Source of the DNA: Butyrivibrio sp.
GTDB taxonomy: Bacteria; Bacillota; Clostridia; Lachnospirales; Lachnospiraceae
Direction of reading: 5' to 3'
Length of the DNA stretch: 64,000 nt
Assembly: GCA_023664865.1 (NCBI GenBank)
Contig: JAMPEU010000002.1
Location: forward strand, 172,092 to 236,091
Shown: positions 1-64,000 of the stretch, one piece after another
How positions within the stretch are numbered: position 1 is the stretch's first letter
Layout of the letters: every line of letters starts with the position of its first letter
Translations under genes and position numbers: made by a program
Notes under the pieces: generated by a model
Told to the model about the DNA's origin: nothing
Databases searched by the model: none
The model's input: only the letters and a program-made list of their open reading frames with translations

Positions 1-363
1 CTCTGCTATAATTACGCTTCTTTTCCTGTATTCATCGCTGTTTGCACAGCCCTCGCGTCTTGTTCCCCAATTTTCCGTATGTCCGTAACGGTCGCGCTGC
101 AAAATATCATATTTATTGACAAGCCATTTCGGGGGCGCGGCGGTAGGGGTACATAGGATAGTTTTTACACCCTCGTTTGCAAGTATCTTAATAGCTTCGT
201 CAAAAAGTAAAAAATCAAATTTTCCTTCTTCTTTTTCAATACAGCCCCACGCGAAATCTCCCATTCGCACGGTGTTAAATCCCGCCTCGCGCATAAGTAT
301 GGCGTGGTCTTTCCATTCGTTCTTATCCCAATGTTCAGGGTAATAGCAAGTGCCAAATATCAT
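1..363 (-). CDS. GH42 beta-galactosidase, N-terminal part (cut by window edge)
   Basis: The first 121 codons of a glycoside hydrolase family 42 protein are present; the rest lies beyond the left edge. The start ATG at 363 follows a GGAGG ribosome site at about 373-377. The translated N-terminus has the family hallmarks: YYPEHW near residue 7, then an AGFNTVRMGDFAWG block and a CTPTAAPPKWL block, which form the first strands of the GH42 TIM barrel. Known members hydrolyse beta-galactosides, often plant or host oligosaccharides taken up by gut bacteria. The gene has its own extended -10 and is separated from the upstream lysS by a strong hairpin, so it probably begins a separate transcription unit. 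Substrate cannot be decided from the fragment. Confidence 0.85.
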   Translation of the reverse strand, partial: MIFGTCYYPEHWDKNEWKDHAILMREAGFNTVRMGDFAWGCIEKEEGKFDFLLFDEAIKILANEGVKTILCTPTAAPPKWLVNKYDILQRDRYGHTENWGTRREGCANSDEYRKRSVIIAE

Positions 364-396
364 AATTGTAACCTCCGATAATATTCTTGTGTCTTT

Positions 397-405
397 ATTA
401 TAGCA
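397..405 (-). promoter_or_regulatory. Extended -10 promoter for the GH42 gene
   Basis: On the minus strand TGCTATAAT lies here, about 34 bases before the GH42 start codon. The TG one base before TATAAT makes it an extended -10; no good -35 is seen because that position falls inside the lysS terminator hairpin. Confidence 0.5.
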
Positions 406-408
406 TAA

Positions 409-459
409 ATTATTTTCAGCCGCGAACAACAAAAATTATCGTTCGCGGCTGGAAATAAT
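409..459 (-). terminator. Hairpin after lysS
   Basis: Arms 409-427 and 441-459 pair over 19 bases with a single G-U (core CAGCCGCGAAC / GTTCGCGGCTG). It lies 55 bases past the lysS stop and before the GH42 promoter. The tail is A/U-rich rather than a clean U run. Confidence 0.6.
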
Positions 460-514
460 TTTAATTAATTATGAAGTTATATTTCACTTACTGCTTTTAA
501 AATCTTCTTTCCCA

Positions 515-2527
515 TCACCGAATCATAGTCCCTTCCGGCACGATATCGTCTACAAAGATTACCTGACAGCCGCATGCGTTATTAGTCGCTGCAAGCAACA
601 TTCCTTCGCTGGTTACGCCTGTTATTCTGGCTGGCTCAAGATTCGCAATTACGATAATCTTCTTACCGACTAATTCTTCCGGCGTATAATATGCTTTGAT
701 GGAAGAAACAATTGTACGTTCCTTGATTCCGTCAAACAGAGTCAGTTTATAACAGCTATGTGATTTTCTAATCTCCTGACATTTTAAGACCTTGCATACC
801 CGCAAATCAAGCTGATTAAAAGTATCCAGACCAATCTGCCCTTTAACAGGCTCTACCGGATCAGGCTCGCCGTATTCTATTTTCTTCTCTTCTTTTTCAG
901 GCGCTTTATTTAGTTCCGACAAAGGAGTCTTTTCTTCTTCCGTCTTTTCGCTTGAAAAGTCAAGCAGATGAACAAAACGCTCTTTATCTATTGCATACAG
1001 GAACAGATAGAGCCTAGGTCCTTTTTCTTTATTAAGCAATAACTTATACACAGTTTTGAAAAATTCCCCTTGAATCTTCTTAAGTTCAGGCGAATCCGCT
1101 CCATATACAATCTTGCTGATTTCATACAATTTAAAATTCAACTCGTCCAATGTATAATTTTCATTCACCAGATAGTCATGCAGCAGGGAAATTTCCTTCT
1201 TCTGTTCGTCGTTTAACTGCTCGTATACTTCCCAATTACGATATGGAACAAGCTTATTGGCGTTCTCAGGCGCGCAGTTTTCCAGCCAGTATTTTGCCAG
1301 CTCAAGCCGCTCTTCAAAATCTGCATATTTATAGGGCTGTCCAATCTTTTCAAACACAGTTTCAAGCATCGGCACATTAAAATCAACTATTGAGCCTAAC
1401 TGAACAAGCAGGGACATCGGCACAGTCTTAACCGGCTTATCCGTGAGCAGGCAGCTCTCCATAATGGACTTCACATGGTCGTCAGCCTCCCCCTTTATAT
1501 ACTGGTCGTACTGTTTATCAAACTCGAAATACTGACGCAATATGCCATCGTCAAAACACAAATCAAACGCCTTGTTTGCTTCAACTCTTGCATATAACCA
1601 TAACAGGATTTCCGGCTGGTAAATCTTCAAAAGGGTATCGGGAGTCATATTTAGTCCTGACGAACCTGACATTTTTCCTGTCGTTCCTTTGATGCCGATA
1701 AACTCATAGCCTTTGAAAATCGGCGCTTTGAAACCGAAAATCTTTTCCGCAATAACCCTGCTTGTATCATATGAGCCTCTCGGCGCGGCATGGTCTTTTC
1801 CGCCGGGTTCAAAATCCACATGCTCGTACATCCACCGCATCGGCCAGTCAATCTTCCATGCCAGCTTACAGTCGGTATCCGTATTAAAATCAAACGTCCC
1901 ATGATGACCGCATTTGCACTCATATTCGGCTTTTTTCTCTACATCGGAATAAGCTACTATCTTCGTGGTATCCCTATGGCACTCGCTGCAATATATGCTT
2001 ATGGGATAATAAGCTTCCTTTTCTCCCTCTACTGCGTCTTGGGTGCGGAAGCTGTCCAAAATATCGAAAATTTCCGCCCTCTTATCAAGCGCCGTAATAA
2101 TATTTTCACGATAACAGCCTGAACGGTACATTTCCGCCTGATGGCGGTAGTCTAATTTGATGCTGAATTTATCAATGGACTCTTCAAATTCTTTCTCAAA
2201 ATATTCAGCATATGTGGCATGTTCCGTATCGAAAGGATTCGGCACGTCTACATACGGATATCCTATATATTTTTCAAAGCCTTCCGTGATATTCGCTACA
2301 TTTACAGGCACTTTGCGCATCCTGTCATATTCGTCCCATGAGAAAAGCAGCTTTGCCTTCTTTCCTTTTCTTTCCAAAGCCCTTACGACAAACAAACTTG
2401 TAGCAATATCCCTGAAATTACCGATATGAATAGAACCCGAAGGGCTGATTCCTGCCGCGCAGACATATTCTTCTTTATCCGGGTTTCTCTTTATGATTTC
2501 ATCTGCAATCGAATCTGACCAGTGCAT
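515..2527 (-). CDS. lysS: Class I lysyl-tRNA synthetase with C-terminal tRNA-binding domain
   Basis: Charges tRNA-Lys with lysine in the cytoplasm. The fold is class I: HIGN signature at residues 34-37, the GGKDHAAP and GSYDTSRVI blocks typical of archaeal-type LysRS, and KMSGS at 285-289. A Cys-rich insertion (C180, C183, C204, C206) probably binds zinc. After about residue 535 comes a Lys/Glu-rich linker, then a Trbp111/EMAPII-like tRNA-binding domain (about 565-670) of the kind usually found at the end of MetRS; this first suggests metG, but the catalytic part is not MetRS. At 670 residues it is longer than a stand-alone class I enzyme (about 500-550). It sits last in a dusB-unknown-greA-lysS run, the position where many Firmicutes have the unrelated class II LysS. 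Confidence 0.88.
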   Translation of the reverse strand: MHWSDSIADEIIKRNPDKEEYVCAAGISPSGSIHIGNFRDIATSLFVVRALERKGKKAKLLFSWDEYDRMRKVPVNVANITEGFEKYIGYPYVDVPNPFDTEHATYAEYFEKEFEESIDKFSIKLDYRHQAEMYRSGCYRENIITALDKRAEIFDILDSFRTQDAVEGEKEAYYPISIYCSECHRDTTKIVAYSDVEKKAEYECKCGHHGTFDFNTDTDCKLAWKIDWPMRWMYEHVDFEPGGKDHAAPRGSYDTSRVIAEKIFGFKAPIFKGYEFIGIKGTTGKMSGSSGLNMTPDTLLKIYQPEILLWLYARVEANKAFDLCFDDGILRQYFEFDKQYDQYIKGEADDHVKSIMESCLLTDKPVKTVPMSLLVQLGSIVDFNVPMLETVFEKIGQPYKYADFEERLELAKYWLENCAPENANKLVPYRNWEVYEQLNDEQKKEISLLHDYLVNENYTLDELNFKLYEISKIVYGADSPELKKIQGEFFKTVYKLLLNKEKGPRLYLFLYAIDKERFVHLLDFSSEKTEEEKTPLSELNKAPEKEEKKIEYGEPDPVEPVKGQIGLDTFNQLDLRVCKVLKCQEIRKSHSCYKLTLFDGIKERTIVSSIKAYYTPEELVGKKIIVIANLEPARITGVTSEGMLLAATNNACGCQVIFVDDIVPEGTMIR

Positions 2528-2554
2528 ATCCTAAAATCTCCTTTAATTATGCGT

Positions 2555-2596
2555 ATACTATACTGCTGACTAAACGCCCACTTTTACTTATAGTAT
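2555..2596. other. Inverted repeat between greA and lysS
   Basis: ATACTATA (2555-2562) and TATAGTAT (2589-2596) pair, and outer GCGTA/TACGC bases extend the stem. It fills most of the 86-base greA-lysS spacer. No T-box signature is seen. It may be a processing or attenuation hairpin in the lysS leader; function unknown. Confidence 0.35.
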
Positions 2597-2613
2597 TGTA
2601 AGTACGCGGTCAT

Positions 2614-3096
2614 TTAGTTAGACCTCTTAATCGCCAATACCTTATACTGTAAAGTACCTGCCTGGGTTTCCACTTCTACGACTTCACCTATTTTGCTGCC
2701 GATTAAAGCCTTGCCTACCGGGGATTCATTAGAAATCTTACCTTTTAAGCTGTTTGCTTCAGTCGAGCCTACAATCTTGTATTCCAGTTCTTCCGCATAT
2801 TCCATATCCAGAATTATAACTTGGCAGCCGATATTGATTTTATCCAAATCAACCTCATCTTCCACAACTACTTCGGCATTTTTCAGAATCTTCTCTAATT
2901 CTTCAATCCTTGCCTCTATGTCGCGCTGCTCGTCTTTGGCAGCGTCATATTCCGCGTTCTCCGATAAGTCGCCTTGTTCTCTTGCTTCTTTGATTTTCTG
3001 AGCAACTTCCTGTCTCTTCACAACCTTGAGTTCATGCAGTTCGTTCTCATACTTTCTCAAGCCCTCATAAGTTAAAATGTTCTTCTTTTCTTCCAT
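2614..3096 (-). CDS. greA: Transcription elongation factor GreA
   Basis: Rescues backtracked RNA polymerase by stimulating transcript cleavage. The 160-residue length is standard. The N-terminal half is the antiparallel coiled coil, with LSENAEYDAAKDEQ at about residues 43-56 containing the acidic tip that reaches the polymerase active site. The C-terminal half is the FKBP-like domain (ISNESPVGKALIGSKIGEVVEV). It lies between an unknown gene and lysS on the same strand. A TATAAT at 3159-3164 could give it a promoter, but no convincing -35 is seen, so it may be read from dusB. Confidence 0.95.
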   Translation of the reverse strand: MEEKKNILTYEGLRKYENELHELKVVKRQEVAQKIKEAREQGDLSENAEYDAAKDEQRDIEARIEELEKILKNAEVVVEDEVDLDKINIGCQVIILDMEYAEELEYKIVGSTEANSLKGKISNESPVGKALIGSKIGEVVEVETQAGTLQYKVLAIKRSN

Positions 3097-3181
3097 GACA
3101 ATCGCCTTTCCTGTCTATATTTTTCTCTTTTTCTTCTGTCAAATCACACTAGATGTCAATTATAACCCGACATATGTTTCA

Positions 3182-4189
3182 TTACCGCATTGTCTGATTA
3201 ACTAATTTATCATAACCACTTTTTACCAGAGTGTCAAGGTATTTTCGCGGAGAGATGTAGTAAATTTCCATGTATTTTCGTTTAAGCAGCGTTTCTTTTT
3301 CGGCAGATGAAAATATATCCATATATATATCCCCTGTTTTTAGTGCGCGCAAGGGTATATCTCCTGAGTATCCAAAATCCAGAAAAAGCACGCTGCCTTG
3401 TCCGCCGGCTATATTATTTCGGTTAATTCGCACTTCACTTCCCCGCTGTATCATGGCGGCAAGCCCATATTCGTAATATAACTCTTCCGTGTACTCGGAT
3501 ATTATTTCTTCCTGCTTATTCTGTCCATGTTCGTCCTGTTGCCATCTGTCCTGTTCGTGTATGCTTTGTTCTGATTGGTTATGCCGTCGAATATCCTGCT
3601 CTTGTTCAGCTTCTGTACCGGAATCTTCTTCATCAGGTTCATACAGGATAGTAAGGTAATTAATCTGCGCAAGGCAGGGCTGCATTATTTCCATGAATTT
3701 CTGCATCTGTTCTTCTAAGAAAAGTGAATTTCCAAGCAAAAGCACAACCGTTTCCGCAAATACCCCCCTGCGTTTTGACGATGCTTTTGAAGACGCTTTC
3801 TTCACAAGACGGTTACTATCAAGCCGTCTGTCCTCTATCCACTTCTGCGCAAGTGGCCATGATATAGGCAAAAATAAATCCGTTTGTCCTAATAGCTGCT
3901 GCACTTCTTTCTGCATGACTATATCTGCGCCCTCCAAATGCGCCGCTTTTTCAGACACAGATTTATACATGAGGCGAAGAAGTTTATCTTTCTTCCAGCC
4001 TTTTTGCAAATCAGGAATCATTATAACATTTATACGCAGCCCTTCCTCATCCACAGCAAAAGACGGAAACTGTATTTTGTGAAAAAATCGGGGTTTAACA
4101 TAGCGTTTACTGCCGGTAATCGATTCCTCGGTAATAAAATAAATAAGCGGATTTCTCTCGGTACGATAAAATATTGTTTCGTTTCTCAT
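3182..4189 (-). CDS. Hypothetical protein in the dusB-greA operon
   Basis: I do not recognise this 335-residue protein. It begins 13 bases after the dusB stop, so it is very likely co-transcribed with dusB. No signal peptide or membrane segment is visible, so it should be cytoplasmic. Residues about 195-240 form a Gln/Glu/Asp/His-rich low-complexity insertion that separates two apparently ordered parts. The first part has hydrophobic strands (TVVLLLGNSLFLEEQM, YLTILYE) and the last has VLFLDFGYSGDIPLRAL, which resemble alternating alpha/beta structure. The position between tRNA-modification and transcription genes suggests, but does not prove, a housekeeping role. Confidence 0.6.
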   Translation of the reverse strand: MRNETIFYRTERNPLIYFITEESITGSKRYVKPRFFHKIQFPSFAVDEEGLRINVIMIPDLQKGWKKDKLLRLMYKSVSEKAAHLEGADIVMQKEVQQLLGQTDLFLPISWPLAQKWIEDRRLDSNRLVKKASSKASSKRRGVFAETVVLLLGNSLFLEEQMQKFMEIMQPCLAQINYLTILYEPDEEDSGTEAEQEQDIRRHNQSEQSIHEQDRWQQDEHGQNKQEEIISEYTEELYYEYGLAAMIQRGSEVRINRNNIAGGQGSVLFLDFGYSGDIPLRALKTGDIYMDIFSSAEKETLLKRKYMEIYYISPRKYLDTLVKSGYDKLVNQTMR

Positions 4190-4202
4190 ATGAGAATATA
4201 CG

Positions 4203-5159
4203 CTAAAGCTGTTCTATTAATTCCACCAATTCCGAAAATTTTTCAACTGCATTTACACGCTGCCTAAGCCTGGCGGAATTAGGCATTCCAGCGGTATACC
4301 ATGACACGTGTTTGCGCATTTCGCGCACTCCCGTATACTCTCCTTTATACTCAAGCTGCAGTCTGCTGTGTCTAATCATCATCGCCTTTCTTTCTTCATC
4401 CGTAACAGGCGGAAGGACTTTTCCATCTTCCAAATAAGCTGTGATTTGGCTAAAAATCCATGGATTTCCTCTTGCCGCGCGCCCTATCATCACGCCGTCG
4501 CAGCCTGTCTGTTTTAACATATTTGCCGCGCTCTCATGGTCCGTAATGTCTCCGTTTCCTATCACAGGTATGGATACGTTTTCTTTTACACGGGCTATAA
4601 CGCTTAAATCCGCAGCTCCTGAATAAAACTGTTCTCGGGTTCTGCCATGCACTGCGACTGCTGCAGCTCCGGCGTCTTCGATTATTTTCGCCATTTCAAC
4701 TGCATTGATATGCTCTTTATCAAAACCGCTGCGGATTTTTACCGTCACAGGTTTCTTCACAGCCTTTACTACCGCAGAGACAATTTCTCCCGCCAGCTTC
4801 GGATTCTTTATAAGCGCCGAGCCTTCGCCGTTATTAACTACTTTTGGCACAGGACAGCCCATATTTATATCCAGAATGGAAAATGGAAGTTCTTCTATGC
4901 GTTTCGCTATATCACTCATTATTTTCGGCTCAGATCCGAATAACTGTAAAGATACCGGCGTTTCATCGGGGTGCATCTCAAGCAGGGTTTTAGTATTTTT
5001 ATTATTATATAATATTGCCTTAGCGCTTACCATTTCCGAACAGACAAGCGCAGCCCCCTGTTCCTTGCACAGCAAACGAAACGGCAGGTCAGTTACCCCT
5101 GCCATCGGCGCCAGTATCACATTATTCTCAAGCTCTACATTCCCTATTTTTAATCTCAC
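4203..5159 (-). CDS. dusB: tRNA-dihydrouridine synthase DusB
   Basis: FMN-dependent reduction of uridine to dihydrouridine in tRNA. The 318-residue TIM-barrel has the family blocks in order: LAPMAGVTDLPFR near the N-terminus, DINMGCPVPKV carrying the catalytic cysteine, VKIRSGFD, VHGRTREQFYSG, VIGNGDI and MIGRAARGNPW, the last two contacting FMN phosphate. It heads the run dusB-unknown-greA-lysS, an arrangement common in Firmicutes. A family A palindrome lies between it and the upstream DUF6145-like gene. Confidence 0.95.
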   Translation of the reverse strand: MRLKIGNVELENNVILAPMAGVTDLPFRLLCKEQGAALVCSEMVSAKAILYNNKNTKTLLEMHPDETPVSLQLFGSEPKIMSDIAKRIEELPFSILDINMGCPVPKVVNNGEGSALIKNPKLAGEIVSAVVKAVKKPVTVKIRSGFDKEHINAVEMAKIIEDAGAAAVAVHGRTREQFYSGAADLSVIARVKENVSIPVIGNGDITDHESAANMLKQTGCDGVMIGRAARGNPWIFSQITAYLEDGKVLPPVTDEERKAMMIRHSRLQLEYKGEYTGVREMRKHVSWYTAGMPNSARLRQRVNAVEKFSELVELIEQL

Positions 5160-5180
5160 TCGGTATACCTCTAATAGTCC

Positions 5181-5267
5181 AGAGTTTATGTTAAATGAAC
5201 AAAATAAGGAGCGACTTACCGCTTTTCAGGCATGGAGCTCCGTTTTTGTTCATTTAGCATAAACTCG
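5181..5267 (+). repeat. Family A palindromic repeat, copy A1
   Basis: 87 bp from AGAGTTTA to TAAACTCG. Nearly the whole element folds into one hairpin; the apical part is GACTTACCGC...GGCATGGA. Copy-specific stem bases are TGTTAA/TTAGCA (outer) and GGAGC/GCTCC (inner). It starts 8 bases past the stop codon of the minus-strand gene 5276-5623. Same family as 12066, 35623 and 40693. Confidence 0.85.
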
Positions 5268-5275
5268 TAATATAG

Positions 5276-5623
5276 TCACAAACTTTCATGCAAAACAAAC
5301 ACCCGATAATACAGACTTAGCGATTCAAACATCTCCTGCCTGCTCCTGAGTATCTCGCGCACCATAAGCCCGCTGCTGATTTCATCATAAAGCAAGTCGT
5401 CTTTATCTGCGTCAGTCTCTAAAGAAATGTTCCCGTCCTCTTCAAATACCACAGTAATTATTCCGCCCACTTCTTCGGTAAAGAGTACGCATATTATATG
5501 CAGTTCCTCTTTAATGGACTCCGGAATATTGGCAAACTGTGCATTAAAATAATATTTCTGCTCATAAGCGTTTGCACCGCAAAGCACTATGCGCTCTTCC
5601 ATAGAATCACCTATCTTAGACAT
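5276..5623 (-). CDS. DUF6145-like small protein beside birA
   Basis: A 115-residue acidic protein without signal peptide or membrane segment. Its N-terminal codons overlap the end of birA by 8 bases, which points to translational coupling. The sequence alternates predicted strands and helices (LHIICVLFTEEVGGIITVVFEEDGN, an amphipathic C-terminal helix). I believe it belongs to the small DUF6145 family found next to birA in Lachnospiraceae, but this rests on memory of the context, not on a motif of known function. MEERIV 7 residues in is an alternative start. No biochemical role is known to me. Confidence 0.6.
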   Translation of the reverse strand: MSKIGDSMEERIVLCGANAYEQKYYFNAQFANIPESIKEELHIICVLFTEEVGGIITVVFEEDGNISLETDADKDDLLYDEISSGLMVREILRSRQEMFESLSLYYRVFVLHESL

Positions 5624-6413
5624 AACCGTAAACTCCCCTGACAGACACCTCTCCCGAATCCACCCGTACTATATCTCCATTTCCCGCCTCTACCAGAAGT
5701 TCTCCTGCCCTGCTAATTCCTCTGGCAATTCCTGAATATTCTCCCTTAGGATCAAGCACCCTGATTTCAGAGTCACGGTTCAGAAGCAGTTCATCGTAGG
5801 CTCCCATAAGCAGACTTAAATCGAGGGTTGTGACAAACGTGTCATAATTCTTTTCAAACCTAAAAAGCACCCGCTCTATCAATTCGTTTCTGCTTATATG
5901 TTTTCCGGATTCTATTTTAAGCGACGTCGCCGTCTGCCTGATTTCTTCCGGAAAATCTTCCGGACTGTCATTATTCACATTGATGCCTACACCAATAACC
6001 ACATGCTGAATACTCCCTGTTTCAACGCTCATCTCCGTTAATATGCCGCAGACCTTTTTAGCATTTACCACGATATCATTAGGCCACTTGATACCTGCCT
6101 TAATACCTGTGGCGTCGGATATCGCCTGCGCCACGCTTAGCGCCATCACCAGCGTCAGCATCGGCGCTTTATCCGGCGCAAAATCCGGCTTTAATAAAAT
6201 CGTCATATAGACGGAGCTTTCATGCGGAGACTGCCATGTCCTGCCTCTCCTGCCCCTGCCTGCCGTCTGCATATCGGCTATTACAACAGTTCCGTGCGGC
6301 GCGTCTTCTCCAGCCAGTCTCTTTGCATCAAGATTGGTAGATTCAGTTTCCTCAAAATAATAGAGCTTCCGCCCCGCCCATTCGGTAGGCGGGTTTATTT
6401 TATCTGTCTTCAT
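5616..6413 (-). CDS. birA: Biotin-[acetyl-CoA-carboxylase] ligase without DNA-binding domain
   Basis: Activates biotin to biotinyl-AMP and transfers it to the acceptor lysine of biotin carboxyl carrier proteins. At 265 residues it lacks the N-terminal winged helix of E. coli BirA, so it should not repress biotin genes itself. Visible motifs are ESTNLDA (biotin pocket), QTAGRGRRGRTW (the GRGRRG adenylate loop), KWPNDIVV with the catalytic lysine, and GVGINVN. The C-terminal SH3-like domain is present (about 218-265). It begins one base after the argF stop and overlaps the next gene, so argF-birA-DUF6145-like looks like one transcript. Confidence 0.93.
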   Translation of the reverse strand: MKTDKINPPTEWAGRKLYYFEETESTNLDAKRLAGEDAPHGTVVIADMQTAGRGRRGRTWQSPHESSVYMTILLKPDFAPDKAPMLTLVMALSVAQAISDATGIKAGIKWPNDIVVNAKKVCGILTEMSVETGSIQHVVIGVGINVNNDSPEDFPEEIRQTATSLKIESGKHISRNELIERVLFRFEKNYDTFVTTLDLSLLMGAYDELLLNRDSEIRVLDPKGEYSGIARGISRAGELLVEAGNGDIVRVDSGEVSVRGVYGYV

Positions 6414-6414
6414 T

Positions 6415-7413
6415 CTAATTCTCCGGCATACCGAGCGTCGCCGCCATTACCGCCTTAATCGTGTGCATACGGTTCTCTGCCTCGTCAAATACGATAGACT
6501 GCGGCGATTCAAACACCTCGTCGGTTACTTCCATTTCGTTGATACCGAATTTTTCGCTGATTTCTTTGCCTATCGTGGTTCTTAAATCGTGGAATGCCGG
6601 CAGACAGTGCATAAATACCGCCGACTTTCCTGCATTTTTCATAACTTCGCTATTCACCTGATATGGCATAAGCGCCTTGATACGTTCCGCCCAGACTTCA
6701 TCAGGTTCCCCCATAGACACCCATACGTCCGTATAAACCACGTCCACGTCCTTCGTGCCGTCTGTGACGCTCTGCGTCATGCGTATGCTGCCTCCGGTCT
6801 GCGCTGCAATCTTCTCACATTCTTCTATCAGCTCACTCGCAGGAAAATATTCTTTGCTTGTGCAGGCTGTGAAATTCATGCCCATTTTGGCGCACGCCAC
6901 CATCAGAGAGTTACCCATGTTATAACGCGCGTCGCCCATATATGTAAGCTTTATGCCCTGTAAATGCCCGAAATGCTCCCTAATTGTCAACAAATCGGCT
7001 AACATCTGGGTAGGGTGGAACTCGTTAGTAAGTCCGTTCCACACAGGCACACCGGCATACTTAGCGAGTTCGTCCACTATCTCCTGTCCGTATCCGCGGT
7101 ACTCAATGCCTTCGTACATGCGCCCTAAAACCCTAGCTGTATCCGCAATGCTCTCCTTTTTACCTATCTGCGAGCCTTTGGGAGCCAGATAGGTTGTTCC
7201 AAGCCCTAAATCATGCGCCGCCACTTCAAATGAGCAGCGTGTCCTTGTACTTGTTTTCTCAAAAATCAGCGCAACATTTTTCCCTCTATAATAATCCGTA
7301 AGAATGCCCTTTTTCTTTTTTTCTTTTAAATCCGCTGCCACATCAAGAAGATATGTTATTTCCTCCGGAGAAAAATCCAGAAGTTTCAAAAAATTCCGAC
7401 CTTGTAAATTCAT
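6415..7413 (-). CDS. argF: Ornithine carbamoyltransferase
   Basis: Condenses ornithine with carbamoyl phosphate to citrulline in arginine synthesis (or works in the reverse arginine-deiminase route). The carbamoyl-phosphate loop STRTRCSFE, the HPTQ motif and the ornithine loop HCLPAFHD are all present; the DVWVSMG stretch is also typical. The start at 7413 (MNLQGRNF) is chosen over an in-frame ATG 10 codons earlier because GGAAAGGAAG lies just upstream of it. No other arginine genes are nearby, so biosynthetic versus catabolic use cannot be told here. Confidence 0.94.
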
Positions 7414-7521
7414 ACTCGAACTTCCTTTCCATGTAGTTTTCATATACTTTCACAGATAATTGAAAAATATTCCTGCTAAACCCATAACATCCAGTTTCAC
7501 AATTATCAAATATAAATCGAT

Positions 7522-7548
7522 TAGGACGGTCCAAAAAGAACCGTCCTA
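7522..7548 (-). terminator. Hairpin after the SPFH gene
   Basis: TAGGACGGT (7522-7530) and ACCGTCCTA (7540-7548) form a perfect 9-bp stem, 45 bases past the SPFH stop. The better U run is on the plus-strand side (TTTCTATTTTT); in the minus direction the tail is only moderately U-rich. Confidence 0.55.
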
Positions 7549-7592
7549 TTTCTATTTTTCATAATCTCACACTATGATTTAACAGCCGCCTT

Positions 7593-8516
7593 TTACTTCA
7601 ATATCTCTTTAACGGACGCTGCCAGTCCTGCCATTCCCTGAATTTCGGAAGGAATAATAATCTTAGTAGCGTTACCGTCCGCCGCTTTCTCAAAAGCTTC
7701 GAGACTCTTTATTCTCAGTACCGCCTCGTCTGCACCCGCCTCACGAATCATGCGGATACCGTCTGCCGTAGCCTGCTGTACTTTCAGTATTGCTGCTGCC
7801 TCACCTTCTGCCTCGCGAATCATTTTCTCTTTTTCAGCTTCCGCACGCAGAATTGCCGACTGCTTCTCCGCCTCTGCTTCCAAAATAAGTGATTCCTTCT
7901 TACCTTCTGCAACTAAGACAGTTGATTTCTTCTCACCTTCTGCACGAAGAATAGCTTCACGACGTTCACGCTCAGCCTTCATCTGTTTCTCCATTGCATC
8001 CTGAATCGCTGCCGGCGGAATAATATTTTTCAGTTCGACTCTGTTTACTTTAATACCCCACGGATCTGTCGCGATATCAAGCGAAGCTCTCATTTTAGTA
8101 TTAATTACTTCTCTGGAAGTAAGCGTCTGGTCGAGTTCCATCTCACCGATAATATTTCTAAGAGTGGTCGCCGTCAGGTTTTCAATCGCCATAATCGGAT
8201 TTTCCACGCCGTATGCAAACAACTTCGGATCTGTAATCTGATAGAATACAACCGTATCAATCCTCATGGTTACGTTATCCTTTGTAATAACGGGCTGCGG
8301 TGCAAAGTCTACAACCTGCTCTTTCAAAACAACCCTTTTTGCAACCTTGTCAACTACCGGCATGATTATATGAAATCCGACCGGCAGAGTCTGCTGATAA
8401 GCTCCTAAACGTTCAACAACAAATGCGTACGCCTGCGGAACTATCTTTATGCAGGAAAGTAACATAATAACAACAATTAAAATAACAACTAATAAAAAAA
8501 CAAAAAGTCCCGGCAT
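7593..8516 (-). CDS. SPFH/band 7 membrane protein (stomatin/QmcA-like)
   Basis: A 307-residue protein with one N-terminal membrane helix (about residues 3-25), a band 7 domain from about 27 to 180, and a long Ala/Glu/Lys coiled coil (about 180-255) with repeated AEGEKKS/AEAEKQS units. Stomatin-like proteins form large rings at membrane microdomains and partner with NfeD-family proteins. The nfeD-like gene ends 5 bases before it, the classical operon pair. Motifs ERLGAYQQTLPVGFH and GEMELDQTLTSR are typical. A role in membrane stress or protease control is inferred from the family only. Confidence 0.9.
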   Translation of the reverse strand: MPGLFVFLLVVILIVVIMLLSCIKIVPQAYAFVVERLGAYQQTLPVGFHIIMPVVDKVAKRVVLKEQVVDFAPQPVITKDNVTMRIDTVVFYQITDPKLFAYGVENPIMAIENLTATTLRNIIGEMELDQTLTSREVINTKMRASLDIATDPWGIKVNRVELKNIIPPAAIQDAMEKQMKAERERREAILRAEGEKKSTVLVAEGKKESLILEAEAEKQSAILRAEAEKEKMIREAEGEAAAILKVQQATADGIRMIREAGADEAVLRIKSLEAFEKAADGNATKIIIPSEIQGMAGLAASVKEILK

Positions 8517-8521
8517 CTTTC

Positions 8522-8965
8522 TTATCCCTCTTTTCTTTCTTCAACAATTAATTTTACACCATCAACGCCCAATATCGTTACAACAGCGCCAATTGGAATA
8601 TTAATATTATTGTAGCTGCTCCTCGCAGACCACTCCATACCTCCGGTATTCACCTGTCCTAAACCTTCGGTATTATTAATCTCGCTGATAACAATCGCCT
8701 GTCTGCCAATCATGCCCTCGATATTGGTTCTGACTCTGTCACGGTTAAAATATTTGACCGCAACCGGTCTTGTGAAATACAGCAGAACCGCAGATACCGC
8801 CAAAAATACGAAAATCTGCAAAGGAAGCGGCAATCCCGGTATTGAAATAAGCGCCGCCGCTAACGCGCCTCCTGCAAACCATATTGTCGTCAGTCCCATA
8901 GTGAAAAGTTCAATCGCAACCAGTACAACCATAAGTATAAGCCATACTATTGTCATATCTGCCAT
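8522..8965 (-). CDS. NfeD-like membrane protein
   Basis: A 147-148 residue protein with three or four hydrophobic helices in the first 75 residues and a C-terminal OB-fold (about 85-145: GRQAIVISEIN, GGMEWSARS, IPIGAVVTILGVDGVKLIVEE), as in short NfeD1b proteins without the protease domain. The WSARS motif is characteristic. It is translated just ahead of the SPFH gene. The ATG at 8965 is preferred to a GTG one codon earlier; AAGGGGTGA lies upstream. Confidence 0.88.
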   Translation of the reverse strand: MADMTIVWLILMVVLVAIELFTMGLTTIWFAGGALAAALISIPGLPLPLQIFVFLAVSAVLLYFTRPVAVKYFNRDRVRTNIEGMIGRQAIVISEINNTEGLGQVNTGGMEWSARSSYNNINIPIGAVVTILGVDGVKLIVEERKEG

Positions 8966-9079
8966 CACAACTCACCCCTTCCCCTATATATTCTACTATA
9001 TTATTTTAATAGAAACAAGTATATATTATTATATCGGGAATAAGGATTTATAACCTGCTCAGGCTCTAAAATACCAATT

Positions 9080-10165
9080 TTACCAGAAAACCTGATGTCC
9101 GATAATCATTCCGTCATGATTTCCCGCTACTCTAAAGTGAGTCGCATCTCCTACATTGCTCACTCCCGCCATAGCTTCCTGCGCCGCCTGATAACAGCTA
9201 TCAAGTATATTTCCGTTATTATATACCTTGGCAACCTTGCCGCTCATTGCCGGCGTAAATTGGCCTGACGCATAGATTACGCCTGAAATCGTATTAGGAT
9301 AAGCTCCGCTCCTTACTCTGTTCATTACCACAGATGCAACCGCCAGCTTTCCTTCATACGGTTCGGAACCTGCCTCGCACTGAATAAGAGCCGCCATAAG
9401 CCGCAAATCGTCTGCATCTGCAATAACAGCCTGATTAGCGTCTGCAATCGCTTTCTTTTTGGCTGCAGCCGCCTCTTCTTCCCTTTTCTTTATTGACGCC
9501 ATAGTCTCACCTGCGTCAATATGGAAGTCCATATTCACATATTTTGCCGAAACATACGCCGCGTCATTTTCAAAATACACGCTTATCCAGTCGTCATTTA
9601 CAACCTCGATAACTTCCAGCGCATCATCCTGCGCCAGCCAGCCCAGAATTTCTGCTCCTTCATCAGGCTCTTTGCGCACCCTCAAGCCGTCTGTTTCAAT
9701 CGTAACAATCATATTGCCGACTTCACTTGCCAAAGCTTCCGCGTCTGCGCCAAAAAGCAGATATTCGTCGTTAGCCCAGCCCACCAAATCTCCCGATTCA
9801 AGCTTAGTCCAGCCGTTCTTTCTCTCAAGGATATGCCCCCCGCAGTCCTTGTATAAAAGTCCGACCTTCTCTGCATCTTCGGACGCATCTGCGCGCACGT
9901 TTAACGCTGCCTTAACATCCGCCATAACCAAATCTGATTCTTCCTCCGGTTTCTTAGCAGATGTTTCATTATCCGACGTTCCTTCTTTTGCCGTCATATC
10001 AAGGTCATCATCATTAGTCGAAATAGCATTTGATACTCCCACACTTAAGGAATCGAGATATTCCTTAGTCCCCACTGCAGACGCATCCATACTTATCCCA
10101 CACATCATATATAGGCTTATAACAAGACTCGTCAGTATAAGCCCCAGTCTTTTACCCCTTTTCAT
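9080..10165 (-). CDS. Secreted SleB-type cell wall hydrolase with two SH3 domains
   Basis: Signal peptide at residues 1-30 ending near ASA, then a Ser/Glu/Asp-rich stretch, two bacterial SH3 domains (about 82-142 and 150-212; both with the LNVR/LRVR start), a short charged helix, and a C-terminal hydrolase_2 domain (about 250-361). The likely catalytic glutamate is in IQCEAGSEP, followed by GKLAVASVVMNRV and GQFTP, the hallmarks of SleB/CwlJ-type lytic enzymes. The family cleaves peptidoglycan, often in spore cortex, but SH3-bearing forms also occur as vegetative enzymes. It has its own good promoter (10237-10265), separate from proC upstream. Confidence 0.88.
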   Translation of the reverse strand: MKRGKRLGLILTSLVISLYMMCGISMDASAVGTKEYLDSLSVGVSNAISTNDDDLDMTAKEGTSDNETSAKKPEEESDLVMADVKAALNVRADASEDAEKVGLLYKDCGGHILERKNGWTKLESGDLVGWANDEYLLFGADAEALASEVGNMIVTIETDGLRVRKEPDEGAEILGWLAQDDALEVIEVVNDDWISVYFENDAAYVSAKYVNMDFHIDAGETMASIKKREEEAAAAKKKAIADANQAVIADADDLRLMAALIQCEAGSEPYEGKLAVASVVMNRVRSGAYPNTISGVIYASGQFTPAMSGKVAKVYNNGNILDSCYQAAQEAMAGVSNVGDATHFRVAGNHDGMIIGHQVFW

Positions 10166-10236
10166 GAATGCATACCTCCACTTTTAATTATTATTTGCAA
10201 AATTATTACAAAATTGTTAAATAGTCGTTTTGGATA

Positions 10237-10265
10237 ATTCTAGCAAAACATTATACCTTTGTCAA
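10237..10265 (-). promoter_or_regulatory. Promoter of the SleB-like gene
   Basis: Minus strand: -35 TTGACA (10260-10265), 17-base spacer, -10 TAGAAT (10237-10242) with an upstream TG. Transcription should start near 10230, giving a leader of about 65 bases. Confidence 0.8.
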
Positions 10266-10312
10266 GTTTGCATTTCAATAATATTAAATTTGGGAAAATA
10301 TGCACAAAATTG

Positions 10313-11107
10313 TTACAATTTTTTTGACTTTTCAACACACGCTGCCAAGGCATCCATAACCGCCCCGCGCATGCCCTTTTCTTCTAATACCCTCACTCCC
10401 TGAATGGTCGTACCGCCGGGAGAACATACCATGTCTTTCAGTTCGCCCGGGTGTTTCCCACTCTCCAATACCAATTTGGCGCTGCCATACACGGTCTGCG
10501 CTGCAAACTCATACGCCTGCGCCCGCGACATTCCTGCCGCCACTCCCGCATCCGCCATCGCCTCAATAAACATAAACACATATGCAGGCGAACTGCCGCT
10601 GACTGCACCGACTGCGTCCATAAGTTTCTCCGGCACAAGGCTTGCTTTGCCGAAACTCTCCATCAGCTTAATGCTCATCTCAGTTTCTTCCTGCGACACT
10701 TTATCGTTCACGCATACTCCCGTACAGCCTTCGCCCACAAGCGCCGGAGTATTGGGCATGCAGCGCACAAGTTTTATACGTCTGCCAAAAACATTCTCAA
10801 TCCATTCCAATGTCTTGCCTGCCGCGATACTGATAATAAGCGCATCAGCCCTTACTGAATCCTTTATTTCCAATATTACTTCTTCCATAACCTGGGGTTT
10901 AACTGCAAGTATAAGTACATCTGACATTGCCGCCGTTTCAGAATTAGTTTTGCTGACACATGTGTCATATTTTGTTTTTATGGTTTCTTTTGTCGCCTCA
11001 GTCTTAGAACAACCGATAATATCTGCTGGCTTTACTATCTCCTTTTTCAACATACCCGCTATCATTGCGTCCGCCATATTTCCTAAGCCGATAAATCCGA
11101 TTTTCAT
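10313..11107 (-). CDS. proC: Pyrroline-5-carboxylate reductase
   Basis: Last step of proline synthesis: NAD(P)H reduction of pyrroline-5-carboxylate. The Rossmann motif GFIGLGNMADAMIAG lies at the N-terminus; VLAVKPQ and RCMPNTPALVGEG are typical, as is the C-terminal substrate region GSSPAYVFMFIEAMADAGV followed by SPGGTTIQG. The start at 11107 is chosen because GGAGG lies 9 bases upstream and the protein then begins directly with MKIGFIG; an earlier in-frame ATG would add 18 unlikely residues. Confidence 0.95.
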   Translation of the reverse strand: MKIGFIGLGNMADAMIAGMLKKEIVKPADIIGCSKTEATKETIKTKYDTCVSKTNSETAAMSDVLILAVKPQVMEEVILEIKDSVRADALIISIAAGKTLEWIENVFGRRIKLVRCMPNTPALVGEGCTGVCVNDKVSQEETEMSIKLMESFGKASLVPEKLMDAVGAVSGSSPAYVFMFIEAMADAGVAAGMSRAQAYEFAAQTVYGSAKLVLESGKHPGELKDMVCSPGGTTIQGVRVLEEKGMRGAVMDALAACVEKSKKL

Positions 11108-11179
11108 AACTGGTCTCCTCCAATTCATTATTTTATGACATGAGTTGTATATATTGTACAACGTAACCTATCCAAAATG

Positions 11180-11971
11180 TTATTTCTGTCTCCTCTGTCT
11201 CGCCGCCTCATATATCAGCACAGAAGCCGCTACCGCCGCATTGAGCGATTCCACTTTGCCTAACATGGGAATTTTTATCGCAGCATCCGCCGCTTTCGCA
11301 GTTTCCTCACGAAGCCCGTTTCCTTCATTCCCTATCAGAAAAGCCGTTCCCGATTGGTAATTACATTCATCATAGGCTTTTGCACCCTCAAGATGCGCAG
11401 CATAGACTGTAATATTTTTCTTCTGCATTTCTTCTATTATAATGTTTAAATCCTGCACATAGAGAAACGGCATCCGATACACAGCACCCATCGTAGAGCG
11501 TATGGCCTTAGGGTTATAAATATCCGCCGTATCATCGCTCATAATAATCCCGCTTACTCCTGCACCCTCCGCAGCGCGAAAAATAGTGCCGAGATTTCCC
11601 GGATCCTGAATAGTTTCTAATATAATAAACATGGGATTTGGCGTTTTGAACATTGCAGACTCAGTATACCGACTTTGCCGTACCACACAGAGAATTCCCT
11701 GCGGCGTCTTCGTATCCGACATTTTTACAAATATTTCATCAGAAACTGTCTCATAATAAGAAATCTCTGTTTCAAGCTTCGCCTTACAGGCGTCGGACAT
11801 TTCTTTTAAAAAAGACTCTGAAACGTAAACCTTTTCAATCATATCCACAGGCGCTTCAAGGAACATTTTTATGCCCTCAGCCACAAAAAGCCCCTGTTCG
11901 CGCCGCTCCTTCGCCTTCTGCTCAAGCTGAATGACTGCCTTTACCCCTTTATTATCACTACTCGTTATCAT
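11180..11971 (-). CDS. TrmH/SpoU-family RNA 2'-O-methyltransferase
   Basis: Transfers methyl from SAM to a ribose 2'-OH in rRNA or tRNA. The 263-residue protein has an N-terminal substrate-binding L30-like domain (about 1-95; EQKAKERREQGLFVAEGIK) and a SPOUT catalytic domain with the three knotted motifs: ILETIQDPGNLGTIFRAAEG, FLIGNEGNGL and IPMLGKVESLNAAVAASVLIYE. It is a close match to the YsgA/RlmB-like type; the exact target nucleotide is not predictable. It probably stands alone: palindrome A2 precedes it and proC follows after 72 bases. Confidence 0.9.
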   Translation of the reverse strand: MITSSDNKGVKAVIQLEQKAKERREQGLFVAEGIKMFLEAPVDMIEKVYVSESFLKEMSDACKAKLETEISYYETVSDEIFVKMSDTKTPQGILCVVRQSRYTESAMFKTPNPMFIILETIQDPGNLGTIFRAAEGAGVSGIIMSDDTADIYNPKAIRSTMGAVYRMPFLYVQDLNIIIEEMQKKNITVYAAHLEGAKAYDECNYQSGTAFLIGNEGNGLREETAKAADAAIKIPMLGKVESLNAAVAASVLIYEAARQRRQK

Positions 11972-12006
11972 ATCAGACTTTCCCTTTAATATTCTTTATG
12001 GCAGAC

Positions 12007-12062
12007 TATTATAATTGCTATTACAATTACTATTACATATTATTACAATTGCTATTTCAATA
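12007..12062. repeat. Degenerate ATTACAATT-type short tandem repeat
   Basis: The A/T-rich stretch contains four imperfect copies of ATTACAATTGCTATT-like units (14-17 bases). It lies between palindrome A2 and the SpoU gene start. Confidence 0.5.
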
Positions 12063-12065
12063 ACC

Positions 12066-12152
12066 AGAGTTTAATCAACATGAACAAAATAAGGGGCGAC
12101 TTACCTCTTTTCAGGCATGGAGCCCCGTTTTTGTTCATGTTGATTAAACTCG
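12066..12152 (+). repeat. Family A palindromic repeat, copy A2
   Basis: 87 bp from AGAGTTTA to TAAACTCG with perfect outer arms ATCAAC/GTTGAT and inner GGGGC/GCCCC. The apical GACTTACC...GGCATGGA sequence is kept (one G to T change). It lies 84 bases past the pfkA stop, in the same orientation relative to the upstream gene as A1. Confidence 0.85.
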
Positions 12153-12240
12153 TCCTGTAAATCACATTTTCACAATTGACTAAACTCGTCCCAGCAAATC
12201 ACATTCTCACAATTTCCTAAACTCGTCCCAGCAAACTACA
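12145..12240. repeat. Triplicated end of palindrome A2
   Basis: The last bases of A2 with about 28 flanking bases are repeated: units start at 12145, 12181 and 12218, each TAAACTCGTCC followed by a shared AAATCACATT.TCACAATT in the first two. The third is cut by the pfkA stop codon region. Confidence 0.75.
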
Positions 12241-13210
12241 ATGCCAGAATCTTGCTCACCTCATATACATACTCCGGAATACTCTTCTGCATATTGAGCG
12301 CTTCCTCGATATCAAAATCCATAAACTCTCCATGCAGATAGCCTACGACTCTGTTCGATTTACCCTCACATAAAATATCCGCTGCATATGCGCCCATTAT
12401 TGAGGCGTAATATCTATCCTTACAGGTTGGCGCTCCGCCACGCTGCAAATATCCAAGAATGGTAGCCCTTGTCTCCATACCGGTAGCCGCTTCAATTCTC
12501 CTTGCCATAGAAGTAGAGTGTCCGATGCCTTCCGCATTAATAATGATATGGTGCGTCTTACCCCTCTTCCTGCTGGCTATTATGTTATTGATAATCTCCT
12601 GCTCGTTATAGTCATATTTTTCAGGCAGAAGTATGTCTTCCGCGCCGTTGGCAATACCGCACCACAAAGCGATATAACCCGCGTTCCTGCCCATAACCTC
12701 AATGATGCTGCATCTTTCATGCGAAGATGATGTGTCACGCACCTTGTCAATCGCCTCCATAGCCGTATTAATTGCGGTATCAAAGCCTATGGTATACTCT
12801 GTACATGCTATGTCCAAATCTATTGTTCCCGGCAGACCGATTGTATTGATGCCCTGCTTGGCAAGCGCCTGCGCTCCACGGTATGAACCGTCTCCGCCGA
12901 TAACGACCAGACCGTCTATTCCATACTTGCGGCATACGTCCGCCGCCTTCTTCTGACCTTCTTCAGTACGCATTTCCGAGCAGCGTGCAGTTCCGAGAAT
13001 GGTTCCGCCGCGCTGGATAGTGTCAGAAACATACCATCTCTCCAAATCCATGATTTCTTCATTCATAAGGCCCTGATAGCCTTTTTTGATTCCCTTAACA
13101 TTAACGCCGTTAGCTAAAGCTTTCCTGACAACCGCACGAATAGCGGCATTCATACCCGGCGCGTCGCCCCCGCTCGTTAAAACGCCTATTGTTTTAATCT
13201 CTTTTGCCAT
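12236..13210 (-). CDS. pfkA: ATP-dependent 6-phosphofructokinase
   Basis: Phosphorylates fructose 6-phosphate in glycolysis. N-terminal GVLTSGGDAPGMN and the GGDGS motif (Gly rather than Asp after GGD) indicate use of ATP, not pyrophosphate. The catalytic loop reads PGTIDLDI, where E. coli has PGTIDNDI; both aspartates are kept. MGRNAGYIALW and YLQRGGAPTCKDR match the substrate-binding blocks. The start at 13210 (MAKEIKT) is supported by AAAGGATGCGAGG upstream; an earlier ATG 10 codons back is less likely. It follows dnaE, a common Firmicutes order. Confidence 0.95.
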   Translation of the reverse strand: MAKEIKTIGVLTSGGDAPGMNAAIRAVVRKALANGVNVKGIKKGYQGLMNEEIMDLERWYVSDTIQRGGTILGTARCSEMRTEEGQKKAADVCRKYGIDGLVVIGGDGSYRGAQALAKQGINTIGLPGTIDLDIACTEYTIGFDTAINTAMEAIDKVRDTSSSHERCSIIEVMGRNAGYIALWCGIANGAEDILLPEKYDYNEQEIINNIIASRKRGKTHHIIINAEGIGHSTSMARRIEAATGMETRATILGYLQRGGAPTCKDRYYASIMGAYAADILCEGKSNRVVGYLHGEFMDFDIEEALNMQKSIPEYVYEVSKILAL

Positions 13211-13294
13211 ATCCTCGCATCCTTTCACACTAATAAACATGAAACGCCTGATTGTTTTAATTTTACCCTATACAAAAGATGTTTTCAATATTTT

Positions 13295-16200
13295 TTAAAC
13301 AACCCTGACATTTTCTTTTCCAAACAGGTTTTCCAGTTTCTCAATCAGCGCCCCGTCGGCATTAACGTTCTGGTTTGCCGAAAGCTGTTTCATTGACTTT
13401 GGATTCTCGACATAAATCACGACGCTGTCCCGCCCCTCCGAATCATGGAGCGCAGACATAAGTTCTTCATTTTTTTCTTCATATAACTCTTTTGTGGCAA
13501 ACTTAATCCATAATTTCTTAGCTATTTCATCAAACGCAGTAATTTTCTCGCATATAAGCTTAGCATCCTTATCTTCTTCAGCGGAAACCCTGCCTTTGAT
13601 AAATACTTTTTTATCCTCTATAAGCTTGTCTGAGTTCTTCTCATAATCTCTGGGAAAAACAATCACATCTATCGAGCCTACCAAATCTTCTACCTGAAGA
13701 AACGCCATTACCTGTTCGTTCTTCGTATACTTCATCCTCTTATCTGCGATAATGCCGCCAATAGTGACGGACTGCCCGTCTTTTACGATAGTCGTGCCGG
13801 TTTCCTCGTCCAGTATGAAATCAGAAGTCATATTTGTGATATTCTCACGCCATATCTTCTGGTACTCTTCCAAAGGGTGTCCGCTTACATATATTCCCAG
13901 CACTTCTTTTTCAAATGCAAGCTTCATGTCTTTAGAATACTCGCCCACGTCAGGAAGTTTTATTTCATAGTTCTCCTTTTCATCTTCCGCCGCTATGTCA
14001 AACAGCGAAAGCTGTCCCGCCATATTGTTTTTCTTATCCTGCGATATGCTGTCCATAATCTGCACATATACGCTCATGAACTGCTTTCTGGTCCCGCCGA
14101 GGCTGTCCATTGCGCCCGCTTTGATAAAATTCTCAATAGCGCGCTTGTTGACGTCCTTATCCGCCATACGTGTAATAAAATCTTTCAGATTAGTATACGG
14201 TCCCCGCAGCTTTCTCTCTTCTACCACGGTTTCGATTACCGGGCGCCCTACGCTCTTAATTGCCGTCAGTGCATAGCGGATGGAATTTCCCGATACGGAA
14301 AACCTGATTTCGCCCTCGTTGATATCCGGCGGCAGAATCTGTATGCCCATATTTTTGCATGTCATTATATATTCCGACACTTTTCCCGAATTATCGATTA
14401 CGGAAGTAAGCAGCGCCGCCATAAACTCCACCGGATAATAATATTTAAGGTAAGCAGTCTGGTAAGCGACTACCGCGTAACATGCGGCATGCGATTTATT
14501 AAAAGCATATTTGGCAAAATCCATCATGGTATCATATATGTGGTCCGCCACTTGCGCACTTATGCCGTTTGCCACACAGCCCGGCACGCCTTCTTCCGGA
14601 TTGCCATATGTGAAATTTTTACGCTCCTGCTCCATAACATATTGCTTTTTCTTACTCATGGCGCGGCGCACCAAATCGCTGCGCCCCATGGTATACCCGC
14701 CAAGTTCACGCACAATCTGCATAACCTGTTCCTGATATACGATACAGCCATAAGTCGGCGCAAGAATCGGTTCAAGCTGCGGACAGTCATAAGTAATCGA
14801 GCCGGCGTCATTTTTACCCTTAATATATTTCGGTATAAAATCCATCGGCCCCGGACGGTACAGCGATATGCCCGCAATGATATCCTCAAGGCTTTGCGGC
14901 TTAAGCTCCTTCATAAAGCTTTTCATCCCGCCGCTTTCAAGCTGGAATATGCCCTCGGTATGTCCCGAGGCGATAGATGCCAGCACCTCAGAGTCATTAT
15001 AATCAATATTATCTATATCTATGGACGTACCCGTCTTCTTCTGCGCCATCTCTACGGCGTCCTGAATCACAGTAAGGGTACGGAGCCCCAGAAAATCCAT
15101 TTTAAGAAGTCCCAGCTCTTCAATCGTAGTCATTGTAAACTGAGTGGTAACTGCATTATCCCCGCCTCGTGAAAGCGGTACAAATTCTTCCGCCGCCTTA
15201 GGGCAGATAACCACGCCTGCGGCATGAGTGGAAGTGTGTCTGGGAAGACCTTCCAGACGTTTCGACATATCAATCAAAACTTTTAAGTTTTCATCTTCCG
15301 CATATAACTTTTTTAATTCGGGATTCATATCCAGCGCTTTATCTATAGTAATATTTAACTCATACGGAATCATTTTTGCAATAGAATCCACATAAGCATA
15401 GGGCAAATCCATAACGCGCCCTACGTCGCGGATAACAGCCTTCGCTCCCATAGTTCCGAATGTGACAATCTGCACTACCTTATCCTGCCCGTATTTCCTG
15501 CCGACATAATCAATTACTTCCTGTCTTCTTTCATAGCAGAAGTCCACATCAATATCGGGCATGGAGACACGCTCCGGATTTAGGAAACGCTCGAACAAAA
15601 GATTATATTTTATGGGATCGATATTGGTAATTTTAAGGCAATAAGCAACAATGCTGCCCGCCGCGGAACCACGTCCCGGTCCGACCGCTATACCGTTCTC
15701 CCGACAATAATTTATATAGTCCCACACAATAAGAAAGTAATCCACGAAACCCATGGTTTTTATGATGTTGAGTTCATAATCCATTTTTTCTTTAAGGGTT
15801 CCGTCGTCTTCAGGATAGCGGAATTTTAATCCCTGAATACAAAGCTCATTCAAATAGCCCCATGAATCATATCCTTCCGGCACGTCATAGTGCGGCACCT
15901 TGTAGACGCCGAACTCAATTTCGACATGGCATCTGTCGGCAATCCTTTGTGTATTTTCAACGGCCTCCCAGGCATATGGGAAAAGCCCCTTCATTTCTTC
16001 TTCGCTCTTCACATAATACTGACCGCCCACATAACGCAGCCTGTCCTCATCCGCCAGTTTCTTTCCGGTCTGTAAGCACAGCAGGATATCATGTGATTTT
16101 TCATCTTCTGCATAAGTATAATGCACATCGTTAGTAGCGACCAACGGAATATCCAGTTCCCTGCTTATGTTAAGCAGCGCGGTATTTACCGTCTTTTGTT

Positions 16201-16744
16201 CAGGAATCCCATGGTCCTGTAATTCCAGAAAATAATTGCCCTTGCCAAAGCAGTCCTCGTATCTTTTCGCCGCCTTTTTCGCCTCGTCGATTAGCCCTTT
16301 CTGTATATACCGCGGCACTTCGCCCGCCAGACATGCAGAAAGCGCAATAAGTCCTTCGTGGAACTCATTTAGCACTTCCATATCTACACGAGGCCTGTAA
16401 TAATAGCCTTCGGTAAATCCGCGGCTGACTATCTTCATCAGGTTAGCATAGCCTGTATTGTTTTCCGCCAAAAGCACCAAATGGTAATATCTGTCGTCGC
16501 CCCCCGACACTTCCCTGTCAAAGCGGGAATTGGGCGCAACATAAACTTCGCAGCCAATTATGGGGTTAATGCCTGCCGCTTTTGCCTCTTTATAAAAATC
16601 AATTACGCCGTACATGACGCCATGGTCAGTAATTGCCGCGCTGTCCATGCCAAGCTCTTTGACTCTCTTGATATATTCTTTGATTTTGTTAGAGCCGTCC
16701 AAAAGACTGTATTCTGTATGGACATGCAGATGTGCAAAAGCCAT
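13295..16744 (-). CDS. dnaE: DNA polymerase III alpha subunit DnaE
   Basis: Replicative DNA polymerase subunit of the DnaE type. Order of domains: PHP domain (HLHVHTEYSLLDG at residues 5-17), the polymerase palm with GPGRGSAAGSIVAYCL and the catalytic MPDIDVDFCYERR, fingers, helix-hairpin-helix region and an OB-fold (VTIGGIIADKRMKYTK). At 1149 residues it is the usual DnaE length and lacks the internal exonuclease of PolC. Firmicutes normally also carry PolC, and DnaE then extends primers; PolC is not in this window. It is followed after 84 bases by pfkA. Confidence 0.96.
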   Translation of the reverse strand: MAFAHLHVHTEYSLLDGSNKIKEYIKRVKELGMDSAAITDHGVMYGVIDFYKEAKAAGINPIIGCEVYVAPNSRFDREVSGGDDRYYHLVLLAENNTGYANLMKIVSRGFTEGYYYRPRVDMEVLNEFHEGLIALSACLAGEVPRYIQKGLIDEAKKAAKRYEDCFGKGNYFLELQDHGIPEQKTVNTALLNISRELDIPLVATNDVHYTYAEDEKSHDILLCLQTGKKLADEDRLRYVGGQYYVKSEEEMKGLFPYAWEAVENTQRIADRCHVEIEFGVYKVPHYDVPEGYDSWGYLNELCIQGLKFRYPEDDGTLKEKMDYELNIIKTMGFVDYFLIVWDYINYCRENGIAVGPGRGSAAGSIVAYCLKITNIDPIKYNLLFERFLNPERVSMPDIDVDFCYERRQEVIDYVGRKYGQDKVVQIVTFGTMGAKAVIRDVGRVMDLPYAYVDSIAKMIPYELNITIDKALDMNPELKKLYAEDENLKVLIDMSKRLEGLPRHTSTHAAGVVICPKAAEEFVPLSRGGDNAVTTQFTMTTIEELGLLKMDFLGLRTLTVIQDAVEMAQKKTGTSIDIDNIDYNDSEVLASIASGHTEGIFQLESGGMKSFMKELKPQSLEDIIAGISLYRPGPMDFIPKYIKGKNDAGSITYDCPQLEPILAPTYGCIVYQEQVMQIVRELGGYTMGRSDLVRRAMSKKKQYVMEQERKNFTYGNPEEGVPGCVANGISAQVADHIYDTMMDFAKYAFNKSHAACYAVVAYQTAYLKYYYPVEFMAALLTSVIDNSGKVSEYIMTCKNMGIQILPPDINEGEIRFSVSGNSIRYALTAIKSVGRPVIETVVEERKLRGPYTNLKDFITRMADKDVNKRAIENFIKAGAMDSLGGTRKQFMSVYVQIMDSISQDKKNNMAGQLSLFDIAAEDEKENYEIKLPDVGEYSKDMKLAFEKEVLGIYVSGHPLEEYQKIWRENITNMTSDFILDEETGTTIVKDGQSVTIGGIIADKRMKYTKNEQVMAFLQVEDLVGSIDVIVFPRDYEKNSDKLIEDKKVFIKGRVSAEEDKDAKLICEKITAFDEIAKKLWIKFATKELYEEKNEELMSALHDSEGRDSVVIYVENPKSMKQLSANQNVNADGALIEKLENLFGKENVRVV

Positions 16745-16791
16745 GCGGCACCTCGTTTCTATTGTTTTTATTACTATTCTATGTTACTGAA

Positions 16792-16944
16792 GGCGGCATG
16801 AGCTCATATGCTTACACTTGAGGCACGCTCCCGCTCCGTGGAAAATCGTAGCGGTACTAAGTTCAAAAGCTAAAAAGCAGCTTTTTCACTAAGTACCGAC
16901 GTTTTCCAAGGGCCTCAAGAGTAAGCATATGAGCTCATGCCGCC
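16792..16944 (+). repeat. Family B long palindrome, copy B1
   Basis: 153 bp lying 24 bases past the metK stop and 47 bases before the dnaE start. Perfect 24-bp outer arms (16792-16815 and 16921-16944, beginning GGCGGCATGAGCTCATATG) continue as CTTGAGGC/GCCTCAAG. The core from about 16824 to 16911 is shared with copies at 21579 and 44628: CACGCTC.CGCTCCGTG, GCGGTACTAAG, a small AAAAGCT/AGCTTTT hairpin, CTAAGTACCG and TTTTCCAAGG. Confidence 0.85.
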
Positions 16945-16968
16945 CCAAGTCTGTGAATATTAACAATA

Positions 16969-18156
16969 TTACAGGTATTTCTTCAATACCTCTACCTTAT
17001 CAACTTTCTCCCACGGTAAATCCAAATCGTTACGTCCAAAATGTCCGTAGGCTGCGGTCTGCTTGTAAATCGGACGACGGAGGTCTAACATCTTGATGAT
17101 TCCTGCCGGACGCAAATCAAAGTTATCGCGAACGATTTCATCCAGCTTTTCATTGGATACCCTGCCTGTGCCGAAAGTATCAACCATAATTGATGTAGGC
17201 TGCGCTACGCCGATGGCATATGACAACTGAATCTCGCATTTATCGGCAAGTCCTGCCGCTACGATATTCTTAGCCACATAACGTGCAGCATAAGCTGCGG
17301 AACGGTCAACCTTCGTGCAGTCTTTTCCTGAAAATGCGCCGCCGCCGTGACGAGCATATCCGCCGTATGTATCCACGATAATCTTACGTCCTGTCAAGCC
17401 TGCATCACCATGAGGTCCGCCGATTACGAAACGACCTGTCGGATTGATGAAGAACTTAGTGTTTTCATCAATAAGCTCTGCAGGAAGAATAGGATCAAAT
17501 ACATATTTTTTAATGTCTTTATGAATCTGCTCCTGAGTTACGTCGTCGTCATGCTGTGTAGAAAGAACTACAGCTTCCAGTCTTACAGGTTTTCCGTCTT
17601 CATCATATTCTACGGATACCTGGCTCTTTCCGTCAGGTCTTAAATATTTCAAAGTACCGTCTTTGCGGACTTTAGTCAACTGCAATGCCAGCTTATGTGC
17701 AAGCGATATGGGATAAGGCATATATTCGGGCGTCTCATTGGTTGCATAACCAAACATCATACCTTGGTCGCCTGCGCCGATTGCTTCAATTTCGGCATCT
17801 GACATCTTGTTCTCTTTAGCCTCAAGCGCTTTGTCAACGCCCATTGCTATGTCAGCCGACTGTTCGTCAATCGCTACCATTACGGCACACGTATTGCCGT
17901 CGAAACCATATTCAGATTTTGTGTAGCCGATTTCCTTTACGGTCTCACGAACAATCTTCTGAATATCCACATAAGCGCTTGTGGTAATCTCTCCGGTCAC
18001 CAGTACGAAACCAGTACAGGTTGCTGTCTCACACGCAACGCGGCTCATGGGATCTTTTTCCATGCACGCATCCAAAATAGCGTCTGAAATGGCGTCGCAG
18101 ACTTTGTCCGGATGTCCTTCTGTTACAGATTCTGAAGTAAATAATCTCTTTTCCAT
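16969..18156 (-). CDS. metK: S-adenosylmethionine synthetase
   Basis: Makes SAM from methionine and ATP. The 395-residue protein has [17 protein letters not shown] at the N-terminus, the [12 protein letters not shown] loop, and the phosphate-binding [13 protein letters not shown]; all are diagnostic. Length and motifs are complete. It is preceded by a SAM-I riboswitch with an intrinsic terminator, so expression should fall when SAM is abundant. It is flanked downstream by palindrome B1. Confidence 0.98.
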
Positions 18157-18192
18157 ACTTCTACTTCCTTTCTTTATCTTGGTATTTAAAAA

Positions 18193-18222
18193 TAAAAAAA
18201 TCCACTTATAAAAATAAGCGGA
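18193..18222 (-). terminator. Riboswitch-controlled terminator before metK
   Basis: Minus strand: CCGCTTA...TAAGTGG stem (18202-18222) followed directly by ATTTTTTT. It lies between the SAM aptamer and the metK start, as in transcription-attenuating S-box leaders. Confidence 0.85.
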
Positions 18223-18245
18223 CCTGATATCAGGTAATCAAATCC

Positions 18246-18358
18246 TCTTATTGTTCGCTCTGCCATAAAACAGGCTTATTCGCTCAGGTTGGCACCTTCC
18301 TTACAGGGGTTGCCGTGGCTTCACAGATCCTATGTATCTCCACCACTCTGAATAAGAG
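18246..18358 (-). ncRNA. SAM-I (S-box) riboswitch aptamer
   Basis: On the minus strand the P1 helix is CTCTTATT / AATAAGAG (18351-18358 with 18246-18253). Inside are the conserved S-box segments AGTGGTGGAGATACATAGG, GATCTGTGAAGCCACGGCAACC, and AAGGTGCCAACCTGAGCGA. Gene context (metK) and downstream terminator agree. It binds SAM and favours termination; low SAM allows metK transcription. Confidence 0.95.
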
Positions 18359-18409
18359 AGAAACGGTTCTTTAAAAAGAACAACCAATATTCACTTCTAA
18401 CTATTAATT

Positions 18410-18438
18410 AACATACACCTGTTTAGTTCTACTGTCAA
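18410..18438 (-). promoter_or_regulatory. Promoter of the metK riboswitch leader
   Basis: Minus strand: TTGACA (18433-18438), 17 bases, TATGTT (18410-18415). It lies just past the murA stop, about 50 bases before the aptamer. Confidence 0.7.
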
Positions 18439-18457
18439 TAGGCAGTCTGAAAATATT

Positions 18458-19750
18458 CTATCCTGCTTTAAATTTAAACTTAACGGCATCGCGCGGAGTG
18501 CTTACTTTCTCAATCTGCGCGCCAAGAGATTGAAGCTTCAAATCAAAATCCTCATACCCGCGCTCAATATACTGGATATCATCAATGGTAGTGACTCCTT
18601 CCGCGGCAAGCCCTGCAATGACGAGCGCCGCTCCCGCGCGTAAATCAGGGGCTGAGATACCGGCTCCTGTATAACGCTCTACACCGTCAATTATAGCGGT
18701 ATTTCCTTCTACCTTGATATTCGCCCCCATTCTGGTAAGCTCATCAATATATTTAAAACGATTCTCAAAAATACTCTCAGTCACAATGCTTGTCCCTGCC
18801 GACAACCCAAGCGCGACAGTAATCTGCGGCTGCATGTCCGTAGGAAATCCCGGATATGGCAGCGTTTTTACGTGGGTATGCCCAAGCGGTTTTGACGCTA
18901 CCACGCGCACAGCGTCGTCGGACTCTTCCAGTTCACAGCCGATTTCCGTTAATTTTGCGCTAATGGACTCCAAGTGCTTAGGAATAACGTTTTTAACCGT
19001 CACGTCTCCTTTTGTAACTGCTGCCGCAAACATAAATGTGCCTGCTTCAATCTGGTCCGGAATAATTGTATACTCTGTTCCGTGCAGTCTGGAAACTCCT
19101 TTAATTCGGATTACGTCTGTACCCGCGCCTTTAATGTTCGCGCCCATGCTGTTTAAAAAGTTCGCCAAATCTACCACATGCGGTTCTTTTGCCGCATTCT
19201 CGATTATGGTTTTACCTTCCGCCATTGCAGCCGCCATCATCACATTAATGGTAGCCCCTACCGTTACGACGTCCATATAAATATGGCTGCCGGTAAGTTT
19301 CTCAGCCTCGGTAATAATAAGTCCATGCTCAATTCTTACATCTGCGCCAAGTGCACGAAAACCCTTAATATGCTGGTCTATCGGCCGCAGACCGATATTG
19401 CAGCCTCCCGGCAGCGCCACTTCCGCTTTTTTGTATTTTCCAAGCAGCGCGCCCAGAAGATAATATGACGCTCTGATTTTCTTAATATAATCGTCTTCTA
19501 TTACAAGGTCGTTAATCTGCGACGCATTAATTATTACTGTGTGCCTGTCCGGTTTTGCAACTATGACGCCTATGCTTTCCATCGCCTGCAATAAAACATT
19601 GGTATCACGCACATCCGGAACATTTTCTATCACAACTGCCTCATCCGTCATAACGGCTGCCGCCAAAATCGCCAGCGCCGCATTTTTCGCGCCGCCTATT
19701 TCAACTTCGCCGACCAGCGGATTTCCGCCTTTAATCGCATATTGTTCCAT
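18458..19750 (-). CDS. murA: UDP-N-acetylglucosamine 1-carboxyvinyltransferase
   Basis: First committed step of peptidoglycan synthesis: transfers enolpyruvate from PEP to UDP-GlcNAc. The 430-residue EPSP-synthase-like fold is complete. The active-site cysteine is C117 in PGGCNIGLRPID, so fosfomycin could bind. GGAKNAALAILAA at the N-terminus carries the conserved Lys-Asn pair. Firmicutes often have two MurA paralogues; which of them this is cannot be told. It has a promoter at 19810-19837 and is a single-gene unit. Confidence 0.95.
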   Translation of the reverse strand: MEQYAIKGGNPLVGEVEIGGAKNAALAILAAAVMTDEAVVIENVPDVRDTNVLLQAMESIGVIVAKPDRHTVIINASQINDLVIEDDYIKKIRASYYLLGALLGKYKKAEVALPGGCNIGLRPIDQHIKGFRALGADVRIEHGLIITEAEKLTGSHIYMDVVTVGATINVMMAAAMAEGKTIIENAAKEPHVVDLANFLNSMGANIKGAGTDVIRIKGVSRLHGTEYTIIPDQIEAGTFMFAAAVTKGDVTVKNVIPKHLESISAKLTEIGCELEESDDAVRVVASKPLGHTHVKTLPYPGFPTDMQPQITVALGLSAGTSIVTESIFENRFKYIDELTRMGANIKVEGNTAIIDGVERYTGAGISAPDLRAGAALVIAGLAAEGVTTIDDIQYIERGYEDFDLKLQSLGAQIEKVSTPRDAVKFKFKAG

Positions 19751-19809
19751 ATATAATCCCCTTACAGAAATAATTCAAGACATAATAATTAAATAACCAT
19801 ATTATTAAA

Positions 19810-19837
19810 AGTATACCATAATTTTCACATTTGTAAA
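19810..19837 (-). promoter_or_regulatory. Promoter of murA
   Basis: Minus strand: TTTACA (19832-19837), 16-base spacer, TATACT (19810-19815) preceded by TGG, about 60 bases before the murA start. Confidence 0.65.
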
Positions 19838-19877
19838 TGGGGCAGTCCGTTAAAAAAGTTCCTGACATAAATTATAA

Positions 19878-21452
19878 TCAGTTCAAATACTTCAAAGGAT
19901 TGACTCTTGAACCGTTTATCACTATTTCAAAATGCACATGCGGTCCTGTACTGACGCCTGTGTTTCCACTCAAGGCGATTTTCTGTCCCTGAGACACTGT
20001 CTGTCCCGGTGAAACCAATATCTTACTCAAATGACCGTATCTGGTCTGCGTTCCGTCGGGATGGTTGATATAAATTGCATTGCCATAACTTCCTATCCAG
20101 CCTGCTCTTGCAACAGTACCGGAAGAAGATGCCATGACCGCAGTACCGACAGGCGTAGCCCAATCCACACCCTGATGATAGCTTGAGGCGCCCTTAGTCG
20201 GAGCTTTTCTGTAGCCAAAACCTGAACTTTGCCTTCCGCCCGAAATAGGTTTAATATAAGTCGGCGGAATTTTGGTGCCTCTTTCCACACGTTTAGGAAC
20301 TGCTTCATAGGTAATTTCTTCTTTAAGTATTTCCCTTCCTACCTCTTCGCTATTCCGGTAAAATACATCCGCAACAACTATTCTGTGACCTGCCGACGGT
20401 TCTTGCAGAGTTTTTGTCTGCGTAGTATACCAATCGTTGTTATCGATATATATTATGTCCGCCTCATAGTCTTCTTCGTAATAGACTTCTTCCACACGTT
20501 CTACGGAAAGTTCAGGCTCCGGCACAGTTATTATCAGCTCATCGCCGACGCGGATAATGGAGTTTTCGCTTTCGAGTGTTTCGTTCATTGCAATGAGCCT
20601 GTCCATTTCAAGCCCGTTGTTCATGGCGATTTTAGACAGGGTATCTCCCGCCACTACCTCGTATATCTGCTCTTTTTCCTGTTCTTTAGTAACTTCATCA
20701 ATAGCTGCATTTACCGGTGTAAGCTCGGAATCCTGAAGATAAGCCTCCACAACTTCAACCGAATCTCCAAAACCTATGTCCTTAAGCCCCAGTTCATAAT
20801 CGGAAAATTCCTTCTCGACTTCCGGCTCCACGGCATCGAAAATATTAGTCAATTCCGAATTTATACCCGCGCTTACTATCACAGCCTGCTCTTCTTCCGA
20901 CTCTTCTGCTTTTGCATAAATGGCTGTGGTAAGGACGTTAAGTTCACGTTCCGGATCCAGCACAAGCCCTATTGAATACTCGTTTTCCACATCATACTTG
21001 CCAAGCGATGCCTGAAGAAGTTCTAACACTTCGTCCGTATTGGCAAGGTTCACGGTATACTCATTGATTTTTACCGTATATGAGCGTTTTAGGGTATCTT
21101 TGATGCTCCGCTCAATAATCGATGCCATATTATCAATTATGACACTATCATCATCTACTTCGCCCCACAGCACTTCGCTTCCCTCATAAGTAACACTGCA
21201 GTCAGCCAGCACTATCTCGTCGCTGCCTTCGGCAATTTTTTTCCGCGCGTTTATAAGGCACAAATCTATTCTGTCCACATCATCGACAATACCGACGCGC
21301 TCGCCGTTTAGATATACAATAAACTGATTATCACCAATACTTTCCAGTTCCTGATAATACGGCAGAAAAAGCATCGCCGCGAAGGCTGCAGCCACTGCAA
21401 CCTTAATATATGCAATTTTCATTTTTTTATAATGTCTGCTCACAAATTTCAT
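19878..21452 (-). CDS. M23 peptidoglycan endopeptidase with LysM and G5 domains
   Basis: A membrane-anchored or secreted cell-wall peptidase. One hydrophobic N-terminal segment (about residues 14-31 counted from this start) acts as signal or anchor. A long region follows, then LysM (about 262-310; YEVVAGDTLSKIAMNNG), a G5 domain (about 335-395) and a C-terminal M23 lysostaphin-type domain (about 405-524). Zinc ligands are in HQGVDWATP and HVHFEI, with an additional GYRKAPTKG block. The ATG at 21452 is preferred to one 6 codons earlier because AGAGGAAAAAA lies before it. Similar proteins act in wall remodelling or engulfment; this one is unassigned. Confidence 0.92.
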   Translation of the reverse strand: MKFVSRHYKKMKIAYIKVAVAAAFAAMLFLPYYQELESIGDNQFIVYLNGERVGIVDDVDRIDLCLINARKKIAEGSDEIVLADCSVTYEGSEVLWGEVDDDSVIIDNMASIIERSIKDTLKRSYTVKINEYTVNLANTDEVLELLQASLGKYDVENEYSIGLVLDPERELNVLTTAIYAKAEESEEEQAVIVSAGINSELTNIFDAVEPEVEKEFSDYELGLKDIGFGDSVEVVEAYLQDSELTPVNAAIDEVTKEQEKEQIYEVVAGDTLSKIAMNNGLEMDRLIAMNETLESENSIIRVGDELIITVPEPELSVERVEEVYYEEDYEADIIYIDNNDWYTTQTKTLQEPSAGHRIVVADVFYRNSEEVGREILKEEITYEAVPKRVERGTKIPPTYIKPISGGRQSSGFGYRKAPTKGASSYHQGVDWATPVGTAVMASSSGTVARAGWIGSYGNAIYINHPDGTQTRYGHLSKILVSPGQTVSQGQKIALSGNTGVSTGPHVHFEIVINGSRVNPLKYLN

Positions 21453-21578
21453 AATTTTTTCCTCTATCATATAAACACATTTGTAGTTTGTCTGTAATAA
21501 AATTGTAACATTTTATATTTTAGCAACATTTATGCCAAATGTAAAGACAAAATGGGAAGATTTCGTTTTTGGCTGTAG

Positions 21579-21744
21579 CAGTTCAGCCCTCAGGCACATG
21601 GACATATATGTTTCCCTTCGTAGCACGCTCTCGCTCCGTGAAAAACGTAGCGGTACTAAGCTCGAAAATACCTCGCTAAGTACCGGCGTCTTTCAAGGAC
21701 CACTCATGGAAACATATATGTCCATGTGCCTGAGGGCTGAACTG
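21579..21744 (+). repeat. Family B long palindrome, copy B2
   Basis: 166 bp in the divergent spacer between the M23 gene and the response regulator at 21825. Outer arms of 36 bp are perfect complements starting CAGTTCAGCCC and ending GTTTCC. The core is a shorter version of that in B1 (lacks the AAAAGCT hairpin): CACGCTCTCGCTCCGTG, GCGGTACTAAG, CTAAGTACCG, TTTCAAGGA. Confidence 0.85.
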
Positions 21745-21824
21745 TTACTTTTGGCTTTGACATAAAAATCTATTGCGGACAGTTGACTTTTTTATATAAT
21801 AAAAACATAAGGAAGGGAAAGCAT

Positions 21825-22511
21825 ATGAAAAGACTTTTTTTACTGGAAGACGATTTGAGCCTGATTAACGGGCTTTCCTTTGCTATAAAAAAGCAAGGAT
21901 ATGAGATAGTGATTGCCCGTACCACATTAGAAGCAGACACATTATGGGAAGATGGAAAATATGATTTGGTTATTTTGGACGTATCGCTGCCTGACGGCTC
22001 CGGCTTTGATTTCTGCAAAAAGATACGTCAGACGTCAAAAGTGCCTATCATGTTTCTTACCGCTGCGGACGAAGAAACTGATATTATTATGGGGCTTGAT
22101 ATCGGGGGCGACGATTATATTACGAAACCGTTCAAGTTGGCGGTTTTCCTTTCAAGAATCAACGCACTGATTCGCAGGAGTGAAAATTTCAGCAACGCTG
22201 TCACAGAATTAAATTCAGACGGTATCAATATCCGGCTTTTAAAGGGTGAAGTATATAAAAATGGCACACCGATTGAACTGACCGCAAGCGAATATAAGCT
22301 GCTATGTTTGTTTATGGAAAATCCTGACCAGATACTTTCCGCAGAACAGATTTTAAGCAGATTATGGGACTGTAACGAAAACTATATTGACAACAATTCG
22401 CTTACAGTATATATCCGCAGACTCCGCACAAAAATCGAGGATAATCCGGGAGAACCTAAACGGATTGTTACCGTCCGCGGCATGGGATATAAATGGAACA
22501 CTGTGGATTGA
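21825..22511 (+). CDS. OmpR-family response regulator
   Basis: A 228-residue regulator with a receiver domain (LEDD near residue 5, phospho-acceptor in VILDVSLPDG, conserved KPF) and a C-terminal winged helix (about 130-226; RRLRTKIEDNPGEPKRI, GMGYKW). The start is set by GGAAGGG at 21811-21817. It is followed 18 bases later by a short-loop histidine kinase and then an ABC transporter, the arrangement of BceRS-BceAB type detoxification modules. It probably activates the transporter genes through the dyad at 23591-23608. Distinct from the two regulators near the right edge. Confidence 0.92.
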   Translation: MKRLFLLEDDLSLINGLSFAIKKQGYEIVIARTTLEADTLWEDGKYDLVILDVSLPDGSGFDFCKKIRQTSKVPIMFLTAADEETDIIMGLDIGGDDYITKPFKLAVFLSRINALIRRSENFSNAVTELNSDGINIRLLKGEVYKNGTPIELTASEYKLLCLFMENPDQILSAEQILSRLWDCNENYIDNNSLTVYIRRLRTKIEDNPGEPKRIVTVRGMGYKWNTVD

Positions 22512-22529
22512 GACAGTGTAAAAAGGAGC

Positions 22530-23567
22530 ATGGTTATTAAAATGAAAATATTTGCAAATCAAAAAATCAAACTACTCTTTAGTAATATTTTATTATGCGT
22601 TTTGACTTTTACATTGATTGCAGTATTGCTTATCGGTTTTAGAGTTAGAAATGCAGCCGTTTACACAATAATTTGCTTCCTTCTGATGAACGCTGCAATA
22701 ATGGCGCTTTTGTTTAAGTATTTCAGTAATCAGCATAAAATCATGGAAAACGCCATATCGCAGATTAGAGAATATATATCCGGCAACAAAGATATCATCA
22801 TCGAGTGTAACGATGAAGGCGAATTATACAGACTGTTCCATGAAGTAAATTCTTTAGTTGCTATCTTAAACGCTCATGCCGAGAATGAAAAAAATGCTAA
22901 AAAATTCCTACGCAATACAATATCTGATATTTCGCACCAACTAAAGACGCCGCTTTCCGCCCTTAATATTTATAACGGGCTGATACAAGACGAGGCAAAG
23001 GAACTGGATACGATTCAGGAATTTTCCAGACTATCCGAGCAGGAGCTTGACCGGATAGAAGGGCTGGTGCAAAACCTTTTGAAAATCACAAAACTGGATT
23101 CAGGCACAATTACGCTGGAAAAGTCTACAGAAAACGTGTCGGAAATTATGGAAAGTGTAAAAAAACATTTTTTGTTCCGCGCCGAACATGAAGAGAAAAA
23201 AATCTGTCTCTTGGGCAGTACAGAAACTACTCTTCTATGTGACCGCAGCTGGATTATAGAAGCAATCAGTAATCTTGTGAAAAATGCTCTTGACCATACA
23301 AAAGAAGGCGGCTGTATCCGCATCGAATGGCGGGAGTTTGCTTCTATTGTCCAAATTACTATAAAGGATAATGGAAGCGGCATCTATCCGGAAGATTTAC
23401 ACCATATTTTCAAGCGGTTTTACCGCAGCCGTTATTCTAAAGATGCACAGGGCATCGGTCTTGGACTGCCGCTTTCTAAGGCGATTGTAGAAGCCCATAA
23501 CGGGACAATTGAAGCAGACAGCACATTAGGCAGCGGAACCTCTTTCACGATAAATTTCCTACGTTGA
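22530..23567 (+). CDS. Sensor histidine kinase, short extracellular loop
   Basis: 345 residues with two adjacent membrane helices (about 15-38 and 43-65) separated by only a few residues, so there is almost no external sensing domain; such kinases sense within the membrane, often through a partner ABC transporter. Then come a linker, HisKA with phospho-acceptor His in SDISHQLKTPLSAL, and HATPase with N-box NLVKNALDH and G-boxes DNGSGI and GIGLGLPLSK. An ATG at 22542 is an alternative start; AGGAG is too close to the first ATG and a little far from the second. Confidence 0.92.
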   Translation: MVIKMKIFANQKIKLLFSNILLCVLTFTLIAVLLIGFRVRNAAVYTIICFLLMNAAIMALLFKYFSNQHKIMENAISQIREYISGNKDIIIECNDEGELYRLFHEVNSLVAILNAHAENEKNAKKFLRNTISDISHQLKTPLSALNIYNGLIQDEAKELDTIQEFSRLSEQELDRIEGLVQNLLKITKLDSGTITLEKSTENVSEIMESVKKHFLFRAEHEEKKICLLGSTETTLLCDRSWIIEAISNLVKNALDHTKEGGCIRIEWREFASIVQITIKDNGSGIYPEDLHHIFKRFYRSRYSKDAQGIGLGLPLSKAIVEAHNGTIEADSTLGSGTSFTINFLR

Positions 23568-23590
23568 AAAACATACTTTAAAAAGTATTT

Positions 23591-23608
23591 CCCTACAAAA
23601 TTGTAGGG
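23591..23608 (+). promoter_or_regulatory. Dyad operator before the ABC exporter
   Basis: CCCTACAA-AA-TTGTAGGG: 8-bp perfect arms. Read as CTACA-N4-TGTAG it resembles the TNACA-N4-TGTAA box bound by BceR-like regulators. It lies 90 bases before the ATPase start, where such boxes usually sit. A TATATT at 23640-23645 could be the -10. Confidence 0.5.
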
Positions 23609-23680
23609 TAATTGTAATGTTGGCGTAGGATTTCTTTGTTATATTTGGCACTATCAAAACAAGAAAGAGGTGTTTACACA

Positions 23681-24364
23681 ATGAATTTGCTAGAAGTCAA
23701 CAATATTTGTAAAACTTATGGAAGCGGTGAGGCAGCTGTTAAAGCGCTTAACAAGGTTAGCTTTTCTGTTCCAAAAGGAGAGTATGTCGCTATTGTCGGG
23801 GAATCCGGTTCGGGTAAAAGTACGCTCCTTAACATGATAGGCGCACTCGATATGCCTACTTCCGGTAAAGTAACTATTAGCGGCAAGGACATTTTTTCCA
23901 TGAACGACCGTGAACTTACTGTTTTCAGACGCAGAAACATAGGTTTTATCTTTCAGGCATTTAACCTTATTCCGGAACTTACGGTAGAGCAGAATATTAT
24001 TTTTCCTGTACTGCTTGATTATCAGAAGCCTGACAAAAAATATTTGGAAGAACTGCTTGCGGTACTGAATTTGAAAGAACGACGAGGTCACCTGCCTAAC
24101 CAGTTATCCGGAGGACAACAGCAAAGAGTGGCAATCGGACGTGCGCTGTTTACACGCCCATCTCTGATTTTGGCGGACGAGCCCACTGGAAATCTTGATA
24201 CGCAAAATAGCAGTGAAGTAATTACACTTTTGAAAGAAGCATCTAAAAAGTATGAACAGACGATTATCATGATTACCCATAACCGCAGTATCGCACAGAC
24301 GGCGGATAGGGTTCTAAATGTATCAGATGGCGTACTGACTGATTTAGGGAGGTGTAGTGAATGA
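23681..24364 (+). CDS. ABC transporter ATP-binding protein (MacB/BceA type)
   Basis: 227-residue ATPase with Walker A GESGSGKST, Q-loop FQAFNLIPELT, signature LSGGQQQRVAIGRAL, Walker B LILADEPTGNLD and switch histidine in ITHNRS. The FNLIPELTVEQNI segment places it with the LolD/MacB/BceA exporters. AGAGGTG at 23667 supports the start. Its stop overlaps the permease start (ATGA), so the two are translated together. Probable role: removal of a peptide antibiotic or another envelope-active compound; substrate unknown. Confidence 0.93.
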   Translation: MNLLEVNNICKTYGSGEAAVKALNKVSFSVPKGEYVAIVGESGSGKSTLLNMIGALDMPTSGKVTISGKDIFSMNDRELTVFRRRNIGFIFQAFNLIPELTVEQNIIFPVLLDYQKPDKKYLEELLAVLNLKERRGHLPNQLSGGQQQRVAIGRALFTRPSLILADEPTGNLDTQNSSEVITLLKEASKKYEQTIIMITHNRSIAQTADRVLNVSDGVLTDLGRCSE

Positions 24365-26709
24365 AAAGCTATCTTAGTCTTGTGCCGATTTCTGCAAAAG
24401 TTCACAAACGTCAAAGCCGCATGACACGCATTTGCATTATCCTTGCGGTATTCCTTGTCACATCTATTTTTTCTATGGCGGAGATGTGGATTAGAGCGCA
24501 AAAAATAGCCATGATAAATAAGCATGGAGATTACCATATTGTACTTCAAGATGTACCAAGTGATAAAGCAGAGCAAATACGGCAGCGTGACGATATTGCA
24601 CTTTCTGCTGAATACAGGGCTGTTAATACAGATGTTGGAAAGTTTGATGCAGATATTACTAAGGGTTGCTATATAAATAGCAAAAATATTGTTATATATG
24701 GCGTAGAAAAAACATATCTCACAGATATTATGAATTATCAAACAAGGGGTTCTTATCCTGTAAATACCAAAGAAATTGCGCTCAGTGCCGATGCAGAAGA
24801 ACTTTTTGGCATAGATATAGGCGATACTATTACTTTGAACACGCCGTCAGGAAATTTTGATTTTACTGTGTCTGCCTTTTATGAAGATGATAGCGAATAT
24901 AACGCAATTATAGATGGAAGCTGCGCCTATATGAATCTGCCGACGTTTCAATCTGTTTGTACTTGGAACGAAGAAGAAGCAGTCCCCAAATATTATATCA
25001 GGTTTGCCAAAGAAAATAAGCTTCGTGAAACAATTGCCGATATTAAAGAATCATACGAGCTTACGGATAAAAATATAGACGAGAATACCGCAGTTTTAGG
25101 ACTGATAGGTGCAAGCAATAATGAAACAATAAAAAATATTTATCCGTTGGCGATTGTCTGCTTTATATTGATATTAATTTCCGGTATTTTCATGATTTCA
25201 AGCTGTATGAACAGTACGGTAGCACAAAGGACAAGTTTCTTTGGCATGATGAGATGTATCGGTGCAAGCAAACAGCAAATAATACGTTTTGTAAGACTTG
25301 AAGCGCTTAACTGGTGCAAAACAGCCATTCCTGCGGGCTGTCTGCTTGGTATAATAGTCTGTTGGATTTTGTGTGCAATCCTTCACTTCCTTGTTAAAGG
25401 TGAGTTTGCAGACCTTCCACTTTTTGGGGTAAGCGTGAGTGGTATAGTCTGCGGAATAGCTGTCGGCATTATTACCGTATTTATTGCAGCACATTCTCCT
25501 GCAAAGCAGGCGGCTAAAGCATCTCCCATAGCGGCAGTGTCCGGCAATACAGAAAATAAAAAAACAATCCGCCATGCTGCAAACACGCGTCTTTTCAAAG
25601 TGGAAACAGCTTTAGGCATTCACCATGCGACAGCAGCTAAGAAAAATCTTTTTCTTATGACAGGTTCTTTCGCCCTTACAATTATTTTGTTTTTAGCTTT
25701 TTGCGCATGTTTTGATATTGTACGCAAACTGCTTCCGTCCGAAAGTAATTTTGCTCCGGATATTACGATTTCAAGCGAGGAGAATACTAACTCTATAGAC
25801 AAAAATCTTGCCGCCTTGATTTCCGAAATACCGGGTGTAAAAAACGCCTTTGGTACGATGTACGCGATTGCAATTCCTGCCAAAATAAATGGCAGCGAAA
25901 CAGTTATTGATTTCATGTCCTACGATGAATTTATGCTGGAAAATACGAAAAAATCCGTAGCGAGCGGAAGCCTGTCAAAGGTTTATGGGGATACTGACTA
26001 TGTACTAACGATTTTCAGCAATGTCAGTCGGTTTGATGTGGGAGATAAGATAGAAATTGGTAATAATAAAATAGAGATTGCCTGTGTCGCCTCCGAAGGA
26101 ATTGGAAGTATAAGCAGTTCTGCTGTCGTCGTCTGTTCCGAGGAAACATTTATGCGTATTATGGAAGAAGAAGGATATATGATGATAAATGTCATACTGG
26201 ATAAAGGCGCATCAGAAGAGGCTGTGGCTCAAATCCGCAATCTTGCAGGTGATAATTTATTTACAGACCGCAGGGAAGAAGACCTTCAAGTGCATAGCAG
26301 CTATTGGGTATTTCGAATTGCGGCATACGGTTTTCTTGCTATTATCACTTTCATTACTGTGCTGAATATCATGAACAGCGTTTCTATGAGCGTATCTGCG
26401 AGAATCAGGCAGTATGGTGCAATGCGTGCGGTTGGTATGGAGAGCCGACAGGTTACAAAAATGATTATTGGGGAATCTGCGATGTATGCTTTTTGCGGTA
26501 TGACTGTCGGGATTATCATAGGACTGTTTCTCCATTATCTCATTTATGTTAAACTGCTTATTACACATTTTGGCGGAGTATGGAAAGTCCCGCTTGCGGC
26601 AATCGGGATCGTATTTCTCTTGGTTTTTGCTTCATGCGTTATAGCAGTTTACGCTCCGGCAAAACGTATTCGCAATATGCCGATTACTGCAACGATTAAT
26701 GAATTGTAA
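24361..26709 (+). CDS. FtsX-like ABC transporter permease
   Basis: 782 residues with one N-terminal helix, an extracytoplasmic MacB-like domain (about 45-250), an FtsX helix bundle (about 255-395), then a second extracytoplasmic region and a second FtsX bundle near the C-terminus (about 655-775; FLAIITFITVLNIMNSVSMS, RQYGAMRAVGM). The duplicated FtsX layout and length resemble larger exporters for lipoprotein or antimicrobial peptides rather than BceB, which has ten helices in another order. It is coupled to the ATPase by a 4-base overlap and ends the four-gene regulatory/transport unit. Confidence 0.88.
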   Translation: MKSYLSLVPISAKVHKRQSRMTRICIILAVFLVTSIFSMAEMWIRAQKIAMINKHGDYHIVLQDVPSDKAEQIRQRDDIALSAEYRAVNTDVGKFDADITKGCYINSKNIVIYGVEKTYLTDIMNYQTRGSYPVNTKEIALSADAEELFGIDIGDTITLNTPSGNFDFTVSAFYEDDSEYNAIIDGSCAYMNLPTFQSVCTWNEEEAVPKYYIRFAKENKLRETIADIKESYELTDKNIDENTAVLGLIGASNNETIKNIYPLAIVCFILILISGIFMISSCMNSTVAQRTSFFGMMRCIGASKQQIIRFVRLEALNWCKTAIPAGCLLGIIVCWILCAILHFLVKGEFADLPLFGVSVSGIVCGIAVGIITVFIAAHSPAKQAAKASPIAAVSGNTENKKTIRHAANTRLFKVETALGIHHATAAKKNLFLMTGSFALTIILFLAFCACFDIVRKLLPSESNFAPDITISSEENTNSIDKNLAALISEIPGVKNAFGTMYAIAIPAKINGSETVIDFMSYDEFMLENTKKSVASGSLSKVYGDTDYVLTIFSNVSRFDVGDKIEIGNNKIEIACVASEGIGSISSSAVVVCSEETFMRIMEEEGYMMINVILDKGASEEAVAQIRNLAGDNLFTDRREEDLQVHSSYWVFRIAAYGFLAIITFITVLNIMNSVSMSVSARIRQYGAMRAVGMESRQVTKMIIGESAMYAFCGMTVGIIIGLFLHYLIYVKLLITHFGGVWKVPLAAIGIVFLLVFASCVIAVYAPAKRIRNMPITATINEL

Positions 26710-26824
26710 GGCTGACTGCAACAGTTCCATTTTAGCATAAACTATGATAAACTTATTATAATGTATATCTAAAAATATATTTTTCATAGGCAGATACGGC
26801 ATAGTGAAGCGGAGAGCGGTGACA

Positions 26825-28087
26825 ATGGATAGGATTATTTTTCATATTGATGTAAATTCCGCATTCTTAAGCTGGAGCGCGCTGGATAAATTGCAGCACG
26901 GTTCGGATATTGATTTACGCTCTATCCCCGCCATCATAGGCGGGGATATGGAGTCGCGCCACGGCGTAGTCCTCGCTAAGTCAATTCCCGCCAAATCCTA
27001 CGGCATCTCAACCGGAGAGCCTATTGTCAACGCCCTGCGCAAGTGTCCCGGACTTATCATAGAGAAACCGAACCATAAGCTGTACCATCAAAGAAGCGCC
27101 GAACTTATGAGACTTCTGTCCGATATATGCCCTGATATCGAACAGGTCAGCATCGACGAGTGCTATATGGATTATACTCCGATAAAAGGGATGTTTTCAT
27201 CCCCCATAGACGCTGCCGCGCATATCCGCACGCGCGTCTATGAGACATTGGGATTTACCGTAAATATCGGGATTTCCGACCGTAAAGTCCTTGCCAAGAT
27301 GGCGTCGGATTTTAAAAAGCCAAACCTTACGCACACGCTCTACTCATATGAGATTGAGGAAAAAATATGGCAGCTGCCGGTTTCTTCTTTATTTATGTGC
27401 GGACGCTCCAGTGTAAATACATTGCGCAATCTGGGAATAATAACCATCGGTGATTTGGCTAAGAGTGATGTTTCCATTCTGACCTCTAATCTAAAAAGCC
27501 ACGGCAAACTGCTTTGGGAATATGCCAACGGCATAGATGACTCCGTGGTTGAGGTGGCGCAATCCGAGGCAAAAGGCATCGGCAATTCCACCACCCTCTC
27601 CCATGACGTTACAAACAGACAGGAAGCCTGTAATATTCTTTTACAACTATCTGAATCTGTCGCGGGAAGATTGCGTGAGTCCGGCATGAGCGCGGAAATG
27701 GTGAGTGTGGAAATCAAATACAACAATTTCAAAAAGGTATCCCATCAGACCACTCTGGACACCCCGACTTCCGGCAGCGATACCATATACCGTACCGCAT
27801 GCGCTTTATTTGACGAGCTTTGGGACAATACGCCGATAAGGCTGCTGGGAATCCGCTCTTCCAAGCTTGTCTCAGAAGAAGAACCCGTTCAGCTCAACCT
27901 GTTCGACATGCCCGCAGTGAGCAGTCCTGACACTTCGAGGCATCGACGAATTTCTGCGCAAAAAGAAGCGATGCTTGAAAAGTCGCTCGACTCCATACGC
28001 AAAAAATACGGTTCTGATGCCGTTGTGCGCGGCAGCCTGCTTAAAAAAAATACAGGCCGGACAAAACAGTCCGACCTGAATAAATAA
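26825..28087 (+). CDS. Y-family DNA polymerase (DinB/Pol IV-like)
   Basis: Translesion polymerase. The catalytic acidic residues are in FHIDVNSAF (N-terminus) and SIDECYMDY; the HhH and little-finger regions follow. QLNLFD near the C-terminus is a beta-clamp binding motif of the QLxLF type. The ATG at 26825 is preferred, with GGAG 10 bases upstream; a GTG at 26804 would add 7 residues. No LexA box was searched for reliably. The stop region lies inside a terminator hairpin and the next gene converges with only 5 bases between stop codons. Confidence 0.92.
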   Translation: MDRIIFHIDVNSAFLSWSALDKLQHGSDIDLRSIPAIIGGDMESRHGVVLAKSIPAKSYGISTGEPIVNALRKCPGLIIEKPNHKLYHQRSAELMRLLSDICPDIEQVSIDECYMDYTPIKGMFSSPIDAAAHIRTRVYETLGFTVNIGISDRKVLAKMASDFKKPNLTHTLYSYEIEEKIWQLPVSSLFMCGRSSVNTLRNLGIITIGDLAKSDVSILTSNLKSHGKLLWEYANGIDDSVVEVAQSEAKGIGNSTTLSHDVTNRQEACNILLQLSESVAGRLRESGMSAEMVSVEIKYNNFKKVSHQTTLDTPTSGSDTIYRTACALFDELWDNTPIRLLGIRSSKLVSEEEPVQLNLFDMPAVSSPDTSRHRRISAQKEAMLEKSLDSIRKKYGSDAVVRGSLLKKNTGRTKQSDLNK

Positions 28088-28094
28088 TTTTTCT
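28053..28094 (+). terminator. Terminator overlapping the end of the polymerase gene
   Basis: CAGGCCGGAC (28053-28062) pairs with GTCCGACCTG (28069-28078), one mismatch, followed by AATAAATAATTTTT. The stem lies in the last codons of the polymerase gene. Confidence 0.7.
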
Positions 28095-28734
28095 AAAATG
28101 ATATGGTAATATTTAACAGATTAACCACGATATCCGCAATAAGCAGAATTATCGTCACGATAGAAAGCGGTATAAGAACCTTCTGTCCCTTTGTACTCTC
28201 CTGCTGACCAGCCGACAACTTCTCGGTCTGCTTATCGAGTTCCTCGGTCATTGCCGCCTGCACGTTACGGTACACTTTGACGTTCTCTTTATGGAGAAAA
28301 TCATCAGACTGGTGAATAGCCTCTTCCATCTGTTTCTTCATTTCCGGCAGGATATCGTCCTTGATATCGCTGCTCTCCTGAATCGCCTCGACTTTCTGCA
28401 GGCTTTCATTCATCACCTTCTGCATCTGCTCCATATTTTCTATGGTTTTCAGATTTACCTTGCGCATTTCCTGCAGCAGACTATCATACTTATTTGTCTG
28501 CTCTTTAAACATGCCATCGTACTTACCCATCTGTTCTTTAAGCATGCCGTCGTACTTACTCATCTGGTCTTTAAGCAGACCATCGTGCTTATTTATCTGT
28601 TCTTTAATCAAATTATCATACTTGTCCATCTGTTCCTGCATCTGCTCCATCTTGGCGGCATCCGCTGCAGAGTTTGCCTTAATCAGTTCCTGTGCATTAG
28701 CCCTCTGTGAAAGTTTATTAAAAAAAGTATCCAT
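28093..28734 (-). CDS. Tail-anchored coiled-coil protein with five 11-residue repeats
   Basis: 213 residues, unrecognised family. Residues 34-88 are five tandem 11-residue repeats of consensus EQMxKYDGLLK (variants EQMDKYDNLIK, EQINKHDGLLK, DQMSKYDGMLK, EQMGKYDGMFK, EQTNKYDSLLQ), predicting a right-handed hendecad coiled coil. The coil continues with weaker repeats to about 175. A single membrane helix (about 187-208) at the C-terminus suggests tail anchoring with the coil in the cytoplasm; there is no signal peptide. Two small hairpins lie in the leader (28735-28830). No partner can be inferred from its neighbours (a polymerase, an SGNH lipoprotein). Confidence 0.7.
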   Translation of the reverse strand: MDTFFNKLSQRANAQELIKANSAADAAKMEQMQEQMDKYDNLIKEQINKHDGLLKDQMSKYDGMLKEQMGKYDGMFKEQTNKYDSLLQEMRKVNLKTIENMEQMQKVMNESLQKVEAIQESSDIKDDILPEMKKQMEEAIHQSDDFLHKENVKVYRNVQAAMTEELDKQTEKLSAGQQESTKGQKVLIPLSIVTIILLIADIVVNLLNITISF

Positions 28735-28882
28735 ATTGTATATTTATGCCCCTTTCTCAGCTTGCAGATTTGTGCATGCAAGATATCTTCCCAAATCTGT
28801 GGTTGAAAGAATGTAATTCTTTCAGCTTTGTATAGTTTAACATTTTTCGTGGATTATGACAATAGTTTAACAAAATGCTCCA

Positions 28883-30211
28883 TTACTCAGCACCGTCCGA
28901 AAGCATCAATCCAAGTATGGTAAATGCGTTTCCCGTGGAATCTTCTTTTGCTCTGATTATGATTTCATGCTCCTTCACTTCATCGGATGAATAGCATGAC
29001 TGCGCCTCGGCGCAGTTTCCCCAGCCGTCTTTAAAATCAGCATCCAGAACCGCCTCCATATTTCCGTCCACATAGACCTCGTACTGTCCGCCGTTCCCAT
29101 CAACCTGACGGTAATACAGGACTCCGAGGTTGGCAAATTCCGCCGTAAAACATATCTCTCCACTGCCCTCTTCGCATGTCCAATTATTAGGAAATACATA
29201 AAATACGTCCTTTTTCTCAAACCCGCTGCTGCCTGCAGGCTCTATCTGTGTCGAATCCACAATTCTTGCATTTGCGTAGCAGTCCTTTGTCAACGCCGCC
29301 GTTTCCAACGATTCCGGCTCTTTGTATTCGTCCATATGCTCATATATGGAATTCAGGTATTTCCAAATAATCTCTCCTGCTATAGCATGTCCGAGTGCCG
29401 ACGGATGCACCACATCGCCTGATAATTCACTGTCGCTGTACTTGCCTGAATTAATCATTTCTTTCATTACATTGCCATAACTAAGCATCGGCATACCATA
29501 AGACGCTCCGATTATAGCTTGGTTTTCCTGCGCTGTCGCGCCGTTGGTCTGCGCCATGAATAAAAGCAGGACTGCCGGCTCGTTCTCCGCTTTGGCAATC
29601 ATTCTGACAAGGTTGTCATAAGTCTTTTTATAAAATATGGTATTAGAGTCGTTGACGGCAAATTCCACCAGTACGATATCAGGCTTATAATCAAGCACAT
29701 CGGACTGCAGCCTGTGAACGCCTATATATGAATCTGTCGCGCCGATTCCGGCGTTAATACATTCAAACTCGGTCTGCGGAAAAGTTTCTTTCCACCACGA
29801 AAAGAAAATATCCGCATAACATCTTTTTTCATTAACAGAAGAATCACTGCTGCCGGAAGATATCGTTCCCTGCGTAATGGAACCGCCGATAACCGCAACC
29901 GTCACCTTCTCGCCTTCTGCCGCCTTTTTCATAACCTTGGCAATTGCGCTTTCATCAGTTTTCTGCCACATATCGGCAAGCTGCATTTCCTCATCGCTCA
30001 CATAATCAGTAGGCGGCGATGCAATAACGATATTCTCCTGCTGCGGTTCCGTATCCTGTACCCCTGTCTCTTGCGCCTGCTGTATATCCGTCTGCTCTTG
30101 CGTCTGCGGTACAGTTGTCTCTGTATCAGTCTCAGTCTGCGGCACGCTGCCACACGAAGCCAGCGCCAAAACTGCCGCAAGCAAAAATGCAATTACGCTT
30201 TTTCTCCTCAT
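28883..30211 (-). CDS. SGNH/GDSL-hydrolase lipoprotein
   Basis: A 442-residue exported lipoprotein: signal peptide with lipobox LASC (cysteine about residue 20), then a Gln/Thr-rich linker to about 65. The SGNH hydrolase domain (about 70-290) shows block I as VIGGSITQG with the nucleophile serine, the Gly in NAGIGATDSYIG, Asn in FAVNDSN and the DVVHPSALGH Asp/His pair. The C-terminal 140 residues look like a beta-sandwich of carbohydrate-binding type. It probably deacetylates or de-esterifies surface or dietary polysaccharide; substrate unknown. The gene stands alone. Confidence 0.85.
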   Translation of the reverse strand: MRRKSVIAFLLAAVLALASCGSVPQTETDTETTVPQTQEQTDIQQAQETGVQDTEPQQENIVIASPPTDYVSDEEMQLADMWQKTDESAIAKVMKKAAEGEKVTVAVIGGSITQGTISSGSSDSSVNEKRCYADIFFSWWKETFPQTEFECINAGIGATDSYIGVHRLQSDVLDYKPDIVLVEFAVNDSNTIFYKKTYDNLVRMIAKAENEPAVLLLFMAQTNGATAQENQAIIGASYGMPMLSYGNVMKEMINSGKYSDSELSGDVVHPSALGHAIAGEIIWKYLNSIYEHMDEYKEPESLETAALTKDCYANARIVDSTQIEPAGSSGFEKKDVFYVFPNNWTCEEGSGEICFTAEFANLGVLYYRQVDGNGGQYEVYVDGNMEAVLDADFKDGWGNCAEAQSCYSSDEVKEHEIIIRAKEDSTGNAFTILGLMLSDGAE

Positions 30212-30514
30212 AATTATCTCCCATTCTTATCTGTGGTTTGTGATTTGTCAATTTATAATACTCTTTTCCGAACCATAAGGCAATATGCCGTTTTTTGTGC
30301 ATTTTATATAAATTTGTCTGCGCCATACTCACTTTTTTATAAAAATTAACGATAGATTTACACTGTGTTCATAATTTGTTCATATTTATCGGATACAATG
30401 TATTTATCAAATAACAAACTACTTGCTGGTGATAAATAATAAATTTTTTTCATAATAGCCCGGGCATCGAAAGGTGTCTGGGCACTCCTCATTTTATAGG
30501 GTAAAATAAAGCAT
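30212..30514. other. Intergenic region with a GAAA-capped hairpin
   Basis: 303 bases without a gene. The only clear structure is at 30458-30483 on the plus strand: GCCCGGGCATC, loop GAAA, GGTGTCTGGGC, fully paired if G-U pairs are allowed, hence favoured only as plus-strand RNA. No plus gene follows closely and no good promoter was found. Confidence 0.4.
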
Positions 30515-30546
30515 AAACAAAAGAGGAACAGAATGTCTATTCCTCT
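30515..30546 (-). terminator. Terminator overlapping the end of the alarmone synthetase gene
   Basis: Minus strand: AGAGGAA (30540-30546) pairs with TTCCTCT (30522-30528), followed by TTTGTTT. The stem includes the last Glu codons and the stop codon at 30537-30539. Confidence 0.75.
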
Positions 30547-31169
30547 TCTATTTGCTGTATTTCCCTGTTCAGGTTCAACATTCTCGTATCCAAATCCGAT
30601 ACAATTTTAGAACACTCTACTAACTGTTCCCTGATATGGTCCGGCGCATTGCCCTCAAATTTATAATGGATTTTATGCTCCAGGCTCGCCCAGAAATCCA
30701 TTGCAACCGTCCGTATCTGTATCTCGACTTTGGTATTCTCAATCCTATCCGATAAGTATACCGGAACCGTAACAAGCATATGGTAGCTCTTATATCCGCT
30801 TGCCTTGGGATTCACGATGTAATCCTTAACCGAAATCACATTAATATCGCTCTGGTTGCTTATCATCTCCGCTATCTGATAGATATCGGAAGTAAATGAG
30901 CAGATAACGCGGATGCCCGCAATATCATTCACATACCTTACCATATTATTAATGGTGGAGTCATGACCGTGTTTCTTGAGTTTCTTAACGATGCTCTCCG
31001 GCGTCTTGATACGCGACTTAATATGCTCTATCGGATTATACCTATGTACATGCTGAAACTCATCGTTCAGTATCTCCAATTTTGTAGATATCTGCTTTAA
31101 TGCAGAATTATAAATAAGTGTAACTTCTTTCCAACTGTCTATATCATTTCTTTCTATATCTATTTCCAT
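30537..31169 (-). CDS. Small alarmone synthetase, (p)ppGpp synthase RelQ/YjbM type
   Basis: 210 residues, only a RelA/SpoT synthetase domain with no hydrolase, TGS or ACT domain. Diagnostic blocks: INNMVRYVNDIAGIRVICSF, NPKASGYKSYHMLVTVPV with the nucleotide-binding Tyr, and VEIQIRTVAMDFWASLEHKIHYK carrying the catalytic Glu. The C-terminal helices match tetrameric RelQ. It makes ppGpp/pppGpp (and probably pGpp) during envelope or starvation stress. It has a strong promoter at 31342-31370 and an unusually long leader of about 165 bases with a hairpin, and its terminator lies inside the last codons. Confidence 0.93.
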   Translation of the reverse strand: MEIDIERNDIDSWKEVTLIYNSALKQISTKLEILNDEFQHVHRYNPIEHIKSRIKTPESIVKKLKKHGHDSTINNMVRYVNDIAGIRVICSFTSDIYQIAEMISNQSDINVISVKDYIVNPKASGYKSYHMLVTVPVYLSDRIENTKVEIQIRTVAMDFWASLEHKIHYKFEGNAPDHIREQLVECSKIVSDLDTRMLNLNREIQQIEEE

Positions 31170-31274
31170 TCCGATTCCCCCGATATTACAATTAGTATAT
31201 GCAGGATACGCCTTTTTCGTTAATAATTCACTAGTTAAGCGCCTGCTTATACACCGTTAGTTATATCTGTTCAG

Positions 31275-31293
31275 TATCTTAACGGTTAAGATA
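31275..31293 (-). promoter_or_regulatory. Dyad in the alarmone synthetase leader
   Basis: TATCTTAAC-G-GTTAAGATA, 9-bp perfect arms, about 45 bases downstream of the predicted start of transcription and 106 bases before the start codon. Operator or RNA hairpin. Confidence 0.45.
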
Positions 31294-31341
31294 TCTTATC
31301 TGCAGTGTCCACTCGGAAAACCTGCGGTTGCCATCGCGTAT

Positions 31342-31370
31342 ATTATACCATAACAAATATACCTATTCAA
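31342..31370 (-). promoter_or_regulatory. Promoter of the alarmone synthetase gene
   Basis: Minus strand: TTGAAT (31365-31370), 17 bases, TATAAT (31342-31347). Predicted leader of about 165 bases. Confidence 0.75.
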
Positions 31371-31521
31371 TTAAAAATGTATATATTTCACAATTTTTTT
31401 ACAAAATTTTAATTTTTATTGTCTATTTTACCAAAATAAATTTAAAATGGTATTTACTTTTCAGCGAATGCTCTGTATAGTGTTCATAGACAGTCTTGAT
31501 TTGTTAAAAAGGAGCGGCGTC

Positions 31522-31788
31522 ATGTTCAGATTATGGGCAAAAAAATTCCAAAACAATCATATGCTTGAGGATACCGTTATATGCAATGAAGAAAATGATA
31601 CACGGACACATAAGATTTTTAACGCCCTTGACGAAGTCTGCTATCAATTCGATTTAGGCAAGCCAATCTGGCTTGAATCTAATATTCACGATTTTCAAAG
31701 GCACAACAAAACCCGATTTTCACAGGATAATTTTATAGAAAACATCGGGTTTGACTATCTTGAAATCCAGATAATTGAAGAGGATTAA
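31522..31788 (+). CDS. Small conserved Firmicutes protein, unknown function
   Basis: 88 residues starting MFRLWAKKF, with AAAAAGGAG 6-14 bases upstream; an open frame 25 codons longer has no ribosome site. No membrane segment. The pattern DLGKPIWLESNIHDFQRH...TRFSQDNFIENIGFDYLEIQIIEED is one I recall from a widespread small uncharacterised protein of clostridia. Clustered His, Asp and Arg could bind a metal or nucleic acid, but no function is established. It is alone on the plus strand between relQ-type and hemolysin III-like genes. Confidence 0.75.
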   Translation: MFRLWAKKFQNNHMLEDTVICNEENDTRTHKIFNALDEVCYQFDLGKPIWLESNIHDFQRHNKTRFSQDNFIENIGFDYLEIQIIEED

Positions 31789-31816
31789 TTAAAATCCAAA
31801 AATTTGTATATTTCCC

Positions 31817-31845
31817 TTGACTTTGTACATCTTATGAAGTAGTAT
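31817..31845 (+). promoter_or_regulatory. Promoter of the hemolysin III-like gene
   Basis: TTGACT (31817-31822), 17 bases, TAGTAT (31840-31845). Confidence 0.6.
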
Positions 31846-31860
31846 TGTAATAGTTCAGAC

Positions 31861-31877
31861 GTAGTTTTCAAAACTAC
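31861..31877 (+). promoter_or_regulatory. Dyad at the start of the hemolysin III-like transcript
   Basis: GTAGTTTT-C-AAAACTAC, 8-bp perfect arms, about 15 bases past the -10; placed like a repressor operator. Confidence 0.4.
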
Positions 31878-31925
31878 ATCATGTATTATTGATATGTTTG
31901 TCGAGGAAGGAGTTTGATTTTTATT

Positions 31926-32576
31926 ATGAAAATAACAATTCGTGAGCCTGGAAGCGCTATTACCCACTTCATCGCTATGATGATGGCGGTATTTGCAGCT
32001 ACCCCGCTTTTGGTTAAGACAGCCGTTACCGCCGATTCCACGGCATTTAAGGCAATGTCTGTGTTTATCTTAAGTATGATTTTATTATATGCAGCCAGCA
32101 CCATCTACCACAGCATTACGGTAAAAGACCAAATCCTTAAGGTTTTTCGTAAAATTGACCACATGATGATTTTCGTATTGATTGCCGGTTCATACACTCC
32201 GGTCTGTCTGATTGTTCTTAACGATAAAATCGGATATACCCTGCTTGCCGTAGTCTGGGCTATCGCAATAATCGGTATGTTAGTCAAGATGCTGTGGATT
32301 ACATGCCCGAAATGGTTTTCTTCGGTTATATATATTTCCATGGGCTGGGTATGTTTAGGCGTGTTCAGACCGTTATGGAATATACTGCCGCGCAGCGCAT
32401 TTCTCTGGCTTCTTGCCGGCGGCGTCATTTACACTATCGGCGGCGTGATTTATGCGCTGAAACTGCCGTTGTTTGATAAACTTCATAAAGGCTTCGGCTC
32501 ACATGAGATTTTTCATTTGTTCGTGATGGGCGGAAGTATCTGTCATTTTATATTTATGTATATATATGTGGCGTAG
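31926..32576 (+). CDS. Hemolysin III/PAQR-family membrane protein
   Basis: A 216-residue integral membrane protein with seven predicted helices. The family's metal-binding residues are visible: HFIAMMMAVF in helix 1, AASTIYHS in helix 2 and HEIFHLFVMGGSICH in the last helix, the Ser-His-...-His-x3-His pattern of PAQR proteins. Bacterial members are usually called hemolysin III, though the role in bacteria is probably lipid or membrane homeostasis, perhaps ceramidase-like hydrolysis. ATG at 31926 is chosen; a TTG four codons earlier sits too close to GGAG. It has its own promoter and an operator-like dyad. Confidence 0.88.
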   Translation: MKITIREPGSAITHFIAMMMAVFAATPLLVKTAVTADSTAFKAMSVFILSMILLYAASTIYHSITVKDQILKVFRKIDHMMIFVLIAGSYTPVCLIVLNDKIGYTLLAVVWAIAIIGMLVKMLWITCPKWFSSVIYISMGWVCLGVFRPLWNILPRSAFLWLLAGGVIYTIGGVIYALKLPLFDKLHKGFGSHEIFHLFVMGGSICHFIFMYIYVA

Positions 32577-32613
32577 AAAAGTAAATTGAATAACTTGACA
32601 GCGTAGAAATTTT

Positions 32614-32642
32614 TTGAATGTAATGGTAAAATTGGTTATAAT
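32614..32642 (+). promoter_or_regulatory. Promoter of the GH31 gene
   Basis: TTGAAT (32614-32619), 17 bases, TATAAT (32637-32642), 65 bases before the start codon. Confidence 0.75.
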
Positions 32643-32707
32643 TTAATGTGCTTGTGTCAGCCACGGCACATTAAAATAAAACCAGTGAAAGAGGCAGGGT
32701 TATTTAT

Positions 32708-35590
32708 ATGAAAATTACAGGTCAAAAAATAATCAACGCAAAACGCAATAATAGCAGTTACTCATTTTTTACCGATAACGGTGCGGAACTTATAATAGAT
32801 TATGTTTCCGAAAAGACCATACGCACGGCGGTACGGTTTAATAAGAATGACGACTTTGACAAATCCTATGCCATAGAAGAAATTCATTACAAAGACATTG
32901 ATACCACTATTGAAGAAAACAACAATTTTTACATGATAAACTCTAAATGCATTTCCGTAAAGATCGACAAATCAAATCTAAAAATAGAATACATAAGAGA
33001 CGACGGCATTATTACTTCGGTAAAAGAAATAGGCAAAGACAACGAACAGGTTTACTGTATCCATGATATGAGCGAAAACGAACATTTTTATGGTCTCGGA
33101 GAAGACAACGACGCATATCTGGGCAGCATGGACAGACGCGACACTACGCGCGAACTTGTAACAGGTCAGCGCATCAATATAGGACATGTAACCGCCGATA
33201 TTCCCGTCTCATTTTTTATGAGTACAGGTGAAAATTCGCCATACGGAATTTTTGTCGATAGCAGTTACCGTATAAACTTTGATATGGGTAAAAACAATAC
33301 CTCTGAATATTCATGGAAAAATGACGGCGGAAGCTTTGTGTATTATCTTTTTGGCGGCGATGATTTCAAAGATATATTGAATGAATATACAAACCTTACA
33401 GGGAAACCGTCTCTGCCGCCGTTATGGACGTTTGGATATATTCAGTGCAAATGCTCTTATTGGTGCTGGGACGAGATTGATGAGATTATTGAAACCTTTA
33501 GGGAAAAAAGGATTCCCCTCGACTGTATTGTTTTTGATTTCGACTGGGCGGAAAATTTTCATAATTTTAAGTGGAACAAACGCTGGAAAGGCATGAGCCC
33601 GCAGAAAATTTCCGAGTATAGAAAAGAAGGGCTTCACTTTATGGTGTCAAATTCCGGTCCTATGATACGAAAAGACAGCGATGTTTTTCAAAGCGCGCTC
33701 GACGCTGGGATACTTGCAAAGGATAAGGACGGCAATACGGTTACATGTGGGCATTACGGCGGCGAGCTTATGGATTTTACCAACCCTGATATGAAAGACT
33801 GGATAAAAGATAAGCTTGAAAATCTCATTGACGAGGGCGTTGAAAGCTGGTGGCTCGACCTTACCGAGCCGGAAGGCGATCCCGACGGAACGCAGTATTA
33901 TGCCGGAGATAAAGCAAAAGTGCATAATATTTTCTCTCTTATGAACACCAAGCTTTACAACGAAATAACCCTTGAACACGCTCCCGATAAGCGCCCTTTT
34001 ATACTTACGAGGACCGGTACGGCGGGCATTCAGAAATATAACGTTTCCATATGGTCGGGAGATGTTTTTTCCGATTACAAAACATTTGCCGCCCATATTC
34101 CCGAAGCGCTGAACACCACCATGTCGGGAATACACATGTGGACCAGTGACAGCGGCGGATTTATGTCCTCAACAAGCAACAGTGCGGACAACCGTAACAT
34201 TTATAAAAACGACGCTGCAGCTCATGCCGCCCTGTATGAACGCTGGCTGCAATTCGCTGCGTTTTGTCCCGTTATGCGCGTCCACCATGCAGGGCAGTCC
34301 TCGCCCTTTGTTTTCGGCGAGATGCTCACCGACAGCATCGCTCATTATGTACGGCTGCGCTACAGGCTTATCCCATATATTTATTCATATGCTTTTATTA
34401 CGCATAGCACGGGCGAGCCGCTTATGCGTGCGCTTATTTTCGACTATCCCAACGATAAAAATGTCATCGATATAAAAGACGAATTTTTATTTGGCAGAGA
34501 AATTCTTGTCGCCCCCGTGACCAAAGAAAGAGTTAGCGAAAGAACCGTTTATTTTCCGGATGGTGACTGGTACGATTGGGATTACAGCTATAAATACGAA
34601 GGGGGAAAAAGCTATACTGTTTATGCGCCGCAAAACAGAATCCCCATATTTGTAAAAGGCGGCTCGATTATTCCCATGACGGAACAAGTTTACAATACAA
34701 AGTATATTAACCGTAAAAAAATTAATCTTATAATCTATCCAAAAGATGTGTGCAGTTTTAAGCTTTTTGCCGACGACGGAATATCTTACGGATTTGAAAA
34801 GGGTGACTTCACAGAAACGCTTATCGAATGTTTGGACAATGAACACAGTACAACCATAAATATCACCAACTCCAACATTCTGTACTCTCCGGAAGAATAC
34901 ACATTTGAAATCCATGTTAATGCCAAACCCGTCAATGTTAAATCCGGCGATATGGAACTTGCGCGCTGCGGTTATAAGAATATGCTTAAGAAAATGGAAT
35001 CGGGGTGGTATTTTGACGAGTTCAACAGTGTGCTTTATATCAAAATCAAATCGGCTTTAGCAAAACCTGACACTATTGTCATATCAAATAGTGAAGCAAT
35101 CCGAAAGCCGATTGAAAATACAACCGCTGAAACTGTAAGCGGACAGATGCCTTTTATTCTTCCGCCCGCTTCCATTCCATGCAGGATAAACTGTGAAAAT
35201 TTTGACAGAGGCGGCGAAGGCATTGCGTTCCATAAAACTGAAACTGCAAGCTGCGAACTATATCGAACAGACGGCGTTGAAATAGAACTTTCAGACGACA
35301 TTGGTGCAGGCTATAACATTAAAAGCCTTAAAAAATCCGAGTGGCTTGAATATACGATAAACGTATGCGAAAGCGGCAAATACCGCCTAGAGCTACGTCT
35401 TCAAGGCAGCGGCGTTATCAGCGCGGATTTTGATATGCAGACATTTCTGCCTGAAACCACAGTTAATGAAAGCCGCTGGAATACTGTAAACCTCGATGCC
35501 ATCGAACTAAACGCAGGCGAACAGATACTTCGTATATTTGTACATGACGGCTGCTTTAAGCTAAACTGGATTGAGCTTATCAAAGAGTAG
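32708..35590 (+). CDS. GH31 alpha-glycosidase with C-terminal CBM6-like domain
   Basis: 960-residue cytoplasmic enzyme (no signal peptide). N-terminal beta-sandwich, then the GH31 barrel: LPPLWTFGYIQCKCSYW, nucleophile D384 in WWLDLTEPE, and acid/base D481 in MWTSDSGGF. RYRLIPYIYSYA and GREILVAPV follow. The last 140 residues (about 820-960) are a CBM6/35-like module (NFDRGGEGIAFHKTE, GYNIKSLKKSEWLEYTINV), unusual for an apparently intracellular enzyme. Likely alpha-glucosidase or alpha-xylosidase; specificity is not predictable. AAAGAGGCAGGG lies upstream. It converges on galE with palindrome A3 between them. Confidence 0.9.
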   Translation: MKITGQKIINAKRNNSSYSFFTDNGAELIIDYVSEKTIRTAVRFNKNDDFDKSYAIEEIHYKDIDTTIEENNNFYMINSKCISVKIDKSNLKIEYIRDDGIITSVKEIGKDNEQVYCIHDMSENEHFYGLGEDNDAYLGSMDRRDTTRELVTGQRINIGHVTADIPVSFFMSTGENSPYGIFVDSSYRINFDMGKNNTSEYSWKNDGGSFVYYLFGGDDFKDILNEYTNLTGKPSLPPLWTFGYIQCKCSYWCWDEIDEIIETFREKRIPLDCIVFDFDWAENFHNFKWNKRWKGMSPQKISEYRKEGLHFMVSNSGPMIRKDSDVFQSALDAGILAKDKDGNTVTCGHYGGELMDFTNPDMKDWIKDKLENLIDEGVESWWLDLTEPEGDPDGTQYYAGDKAKVHNIFSLMNTKLYNEITLEHAPDKRPFILTRTGTAGIQKYNVSIWSGDVFSDYKTFAAHIPEALNTTMSGIHMWTSDSGGFMSSTSNSADNRNIYKNDAAAHAALYERWLQFAAFCPVMRVHHAGQSSPFVFGEMLTDSIAHYVRLRYRLIPYIYSYAFITHSTGEPLMRALIFDYPNDKNVIDIKDEFLFGREILVAPVTKERVSERTVYFPDGDWYDWDYSYKYEGGKSYTVYAPQNRIPIFVKGGSIIPMTEQVYNTKYINRKKINLIIYPKDVCSFKLFADDGISYGFEKGDFTETLIECLDNEHSTTINITNSNILYSPEEYTFEIHVNAKPVNVKSGDMELARCGYKNMLKKMESGWYFDEFNSVLYIKIKSALAKPDTIVISNSEAIRKPIENTTAETVSGQMPFILPPASIPCRINCENFDRGGEGIAFHKTETASCELYRTDGVEIELSDDIGAGYNIKSLKKSEWLEYTINVCESGKYRLELRLQGSGVISADFDMQTFLPETTVNESRWNTVNLDAIELNAGEQILRIFVHDGCFKLNWIELIKE

Positions 35591-35622
35591 CCAATCAATC
35601 ACATAGCCATATTCCAATATCC

Positions 35623-35712
35623 AGAGTTTAGAACAAAATGAATACAAGAAGGAGTGACTTACCGCTTTTCCGGCATGGAACTCCTTCTTGTATTCATTTT
35701 GCTCTAAACTCG
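35623..35712 (+). repeat. Family A palindromic repeat, copy A3
   Basis: 90 bp between the converging GH31 and galE stops (33 and 26 bases away). This copy has the most diverged and best paired stem: 33-base arms with 2 mismatches, including ATGAATACAAGAAGGAGT and its exact complement where the other copies have ATGAACAAAATAAGGRGY. The apical GACTTACCGC...GGCATGGA is nearly unchanged. Confidence 0.85.
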
Positions 35713-35737
35713 TGACAGTTGTAACAGTATTGATAAT

Positions 35738-36754
35738 TTAATCTTCATACCCATTCGGATTATTGCTCTGCCATCTCCATGAGTCGGCGCACATATCTTT
35801 TATTCCGTACTGCGCTTCCCAGCCAAGCTCTCTTTTCGCCTTTTCCGCATTGGAATAGCAGGTCGCTATATCGCCCGGACGCCTGTCTTTTATCACATAA
35901 GGAATCTTAACCCCGGTAGCCTCCTCAAAGTTCTTGACAATATCAAGCACGCTGTAACCCGTTCCAGTCCCGAGATTGTAAATGCACAATCCAGCTTTTT
36001 CTTCTATTTTCTTTAACGCCTTAACATGTCCTACCGCTAAGTCTACGACATGGATATAATCGCGCACTCCGGTTCCGTCAGGAGTGTCATAATCGTTGCC
36101 GAATACTCCAAGTTCTTTCAATTTGCCGACTGCAACCTGTGTGATATAAGGCATAAGATTATTAGGGATGCCGTTCGGATTCTCGCCTATGGTTCCGCTC
36201 TTGTGCGCACCGATTGGATTGAAGTAGCGCAGCAGGATTACGTTCCACTCAGGATCCGCCTTCTGCATATCGGTAAGAATCTGCTCCAGCATGGATTTCG
36301 TCCAGCCATAAGGATTGGTGCATTGTCCTTTCGGACATTCCTCTGTTATCGGTATAATTGCCGGATCTCCATATACGGTAGCCGACGAAGAGAAAATAAT
36401 GTTCTTTACATTGTGTTTTCTCATCACATCTACCAATGTCAATGTTCCCGCGATATTATTCTCATAATATTCCCACGGCTTCGCTACGGACTCGCCTACC
36501 GCCTTTAGCCCTGCAAAATGTATGCAGGAATCTATTTTTTCATTATTAAATACTTCTTCTAACGCCGCCCTGTCCAGAATATCTGCACGGTAAAACTTAA
36601 CAGGCTTGCCTGTAATCTTCTCTACGCGCTGTAAAGATTTCTCACTGGAATTGACAAGATTGTCAACTACCACAACATCATAACCTGCATTCTGCAGTTC
36701 CACTACCGTATGGGAACCGATATATCCGGCTCCGCCAGTTACCAAAATTGCCAT
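35738..36754 (-). CDS. galE: UDP-glucose 4-epimerase
   Basis: Interconverts UDP-glucose and UDP-galactose. 338 residues, the usual length. N-terminal [15 protein letters not shown] binds NAD; the catalytic Ser is in SSSATVYG and Tyr/Lys in [23 protein letters not shown] and [11 protein letters not shown] are typical of GalE. It follows a UDP-sugar pyrophosphorylase gene by 35 bases, so the pair can feed hexose-1-phosphate into UDP-sugars without a GalT uridylyltransferase. Confidence 0.96.
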
Positions 36755-36789
36755 AAAAACGCCTCCTGACTTATTTTTATTTTAAAATA

Positions 36790-38016
36790 TTACAATACTA
36801 TACCGTTCTCTTCGCACAATTTTCTTGCGCTCTCTACTGAGTCCACTCCGGTTTTATTTTTAATGGGTGCAAACTCGTTATTCCTAACCACCTCAAACGG
36901 AAGGCAGGACTCAAGCTGGTACACCATATCCAGTACAAGCTGTTCATACTTGCAGCCGTTCGGTTCTTCGGGCTTCACTGTTTCTCCCGCTTCATTCAGA
37001 TAAGGAATCTTCTTCTCTACCACATGGAGCGGAAGCTTCTTTGCCACGATTTCTTCCAAATCTTTTTCCCTGAACAGATAATTAAGGATTACGCCGAAAT
37101 TGTACACCGGCTCTCCGTTTGCATCTTTAGTATTCATAAGCTCGTCGGTCAGTTCATAATATTCCACAATTGACGGTCTGCCGTCCTCTAAGCACATCAC
37201 GCCGATTCTTTCATCGGGAGCATTTTTACGCACTACTTTAGAGCCAACTGCACAACTTTTAAGTATGGTCGCTCCAACGAAGCACGGATCGGCAATCCGC
37301 TGCAATACGTTGTCTACCGCAAATACATTCAACCACTCTATTCCTTCTTTATGCAGCTTATCGACCAGTCCTGCTTTCATCATCGACGAAAACCAGCCGC
37401 CGTTGCCATTTGGCGATGTGGACATCTTTCCCTTAGTCTCCATATATACTTTTCCGTTATAATCAGAAGCTGGCGCCATATCCTGAATGAAAAACGAGAT
37501 ATATTCAGGATTATATCCAAAATAATTTTTTTCTTGCAAAAAGCTCGTAGTCGCCTGATGGTTCTTATCGCTTGTCATAATAAAAAGATGAACCCAAGCG
37601 TCCGTCAGATGCACCACATCCAGCAGATTCTCAATAATGCGCTGGAAAATATAGACATCCTTAGTAACGCCGATATTATATAATCCCTTGGGTGCATCGG
37701 AGCCGAGTCTTGTTCCCATGCCGCCTGCCAAAAGCACTGCCCCCACTTTTCCGGACTTAATCGCATCGATGCCGATTGCCGTAAATTCATCTTTTTTCGC
37801 CTCTATCTCAGAACGCTGCATTACTGAAAGCGGCGTTATTTTACCGCGCGGAGCCGGAGCGTTCCTGTCCTTACATAAAGCCAGCACTTCCATATCAGTA
37901 TCTTCTATCTGCTTGAGCAGTTCCGACTGTTCATTCTGTGTCAACTCATCATAGTATTTCAGAACATGGAGCTGCCCGTATTTCTCTAATTTTGCATACG
38001 CTTCATTATAATTCAT
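36790..38016 (-). CDS. UDP-sugar pyrophosphorylase (UDPGP family)
   Basis: 408 residues. VLLAGGMGTRLGSDAPKGLY is the nucleotide-binding loop of the eukaryote-like UDPGP family (UDP-GlcNAc/UDP-glucose pyrophosphorylases), not the bacterial GalU family. NVFAVDNVLQRIADPCFVG and KVVRKNAPDERIGVM are further family blocks. It makes a UDP-sugar from UTP and a sugar 1-phosphate; coupling to galE suggests glucose/galactose or N-acetylhexosamine 1-phosphates, as in gut bacteria that use host glycans. The start ATG follows GAGG by 7 bases. A structured leader precedes it. Confidence 0.87.
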   Translation of the reverse strand: MNYNEAYAKLEKYGQLHVLKYYDELTQNEQSELLKQIEDTDMEVLALCKDRNAPAPRGKITPLSVMQRSEIEAKKDEFTAIGIDAIKSGKVGAVLLAGGMGTRLGSDAPKGLYNIGVTKDVYIFQRIIENLLDVVHLTDAWVHLFIMTSDKNHQATTSFLQEKNYFGYNPEYISFFIQDMAPASDYNGKVYMETKGKMSTSPNGNGGWFSSMMKAGLVDKLHKEGIEWLNVFAVDNVLQRIADPCFVGATILKSCAVGSKVVRKNAPDERIGVMCLEDGRPSIVEYYELTDELMNTKDANGEPVYNFGVILNYLFREKDLEEIVAKKLPLHVVEKKIPYLNEAGETVKPEEPNGCKYEQLVLDMVYQLESCLPFEVVRNNEFAPIKNKTGVDSVESARKLCEENGIVL

Positions 38017-38036
38017 GGCTATACCTCATATTTCCC

Positions 38037-38190
38037 GCATCGCTTGTTTTTCTTTTGCGGCTATTATTCTATACTCGCAAACTCGCGCTTTCAGCGCTTC
38101 ATGTCCGATTACATCGGACGTTTGCTCGTTAATGCCGCAAGAAAAACAAATGCCGCTTCGCGTCGCTTGCTTTTCTTTTGCGGCTATTAT
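38037..38190 (-). promoter_or_regulatory. Structured leader with duplicated ends before the UDP-sugar pyrophosphorylase gene
   Basis: A 31-base direct repeat with 2 mismatches flanks the region (38037-38067 and 38160-38190). Inside it, TTGTTTTTCTTTTGCGGC (38044-38061) pairs with GCCGCAAGAAAAACAA (38134-38149), enclosing a CAAAC/GTTTG stem and two hairpins, GCGCT-TTC-AGCGC and GTCCGAT-TAC-ATCGGAC: a branched fold. The transcript from the 38186-38214 promoter would contain nearly all of it. Confidence 0.6.
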
Positions 38191-38214
38191 ATCATATATC
38201 CAAAATTTGCTCAA
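38186..38214 (-). promoter_or_regulatory. Promoter of the UDP-sugar pyrophosphorylase-galE operon
   Basis: Minus strand: TTGAGC (38209-38214), 17 bases, TATAAT (38186-38191). Predicted leader about 160 bases. Confidence 0.65.
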
Positions 38215-38273
38215 TAATAGTATAGAGATATTTTTATTTCTTTAACTCCAGCCATAACTCCAGAAAAATAAAT

Positions 38274-38302
38274 TTGACATAACCCCAAAATTAGCATATA
38301 CT
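38274..38302 (+). promoter_or_regulatory. Promoter of the CDF transporter gene
   Basis: TTGACA (38274-38279), 17 bases, TATACT (38297-38302). Confidence 0.75.
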
Positions 38303-38372
38303 ATGTTATTTGAACCACGAATAAACAGCTGTAATAATCCAAGTTTATTCTATATTATCGGAGGGTACATAT

Positions 38373-39302
38373 TTGGACGAATATAAATCATTAGAACACG
38401 CCATACAAGGCGGCATACATATGAAGGCAATAAAAGACAATCCGGCATATAAGGCATCCGCATTGAGCATCGTCGTGAACCTTTTGCTTTCCCTGATTAA
38501 ACTTATAACCGGAATCATCGGCAACTCCAACGCCATGGTCTCTGACGCCATTCACTCTGCCTCAGACGTATTCAGCACCATTGTAGTTATTATTGGCGTA
38601 AAGATGGCGGGTAAAAAGGCAGACAGCGACCACCCCTACGGACATGAGCGCATGGAGTGCGTCGCCGCGATTATTCTCGCCATGCTGCTTGCAATCGTAG
38701 GCGCCGGAATAGGTTTAGCCGGTATAAAAAAGATAGCTGCCGGCAATTATGACAATCTTGTCATTCCCGGTCTGCTTCCGCTCGCTGCCGCTGTGATTTC
38801 CATTGTAGTCAAAGAGTGGATGTTCTGGTATACCAGAGCTGTTGCCAAAAAGATTAATTCCGGCGCGCTTATGGCGGACGCATGGCATCATCGTTCTGAC
38901 GCGCTTTCGTCAATCGGTTCGTTTGCAGGTATTTTATTTGCCAGAATCGGATATCCCATCATGGACGCCGTCGCAGGAGTCATTATAAGCCTGTGCATTA
39001 TCAAGGTCTCCTACGATATATTTAAGGATGGTCTTGATAAAATGGTAGACCATAGCTGCGATAGTGAAACCGAACAGAAGATACGCGAGTCCGTGTTAGG
39101 CGTTGCGGGCGTGCGTGGAATAGACGATTTAAAGACAAGGCTTTTTGGCGATAAGATTTATGTCGATTTGGAAATCTTGTTAGACAGAGAATTAACTTTA
39201 GGAAATGCTCACAAAATCGCGGAACAGGTTCATGATACAATAGAAAAAAACTTTACTACCTGCAAGCACTGTATGGTTCATGTCAATCCTACGGAAGAAT
39301 AA
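38373..39302 (+). CDS. Cation diffusion facilitator transporter
   Basis: 309-residue CDF efflux protein for Zn, Fe, Mn or similar divalent ions, driven by proton antiport. Six membrane helices (about 30-230); the intramembrane metal site is seen as SDAIHSASD in helix 2 and DAWHHRSDALS in helix 5 (HxxxD in both). The C-terminal cytoplasmic domain (about 235-305) ends HCMVHVNPTEE. DHPYGHERME is a strong family marker. The start is a TTG with GGAGG 8 bases before it; an ATG 16 codons later (38421) is the alternative. It precedes a MATE gene by 19 bases, probably co-transcribed. Confidence 0.93.
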   Translation: MDEYKSLEHAIQGGIHMKAIKDNPAYKASALSIVVNLLLSLIKLITGIIGNSNAMVSDAIHSASDVFSTIVVIIGVKMAGKKADSDHPYGHERMECVAAIILAMLLAIVGAGIGLAGIKKIAAGNYDNLVIPGLLPLAAAVISIVVKEWMFWYTRAVAKKINSGALMADAWHHRSDALSSIGSFAGILFARIGYPIMDAVAGVIISLCIIKVSYDIFKDGLDKMVDHSCDSETEQKIRESVLGVAGVRGIDDLKTRLFGDKIYVDLEILLDRELTLGNAHKIAEQVHDTIEKNFTTCKHCMVHVNPTEE

Positions 39303-39321
39303 GGGGAGGCGCTTATATATT

Positions 39322-40668
39322 ATGGAAAAAGATATGACAAAAGGAAGTCCGATGAAACTGATTCTTAGCTTTTCGATTCCGCTATTGTTCGGAGCTCTTT
39401 TTCAACAGTTTTACAGCATGGTGGACGCTATTATAGTCGGACATTATCTCGGCGTAGACGCTTTAGCAGCGGTAGGCGCTACCGGCTCTGTCAACTTTCT
39501 TATTATAGGTTTCTGTCTGGGCGTATGCAACGGTTTTGCTATTCCCATCGCTCAGGAATTTGGCGCGGGCAATGAACGAAATCTGCGTAAATATGCAGCC
39601 GGAAGCGTGCGGCTTTCCGTGATTTTCGCTATTGTCATGACTATAATAGTAGTGCTTCTGTGCCGTCCCATTCTGCAGTTAATGCGCACTCCGTCAAATA
39701 TTATAGACGAGTCTTACAATTACATAGTAGTTATTTTTATGGGCATACCCATTGTCTATCTCTATAACATGACCTCGGCAATAATCCGTTCTTTAGGAGA
39801 CAGCAAAACCCCTGTCATTTTCCTTATCATGTCGGCGCTGCTCAATATCCTATTGGACTGTCTATGTATCACGATATTCCACTGGGGAGTGCGTGGGGCG
39901 TCAATCGCAACAGTCGTATCGCAGGCTGTCGCCGGAATATGCTGTCTGCTCTATATGCGGAAGAAATTCCCGATACTGCATCTTAATAAGGACGATTGGA
40001 TAAAAGATAAAAACTTCATGTTTAAGCTGTGCAACATGGGTTTGCCGATGGGACTGCAATATTCCATTACAGCCATCGGCAGTATAATTTTGCAGAGCGC
40101 CGTCAATGGGATAGGTTCGGATGCGGTTGCAACAGTTACCGCCGGAAGTAAATTAAGCATGTTTTTAGTCTGTCCTTTCGACAATCTGGGTTCTGCAATG
40201 GCTACCTACGGCGGTCAGAACGTGGGAGCGGGTAAGCTTGAGCGTATCGGCAAAGGTTTGAAAGACTGCGTAATCCTGGGCGCGGCATATTCCGTGATTG
40301 CTTTAGGCATTGTCATACTTTTCGGGAAAAATCTGCTGCTGCTTTTCTTAGAGCAGGACGAAATCGCGATTTTAGGCAATGCACAATGGTATCTGTTAAT
40401 GAACGCCTGTTTCTATTTCCCGCTTGCGCTGGTTAATATCGTGCGCTTTCTTATTCAGGGCATGGGATACAGCAAGCTTGCCGTCTTTGCCGGATTTTTC
40501 GAGATGGTGGCAAGAAGCCTGATGGGGTTTGTGATTGTCCCCCTTGTAGGATTTTCCGCAGTCGGTTTTGCCAATCCTCTTGCCTGGGTATTCGCGGATA
40601 TTTTCTTAATCCCCGCATACATATATGCGCGTAAGGATATGGAAAGACGGCTTAGCCGGAACAGCTAG
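39322..40668 (+). CDS. MATE-family multidrug efflux transporter
   Basis: 448-residue protein with twelve predicted helices and the internal two-fold repeat of MATE exporters. The N-terminus KGSPMKLILSFSIPLLFGALFQQFYSMVDAIIVG is typical of the DinF/NorM-like Firmicutes branch, as is GLPMGLQYSITAIGSIILQ at the start of the second half. It exports cationic drugs or metabolites using sodium or proton gradients; substrate unknown. The start at 39322 follows GGGGAGG. It is likely in one transcript with the CDF gene and ends 25 bases before palindrome A4. Confidence 0.93.
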   Translation: MEKDMTKGSPMKLILSFSIPLLFGALFQQFYSMVDAIIVGHYLGVDALAAVGATGSVNFLIIGFCLGVCNGFAIPIAQEFGAGNERNLRKYAAGSVRLSVIFAIVMTIIVVLLCRPILQLMRTPSNIIDESYNYIVVIFMGIPIVYLYNMTSAIIRSLGDSKTPVIFLIMSALLNILLDCLCITIFHWGVRGASIATVVSQAVAGICCLLYMRKKFPILHLNKDDWIKDKNFMFKLCNMGLPMGLQYSITAIGSIILQSAVNGIGSDAVATVTAGSKLSMFLVCPFDNLGSAMATYGGQNVGAGKLERIGKGLKDCVILGAAYSVIALGIVILFGKNLLLLFLEQDEIAILGNAQWYLLMNACFYFPLALVNIVRFLIQGMGYSKLAVFAGFFEMVARSLMGFVIVPLVGFSAVGFANPLAWVFADIFLIPAYIYARKDMERRLSRNS

Positions 40669-40692
40669 TTACAGAATTTTCATGTTCAGGCA

Positions 40693-40779
40693 CGAGTTTA
40701 TGTGACATGAACAAAAACGGGGTTCCATGCCTGAAAAGCGGTAAGTCACCCCTTATTTTGTTCATGTCACATAAACTCT
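40693..40779 (-). repeat. Family A palindromic repeat, copy A4
   Basis: 87 bp, inverted relative to A1-A3, so that it again presents the same strand to the gene that ends before it (the plus-strand MATE gene, 25 bases away). Stem bases TGTGAC/GTCACA and GGGGT/ACCCC pair perfectly and differ from the other copies. Apical sequence conserved. Confidence 0.85.
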
Positions 40780-40819
40780 GGTTATAAAAATAGAGTGTTA
40801 GAAAAGGAGCATAGGGCAT

Positions 40820-41929
40820 ATGGCAGTTACAATTTTTACTATGACACACAAAAAATTTGAAGAACCATCTGATAAAATTTATCTCCCCCTTCACGTAGGG
40901 CGCGCCTGCGGCGAAGATTTAGGATATGCCGGCGATAATACCGGAGACAACATTTCCTTAAAAAACTGTTTTTACGGAGAGCTTACCGGTGTATACTGGG
41001 TGTGGAAAAACGTGAAAACCACGGATTATGTCGGCATATGCCATTACAGGAGATATTTCTGCACGGAAGAGGGCAGGATTCTTAATGAGAAAGATTATCT
41101 GGATATACTAAAAGAATACGATATCATTACTTCCAAAAAGCTTAAGCTGAATTATTCTTATTACGACGGCTATGCAAGCGATTACAATATATACGATTTG
41201 GAGGCCACGGGAGAAGTTATCCGCCGCAAATATCCCGAATATTATAAGAACTTTGAGAAACTTGTGCATGGAAACGGCACATATTTTGCTAATATGATGG
41301 CAGCTGACAAGGCTTTATACGACGAATACTGTACATGGCTGTTTTCCATTTTTGATGAAGCGGAAAAATTAATTAACGCGGAGGGCTATGACGATTACCA
41401 CAAGCGGGTATTCGGCTTTATTTCCGAATTTCTTTTGTTTGTCTGGGTTCAAACCAAAGGGCTTAAAGCCTATGAATGTAAAGTCGGCATGACGACGGAA
41501 AAATATGAAACCAAACAGATGAAAGAGCGTCTGGCAGATTTTTTCCTAAGAAAAGACTTAAAGAACGCAAAAGAATATTTTCTAAGAGAGTTGGAAAAAC
41601 GCCCTGACGTGTTAATGGAAGCCTCGGACATTACAGGCGAGCTTAAGCTGTCCATGCAGGTAATCGCGGTCTGCGAACTTGAACAGGCGGAATATGACAC
41701 AAGCGTCATTGACAAGATACAAAAATTTGATGAGCTGATGCACTACTTCAACGAACTAAACGAGCTAATTAATTCTTTCCGTATGGGAAATGCAAAAGAA
41801 GAAGATATCCGCTCCGTCAAACTCTTAGAAGTATCGGATATCGCCATAGAAGCCTCTGCGAGGCTCTTCTGCACGCATGAAGACGAACTTGCACAAGTCG
41901 TTCAAGCGGTTAAAGACGCATTGCTCTAA
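40820..41929 (+). CDS. DUF4422 glycosyltransferase-like protein
   Basis: 369 residues. The first 230 match DUF4422, found in capsule and exopolysaccharide glycosyltransferases: IYLPLHVGRA, LTGVYWVWKN, DYVGICHYRRYF, and YDIITSKKLKL. The last 130 residues are helical and rich in charge, an extension not needed for the domain. No membrane segment. GGAG precedes the start by about 11 bases. It faces an MBOAT/DHHW O-acetylation pair, so a role in surface polysaccharide is plausible but there is no full polysaccharide locus here. Confidence 0.85.
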   Translation: MAVTIFTMTHKKFEEPSDKIYLPLHVGRACGEDLGYAGDNTGDNISLKNCFYGELTGVYWVWKNVKTTDYVGICHYRRYFCTEEGRILNEKDYLDILKEYDIITSKKLKLNYSYYDGYASDYNIYDLEATGEVIRRKYPEYYKNFEKLVHGNGTYFANMMAADKALYDEYCTWLFSIFDEAEKLINAEGYDDYHKRVFGFISEFLLFVWVQTKGLKAYECKVGMTTEKYETKQMKERLADFFLRKDLKNAKEYFLRELEKRPDVLMEASDITGELKLSMQVIAVCELEQAEYDTSVIDKIQKFDELMHYFNELNELINSFRMGNAKEEDIRSVKLLEVSDIAIEASARLFCTHEDELAQVVQAVKDALL

Positions 41930-41931
41930 AT

Positions 41932-41961
41932 TGCGCGAGTCGCTCTAAGTCAACTCGCGCA
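41932..41961. terminator. Terminator between converging genes
   Basis: TGCGCGAGT (41932-41940) and ACTCGCGCA (41953-41961) form a perfect 9-bp stem followed on the plus strand by GATAATTATTTTG. It separates the DUF4422 gene from the DHHW gene. Confidence 0.75.
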
Positions 41962-41966
41962 GATAA

Positions 41967-43094
41967 TTATTTTGTAAGCAGGTTTATATCTCTTAAGACG
42001 TCCATGCGCCGTTCCCCGGTTTCCCATATTATGACGTCTGCGTTATATTTTGTCACCATATCCATAGTAAACTGTGATATATCAATCCAGTATACTTCTT
42101 TATAATATCCTTCCGCTACCCAGGAAAGGAAGCCCGAAAACGAGTCGCCTACTATAATTGCAGTCTCGTCCCGGTACTGTGATGCGTCCGCAGTTGAAGA
42201 GTCGAATACATATACGGTATCAATATCGTATTTATCCGTAACATTGCCTATCATCGCCAAATCTCCGGCATAGCTGTCTGTTTCTATTTTAAAATTCACT
42301 GAATCAAGATCAGCATAAGTTCCATACGCTTCCTTGAATATCTCCTGCAGCCCCACGAACGCGCCTTTTTGATTCCAATGCGTATCCGTCGTATAATAAA
42401 CCTGATGCTCCTCTTTCACGTCCTGAAACGCCTGTTTCGGATAAATATACACAAGGTCCGTCTTTTCTTTAATATAATCCGCTACCTGCTCTCCCCTTGA
42501 GATTTCATCCACCCTTATAATCGTATCAGGCATATACTCATCATATACAATTTCCTTATTGGGCACTGTAATTACATAGAAATCAATTCCCAGCTCTTTA
42601 AAATAATTCCTCATTTCGCTCAAATTCAGCGCTATTACCACAAGGTCATTGCCGCTATAATGATTAATCCCCATATAGTCCCAAATAGGTCTGCCGTCGT
42701 CCTCCCTCTTATAGAAGAGCCAATTATCCTTGCCAAGCAAAAGCTGCGTGGAGCCGATATATCTGCCGCCCGTCATAAACATAGTAAGTTCTTCGTTAAA
42801 CTTTATCATGCCGTCCCTTAAAAACAGCCTTTCCGTAAAAGCGGTAAGATTATCATGCACTGCCTCATACAGATTCTTGTTATTGACCTCCGCGGCAGTT
42901 TCTTCCACACTGTCCCCATCATCGTCGGCATCATCAGTATTGCTCCGCAGCGCACCGTTATTTTCAAGCACTTCCTGCTTATCGGAAGAATCGTTTTCTT
43001 TTTCCGGAAGGAAGCCTTTTACTACCGTTGCGGCAGGCACAAACAATATAAATATCATAAATATTACGGCTATATATTTTTCACGAATTTTCAT
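41967..43094 (-). CDS. DHHW-family protein (AlgX/AlgJ-like O-acetylation partner)
   Basis: 375 residues from MKIREKY. An N-terminal membrane anchor (about 8-28), a low-complexity acidic linker to about 75, then an SGNH-like domain with the DHHW hallmark TDTHWNQKGAF and VGDSFSGFL. Such proteins partner with MBOAT membrane acyltransferases to acetylate extracellular or wall polysaccharide. It begins 19 bases after the MBOAT stop. Start choice among 43094, 43103 and longer forms is uncertain; GAGGG lies before the first two. Confidence 0.87.
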   Translation of the reverse strand: MKIREKYIAVIFMIFILFVPAATVVKGFLPEKENDSSDKQEVLENNGALRSNTDDADDDGDSVEETAAEVNNKNLYEAVHDNLTAFTERLFLRDGMIKFNEELTMFMTGGRYIGSTQLLLGKDNWLFYKREDDGRPIWDYMGINHYSGNDLVVIALNLSEMRNYFKELGIDFYVITVPNKEIVYDEYMPDTIIRVDEISRGEQVADYIKEKTDLVYIYPKQAFQDVKEEHQVYYTTDTHWNQKGAFVGLQEIFKEAYGTYADLDSVNFKIETDSYAGDLAMIGNVTDKYDIDTVYVFDSSTADASQYRDETAIIVGDSFSGFLSWVAEGYYKEVYWIDISQFTMDMVTKYNADVIIWETGERRMDVLRDINLLTK

Positions 43095-43113
43095 GCTTTT
43101 CATGCCCTCTTCA

Positions 43114-44526
43114 TTAGAAATTAAAATAAATAAACGGGTTATACGCATTGTTGCTGATAAAAGATACAGATATTATAAGTATTGACAAGATGCCCGCCGC
43201 ATATATTACATGCCATGCCTTATACTTGCCAAACTTTTTGTCCATCCAGGGGACGATGGGTGCGCAGCACATGATTCCGGCGATAAAATAGAACCAGTTT
43301 TGCGCAATGTACGCCGATACTGCACTTTCATAAATTCCTTTTGTCCCTACTCCAATCAGCGCCTTAAAATATGTGACGGCTGCACCGATTCCCGGTGAGC
43401 GGAAGATAACAAGCCCGAACATAAACACAAGCACTGTATAAATATGCCCCCACCATGTTTTTTTCTTAGCCAAGCCTGTCATTTTTTCAAAAGTTAATAC
43501 CACGAAATACAACAGCCCCCAGGCTATAAACGTCCAATTCGCCCCATGCCATAAGCCGGTAAGAAACCATACGACGAATATATTAAATATCTGCCGCGGT
43601 TTGGATACCCTGCTGCCGCCAAGCGGAATATATACATAATCGCGGAACCACGACGCCAGCGATATATGCCATCTGCGCCATAAATCCGTTACGGTTGATG
43701 CAGTATAGGGATAATTAAAGTTCTCTTTAAAATGGAAACCAAACATTGAACCGAGACCGATAGCCATATCGGAGTATCCGGCAAAGTCAAAAAATATCTG
43801 CAATGTATAGGCAACTATTCCCAGCCACGCCATCGCCATAGACGCATGGAAACTGCCGTCTATAACAAGCAAATCAAAGACGTAATCCGCTATAACCGCC
43901 ATATTGTTGGCGATGATTACCTTTTTGCCAAGCCCTATGCAAAACCTCGTCACTCCCGAAGAAAAATCTTCAAAGTTCTCCACCCTGTTTTCTATCTGCT
44001 CGGCAATAGTCTCATATCTTACGATAGGTCCGGCAATCAGCTGCGGGAAAAATGAAACATAGAGTCCTACTGACAGTGGATTTTTCTGTACCTTTCCATC
44101 CCCTCTGTATACGTCGATGACATATGACATTGCCTGAAAAGTAAAGAAAGATATGCCAATGGGAAGAGATACTTCCGGCACTGGAATCTCCATATGGAGA
44201 AACCTGTTAATCTGCAATACGGCAAATACACTGTACTTAAACCAGCCCAGTATTCCGACGTTGGTTAATACCATAAGCGCCAGCACAATCTTCACAGCCA
44301 TTCCTCTATCGCGAAGCTTATCCACCAGAATACCGAAAATCCAGTTAAAGATAATAGTGGCAATCATTAAAAGCACATACACGGGTTCGCCCCATGCGTA
44401 AAAAATAAGACTCGCCGCCAGCAGAAATATATTTTTTAATTTCCTCGTCTTACGCAGCAGCACATAATATATTACCAGCACGCAGGGCAAAAATATAAAT
44501 AAAAAGATTTCACTTGAAAAAACCAT
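43114..44526 (-). CDS. MBOAT-family O-acyltransferase (AlgI/DltB-like)
   Basis: 470-residue membrane protein with about eleven helices. It carries LPIGISFFTFQAMSYVIDVYRG, the family core WRRWHISLASWFRDYVYIPLGG, and the catalytic histidine in TGLWHGANWTFIAWG. It passes acetyl groups across the membrane to a surface polymer together with the DHHW protein next to it. AlgI-type rather than DltB because no dlt genes are present and the partner is DHHW. Confidence 0.93.
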   Translation of the reverse strand: MVFSSEIFLFIFLPCVLVIYYVLLRKTRKLKNIFLLAASLIFYAWGEPVYVLLMIATIIFNWIFGILVDKLRDRGMAVKIVLALMVLTNVGILGWFKYSVFAVLQINRFLHMEIPVPEVSLPIGISFFTFQAMSYVIDVYRGDGKVQKNPLSVGLYVSFFPQLIAGPIVRYETIAEQIENRVENFEDFSSGVTRFCIGLGKKVIIANNMAVIADYVFDLLVIDGSFHASMAMAWLGIVAYTLQIFFDFAGYSDMAIGLGSMFGFHFKENFNYPYTASTVTDLWRRWHISLASWFRDYVYIPLGGSRVSKPRQIFNIFVVWFLTGLWHGANWTFIAWGLLYFVVLTFEKMTGLAKKKTWWGHIYTVLVFMFGLVIFRSPGIGAAVTYFKALIGVGTKGIYESAVSAYIAQNWFYFIAGIMCCAPIVPWMDKKFGKYKAWHVIYAAGILSILIISVSFISNNAYNPFIYFNF

Positions 44527-44627
44527 GTCGGACTCTCCATCATAAGAACAATATTATAAGTAAACCATTGTTTCTATAATATCGCACCCATAGGTTTTTT
44601 ACAAGTATGCAATTCCATTTTTCATAA

Positions 44628-44806
44628 CAGTTCAGCCCGCGGACACATGGACGCATATATTTCCCTGAGCGGTCCTTGGAAAACGCCGGCACTTAGTGAA
44701 AAAGCTGCTTTTTAGCTTTTGAACTTAGTACCGCTGCGATTTTCCACGGAGTGAGAACGTGCCGCTCAGGGAAATATATGCGTCTATGCGTCCGCGGGCT
44801 GAACTG
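44628..44806 (-). repeat. Family B long palindrome, copy B3
   Basis: 179 bp between the MBOAT start and the DUF2812 stop; the right arm ends exactly where the stop codon (44807-44809) begins. The 45-base arms (CAGTTCAGCCCGCGGACAC...CTGAGCGG) pair with about one mismatch. The core matches B1 on the opposite strand, including the AAAAGCT/AGCTTTT hairpin; the outermost 11 bases match B2. Confidence 0.85.
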
Positions 44807-45319
44807 TCACTTCTTTTCCTTTAGTTTGTCAATTACATCCTTAGTTTTTTTAACCGCCCCAAACATCATAATCATCGGTATTCCAACGATAATGGCAAAT
44901 ATAAAGCCCATCATTCCAGCGCCTGCAAACATTGCAAAAATTTCTATCACAAAGCAAACCAGTATAATCATCGCTGCTCCTTTGAACATATTATATATTT
45001 TAGTATAATGCTCTATGCTTGAATCTATATCCGTATATAATTCAAACTTGCCTTCCGAAGCAGGTTTACGCAGTATTATCCAATATCCCCATGTCTGCAC
45101 AATCTCCACGCCCATCTCTTCCATCAGTTCCCTGTATTCATCGCTGACCTCGAACATTTTAGTACCCATGTCCATCTGATAAAGCCATCTTTCATCCTTA
45201 CGCTTTTCAAAGTTATAAAATCCGGCAAAGAATCCCGTCAGCGTCCAGCCTTCTTCCGACATCCTGTTTAACCAGTTCACTTCCTCGTCTTTATCAAAAT
45301 ACATACGAAACTTAAACAT
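44807..45319 (-). CDS. DUF2812 membrane protein
   Basis: 170 residues. The first 95 form a DUF2812 domain (FRMYFDKDEEVNWLNRMSEEGWTLTGF, YEF-like YRELMEEMGVEIVQTWGYWIILRK), the last 60 hold two membrane helices (about 118-155). DUF2812 proteins are usually encoded right after a PadR-type regulator, as here with an 8-base overlap, and may bind or export a compound sensed by it. Function not established. Confidence 0.87.
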   Translation of the reverse strand: MFKFRMYFDKDEEVNWLNRMSEEGWTLTGFFAGFYNFEKRKDERWLYQMDMGTKMFEVSDEYRELMEEMGVEIVQTWGYWIILRKPASEGKFELYTDIDSSIEHYTKIYNMFKGAAMIILVCFVIEIFAMFAGAGMMGFIFAIIVGIPMIMMFGAVKKTKDVIDKLKEKK

Positions 45320-45638
45320 TCCCTAACCCCTCCATTAATTCCGCATTCTTAAGCAGTTCCTGCAAACGCTGTTTTTCCGCCATAAATACCTTTATGCCTG
45401 TTTCCGTAATAACATATTCCTTCTTCTTTCTGGACTCCGTATCAACGCTGTAAATCTTAATCCAGCCCCTTTTTAGCATAGTCTGCAGCGCGCCATACAG
45501 CGTCCCCGCTCCCAGCGTTACACGTCCGTCGGTACGATTTTCCACTTCCTGAATAATTCCGTAACCGTGATTTGGCTTCCTGAGCGCCAGCAAAATATAG
45601 AAGAACGCTTCCGTCAACGGATTATCTTTTTCTGACAA
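45312..45638 (-). CDS. PadR-family transcriptional regulator
   Basis: 108 residues: a winged-helix domain (LTEAFFYILLALRKPNHGYGIIQEVENRT, then RVTLGAGTLYGALQTMLKRGWI) and a short C-terminal helix for dimerisation. The LGAGTLYGAL recognition helix is diagnostic. It likely represses its own operon through two dyads in its promoter (45682-45741). Ligand unknown. It overlaps the DUF2812 gene by 8 bases. Confidence 0.93.
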   Translation of the reverse strand: MSEKDNPLTEAFFYILLALRKPNHGYGIIQEVENRTDGRVTLGAGTLYGALQTMLKRGWIKIYSVDTESRKKKEYVITETGIKVFMAEKQRLQELLKNAELMEGLGNV

Positions 45639-45681
45639 ATAATCATCTCCTTATCTAATAGTAAGCTACATATTTGTCCGC

Positions 45682-45741
45682 CGATATATCGTCGCCCGAT
45701 ATATATACTTATAATATATCGTCTTGCGATATATTTGTCAA
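45682..45741 (-). promoter_or_regulatory. PadR operon promoter with two matching operators
   Basis: Minus strand: TTGACA (45736-45741), 17 bases, TATATT (45713-45718). Operator 1, AATATATCG-N5-CGATATATT (45713-45735), fills the -35/-10 spacer and -10. Operator 2, ATATATCG-N5-CGATATAT (45684-45704), lies just past the start point. Same dyad, same 5-base spacer, centres 30 bases apart. Confidence 0.75.
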
Positions 45742-45785
45742 TATGTATTTTTATTGCTTATAGTTTCTTTTTCACAGCCTTGAAC

Positions 45786-45811
45786 GACATGGACTCATAT
45801 GAGTCCATGTC
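45786..45811. repeat. Solo 26-bp perfect palindrome, arm-like
   Basis: GACATGGACTCAT joined to its exact complement with no loop. ACATGGAC-CATAT also occurs in the arms of family B copies B2 and B3. It lies 8 bases past the stop of the minus-strand lipoprotein gene. Confidence 0.7.
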
Positions 45812-45819
45812 ACATCCAA

Positions 45820-47550
45820 CTATATATTTACTGTAATTTTCCCTGTCTGAAAATACCCATTTTCCATATATTCTATCGGGGCGGTAAAACTTATTCCACA
45901 ATCATGTAAAGGCGTGGCATAATTTGACAGCATAACCCCAACGTCCATAGTAATATGCCATTGCCCGTTCTTTTCTTCAAGATAAATTATATCTCCCCAG
46001 CTTAAGCTGGAAAATTCTCCCCCTTTGTCCGTCAGATACTGCGTCAAATCCATTTCCATGCTTTGCGTGCCTGTATCTACCTGTAATATATTCGTTTCTT
46101 CATCAAAGGTATAGTTAATATTGGCAAACTGATACATCATATCGCCAATCGTAAATTGGTGAACCCGAAGCCCTGTCTCCTGTTCTGCATCCGGCTCAAG
46201 CATGAATAAGTCCTCCAGATGGTAGCTGTGCCCTGTCTCGCCGAGCATCCATAACGCATATTCTGGTGTTCCATCATTATCATAATCAGCCTTTTTCACA
46301 TATGGCAATTCTACATGCCGATTTAGCCATTCCCCATAAATCAGATAAATATCTGAACCGTCGCGCAGCGCCATTCCGCTGCCGCCATATAGTCCATAAA
46401 GTGTAATATCTTCCTTCTCGTCAGTATATATAATTACAAACATATCCCCATCTTCATTTTCCGGCAGCGTCATCCAGTCTCTGTCAGAAGAATCCGCTTC
46501 TTTTGTAATCTCTTTAAGAGAATCTACCGACACATTTGTCATATATTGTTGTATCGTAAGCGCCTTTTCTAAATCTTCTTCACTACAAGGTTTATGCGGA
46601 AACCAGAACGTCCCCATTCCATTGCTTGCCCTATTCTCATAATACTGCGTCATGTACCAGCTAATACTGCCGCCGTCCGCAAAAGTATATGTGGCTATTC
46701 TGTAATTACCGTAAATATCATACGGTATGCTCGTCACAGCGCCACCCGCATAGTGCAGTAATGCAACGGCAGCAGTTCCCGAAGTTGAAAGGTCAACCTT
46801 CCCATCAAACATGCGCCCGTCAGCCAGACCGAGATAGCTTATTACGGTTGCAAGATTTATATATTCAATGCTGCTTATCATGGTTGCAAGCTCTTCTTGT
46901 TCATAATCCTCCGCACTGACTCTGTATAAAAACATATTCTGTATGATTTCAGCAAGTTCCATCGCCGTCTCCGAACTTGTAATCTCCTCAAAGGACTCTT
47001 TATCCATGCTCATGATATAAGCCCTTCTATCAGATATATAGCCATATGCCGTTGTTTTGTGAAAAGTTGGGATTGAGAACTCGTCTAAAGTGTAAAAATA
47101 GAAGGTAAACTCTCTTTCGTCATTTGAATTTATAGAAGAATCCATATATTCCTTAGCGTCGCTGCGGCAGCCGCCGTAGGCAAAAGTCCGTTCGCTCAAT
47201 TGACTTTCCCAGTCAATCCGAAAATATTCACCCATACTGTCTAAATCGTCAAAGTCCGCTATGTATCCTGTCCATATAGGTGCGGAATCCAGAGTTTCAT
47301 CTATGCTACTATTGTCGTTCTGCTGAATCTGTCCTGAATCTGTTCCGCTGCCATCTGCCTGCTGAAGTCCTCCTGAACCTGCTTCGTTTCCGTTTTCATC
47401 ACCATACTGTGCCTGCTGCCCTGCGCTGCCGCAACCACCAAGCAGTAGAACCAGCATAAGAGAAATCCATACTATATGCTTTTTAGTGATATTTTGCCTT
47501 AACACACATTCACCATGCGCTGTCTCATTCATCACAATATAATTTCTCAT
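45820..47550 (-). CDS. Large lipoprotein of unknown function
   Basis: 576 residues. A long basic N-terminus precedes the hydrophobic stretch WISLMLVLLLGGC, whose cysteine is a lipobox; a Gly/Gln/Ser-rich linker follows to about residue 95. The rest is a secreted beta-rich protein with no domain I recognise; segments such as YVKKADYDNDGTPEYALWML resemble the DxDxDG calcium or FG-GAP type loop. The start at 47550 has GGGGGAG just upstream. It overlaps the HRDC gene by 26 bases, so it is probably translated from the same transcript although the products look unrelated. Confidence 0.7.
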   Translation of the reverse strand: MRNYIVMNETAHGECVLRQNITKKHIVWISLMLVLLLGGCGSAGQQAQYGDENGNEAGSGGLQQADGSGTDSGQIQQNDNSSIDETLDSAPIWTGYIADFDDLDSMGEYFRIDWESQLSERTFAYGGCRSDAKEYMDSSINSNDEREFTFYFYTLDEFSIPTFHKTTAYGYISDRRAYIMSMDKESFEEITSSETAMELAEIIQNMFLYRVSAEDYEQEELATMISSIEYINLATVISYLGLADGRMFDGKVDLSTSGTAAVALLHYAGGAVTSIPYDIYGNYRIATYTFADGGSISWYMTQYYENRASNGMGTFWFPHKPCSEEDLEKALTIQQYMTNVSVDSLKEITKEADSSDRDWMTLPENEDGDMFVIIYTDEKEDITLYGLYGGSGMALRDGSDIYLIYGEWLNRHVELPYVKKADYDNDGTPEYALWMLGETGHSYHLEDLFMLEPDAEQETGLRVHQFTIGDMMYQFANINYTFDEETNILQVDTGTQSMEMDLTQYLTDKGGEFSSLSWGDIIYLEEKNGQWHITMDVGVMLSNYATPLHDCGISFTAPIEYMENGYFQTGKITVNI

Positions 47551-47881
47551 GTACTCCCCCTGTGTACTCACATATAACCCTAAGAAACTGCTCTCCATAC
47601 ATTTCGTACTTGTTCTCACCCACTCCGGATACTTTTAGCATCTCTTCCTTATCAAGAGGGACTTTGATGCACATATCCATCAAAGACTTATCTGGAAATA
47701 CGATATATGACGGAACTTTTTCTTCTTTTGCCAGTACCGCGCGGAGGTCGCGAAGCTGTTCAAATAGTTCCAGCCCCCGTGAATTTAAGGTGTCCTGTTT
47801 TCGAGTCTGCTTACTGTTTATCGCCTTTAATTTATTCTCTGCCTTTACATCTTCTGAATTTTCACAATTTTTACTATTCAT
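47525..47881 (-). CDS. Stand-alone HRDC-domain protein
   Basis: 118 residues: a charged N-terminal 45 residues, then an HRDC domain (LFEQLRDLRAVLAKEEKVPSYIVFPDKSL, LSKEEMLKVSGVG-like helix-turn-helix) like that at the end of RecQ helicases and RNase D. No helicase domain is present and no frameshifted RecQ remains upstream. Start MNSKNC at 47881 has GGGAG 3 bases before it and overlaps the end of the glycosylase gene by 8 bases. It may bind single-stranded or structured DNA in the same repair context; this is inferred. Confidence 0.82.
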   Translation of the reverse strand: MNSKNCENSEDVKAENKLKAINSKQTRKQDTLNSRGLELFEQLRDLRAVLAKEEKVPSYIVFPDKSLMDMCIKVPLDKEEMLKVSGVGENKYEMYGEQFLRVICEYTGGVHEKLYCDE

Positions 47882-48731
47882 AATCTCCCTGCCTCCGCAC
47901 TTTTTCTCCAAACAACTCATAAAAGAATATGTACTGCTGCAACACGCCCTGATATCCTGCATACCGCTCCCAGGGAAAGCCCGCCTGATAATGACCTGAT
48001 AGTGCCTGATTGATATGCGTGTCTATGGGAAATGCCTGTAAATGATGAAGTGCAAAAAGGCATATACAGTCTGCCACCTTCGCCCCGACCCCGTATAATT
48101 TCAACAGTTCGGCTCTTGCCTCTTCATACGGCATCTTCTGAATAGCAGCCAAATCCGCGTCTTTATTCACTACGCTTTTTGCCGTACGCACCACATACTT
48201 GCTGCGGTATCCAAGGTTACATTCCATCAGGGCGTCTTCCTCAAGCCCTGATAAAGACTCCGGCGTCGGGAATGTATAAAAATCTTTACCCTCTTTACTC
48301 GTCCTCTTCTCGCCGTACCTCTCGCATATATTATTAATACATTTATGGATGCGCGCGATATTATTCTGCTGCGAAATTAAAAACGTGACTATCATTTCCC
48401 ACAAATCCTGACGCAGAATCCTTATGCCCGAACCAAACGCCGCGGCTTCGCTTAAATATGTATCCTTAACGTCAATCGCACCGATATACGAGGCGTAATC
48501 TCCGTCCAAATCAAAATACGACTTCCAGAAATTATCATAGTCCGATTCATCACAATGGAAAATACACTCCGTTTCCGTCTGCTCTATCTCCAGATATTTT
48601 CCCAATGCAATAACGCTGTACAGGCTGCTGCCTTCATGAAACATGCGGAAACACTGCCCCGAACGGCAGATTTGCTCAAGATTAAAATTATCTTTTGTTA
48701 TATGCACCATATCAATGCTCATACCTTTCAT
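47874..48731 (-). CDS. OGG1-like 8-oxoguanine DNA glycosylase
   Basis: 285 residues of the eukaryote-like OGG1 family: an N-terminal beta domain (FNLEQICRSGQCFRM), the helical core with LISQQNNIARIHKCINNIC, and the HhH-GPD motif LYGVGAKVADCICLFALHHLQAFPIDTHI, which has both the catalytic lysine (GAK) and aspartate (PIDTH) of bifunctional glycosylase/lyases. It removes oxidised guanine. Start could also be 48722 or 48710; no clear ribosome site decides. The next gene overlaps its end. Confidence 0.9.
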   Translation of the reverse strand: MKGMSIDMVHITKDNFNLEQICRSGQCFRMFHEGSSLYSVIALGKYLEIEQTETECIFHCDESDYDNFWKSYFDLDGDYASYIGAIDVKDTYLSEAAAFGSGIRILRQDLWEMIVTFLISQQNNIARIHKCINNICERYGEKRTSKEGKDFYTFPTPESLSGLEEDALMECNLGYRSKYVVRTAKSVVNKDADLAAIQKMPYEEARAELLKLYGVGAKVADCICLFALHHLQAFPIDTHINQALSGHYQAGFPWERYAGYQGVLQQYIFFYELFGEKVRRQGDYE

Positions 48732-48789
48732 ATACTTTATATTTATCGTACTTTATGCCTTATATATTGCGTATTATATATTACATGAA

Positions 48790-50178
48790 TTAGTATTTCG
48801 TCTCTTCTTTATCGCCTGTAGAACGAATTACCCTGCGAACGCCGTCCAAAGCTTTCTGGAATTGTCCGTATACGCCGTAAGCGAGATTAAACTGTTTAAG
48901 CGCCTCTGCCCTGTCGCCGTTATCTTTTGCCTGCCACGAAGCGCAGGCATACTTATGCAGTTCTTCATGCAGGCTTACCGCCTGTTTAAACTCATGCGAT
49001 CCCGTGATTCTTGTATCGCTCAATCCTGCCGCCCACTTGCCGAACTTACAGCCTGAAGGATTATTGAGCTGTGTAATCTTTAAAGTCTCAAAATCGGCAA
49101 GATTATTATAAACACGCCATGTAAATATCAGATGGTCAACTTCATATACCGTAATCCAGTCAAGCGTGGTAATCTTAGAATTTTTCCTTGCCATATCGCT
49201 TCTGGTGCCGTCGATATCCCGCGAAATATGGTACAGATGGTCGCCCGTACCCTGACATTCGTTTGACAATGTATCATAACTGTCCGCAATCGTATCTATC
49301 GACTCCACGAAATTCTGCGTCAGAGAAGACTGCGTATTAATTTCTCCATAGATACTGTCTATTTCCTCTTTCATGGAGTCTAACTGTGTCACTATGCCAT
49401 TAATATTATCTATGGACTGATGAACGCTCTCATTGCCTTCTTTGAGCTTATTAGTAGTCGCCTCGATAGATTCTGACAGGGCGGTAATTCCGCCCATCAA
49501 TTCTCCGACATACTGCACTACGCTCTCTGCAGATGCCGTCGTATTGGCTGACAAATCCCTTATCTGTGTGGCAACAACCGAGAAACTCCTTCCCGCCTCT
49601 CCTGCACGCGCCGCCTCTATCGAAGCATTCAGCGCAAGCAGACCGCTCTTGCTGGCAATCTTTTTAACCATGTCGATTATGTTATTGATGCTGATTGCCT
49701 TTTCCTTAAAATCTGCTACCTGTTCGTTAATTGCCAGAATCTGCCTTGCCGATTCGTCTACAATCTGTACGCTCGACTCCATATCTTTTAAGCTGTTCTG
49801 GGAAGTCTCTATTATATTGTAGGCATTCTCCTGAATATTCTGCACGGAGTTCTGGATATTCTGAATAGAATCTTCAAGTTCCTGACTGGAGCCGCGCATT
49901 CCGCTGATGGATTCGGTCTGCGAATTTACCTGCTCAATCATTTCCTTCACGCACGAACTGTCACCGATTCTTTTCATTGAATCGTTAAGGCGCATTACGA
50001 AACTGTTATTAGCCTTATAAAACGCTTCCAATACTGCGTTATACTTATTGCCAACCTCGGCATCGTAGAATTCCGATACATCAATTTGTGAAAAGTCTCC
50101 TGCTATCGCCTTTTCCATATAAGAAATCAAAAGATTCCTATCCTCTTCATAATAGTTGTTTTGTTTTTTTCTGTGCAT
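48790..50178 (-). CDS. Soluble chemoreceptor-like protein with zinc-binding CZB domain
   Basis: 462 residues, no membrane segment or signal peptide. A long methyl-accepting signalling coiled coil spans about 60-345, with the conserved tip IIDMVKKIASKSGLLALNASIEAARAGEAGRSFSVVA (hairpin region). The C-terminal CZB domain (about 350-455) has VDHLIFTWR, CKFGKWA, and HEELHK, the His/Cys/His zinc set. CZB receptors sense zinc or oxidants such as hypochlorous acid. GGAGG precedes the start by 7 bases. No che genes are nearby, so the partner kinase is elsewhere. Confidence 0.92.
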   Translation of the reverse strand: MHRKKQNNYYEEDRNLLISYMEKAIAGDFSQIDVSEFYDAEVGNKYNAVLEAFYKANNSFVMRLNDSMKRIGDSSCVKEMIEQVNSQTESISGMRGSSQELEDSIQNIQNSVQNIQENAYNIIETSQNSLKDMESSVQIVDESARQILAINEQVADFKEKAISINNIIDMVKKIASKSGLLALNASIEAARAGEAGRSFSVVATQIRDLSANTTASAESVVQYVGELMGGITALSESIEATTNKLKEGNESVHQSIDNINGIVTQLDSMKEEIDSIYGEINTQSSLTQNFVESIDTIADSYDTLSNECQGTGDHLYHISRDIDGTRSDMARKNSKITTLDWITVYEVDHLIFTWRVYNNLADFETLKITQLNNPSGCKFGKWAAGLSDTRITGSHEFKQAVSLHEELHKYACASWQAKDNGDRAEALKQFNLAYGVYGQFQKALDGVRRVIRSTGDKEETKY

Positions 50179-50237
50179 CGAAATCCCTCCTGCCGTATGG
50201 CATCATAATTTTTTGTTATCAGTTCTCAGTACAGATA

Positions 50238-51128
50238 TTAATATGGATATGCTATAAACTTTACCCCCGTGTATTCTTCCCATTCGCGATAATTTTCTTC
50301 CGGTCTTTTCACAAGTTCTTCTATATTCTTTCCAAACTTTACGACCATGCCGTTGTCGTCCGCATGGTATACGTTGGCGCGTATTAGTTTCCCGCCGCTT
50401 TTTATTTTATTATATACCATATCATGTCCGCTGATAATATAATAAAATCCTTCATGCACAGCCACGTCTATTGCCTCTCCGGCATCGTCCTGCGGCTTGT
50501 CTGCCGCCCTGCCCTTAACGCCGCTTACGCTGCGTGTAGGATAAAGCCTCTGCGGTGATAGAAACACCTCATGCACATAATTTTCCGCTTTTGCTTTCTC
50601 CATTATGAACTCTGCAAGCTCACTTGGCGTAAGCACTGTGGAATCCACTATCAAATCATAATTATCAAAGTCTGTGGTGTTGACAGAATAGATTTGCGCA
50701 AACCTTGAATCTTCAAGCTGCTTTCTTTTTATCAGTGACTTGGCGGCTTCTTCCAAAGAATCATAATGCTCTTCCTGTCCCCTGTCCGCCATTATTACGC
50801 GATTTGCCGCCACATGTATGTCTACCGTGACATACACTTTAAACGATTGTTCTACAAAATGCCACGCCATACGCGAATCAAACACTATGTCTTTGCCGAT
50901 ATTTGCACGCGATATCTCCACAGTCTTATTGTCAATCATGCTGTCGTATTTATTATTAACATCATTCGACATCTGCTGATTCAACTCCAGCGTCGTTATC
51001 CCCTTCTCCTTAGCAATCTCCCTTTGGATTGTTCCGGTTGAGTATTTCGTGAATCCGTACTTGTCGCATAATAAATTCGCAACCGTGCTTTTTCCGCTTC
51101 CAAGTTCACCGGTAATCGTAATATACAT
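50238..51128 (-). CDS. NMP-kinase-like P-loop protein fused to a ParB-like domain
   Basis: 296 residues. The first 195 form a cytidylate-kinase-like P-loop domain: Walker A GELGSGKST at residues 7-15, KYGFTKYSTGTIQREIAKEKG and IVFDSRMAWHFV. The last 90 (about 200-296) have LYPTRSV, then EGFYYIISGHDMVYNKIKSGGKLIRANV, which fits the ParB/sulfiredoxin/SerK-type fold (the G-H-x motif after a strand pair). The substrate could be a nucleotide, a small metabolite or a protein; none is shown. GGAG precedes the start. Neighbours are a chemoreceptor and Sua5. Confidence 0.72.
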   Translation of the reverse strand: MYITITGELGSGKSTVANLLCDKYGFTKYSTGTIQREIAKEKGITTLELNQQMSNDVNNKYDSMIDNKTVEISRANIGKDIVFDSRMAWHFVEQSFKVYVTVDIHVAANRVIMADRGQEEHYDSLEEAAKSLIKRKQLEDSRFAQIYSVNTTDFDNYDLIVDSTVLTPSELAEFIMEKAKAENYVHEVFLSPQRLYPTRSVSGVKGRAADKPQDDAGEAIDVAVHEGFYYIISGHDMVYNKIKSGGKLIRANVYHADDNGMVVKFGKNIEELVKRPEENYREWEEYTGVKFIAYPY

Positions 51129-51161
51129 AATCTGCCACTCCTTTCTTATCAGTTGTACTCA

Positions 51162-52223
51162 TCAAGTTTCGCAGTCAATATGCAGTATCTTATGTCCTGC
51201 CGCCTTAAGCAGCCTGTTCATAACCGCCTGTCCGATTCCTGCGGCATCAAAAGATTCTGAGAAAATCACACTCACTTCTTCATCATCAAATTCTCGCAGA
51301 ATCCTGTACAGCCTTCTTGCAACAGTCCTCTCATCGTCTCGGTCTCCTGCGCTTTTACAGACATCTCCGAGATATCTCGAAATCGTAGCGTCCGTGCCTA
51401 TAACGCCTGTCTTATGCCCTTCTTTCCGTAAACGGCAGACCTGCTCATTTATATATTCCACTACGCGCTCTTCTTCGCCTTCAATTATTGTCAAATCGCC
51501 TTTGGGTGCATAATGGCGGTATTTCATGCCCGGCGCTTTAGGCGTTTGTCCACTCTCAGCGGACATCATTGTTTTATCTTCGCCGACCGACTGCAGCACT
51601 TCTTCTAACATTTCCTTAGTAATATAGCCCGGTCTTAATATCATCGGTTCTTCGACAGTCATATCCACTATCGTAGACTCTAAACCAATATCCACGTCGC
51701 CGCTGTCTAAAATCATCTCAATGCGCCCGTCCATATCCTCGATTACATACTTTGCAGATGTAGGACTTGGCCGCCCCGAACGGTTGGCGCTGGGCGCTGC
51801 GACATATCCGCCTGCTGCCTCTATAAACGCTTTTGCCACAGGCTGCGACGGCATACGAACCGCCACCGTTTCAAGCCCGCCTGTTGTTTCATACGGTACA
51901 ATATCAGACTTATCAAAAATCATAGTGAGCGGACCGGGCCAAAACGCCTGCGCTAATTTGGAAGCAGACTCAGGTATCATTTTCACAATCTTAGGCAAAT
52001 CTTCAATCCGTGAAATATGTACAATGAGCGGGTTGTCTGACGGACGCCCTTTCGCAGCGTATATTTTTCTGGAAGAATCGGGGTTTAATGCGTCTCCGCC
52101 AAGACCGTAGACCGTTTCCGTGGGAAAAGCGACCAGCCCGCCGTCTTTTATAATATCTCCCGCAAGTTTCACCACGTCTGCTTCTATATTCTGTTTGTCC
52201 ACTTTAATTATTCTGGTATTCAC
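51162..52223 (-). CDS. L-threonylcarbamoyladenylate synthase (Sua5)
   Basis: First step of t6A37 modification of tRNA: makes threonylcarbamoyl-AMP from threonine, bicarbonate and ATP. 353 residues: YrdC domain (about 1-210; LVAFPTETVYGLGGDAL, KGRPSDNPLIVH, APSANRSGRPSPT) plus the C-terminal Sua5 domain (about 235-350), so it is the long Sua5 type rather than TsaC. Start is a GTG with AGAGG about 12 bases before. Confidence 0.95.
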   Translation of the reverse strand: MNTRIIKVDKQNIEADVVKLAGDIIKDGGLVAFPTETVYGLGGDALNPDSSRKIYAAKGRPSDNPLIVHISRIEDLPKIVKMIPESASKLAQAFWPGPLTMIFDKSDIVPYETTGGLETVAVRMPSQPVAKAFIEAAGGYVAAPSANRSGRPSPTSAKYVIEDMDGRIEMILDSGDVDIGLESTIVDMTVEEPMILRPGYITKEMLEEVLQSVGEDKTMMSAESGQTPKAPGMKYRHYAPKGDLTIIEGEEERVVEYINEQVCRLRKEGHKTGVIGTDATISRYLGDVCKSAGDRDDERTVARRLYRILREFDDEEVSVIFSESFDAAGIGQAVMNRLLKAAGHKILHIDCET

Positions 52224-52328
52224 AGACTGTAGAAACCTCTTTTCCCTAAAGCCGCGCCCGCTTATCTGCTATATTAATATGATAACATATAAAATATAAA
52301 ATATCTATAATAGTTTCATAACCCAATG

Positions 52329-53420
52329 TTATTCAGAAATGAACTCTAAATCAAACGTAACCTTCCAGTTGCCATTCACGCTGTTCTCTTTTGCATAAAA
52401 GACGCCGTACATCTGAATCTTATCCAGCTCGCCTTCGTCCACGACAAACCAGTCCTCATTCACTATAACCGTTTCTCCATTTACTTCTTCATGCCACATA
52501 AACGAAACGTCACTGCACTGCTCTTCTCCCCTGCTGTCTATCAAAAAAAGCCGGGCGTGCCTGTCAGCATCTTTAAAATTGCCGCGGCATACCTGTACCC
52601 GCAGTATACCATCAGCGTAACCCACTCCGGTAACTGTAAGCGACTCTATCATGCTTTCATCTATTTCTGTAATATCCATAACCGTCCAGCCTTTAAGCGG
52701 CGAACCGTCCACGGGTTCTGTCTCATATTTATTAAAAGCGTCGCTGTCGTTCATTCCGCTTCGTCCATTTAAAGATACCGCTTTGGTTTGCGGGTTTTTA
52801 ATAATATTGCTTAAGTCAATCGGGCGTTCCTCTTTTGCCGCCGTTGTCAATAACTGCCTGACGCCGAAGCTTGCTTTTCCGTTATCATATTTGCCATCGG
52901 TAGATAAACTGATTTTAAAATATGCCTTATCTTCCTGCTCGTCATACTCTAAGAAAAAACAGCCGCCGATATCATATGATGCGCCGTAGCTTTGCAGATA
53001 ATAGCTGTCATACATATCAATACTGCCTTTGATTAAATCCTTTCCACTCCCTTGTGCATCACGGAATGCAACTATAATCTCCGCCGCATTATCCTTAATG
53101 TCTATAGCTTCTACCTGCATGGTGATGCCGCGGCTTGTGCTTTCCACATCTATCGGGACAACAAAATCCGCCAGCATGGGGGCATATTTTTCAATAATAT
53201 TGTATACCGCAGGAAATGTTCTCGCCGCAGCCGGAAGAACCGAAACAAACAGCAGTATTACAATAACCCCTGCCGCCATGACATAGCGTGCAGTTAAGAT
53301 ATGCGCCGCCTTTTTCGCCCTCTTTTTATCATTAACCTTATCAATAATGCCTTTGATATAATCAGAACTTGGTGAAATATGTTCATATGCTTTTTTATAA
53401 TTAACTTTAAAATTTTCCAT
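52329..53420 (-). CDS. DUF4179-type anti-sigma-like membrane protein
   Basis: 363 residues: a cytoplasmic N-terminus of about 45 residues, one membrane helix (about 46-66, VMAAGVIVILLFVSVLP), and a large extracytoplasmic beta-rich part that begins RTFPAVYNIIEKYAP, as in DUF4179 proteins. It follows an ECF sigma factor by 94 bases on the same strand and so is likely its anti-sigma or sensor; no zinc-type HxxxCxxC motif is present in the N-terminus. Confidence 0.82.
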   Translation of the reverse strand: MENFKVNYKKAYEHISPSSDYIKGIIDKVNDKKRAKKAAHILTARYVMAAGVIVILLFVSVLPAAARTFPAVYNIIEKYAPMLADFVVPIDVESTSRGITMQVEAIDIKDNAAEIIVAFRDAQGSGKDLIKGSIDMYDSYYLQSYGASYDIGGCFFLEYDEQEDKAYFKISLSTDGKYDNGKASFGVRQLLTTAAKEERPIDLSNIIKNPQTKAVSLNGRSGMNDSDAFNKYETEPVDGSPLKGWTVMDITEIDESMIESLTVTGVGYADGILRVQVCRGNFKDADRHARLFLIDSRGEEQCSDVSFMWHEEVNGETVIVNEDWFVVDEGELDKIQMYGVFYAKENSVNGNWKVTFDLEFISE

Positions 53421-53514
53421 GTCTAATCCTCCATCTACTATTCAGCTGCCATTTTATTTACCACATCTTTACTTCTCAGCTACTATTTATTTTTCATTTA
53501 CTATTCAGCTGCTA

Positions 53515-54039
53515 TTAATTACTATTTTCCAACAGTTCTTTTAATTTCGTCCTTGCCCTAGTCAAATGAGTGCGCACGGTAGAAGGCTTTATTTTGAGAA
53601 TATTCGCAATCTCTTTTACGGAAAGCTCTTCGTAGTAAAATAAATGAATGACGCTCCTGTACTTAAAAGGCAGCTTTTTAACCACTTCAATAATTCCGTA
53701 GTCTTCCACTGTTTCTGCCGTTTCTACAGTTTCTACTACTTCCACGTCTTTCGCTTCATCTGCAGTTTCTTCAAAACCATCACCCAGGCTTACAACTTTA
53801 CGTCTCCATGCCGTTTTGTACAGATTTTTGCACAAATTGACAGTCACCCGCATAAACCAAGCCTTTTCATGTGCGGCGTTTTCAAACTTAGGTTTTTTGA
53901 CAATATATATGGCAAAAACTTCCTGATGTATATCATCTGCATCATATTTATTTTTCACCAGCGAGTACGCCATGCGGTACACAGCATCGGAATATTTCTT
54001 TATTGTCTCCAAATCATCTGCGCGCAATAATTCAGACAT
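53515..54039 (-). CDS. ECF-family RNA polymerase sigma factor
   Basis: 174 residues. Region 2 (about 10-75) includes YDADDIHQEVFAIYI and KAWFMRVTVNLCKNLYK; region 4 (about 112-170) has LPFKYRSVIHLFYYEELSVKEIANILKIKPSTVRTHL with a clear helix-turn-helix. The linker is a run of Val-Glu-Thr repeats. It starts at 54039 with GGAGGGTGGTGA upstream. It pairs with the DUF4179 gene. The signal is probably envelope stress, by analogy only. Confidence 0.92.
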   Translation of the reverse strand: MSELLRADDLETIKKYSDAVYRMAYSLVKNKYDADDIHQEVFAIYIVKKPKFENAAHEKAWFMRVTVNLCKNLYKTAWRRKVVSLGDGFEETADEAKDVEVVETVETAETVEDYGIIEVVKKLPFKYRSVIHLFYYEELSVKEIANILKIKPSTVRTHLTRARTKLKELLENSN

Positions 54040-54116
54040 TTTATCACCACCCTCCATTGATATTACAATTTGACTGTGGAAAAAGCTACAAAAATAATTT
54101 CGATTTGAATACAAAA

Positions 54117-54171
54117 TTGCATGAAAAAAACATTAATGCTATAATAAATTCAAGTTCAACATTTTGAACTT
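54117..54171 (+). promoter_or_regulatory. Promoter and dyad operator before the SDR-esterase pair
   Basis: TTGCAT (54117-54122), 17 bases, TATAAT (54140-54145), then AAGTTCAA-CATT-TTGAACTT (54152-54171), 8-bp perfect arms across the start of transcription. Confidence 0.65.
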
Positions 54172-54222
54172 ATTATAATTTAACAATCAGCAAATGGCAT
54201 GCAGCCGGGAAAGGAGATTTCT

Positions 54223-54960
54223 ATGTTAAAAGCTAAAACCGCCGTCGTAACCGGTGGCACACGAGGCATTGGCTTCGCTATTGTAAAAAAATATTTGGAG
54301 AATGGGGCAAATGTGGCGATTGCGGGTTCCAGACAAGAAACCGTAGAAAAAGCTTTATCGCAGCTTGAGGAATACAAAGAACGCATTATGGGAATCTGTC
54401 CTTCACTTTGCGATCCCGATGAGGTCGCTAAGGAGTTCGCGTCTGTTAAAGAACGGTTTGGCTCGTTTGATATCATGGTAAATAATGCCGGAGTTTCTTC
54501 AAGGACTCCTTTGTATGATTACACATTAGAAGAATTTTCACAAATTCTGGACCTTAATTTAAAGGCAGTTTTTGTCTGCTCACAAGCGGCGGCGAGAATC
54601 ATGAAAGACTGCGGCGGAGGCGTTATTATCAATACCAGCTCTATGGTTGCTAATTACGGTCAGCCTTCAGGCTGCGGCTATCCTGCAACCAAGTTTGCCG
54701 TAAACGGCATGACGAAATCGTTAGCAAGAGAGCTGGCAAAAGACAAAATCCGCGTAAACGCAGTAGCGCCCGGAGTCACCAATACAGATATGGTGGCAGC
54801 GCTGCCTAAAGAAATGGTAGAACGGATTTCTGCGGGAATCCCGTTAGGACGCCCCGGAGAGCCGGAAGATGTTGCAAACGCATTTCTGTATCTGGCAAGC
54901 GATATGGCTTCTTATGTGACGGGAGAAATTCTCCATGTGGACGGTGCAGTTATGAACTGA
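54223..54960 (+). CDS. SDR-family oxidoreductase (FabG-like)
   Basis: 245-residue short-chain dehydrogenase. TGGTRGIGFAIVKK binds NAD(P); NNAG follows; the catalytic Ser, Tyr and Lys are in INTSSMVANYGQPSGCGYPATKFA. VAPGVTNTDM and GRPGEPEDVANAFLYLASD are typical of FabG/3-oxoacyl reductases and 7-alpha-hydroxysteroid dehydrogenase-like enzymes. AAAGGAG lies 6 bases before the start. It precedes an esterase gene by 14 bases. Substrate is not predictable. Confidence 0.92.
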   Translation: MLKAKTAVVTGGTRGIGFAIVKKYLENGANVAIAGSRQETVEKALSQLEEYKERIMGICPSLCDPDEVAKEFASVKERFGSFDIMVNNAGVSSRTPLYDYTLEEFSQILDLNLKAVFVCSQAAARIMKDCGGGVIINTSSMVANYGQPSGCGYPATKFAVNGMTKSLARELAKDKIRVNAVAPGVTNTDMVAALPKEMVERISAGIPLGRPGEPEDVANAFLYLASDMASYVTGEILHVDGAVMN

Positions 54961-54974
54961 AAGGCAGATTATAT

Positions 54975-55724
54975 ATGAAAAAAACGGAAGTAATAATCAA
55001 ACATCATGACAGGGAAATTTTTGGCATATATTATAAACCTGACGGAGCAGATAAATATCCGATGGTAATTTTCAGCCACGGATATAACGGAACATGGAAA
55101 GATTTGGATGAATACGCCGAGCCTCTTGCGCAAAGAGGCATCGGCTGTATCTGCTATGATTTTTGCGGCGGTTCGGTAAATTCAAAAAGCAGTATGGACA
55201 CTTCCCAAATGACGATATTTACTGAAAAAGAAGATTTGTTTGCAGTATTTGAAGAAGTGAGCGGTTGGAATGGCGTGGATACAGAGCATATTTTTCTTTT
55301 TGGGGAGAGTCAGGGCGGGCTCGTAAGCGCTTTGGCAGCGGCAGAACTTAAAGAAAAAATCTGCGGTATGATATTATTATATCCTGCATTGTGTATTCCT
55401 GACGACTGGACTAAAAAGTACCCGAAGTCATCTGATATTCCTGAAATATTGGAATTTTGGGAAATGAGGCTCGGAAGAGAATATATTGCCACAATACAGG
55501 GCTTTGACGTTTTTTCACATATTAAGGAATACTCCGGTCTCGTGCATATTATTCACGGCACGAGTGACGACATTGTACCTGTCTCATACAGTGAGAAGGC
55601 AGCGCAGATTTACAGCAATGCAGAGATTACGATAATTGATGGAGAGAGACACGGCTTTGCGCCTGAAAACTGTAAGAAGGTTCTTGAGATAACTGAAAGT
55701 TTTATAATGGATAAGTTAAAATAA
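54975..55724 (+). CDS. Alpha/beta hydrolase, cinnamoyl-esterase-like
   Basis: 249 residues, cytoplasmic. Oxyanion region FSHGYNGTWKD, nucleophile serine in GESQGGLV, acid in HGTSDDIVP and histidine in GERHGF complete the triad. The layout with a small lid resembles the intracellular cinnamoyl/feruloyl esterases of rumen and gut Firmicutes. It probably works with the SDR gene just before it on an ester or hydroxy substrate, inferred from the pairing only. Confidence 0.88.
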   Translation: MKKTEVIIKHHDREIFGIYYKPDGADKYPMVIFSHGYNGTWKDLDEYAEPLAQRGIGCICYDFCGGSVNSKSSMDTSQMTIFTEKEDLFAVFEEVSGWNGVDTEHIFLFGESQGGLVSALAAAELKEKICGMILLYPALCIPDDWTKKYPKSSDIPEILEFWEMRLGREYIATIQGFDVFSHIKEYSGLVHIIHGTSDDIVPVSYSEKAAQIYSNAEITIIDGERHGFAPENCKKVLEITESFIMDKLK

Positions 55725-55730
55725 AATTAT

Positions 55731-55778
55731 ACTCCCTAATGTAGAATTGCTCATAAAAACAATTCGCCATTAGGGAGT
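55731..55778. terminator. Bidirectional terminator between converging genes
   Basis: ACTCCCTAAT (55731-55740) pairs with ATTAGGGAGT (55769-55778), with an inner GAATTG/CAATTC stem. It starts 6 bases past the esterase stop. A/T-rich tails on both sides. Confidence 0.75.
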
Positions 55779-55865
55779 AAATTATTGTATGCCTGTTTAT
55801 TAACAAGCTATATGCCCGCATCGTGCTTCGGCACAGTTGAAATTAAATTATTGCATACTTATTTA

Positions 55866-56441
55866 TTAACTAAACAGCTTCATCATCAAATAACATACAA
55901 CATAACCAATCACAGCGCTTACAAAAGCTGACAGCACTCTTTGATATGGACGTTTCCCAAGTTCCTGCTGGCTTTGCATTTCATCTAATCTTCTGCCTTC
56001 CGTAAAAGCAACTATTTCTTTATAAGTAAAAATATTATTATCCTTTTTTACTTTTTCAACTTTCAGGGCAAAATACATTGTCACTATAAACAACAGCCCC
56101 CACGGAATGAACGCATACCAGCCTATCCATACGGCAAGCGGAACCGCCGAGACTACCAGTAAAATCAAAAGCACAGTAAAAATATTTCCATACCTGTTTA
56201 ACTTATTGATTTCTGTTTCTTTAACCTCTTTTTTCATGATTTCAACATCTCCTTTTATTAATTGGTCAAGAGATACGTTGAACAATGCGCTAAGCAGCAA
56301 TAAACTATGAATGTCGGGATAGTTCTTCCCCGTCTCCCAATTAGAAACCGTCTGTCTGCTTACATACACTTTTTCGGCAAGTTCTTCTTGTGAGATTCCC
56401 ATATTGCTGCGATACTTTTTTATTTGTGTACCGACTTCCAC
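55866..56441 (-). CDS. XRE-family regulator with C-terminal membrane domain
   Basis: 191 residues. N-terminal helix-turn-helix (about 5-58: IKKYRSNMGISQEELAEKVYVSRQTVSNWETG), then a linker and three membrane helices (about 85-102, 108-125, 165-185). Such XRE-membrane proteins are common in Firmicutes and may sense the membrane. The start is taken as GTG at 56441, 5 bases after GGGGGAG; an ATG 10 codons earlier is possible. An 8-bp inverted repeat upstream could be its own operator. Confidence 0.87.
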   Translation of the reverse strand: MEVGTQIKKYRSNMGISQEELAEKVYVSRQTVSNWETGKNYPDIHSLLLLSALFNVSLDQLIKGDVEIMKKEVKETEINKLNRYGNIFTVLLILLVVSAVPLAVWIGWYAFIPWGLLFIVTMYFALKVEKVKKDNNIFTYKEIVAFTEGRRLDEMQSQQELGKRPYQRVLSAFVSAVIGYVVCYLMMKLFS

Positions 56442-56532
56442 TTCCGCTCCCCCTTTCATCACACCATGCAAATAATGCTCTCTTGAACCACTAAAACATT
56501 AGCAGCAAGAAAATATTATTTCTACCAAAAGG

Positions 56533-56563
56533 ATTTGACATTTGCTTAAACCTCGTGTCAAAT
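56533..56563 (-). promoter_or_regulatory. Inverted repeat upstream of the XRE gene
   Basis: ATTTGACA (56533-56540) and TGTCAAAT (56556-56563). On the minus strand TTGACA with a 17-base spacer leads to TCAAAT, a possible promoter overlapping the dyad. Confidence 0.4.
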
Positions 56564-56625
56564 GTGTTTTACATTATTAAAATTCAGCTGCATAGGCTGC
56601 AAATAGTAACAGCGAGTATTTTTTC

Positions 56626-56676
56626 AATTATGCGATTGACAAGGCGGCTTTTCTATATTATACTTTGCGCATAATT
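56626..56676 (+). promoter_or_regulatory. Promoter of the SRPBCC gene framed by an inverted repeat
   Basis: TTGACA (56636-56641), 17 bases, TATACT (56659-56664). AATTATGCG (56626-56634) and CGCATAATT (56668-56676), 9-bp perfect arms, enclose the whole promoter. Confidence 0.7.
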
Positions 56677-56723
56677 TTAATTCTATAAAAATAATACTTA
56701 ACAATTTTACGGAGAATAACATT

Positions 56724-57119
56724 ATGGCAGTTTCAAATGTGCAGGCAACATTTTCATGCGATATAAAAACCGTCTGGGATATTGTGACTTCCCTTGACAA
56801 CTATTCATGGAGAAGCGATTTAAGCAAGATTACCCGTCTAAATGAAAAGCAATTTATAGAGCATACAAAGGACGGCTTTGAGACCACCTTTACAGTAACC
56901 TGTATGGAGGAATACAAGCGATGGGAATTTGATATGGAAAATGATAATATGAAGGGGCATTGGAGCGGCGTATTTTCAGCCCACGATGCTTTGACGACTA
57001 TCGACTTTACCGAAAATGTACCCGCCAAAAAATTGTTTATGAAACCTTTTGTAAAAATATATTTAAAAAAGCAGCAGACCGCATATATTCAGGATTTGAA
57101 GAGGGCTTTGGAAAAATAG
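56724..57119 (+). CDS. SRPBCC/START-like small protein
   Basis: 131 residues. The pattern FSCDIKTVWDIVTSLDNYSWRSDL at the start and KRWEFDMEN, TTIDFTENV, with a long C-terminal helix (LKKQQTAYIQDLKRAL) is that of SRPBCC (polyketide cyclase/START-like) proteins, which bind hydrophobic ligands in a cavity. CGGAG precedes the start by 11 bases. It has a strong promoter of its own and converges on the GNAT gene. Ligand unknown. Confidence 0.85.
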   Translation: MAVSNVQATFSCDIKTVWDIVTSLDNYSWRSDLSKITRLNEKQFIEHTKDGFETTFTVTCMEEYKRWEFDMENDNMKGHWSGVFSAHDALTTIDFTENVPAKKLFMKPFVKIYLKKQQTAYIQDLKRALEK

Positions 57120-57148
57120 GTTCATTTATCATGAATTGTGATATTGCC

Positions 57149-57763
57149 TTAAAGCAACCTTAAAAGCTGCACGAGTTCATGTGGTTCATTTGTATCTGAT
57201 ATGGTCTGCCTAGTATCAAACTGCCTGAATTTATTCTCTTTATAGAATGACAATAATTTTTCCTCATTATTCGCTTCCAAAAAGACTACCATGCCGCCGC
57301 CCATATACTGCATATCCTCAATAACACTCCAAGCCAATTCAAGTAGTTCTACTCCTGTAATGCGCTTACAGGCATTATTCGTATAGTTTTTTCCAAGCTG
57401 TGCTATTAGAAATGCTGACATTGTATAAGACTTTGTTTGTTCATCAAACTCGCTAATCCTTTTTATTTTTCTCTTTACCGTATTGCTTACAGTTTCGTCC
57501 CGAACCGTTAAAGGTTTTAGCGCTATCGTAAAATAAGCTACTAATTCACCATCTTCCATATCAAGCACTAAATATGTAACTGATTGGTTCTTTTTAGTAA
57601 ATTCCACAGAACTTTTCTTCAAAAAACTCTCAACATCCGGATTCTTAGGACAAGAAAAGTCGGAGATCATTCTTAGCAGTTCCGGCTCTCCGACTTTTTC
57701 ATTATCACCTTGCGCCAAATACTCACGAATGTTGACAAACATAAACTTGTCACTTGCTTCCAT
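57149..57763 (-). CDS. GNAT-type acetyltransferase, probable toxin
   Basis: 204 residues with a GNAT fold: VTYLVLDMEDGELVAYFTIA as central strands, ELLELAWSVIEDMQYMGGGMVVFLEAN and LLSFYKENKFRQF near the end. An N-terminal LLRMISDFSCPKNPDVESFLKKSSVEF region resembles TacT/AtaT-like toxins that acetylate aminoacyl-tRNA. It overlaps by 14 bases the small upstream gene encoding a likely antitoxin. Alternative: a plain acetyltransferase. Its start overlaps the antitoxin's last codons. Confidence 0.75.
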   Translation of the reverse strand: MEASDKFMFVNIREYLAQGDNEKVGEPELLRMISDFSCPKNPDVESFLKKSSVEFTKKNQSVTYLVLDMEDGELVAYFTIALKPLTVRDETVSNTVKRKIKRISEFDEQTKSYTMSAFLIAQLGKNYTNNACKRITGVELLELAWSVIEDMQYMGGGMVVFLEANNEEKLLSFYKENKFRQFDTRQTISDTNEPHELVQLLRLL

Positions 57764-57941
57764 TCGCCTTCTCCCTTTTTATTCTTAAAAACATTAAGTC
57801 ATCTTTCCCTTTTAACTGCCGAGCAGCTACAGGAATACGGTTCGGGCGGTCATTGGCAGATGCCTCAATCGCATCGGCAAACATTTCAACCTGCTCCTTA
57901 CCGGAAATGACAAAATTTTTCGTGATGCTTGAAGTTGCCAT
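57750..57941 (-). CDS. Probable antitoxin of the GNAT toxin
   Basis: 63-residue basic protein starting MATSSITKNFVISG with AGGAGG 8 bases upstream. The N-terminus TSSITKNFVISGKEQVEMFADAIEAS could form a ribbon-helix-helix DNA-binding strand and helix; the C-terminus (RQLKGKDDLMFLRIKREK) would neutralise the toxin. It lies first in the pair with its stop inside the toxin gene, as usual for type II systems. ATCGTT/AACGAT half-sites lie upstream (about 57980-58010). The exact RHH family is not identified. Confidence 0.72.
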   Translation of the reverse strand: MATSSITKNFVISGKEQVEMFADAIEASANDRPNRIPVAARQLKGKDDLMFLRIKREKANGSK

Positions 57942-58141
57942 ATAACACACCTCCTTTGTCAGTATGGCTCATTCCAATCATCGTTATACATAGCCGCATA
58001 ACAACGATTTATATAGTTTGTCTGCTCAAACTTTTCTACTTACATTTTATGATGTTATATTGGTTTTTGCAATAAATATTTTATGAAATTTATATTTATA
58101 TGTCTATCGTTATAACAACTATTTTTTCAGTTGAAGTTATT

Positions 58142-58885
58142 CTAAGCAACATCTTCCTTTTCAAAAAGCAATATGCTGCATATATAACTAAGCAGAAAAA
58201 GCACTAATATAATTATCATACTTACAAAGGTGGGGCAGGCGCTTTGGTTAATCCGCCTAACTATCAGGTAAGACGCGCTCCACGGGACGAAACCTGCTAT
58301 TGACGAACCACTTAGCACTACATTCCCCAAGGCAATTATTGCCGCCGCTATCATAGGGATAATGAATCCTTTGGCATACATTGCCAAAAAGGCAAAGGGC
58401 GTTATCGTAAAATACAATAATACCGCTCCCTGTATCATTTTAATAAGAAAGTATACTGCTGCCGAAAAATCAATCTTTCCTGTTCCCCAGACTATCTCGC
58501 AGATTCCGCCCAAAACAAAAATTTCCGCCCATGAGATTAACATTAAAATCATAACGCAAATACACAGCGTAATAAATTTACCGGATATAAATTTCTTCTT
58601 GGATATGGGAACCACAAATATTGTCTTTAAGGTTTTTTCCGTATATTCCCTGCTGAATAAATATGAAGCTATAATGGAAAAAATAAGTGGTCCGAATAGC
58701 AGCATTAAAAACATAAATGCTGTGTCGTATACTGCAAATAATGATACTGTACTGCCATATGTAAAATGGCTTCTAATACTGTTTGTCACTGCCAGCAAAG
58801 GTGTGGCAAACGTACCCAAAACGGCAACCATACATACTTTCGAGCGTTTGAGTTTAAGAAATTCGCAATAAATCATATCAGCCAA
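58142..58885 (-). CDS. ABC-2 type permease (BcrB-like)
   Basis: 247 residues with six membrane helices (first about 18-38, last about 220-240), N-terminus IYCEFLKLKRSK as in lantibiotic-immunity and bacitracin permeases. YLFSREYTEKTLKTIFVVPISKKKFISGKF is the cytoplasmic coupling loop. It overlaps the ATPase gene by 8 bases. Probable exporter of a membrane-active peptide together with the ATPase; controlled by the two-component system next door by inference. Confidence 0.9.
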   Translation of the reverse strand: MADMIYCEFLKLKRSKVCMVAVLGTFATPLLAVTNSIRSHFTYGSTVSLFAVYDTAFMFLMLLFGPLIFSIIASYLFSREYTEKTLKTIFVVPISKKKFISGKFITLCICVMILMLISWAEIFVLGGICEIVWGTGKIDFSAAVYFLIKMIQGAVLLYFTITPFAFLAMYAKGFIIPMIAAAIIALGNVVLSGSSIAGFVPWSASYLIVRRINQSACPTFVSMIIILVLFLLSYICSILLFEKEDVA

Positions 58886-59906
58886 TTTTACCGCCTCCTA
58901 TCAGATTTGAAAAATAATCTTCCAGCTTTTCTTCCCTAATATTTACCTGCGCAACAGCTATTCCATTTTCAATAAAACAACTGTTTACCTCTGCCGAGAG
59001 CGTTGTCAGGTCAGATACAGCTCTGTAGGTTGACTGAGCATCAGCATCAAACTTACCATGCGACAGGCTGCGGGGCATTTGACTATCACGGCAGCCGCTT
59101 TGGTCCATTGCCTGTGGAAACAAGCGTATAAATCGTTTATCCACTACTGTATAATCATTTAAACCAAGTTTACTCTCCAAAACAAGCGCCGCCTTATGAA
59201 CGTCTGAAACTTCATACTCCACATACTTCCGCATACGTTTATGCAAATCGTTCATATTCGTTTCTTCAAGCAAGTGACCTTCGTGCATCACTCCGATAAT
59301 GTCCGCTATTTGCTCGATTTCACTAAGTACATGGCTGGATATAAAAATCGTAGTGCCGTTTTCATTACAGGAGCGTAATAAGTAATTGCGGATTTCATGT
59401 ATACCGATAGGATCAAGTCCGTTTATCGGTTCGTCTAAAATCAAAATTTCCGGTTCGTGCATAATTGCGGCGGCAATCCCCAGACGCTGCTTCATGCCTA
59501 AAGAGTATTTCCCGAAAGTTTTATGTGTTTCCTTATCAAGACCGACAACCGACAGTGCTTTTTCGATTGTGTCCTTACGATGCTGTCCACGCAGCTTTGC
59601 AAGAATTTTCAAATTCTCAGCTCCGGTTAAATTTTCATAAAAACATGGATTTTCAATTAAGGCTCCGATTTTACGATAAGTCTTTAAAGGGCATTCTAAA
59701 TAGTCTTTATTGAAGATCGAGATGCTGCCGCTCGTTGGTTTGACAAGGTTTAACAGCATTTTCATGGTTGTTGTTTTGCCCGCTCCGTTTCGCCCCAAAA
59801 GACCGTAAATCCTGCCTTTTGGAACATGGATATTCACTTCGTCCACGCATGTATGCCCTTGATACATTTTGGTCAGTTGACTTGTCTCTATTACATAATC
59901 GCCCAC
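58878..59906 (-). CDS. ABC transporter ATP-binding protein (BcrA-like)
   Basis: 342 residues. Walker A GLLGRNGAGKTTTMKML, Q-loop ALIENPCFYENLT, signature YSLGMKQRLGIAAAI, Walker B ILILDEPINGLDP and H-loop ISSHVL. A C-terminal accessory region (about 220-342), longer than in most BcrA proteins, ends EKLEDYFSNLIGGG. The pairing of Q-loop E and ABC-2 permease points to lantibiotic-immunity-type export. It lies 125 bases downstream of the HK gene on the same strand. Confidence 0.92.
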   Translation of the reverse strand: MGDYVIETSQLTKMYQGHTCVDEVNIHVPKGRIYGLLGRNGAGKTTTMKMLLNLVKPTSGSISIFNKDYLECPLKTYRKIGALIENPCFYENLTGAENLKILAKLRGQHRKDTIEKALSVVGLDKETHKTFGKYSLGMKQRLGIAAAIMHEPEILILDEPINGLDPIGIHEIRNYLLRSCNENGTTIFISSHVLSEIEQIADIIGVMHEGHLLEETNMNDLHKRMRKYVEYEVSDVHKAALVLESKLGLNDYTVVDKRFIRLFPQAMDQSGCRDSQMPRSLSHGKFDADAQSTYRAVSDLTTLSAEVNSCFIENGIAVAQVNIREEKLEDYFSNLIGGGKIG

Positions 59907-60031
59907 GGAACCACCTCCTGATATACAAATAGTAACTATTCAATACTTTCACAATGGCTCTGCTGAATAATTATAATAAATATATCACTAAGTTCTGACT
60001 ATACTCTTTCTTAAATCTTACTTTTTTCTTA

Positions 60032-61006
60032 CTATGGTGAAAAAAGAATCGTAAAATGCGTCCCATCCTCTACAGTGCTTGAAACGTCAATAGTGCCTTT
60101 CAGAGCCGTAACAAGTTCTTTGGTAATGGCAAGCCCTAAACCGTTGCCTGATTCAGAGCGGGATAAGTCGCACTTGTATAATCTGTTAAAAATATATTGA
60201 AGCTTATCGGGCGGTATAATATTTCCATTATTAGCAATATCAACCACTATTTTCTCGTCCGTTTTTTGCAACTTTTCTTCTGTTTTATGTATCTTTTCAT
60301 CCGCTTTATGCATCTTTTCTTCCGTTTTATAAATTTCCATTTTCCGTATACTGACAGCAATGTCAGAACACTGTCCATGATAAACCGCATTTTGAATAAG
60401 ATTATTAATTATTCTTTTATATGCTGTGTTATCTAACATCATAAACCACTCTTCATCGGGAATATCCACTTTAATAGAAATAGTTTTTTTGTCAAACAAA
60501 GGCAGCCAGTCAATGATAACCTCGCGGGTAATTTCATTTATATCGTAAGATTTTATTTGATATTGGTACTCGTGGGAATTTAATTTACACCATTCAAACA
60601 ACATATCAATAAGCGATTTCAGCGCAAGGGATTTATTATAAGATATCTGAATATATTCTTCAAAATCGTCGGTATTATTATCGTTAAGCGCCTCTAAATA
60701 TCCAATTAAAGACGCTAACGGTGTACGGATATCATGGGATAAGTTTGTCAGCATTTGCTTATTTGCATCATCGGCTCTTTTGGAGCGCAAAAGCTGTTTT
60801 TGCGTTTTGGATAATATACTGTTGATTTCGTAATATATTTCTGCAAAGATTTTATTTTCTCTGGTAAATAATTTTTGCGCCGAACCGTCGTTAAGATCCC
60901 GCAAGTCCTGAAGCAGCAACACTGTCTGCTTACGGGTATGCACTATATAGAAAAACTGGAAAGAGCATATCAATAATAAAAAAATCAATATCCATACAGC
61001 CATCAT
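60032..61006 (-). CDS. Sensor histidine kinase with a repeat insertion in its ATPase domain
   Basis: 325 residues, one N-terminal membrane helix (about 3-22), HisKA with phospho-His in MLTNLSHDIRTPLASL, and a HATPase domain with N-box IINNLIQNAVYH, D-box IANNGNIIP and G-box GNGLGLAI. Between N-box and D-box is an insertion of four 7-residue repeats (KTEEKMH, KADEKIH, KTEEKLQ, KTDEKI), encoded by 21-base tandem repeats at 60251-60335. The ATG at 61006 overlaps the response-regulator stop by one base. It probably controls the adjacent BcrAB-like exporter. Confidence 0.92.
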   Translation of the reverse strand: MMAVWILIFLLLICSFQFFYIVHTRKQTVLLLQDLRDLNDGSAQKLFTRENKIFAEIYYEINSILSKTQKQLLRSKRADDANKQMLTNLSHDIRTPLASLIGYLEALNDNNTDDFEEYIQISYNKSLALKSLIDMLFEWCKLNSHEYQYQIKSYDINEITREVIIDWLPLFDKKTISIKVDIPDEEWFMMLDNTAYKRIINNLIQNAVYHGQCSDIAVSIRKMEIYKTEEKMHKADEKIHKTEEKLQKTDEKIVVDIANNGNIIPPDKLQYIFNRLYKCDLSRSESGNGLGLAITKELVTALKGTIDVSSTVEDGTHFTILFSP

Positions 61007-61692
61007 CAATCACCCGCCTTGTATCCGACGCCCCATACGGTAATAATATACACAGGGTTCTCCGGATTATCTTCAATCTTTTTTCTGAGCCTTCTGATAC
61101 ATACCATAATATTATTATCGTCAAAAGCGTATTCATCATTCCATACTGCATTATATATCTGCTTCTTGGTAAAAACCTGACCTTTATTTCTGGCAAGAAA
61201 CATAAGTACGTCAAATTCCTTCGTAGTTAATTCTATTTTTTGCGTATTTTTATATACTTCACGTTTTAAGGGATTGATAGATAACTCTCCCAGCAGGATT
61301 TCGCCATCGGTTTTATTTTCGGGAGCAAACTGCATATAACGGCGTAAAAGGGAGAGAACGCGCGCCAACAGCTCACTATTGCTGAAAGGCTTGGTTAAGT
61401 AATCGTCCGCGCCCATGCGAAGGCAGGAAACTTTATCCCCTTCTTCGTCTTTTGCCGTCAGCATAAGTATCGGGACATTACTGTTTTTTCTGATTTCAGT
61501 TAAGACTTCATATCCGTTTTTTAATGGCAGCATAATATCTAAAATAACAAGCTGGTAAGTATCGCTTTGCATTTTCATTAAGCCCGCGCTGCCATTGCCG
61601 CAGCATTGCACCAAGTAGCCTTCCCTTTCTAAATTGTTTTTTAATAAATTACATAAATCTACGTCGTCATCAATTATAAGTATTTGACACAT
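61006..61692 (-). CDS. OmpR-family response regulator
   Basis: 228 residues: receiver (IIDDDVDLC, phospho-acceptor in VILDIMLPLKNG, KPF) and winged helix (about 130-226; VCIRRLRKKIEDNPENPVYI, GVGYKAG). Coupled to the kinase gene by a one-base overlap, and likely in one unit with the exporter genes downstream. Belongs to the VanR/BcrR-like OmpR type. It is a different pair from that at 62952-63614. Confidence 0.93.
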   Translation of the reverse strand: MCQILIIDDDVDLCNLLKNNLEREGYLVQCCGNGSAGLMKMQSDTYQLVILDIMLPLKNGYEVLTEIRKNSNVPILMLTAKDEEGDKVSCLRMGADDYLTKPFSNSELLARVLSLLRRYMQFAPENKTDGEILLGELSINPLKREVYKNTQKIELTTKEFDVLMFLARNKGQVFTKKQIYNAVWNDEYAFDDNNIMVCIRRLRKKIEDNPENPVYIITVWGVGYKAGD

Positions 61693-61737
61693 AAGCTCCT
61701 CCGGGTTCGTTGTGATATGTAATATAATACTATCACT

Positions 61738-62955
61738 TTACGCCATTTTTACAACAAGCGTTATATAGAAACATTCATCACGAATATCAGCATATACCTC
61801 TCCGTTCATAAGCCCCATCAGCCTTTTGCATATGAAAAGCCCAAGCCCGTTGCCCTGCACCTTGTCCGCATTATTTCCACGATGAAAGCTCTCGAATATC
61901 TGCGGCAGCTCTTTCATTTCAAGAGTACAGCCTGTATTTGATACCGTAATAAGCTCACAGCCGTCCATTTTATCAAAGCTAATTTCAATTCGTCTGCCGT
62001 CACCGTATTTAATCGCATTTTCAATCAAATTTTGCAGACACTCTGCAAGACGGTCGGGATCGCAGGAAAGAATGCAGTCGTCATATTTCTGAATCACAAG
62101 CTCCGTTCCCGACATGGCAAGCTGGGGAGCATATCTCGCATCTATTTTTGCGATAATAACGCTTAAGAAAGCTTCGCCCTGTGTGACCTCAAAATTCATA
62201 AAGTCCTCGCTTGCCGCCTTTGTAATCTCACTGACAAAACGCTCTATCTCATCTGCGCGGGTATTGATACTCAAGGCAGCAGCACGTTGTTTTTCTTCGT
62301 CCTTATATAATCCTTTGGCAAGTGCTTTTGCATTGAGCTTAATCGCCGACAAAGGCGTTTTAATGTCATGGGAAAGGGAGAGCAGCAAGAGTTTTTTATC
62401 CCTCTGCAGCGTGATTTCTTTTTTGCGACTCTCCTCGATACTCTCACGCAAAAGATTCACACCCCATGTAAATTTTCCGAAGAAACGGCTTTTTTCCTCC
62501 GGTATCGGAACAGCAAGATTGCCTCTTGCAAGCTCCTGTGGAACATCGTTCAATCTGCCGAATGGCACGATTATATGTCTCCGGATATAATACAAAAGAC
62601 TGATTATCAGCATAAATAGCGCACCAAATACACAGTTTATAATCACAAGGCTGTGCTGTCCGCTTCCGACAGTATACTCCACACGATAGAGCGTACTGTC
62701 TGCTTCTATAATCAGATAATGCTCATCGGAGATGTACAGTTCACCATCATCAGCCCCCGACACCCCCGTAATATGAGGATATTTTTCAAGATCATAATTG
62801 CCTGTTTCTGATATTTCATCTGCAAGCCGTTTGGCTTCAACACGATACATTCCTTCACTACTATCTTTCACTCCTAAAAGATATATATTCAATATCGCCG
62901 TCAGCAAAAGAAATACAGTTATCACTACAATGCACAGTTTTCTGAAAGTCCTCAT
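61738..62955 (-). CDS. Sensor histidine kinase with extracellular domain
   Basis: 405 residues. Two membrane helices (about 7-28 and 100-122) enclose a 70-residue extracellular domain; HAMP, HisKA with His in LLLSLSHDIKTPLSAI, and HATPase with N-box LQNLIENAIKYG, G-box GNGLGLFICKRLM. The ATGA overlap with the regulator before it shows coupling. Together with the regulator and the truncated ABC ATPase it forms a third sensing and transport unit. The signal cannot be inferred. Confidence 0.93.
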   Translation of the reverse strand: MRTFRKLCIVVITVFLLLTAILNIYLLGVKDSSEGMYRVEAKRLADEISETGNYDLEKYPHITGVSGADDGELYISDEHYLIIEADSTLYRVEYTVGSGQHSLVIINCVFGALFMLIISLLYYIRRHIIVPFGRLNDVPQELARGNLAVPIPEEKSRFFGKFTWGVNLLRESIEESRKKEITLQRDKKLLLLSLSHDIKTPLSAIKLNAKALAKGLYKDEEKQRAAALSINTRADEIERFVSEITKAASEDFMNFEVTQGEAFLSVIIAKIDARYAPQLAMSGTELVIQKYDDCILSCDPDRLAECLQNLIENAIKYGDGRRIEISFDKMDGCELITVSNTGCTLEMKELPQIFESFHRGNNADKVQGNGLGLFICKRLMGLMNGEVYADIRDECFYITLVVKMA

Positions 62956-63614
62956 ACAAACTTATACCCCACGCCCCAAATAGTAAGCAAACGCTTTGCA
63001 TTTTTAGGATCATCACCTAACTTCTGGCGAAGGCGGTTGATATGCACATGAAGCGTTTGCAGTTCCGAATCGCTGTCGCTGCCCCAGACAGTGTTAAACA
63101 GATATTCCTTTTTTAGAGTTTTGCCCTGATTCTCAAGCAGAAGCGCTAACAAGTCAAATTCCTTTGCAGGCAGTTCCACATCTTTTCCGTCGATTAGCGC
63201 TGTTTTATCTACAAGATTAAGTGTCACACCGTCCGCTGACAATATATCGCGCTGATACCGCCGTTTGAATATCCCCTTGATTTTAGCGATAAGAATATCA
63301 ATATCATAGGGCTTTTCAATATAATCGTCAGCGCCGAGGTCAAAGCCGTTTATCTTATCCTCCTTGTCTGTCCTTGAACTTACAATCAGTATAGGAGTAT
63401 CCGCATTTTCCCGAAGTTTAGAGCAGACCGCAAATCCGTTCACATCGGGGAGATTGATGTCAAGCACCACAAGCCTTGCACCATATCGTTCAAAGAGCTG
63501 CACGGCACGCTCACCACTGTCCACGCTTGATACAATATAGCCCTCGTTACGCAGGAAGTCGGTCAGCAAGCTTGCTAGTTCCTTATCGTCTTCTACTATC
63601 AGAATATCGGTCAT
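62952..63614 (-). CDS. OmpR-family response regulator
   Basis: 220 residues. Receiver with IVEDDKELA, phospho-acceptor in VVLDINLPDVNG and EKPYDIDILI, then a winged helix (about 122-218; VHINRLRQKLGDDPKNAKRL, GVGYKF). It follows the ABC ATPase gene by 51 bases and leads into the histidine kinase with a 4-base overlap. Confidence 0.94.
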   Translation of the reverse strand: MTDILIVEDDKELASLLTDFLRNEGYIVSSVDSGERAVQLFERYGARLVVLDINLPDVNGFAVCSKLRENADTPILIVSSRTDKEDKINGFDLGADDYIEKPYDIDILIAKIKGIFKRRYQRDILSADGVTLNLVDKTALIDGKDVELPAKEFDLLALLLENQGKTLKKEYLFNTVWGSDSDSELQTLHVHINRLRQKLGDDPKNAKRLLTIWGVGYKFV

Positions 63615-63665
63615 AAGATTACCTCCTACAAGTCTTGTACCATATCATCTAAGATTTAGCAAGTA

Positions 63666-64000
63666 TTACCAGCCTTGTTCCATAAGCCAGTTATTCAGTT
63701 CTCTTTCACGGTCACGAAGCTCCTTATCGCCGCCGTCAAAGTGTCCCATTTCTTTTTCACCGACAATCCCGCCGTCCACAAGGTAAAGCACCCGGCTGCA
63801 CTTGGCGGCAACTTTCGGGTCGTGGGTTACGCACATGATTGTCGTACCGTCACGGTTTAAGGAAAGTAGCTCATTCATGACCTCATCGGAGCTTTTACGG
63901 TTAAGGGCGCCTGTCGGCTCATCGGCAAAGATCATCTTAGGATTATTTATCATACTGCGGCAGATACAAGCCCTCTGAAGCTGTCCGCCCGACACCTCGT
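63666..64000 (-). CDS. ABC transporter ATP-binding protein, C-terminal part (cut by window edge)
   Basis: The frame runs off the right edge. Signature VSGGQLQRACICRSMI, Walker B MIFADEPTGALN and H-loop VTHDPK are visible, followed by the LYLVDGGIVGE end typical of the MacB/BceA class that works with FtsX permeases. Its C-terminus (ELRDRERELNNWLMEQGW) is a charged helix extension. It precedes the regulator and kinase genes and belongs to the same probable operon; the permease should lie to the right. Confidence 0.9.
   Translation of the reverse strand, partial: EVSGGQLQRACICRSMINNPKMIFADEPTGALNRKSSDEVMNELLSLNRDGTTIMCVTHDPKVAAKCSRVLYLVDGGIVGEKEMGHFDGGDKELRDRERELNNWLMEQGW

Follow-up and report, generated by a model that had tools for sequence, protein, structure and literature searches.

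A MITE-like family of palindromes in Butyrivibrio with complementary, diversifying stem arms

Four palindromes in the window

The window, i.e., the whole stretch of 64,000 nucleotides of Butyrivibrio sp. that was analysed, features four palindromes of about 90 bp, all of which were found where a sequence-only reading had located them. The palindromic cores of copy 1 (5181..5267, plus strand) and copy 2 (12066..12152, plus strand) each lie between two minus-strand ORFs. Copy 3 (35623..35712, plus strand), in which a small internal loop is absent, is situated between convergent ORFs, and copy 4 (40693..40779) between two plus-strand ORFs. The latter is a minus-strand copy and aligns with the other three after reverse complementing. 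On contig C103 of the own genome (G000), the corresponding covariance model matches are 177269-177362 (model R1), 184154-184247, 207711-207807 and 212780-212873, respectively, and within the window the family model marks these four places only. For copy 2, the complete unit probably extends from CAATTGCTATTTCAATAACC to CACAATTG (12046..12178, plus strand), as judged by eye from a comparison with the outer repeats of relatives. The outer ends of the window copies look eroded, and the terminal inverted repeats (TIRs) are weaker and eroded in G000. On the 3' side of copy 2 (12152-12250), the element's right end (CTAAACTCGTCC...CACAATT) is tandemly repeated with a period of about 36 bp, and tandem copies of the right half likewise follow the L030 copy of the same genome (G000:C123:15633-15882).

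Folding of the four copies resulted in z-scores of -9.3 to -12.2, and for each copy none of 200 shuffles folded as well. The sequence-only reading had described stems that always stay paired, which is nearly true, the exceptions being one G-T pair in the copy at 5181 and one A-C mismatch in the copy at 35623, both in the outer block. As to its second description, shared ends around a fixed apical segment, the copies proved to share their ends (CCAGAGTTTA...TAAACTCGT) along with the inner arm and the greater part of the apex, but the apex is not strictly fixed: the copy at 12066 features CTTACCTC instead of the CTTACCGC found elsewhere, and the copy at 35623 TTCCGG instead of TTCAGG. Read in one orientation, with copy 4 reverse complemented, the four copies differ in a complementary block of the stem. 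The statement that no named family was known agrees with a scan of the window against Rfam, in which the palindromes had no match at gathering scores; a relaxed Rfam search of four loci returned only matches far below these scores. The only Rfam match in the window is a SAM riboswitch on the minus strand (18245-18358).

Distribution of the family

A covariance model was derived from 48 copies in four genomes. The search that the sequence-only reading had proposed, with such a model in the own genome and in other Lachnospiraceae, yielded many copies, as the 145 model rows of the own genome represent 114 distinct places after removal of other-strand duplicates, the weakest of them being partial. 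In the genus, 13 of 77 genomes matched the model (E <= 1e-6), and in a sample of the family 7 of 299 genomes did so (E 1e-5, own genome included), both searches having been run with stricter filters by which weak matches are lost. The other six genomes of the family sample belong to six other genera, and three of them feature one weak match each. BLAST with copy 1 matched 4 of 61 genomes. The exact core pattern was found in 69 stretches of named records, mostly of Lachnospiraceae or Clostridiales MAGs, with the others being scattered. In viral contigs, one element pattern had 0 exact matches. The apex varies between subfamilies, and a recurrent GA/GA step next to the inner stem was noted by eye. 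In the one literature collection searched, no paper was recognised as describing this palindrome family.

Termini, duplications and empty sites

Complete copies are non-coding, have a length of about 143 bp and carry TIRs, and some of them are accompanied by target-site duplications of 10-12 bp. These duplications were observed at copies of the sister genomes G010 and G084 and of G257, a genome of another genus with a young expansion of the family, rather than at the window copies. In G257, the whole unit runs from TAGGCATTTGCGAAAC to TTTCGCAATTACCTA with the TIR ends TAGGCATTTGCGAAAC / TAGGTAATTGCGAAAG. The TIR motif has 230 matches in this genome compared to 1 match of a reversed control pattern. 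Direct repeats of 10-11 bp occur beside several G257 copies, three of them being clear by eye, with none clear beside others. Among the 20 elements of G010/G084 with both ends recognised, 4 have repeats that are exact over 10-12 bp, and in a further 3 the repeats contain one mismatch. Flank profiles also revealed the outer inverted repeats. The comparison of G010 with G084 showed some sites in common and others at which the whole unit is absent, the missing segment exceeding the palindrome in length, while some of the 'empty' sites look rearranged or deletion-like. With its terminal repeats, duplications, empty sites and patchy distribution, the family is a mobile element of the MITE-like type, and the MITE features found are a many-copy non-coding unit, TIRs, target-site duplication and empty sites. 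A transposase or autonomous partner was not found between TIR pairs 300-4000 bp apart in the DNA searched: nine rows of such pairs were obtained, and the seven enclosed ORFs that were tested are all host-type genes.

Besides, in two genomes, G084 and G020, one arm of the element was found to be interrupted or replaced by a small palindrome, ACAGATAATTTACGAAGTAAATTTTCTGT or a near form of it (L263:10250-10405; L094, L111, L123). Right-type ends on both sides (GTCACGAAC...GTTCGTGA) occur at L256:14690-14860 and L216:7427-7513, as if two inverted copies had recombined.

Genomic placement and orientation

Of 152 placed elements, 130 lie between two called genes, 11 inside a called ORF and 11 at an edge. 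The 130 intergenic elements are distributed over 18 convergent, 20 divergent and 92 co-directional gaps, the background of 804 gaps comprising 79, 154 and 571, respectively; a clear enrichment between convergent genes was not found (18/130 versus 79/804 background gaps). In co-directional gaps, antisense copies outnumber sense copies (65 to 27, p=9e-5). Assigned by GC skew, the antisense copies of these gaps comprise 55 lagging versus 4 leading and the sense copies 2 versus 21. A bias for the replication strand was considered and rejected, as the convergent (3 v 13) and divergent (7 v 10) gaps do not reproduce this pattern; the orientation bias therefore goes with transcription and not with the replication strand. 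It would fit an avoidance of terminators on the sense strand. In sense orientation, the GC-rich inner hairpin is followed by a T-run and appears terminator-like by eye. A terminator scan restricted to loops of 3-8 did not list the two copies in the region 35000-41500.

Coupled changes of both stem arms

Across the 48 copies, 98.1% of 1344 stem cells are paired, compared to a shuffled mean of 87.4%, and two-sided changes occur in 20 of 28 stem pairs. The covariation score amounts to 0.343, with 0.133 for shuffled controls and <=0.088 in slid registers. Pairing and score above these controls demonstrate that the co-varying stems noticed in the four window copies are real. The rows of this alignment were chosen as good matches; less biased are an automated count of family and control repeats and a structure-blind search in G257, both given below.

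Changes in place were read at 12 hand-checked orthologous loci of G010 and G084, the flanks of which have diverged at 586 of 5769 sites (~10%). In about 274 stem cells (model-aligned arms, 12 x 23 less two with N), 15 compensated two-arm changes were found that are still paired, two of them with a possible alignment shift, where about one was expected. The same cells also contain 2 two-arm changes of other kinds and 11 one-arm changes; in eight of these one-arm changes, the cell is paired in G084 and mismatched in G010. Reading the pairs from folds instead gave 13 compensated doubles in 300 cells of the same 12 ortholog pairs. The pairs E000/E143, E040/E073, E012/E102 and E045/E136 were aligned and excluded, as the palindrome-adjacent sequence did not align, and matched rows with large gaps or without an element on the other side were also left unused. 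Within the elements, changes affected 33 of 168 sites of the variable block, about twice the flank rate per site (p=3e-4), whereas the outer arm (3/168), the inner arm (9/216) and the inner stem with the apex (14/350) changed less than the flanks.

For the automated count, family and control repeats were identified from G010 only, and their counterparts were then read in G084. An inverted repeat was assigned to the family if it lay no more than 60 bp from a called element, and one gapped family repeat was dropped. Compensated doubles amounted to 25/521 in 21 family repeats versus 1/648 in 48 control inverted repeats (p ~2e-8), the control repeats having shorter arms, so that 'long palindrome' and 'this family' are not separated by this comparison. 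Single changes from paired cells comprised 24 other, 23 A-C and 23 G-U in the controls and 14 other, 2 A-C and 2 G-U in the family.

The young copies of G257 show the same coupling. In 39 aligned copies, the outer-arm sites differ at 3/546 and the innermost five pairs at 0/390, the apex at 5% and the outer flanks of the unit at 12% and 8%. Seven distinct compensated doubles (16 cells), six of them transversions, are located in pairs 12-16, and single-arm cells in the same pairs number five, including three in one degenerate copy. The structure-blind search, in which both 6-nt blocks were left free, returned 57 places on each strand (114 in total), and many of these are single copies found on both strands. 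Among the matches listed, there are 68 forward copies, 64 of which feature perfectly complementary 6-nt blocks of 14 kinds, while the remaining four have 1, 1, 1 and 3 mismatches. Coupled change of both arms arises in place and exceeds the expectation for independent mutation.

Explanations for the complementary arms

Covarying stems are commonly taken as the best evidence of functional RNA, and the strong covariation of this family is what a terminator, attenuator or small RNA would exhibit if the transcribed hairpin were selected and followed classical compensatory evolution. The GC-rich inner hairpin with the subsequent T-run in sense orientation agrees with such an element, as does the surplus of antisense copies in co-directional gaps (65 v 27), by which a sense copy is not neutral for transcription. 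Nevertheless, an RNA element is improbable. The outer-stem cells of 148 copies of G010 and G084 comprise 3230 Watson-Crick pairs, 57 G-U, 41 A-C and 40 other combinations; G-U is nominally higher than A-C but the excess is not significant (57 v 41, p=0.13), and the surplus runs against the transcribed orientation, with 7 v 12 in sense and 31 v 18 in antisense copies. Moreover, 15 of 22 coupled changes are transversions and 7 are transitions, and those 15 thus cannot have passed through G-U. The gap classes are close to the background (convergent 18/130 v 79/804), and a match to Rfam at gathering scores is lacking. The sequence-only reading had seen in the paired changes a sign that a folded molecule, RNA or single-stranded DNA, is under selection. 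For a mobile element without a significant G-U excess, with transversions in 15/22 coupled changes and with doubles arising in place, an interpretation of the covariation as selection on RNA is not supported, and it is the DNA side of that statement which fits better.

Selection on a DNA hairpin or cruciform would imply that a protein (transposase, nucleoid or replication protein) needs the paired stem and that the mutations themselves are independent, mismatched copies being lost or immobile and doubly changed ones surviving. The absence of a strand preference among the mismatches fits a DNA hairpin, and the ends, inner arm and apex (3/168, 9/216, 14/350) are more conserved in place than the flanks (~10%), hence something is selected. 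Very large populations, furthermore, can fix double changes quickly. Still, independent mutation combined with the loss of mismatched copies cannot account for 15 doubles where about 1 is expected, short of an unusually rapid fixation of double mutants, and the 39 young G257 copies contain 16 coupled versus 5 single-arm cells in the same pairs. This explanation of the coupling is therefore less likely, yet a serious rival. Gene conversion between copies, in which a tract of about 90 bp would exchange both arms at once, could draw on dozens of copies with conserved ends, and some blocks do recur among copies. Donor copies are possible for three changed pairs, whereas for either member of five others the 148 G010/G084 copies include no donor with the same two-arm block. 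As gene conversion moves diversity about and does not create it, it is very improbable as the source of the coupled changes. Template switching at the hairpin, which would alter both arms in one event, is preferred with moderate confidence.

The best reading of the family, with a probability of roughly 0.6, is a MITE in which one hairpin arm serves to rewrite the other when the DNA is replicated. Its stem comprises an outer and an inner arm, both conserved, the latter together with the apex; the block of about 6-10 bp that separates the two varies freely in sequence yet stays complementary. The hairpin presumably forms in single-stranded DNA at replication, where a polymerase might copy one arm from the other by quasipalindrome or template-switch correction, and a change in a single arm would then be lost again or be passed on to the other arm as well. 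The outer arm, the inner arm and the apex drift little, presumably because the copies require these parts, the most likely role being recognition by a putative transposase. The arm-copying mechanism is deduced from end states. Two findings stand against it in its plain form: the transversion excess of the coupled changes (15/22 v 217/586 in the flanks, the latter with 369:217 transitions to transversions, p=0.006) is not predicted by simple copying of ordinary mutations, and the variable block changes faster than the flanks, beyond what plain arm-to-arm copying predicts. For the G257 coupled changes alone, compared to the G257 single changes (50:44), the difference gave p=0.06. A rather doubtful extension is an active rewriting of the block, with a hairpin-opening step at replication or movement after which an error-prone, transversion-rich polymerase would write one arm from the other. 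If this were true, a mobile family would keep making new, always complementary blocks within an otherwise fixed hairpin, and would do so faster than the surrounding DNA changes.

Comparison with known systems

Prokaryotic MITEs are likewise described as short, non-coding, AT-rich and intergenic, with TIRs, direct repeats and a stable stem-loop (PMC10969869). In the available text of that source, the long central palindrome with a diversifying two-arm block was not found described. REPINs and REP sequences, which go with Y1 (RAYT) transposases, are also dispersed extragenic hairpins with conserved ends, and REPINs also show compensated changes in their spacer, so that the pattern is not without parallel by the account in PMC3116915. 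The palindrome family differs from REPINs by its outer terminal repeats and 10-12 bp duplications. A REP/REPIN system with RAYT was considered and rejected: PF01797 is absent in 6 of 13 carrier genomes, including the copy-rich G000 and G020, with at least one match in each of the other 7. Separately, G022, a genome of the genus, features 16 Y1-transposase (PF01797) matches and no match to the palindrome element.

The bcr1 element of the Bacillus cereus group, called mobile in a title cited in PMC2267715, similarly has a length of 147-167 bp and a conserved stem-loop, the likeness being one of description. For the stem-loop families treated there, the available text makes no mention of compensatory change (0 occurrences), unlike the palindrome family. 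Comparable in mechanism is the proposed maintenance of hairpins by template switching, in which both stem arms would be written in one event (PMC8794818). That work deals with RNA genes, and its authors call the evidence for stem maintenance circumstantial, whereas the stem described here belongs to a mobile element without an RNA signature. In rRNA, a route through G-U was open to 61% of the instantaneous compensatory changes (PMC8794818), compared to 7/22 in the palindrome family. What sets this MITE apart is a stem block that diversifies and yet is complementary in nearly all cases.

A natural family with dozens to more than 100 copies per genome thus exhibits strong covariation in mobile DNA without an RNA signature, which is a warning against equating covariation with RNA function in dispersed repeats. 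Its orthologous loci, control repeats and young expansion provide a replicated natural system for distinguishing two-step selection from a single template-switch event.

Other palindromic repeats in the window

A second palindromic repeat is located at positions 44627-44807 of the window, with arms of 46 nt and 89 nt between them. In the own genome, it is represented by at least 51 rows at E <= 0.001, some of them on the other strand, with 40 of 184 candidates scored. The palindrome at 21575-21748 looks similar to this repeat.
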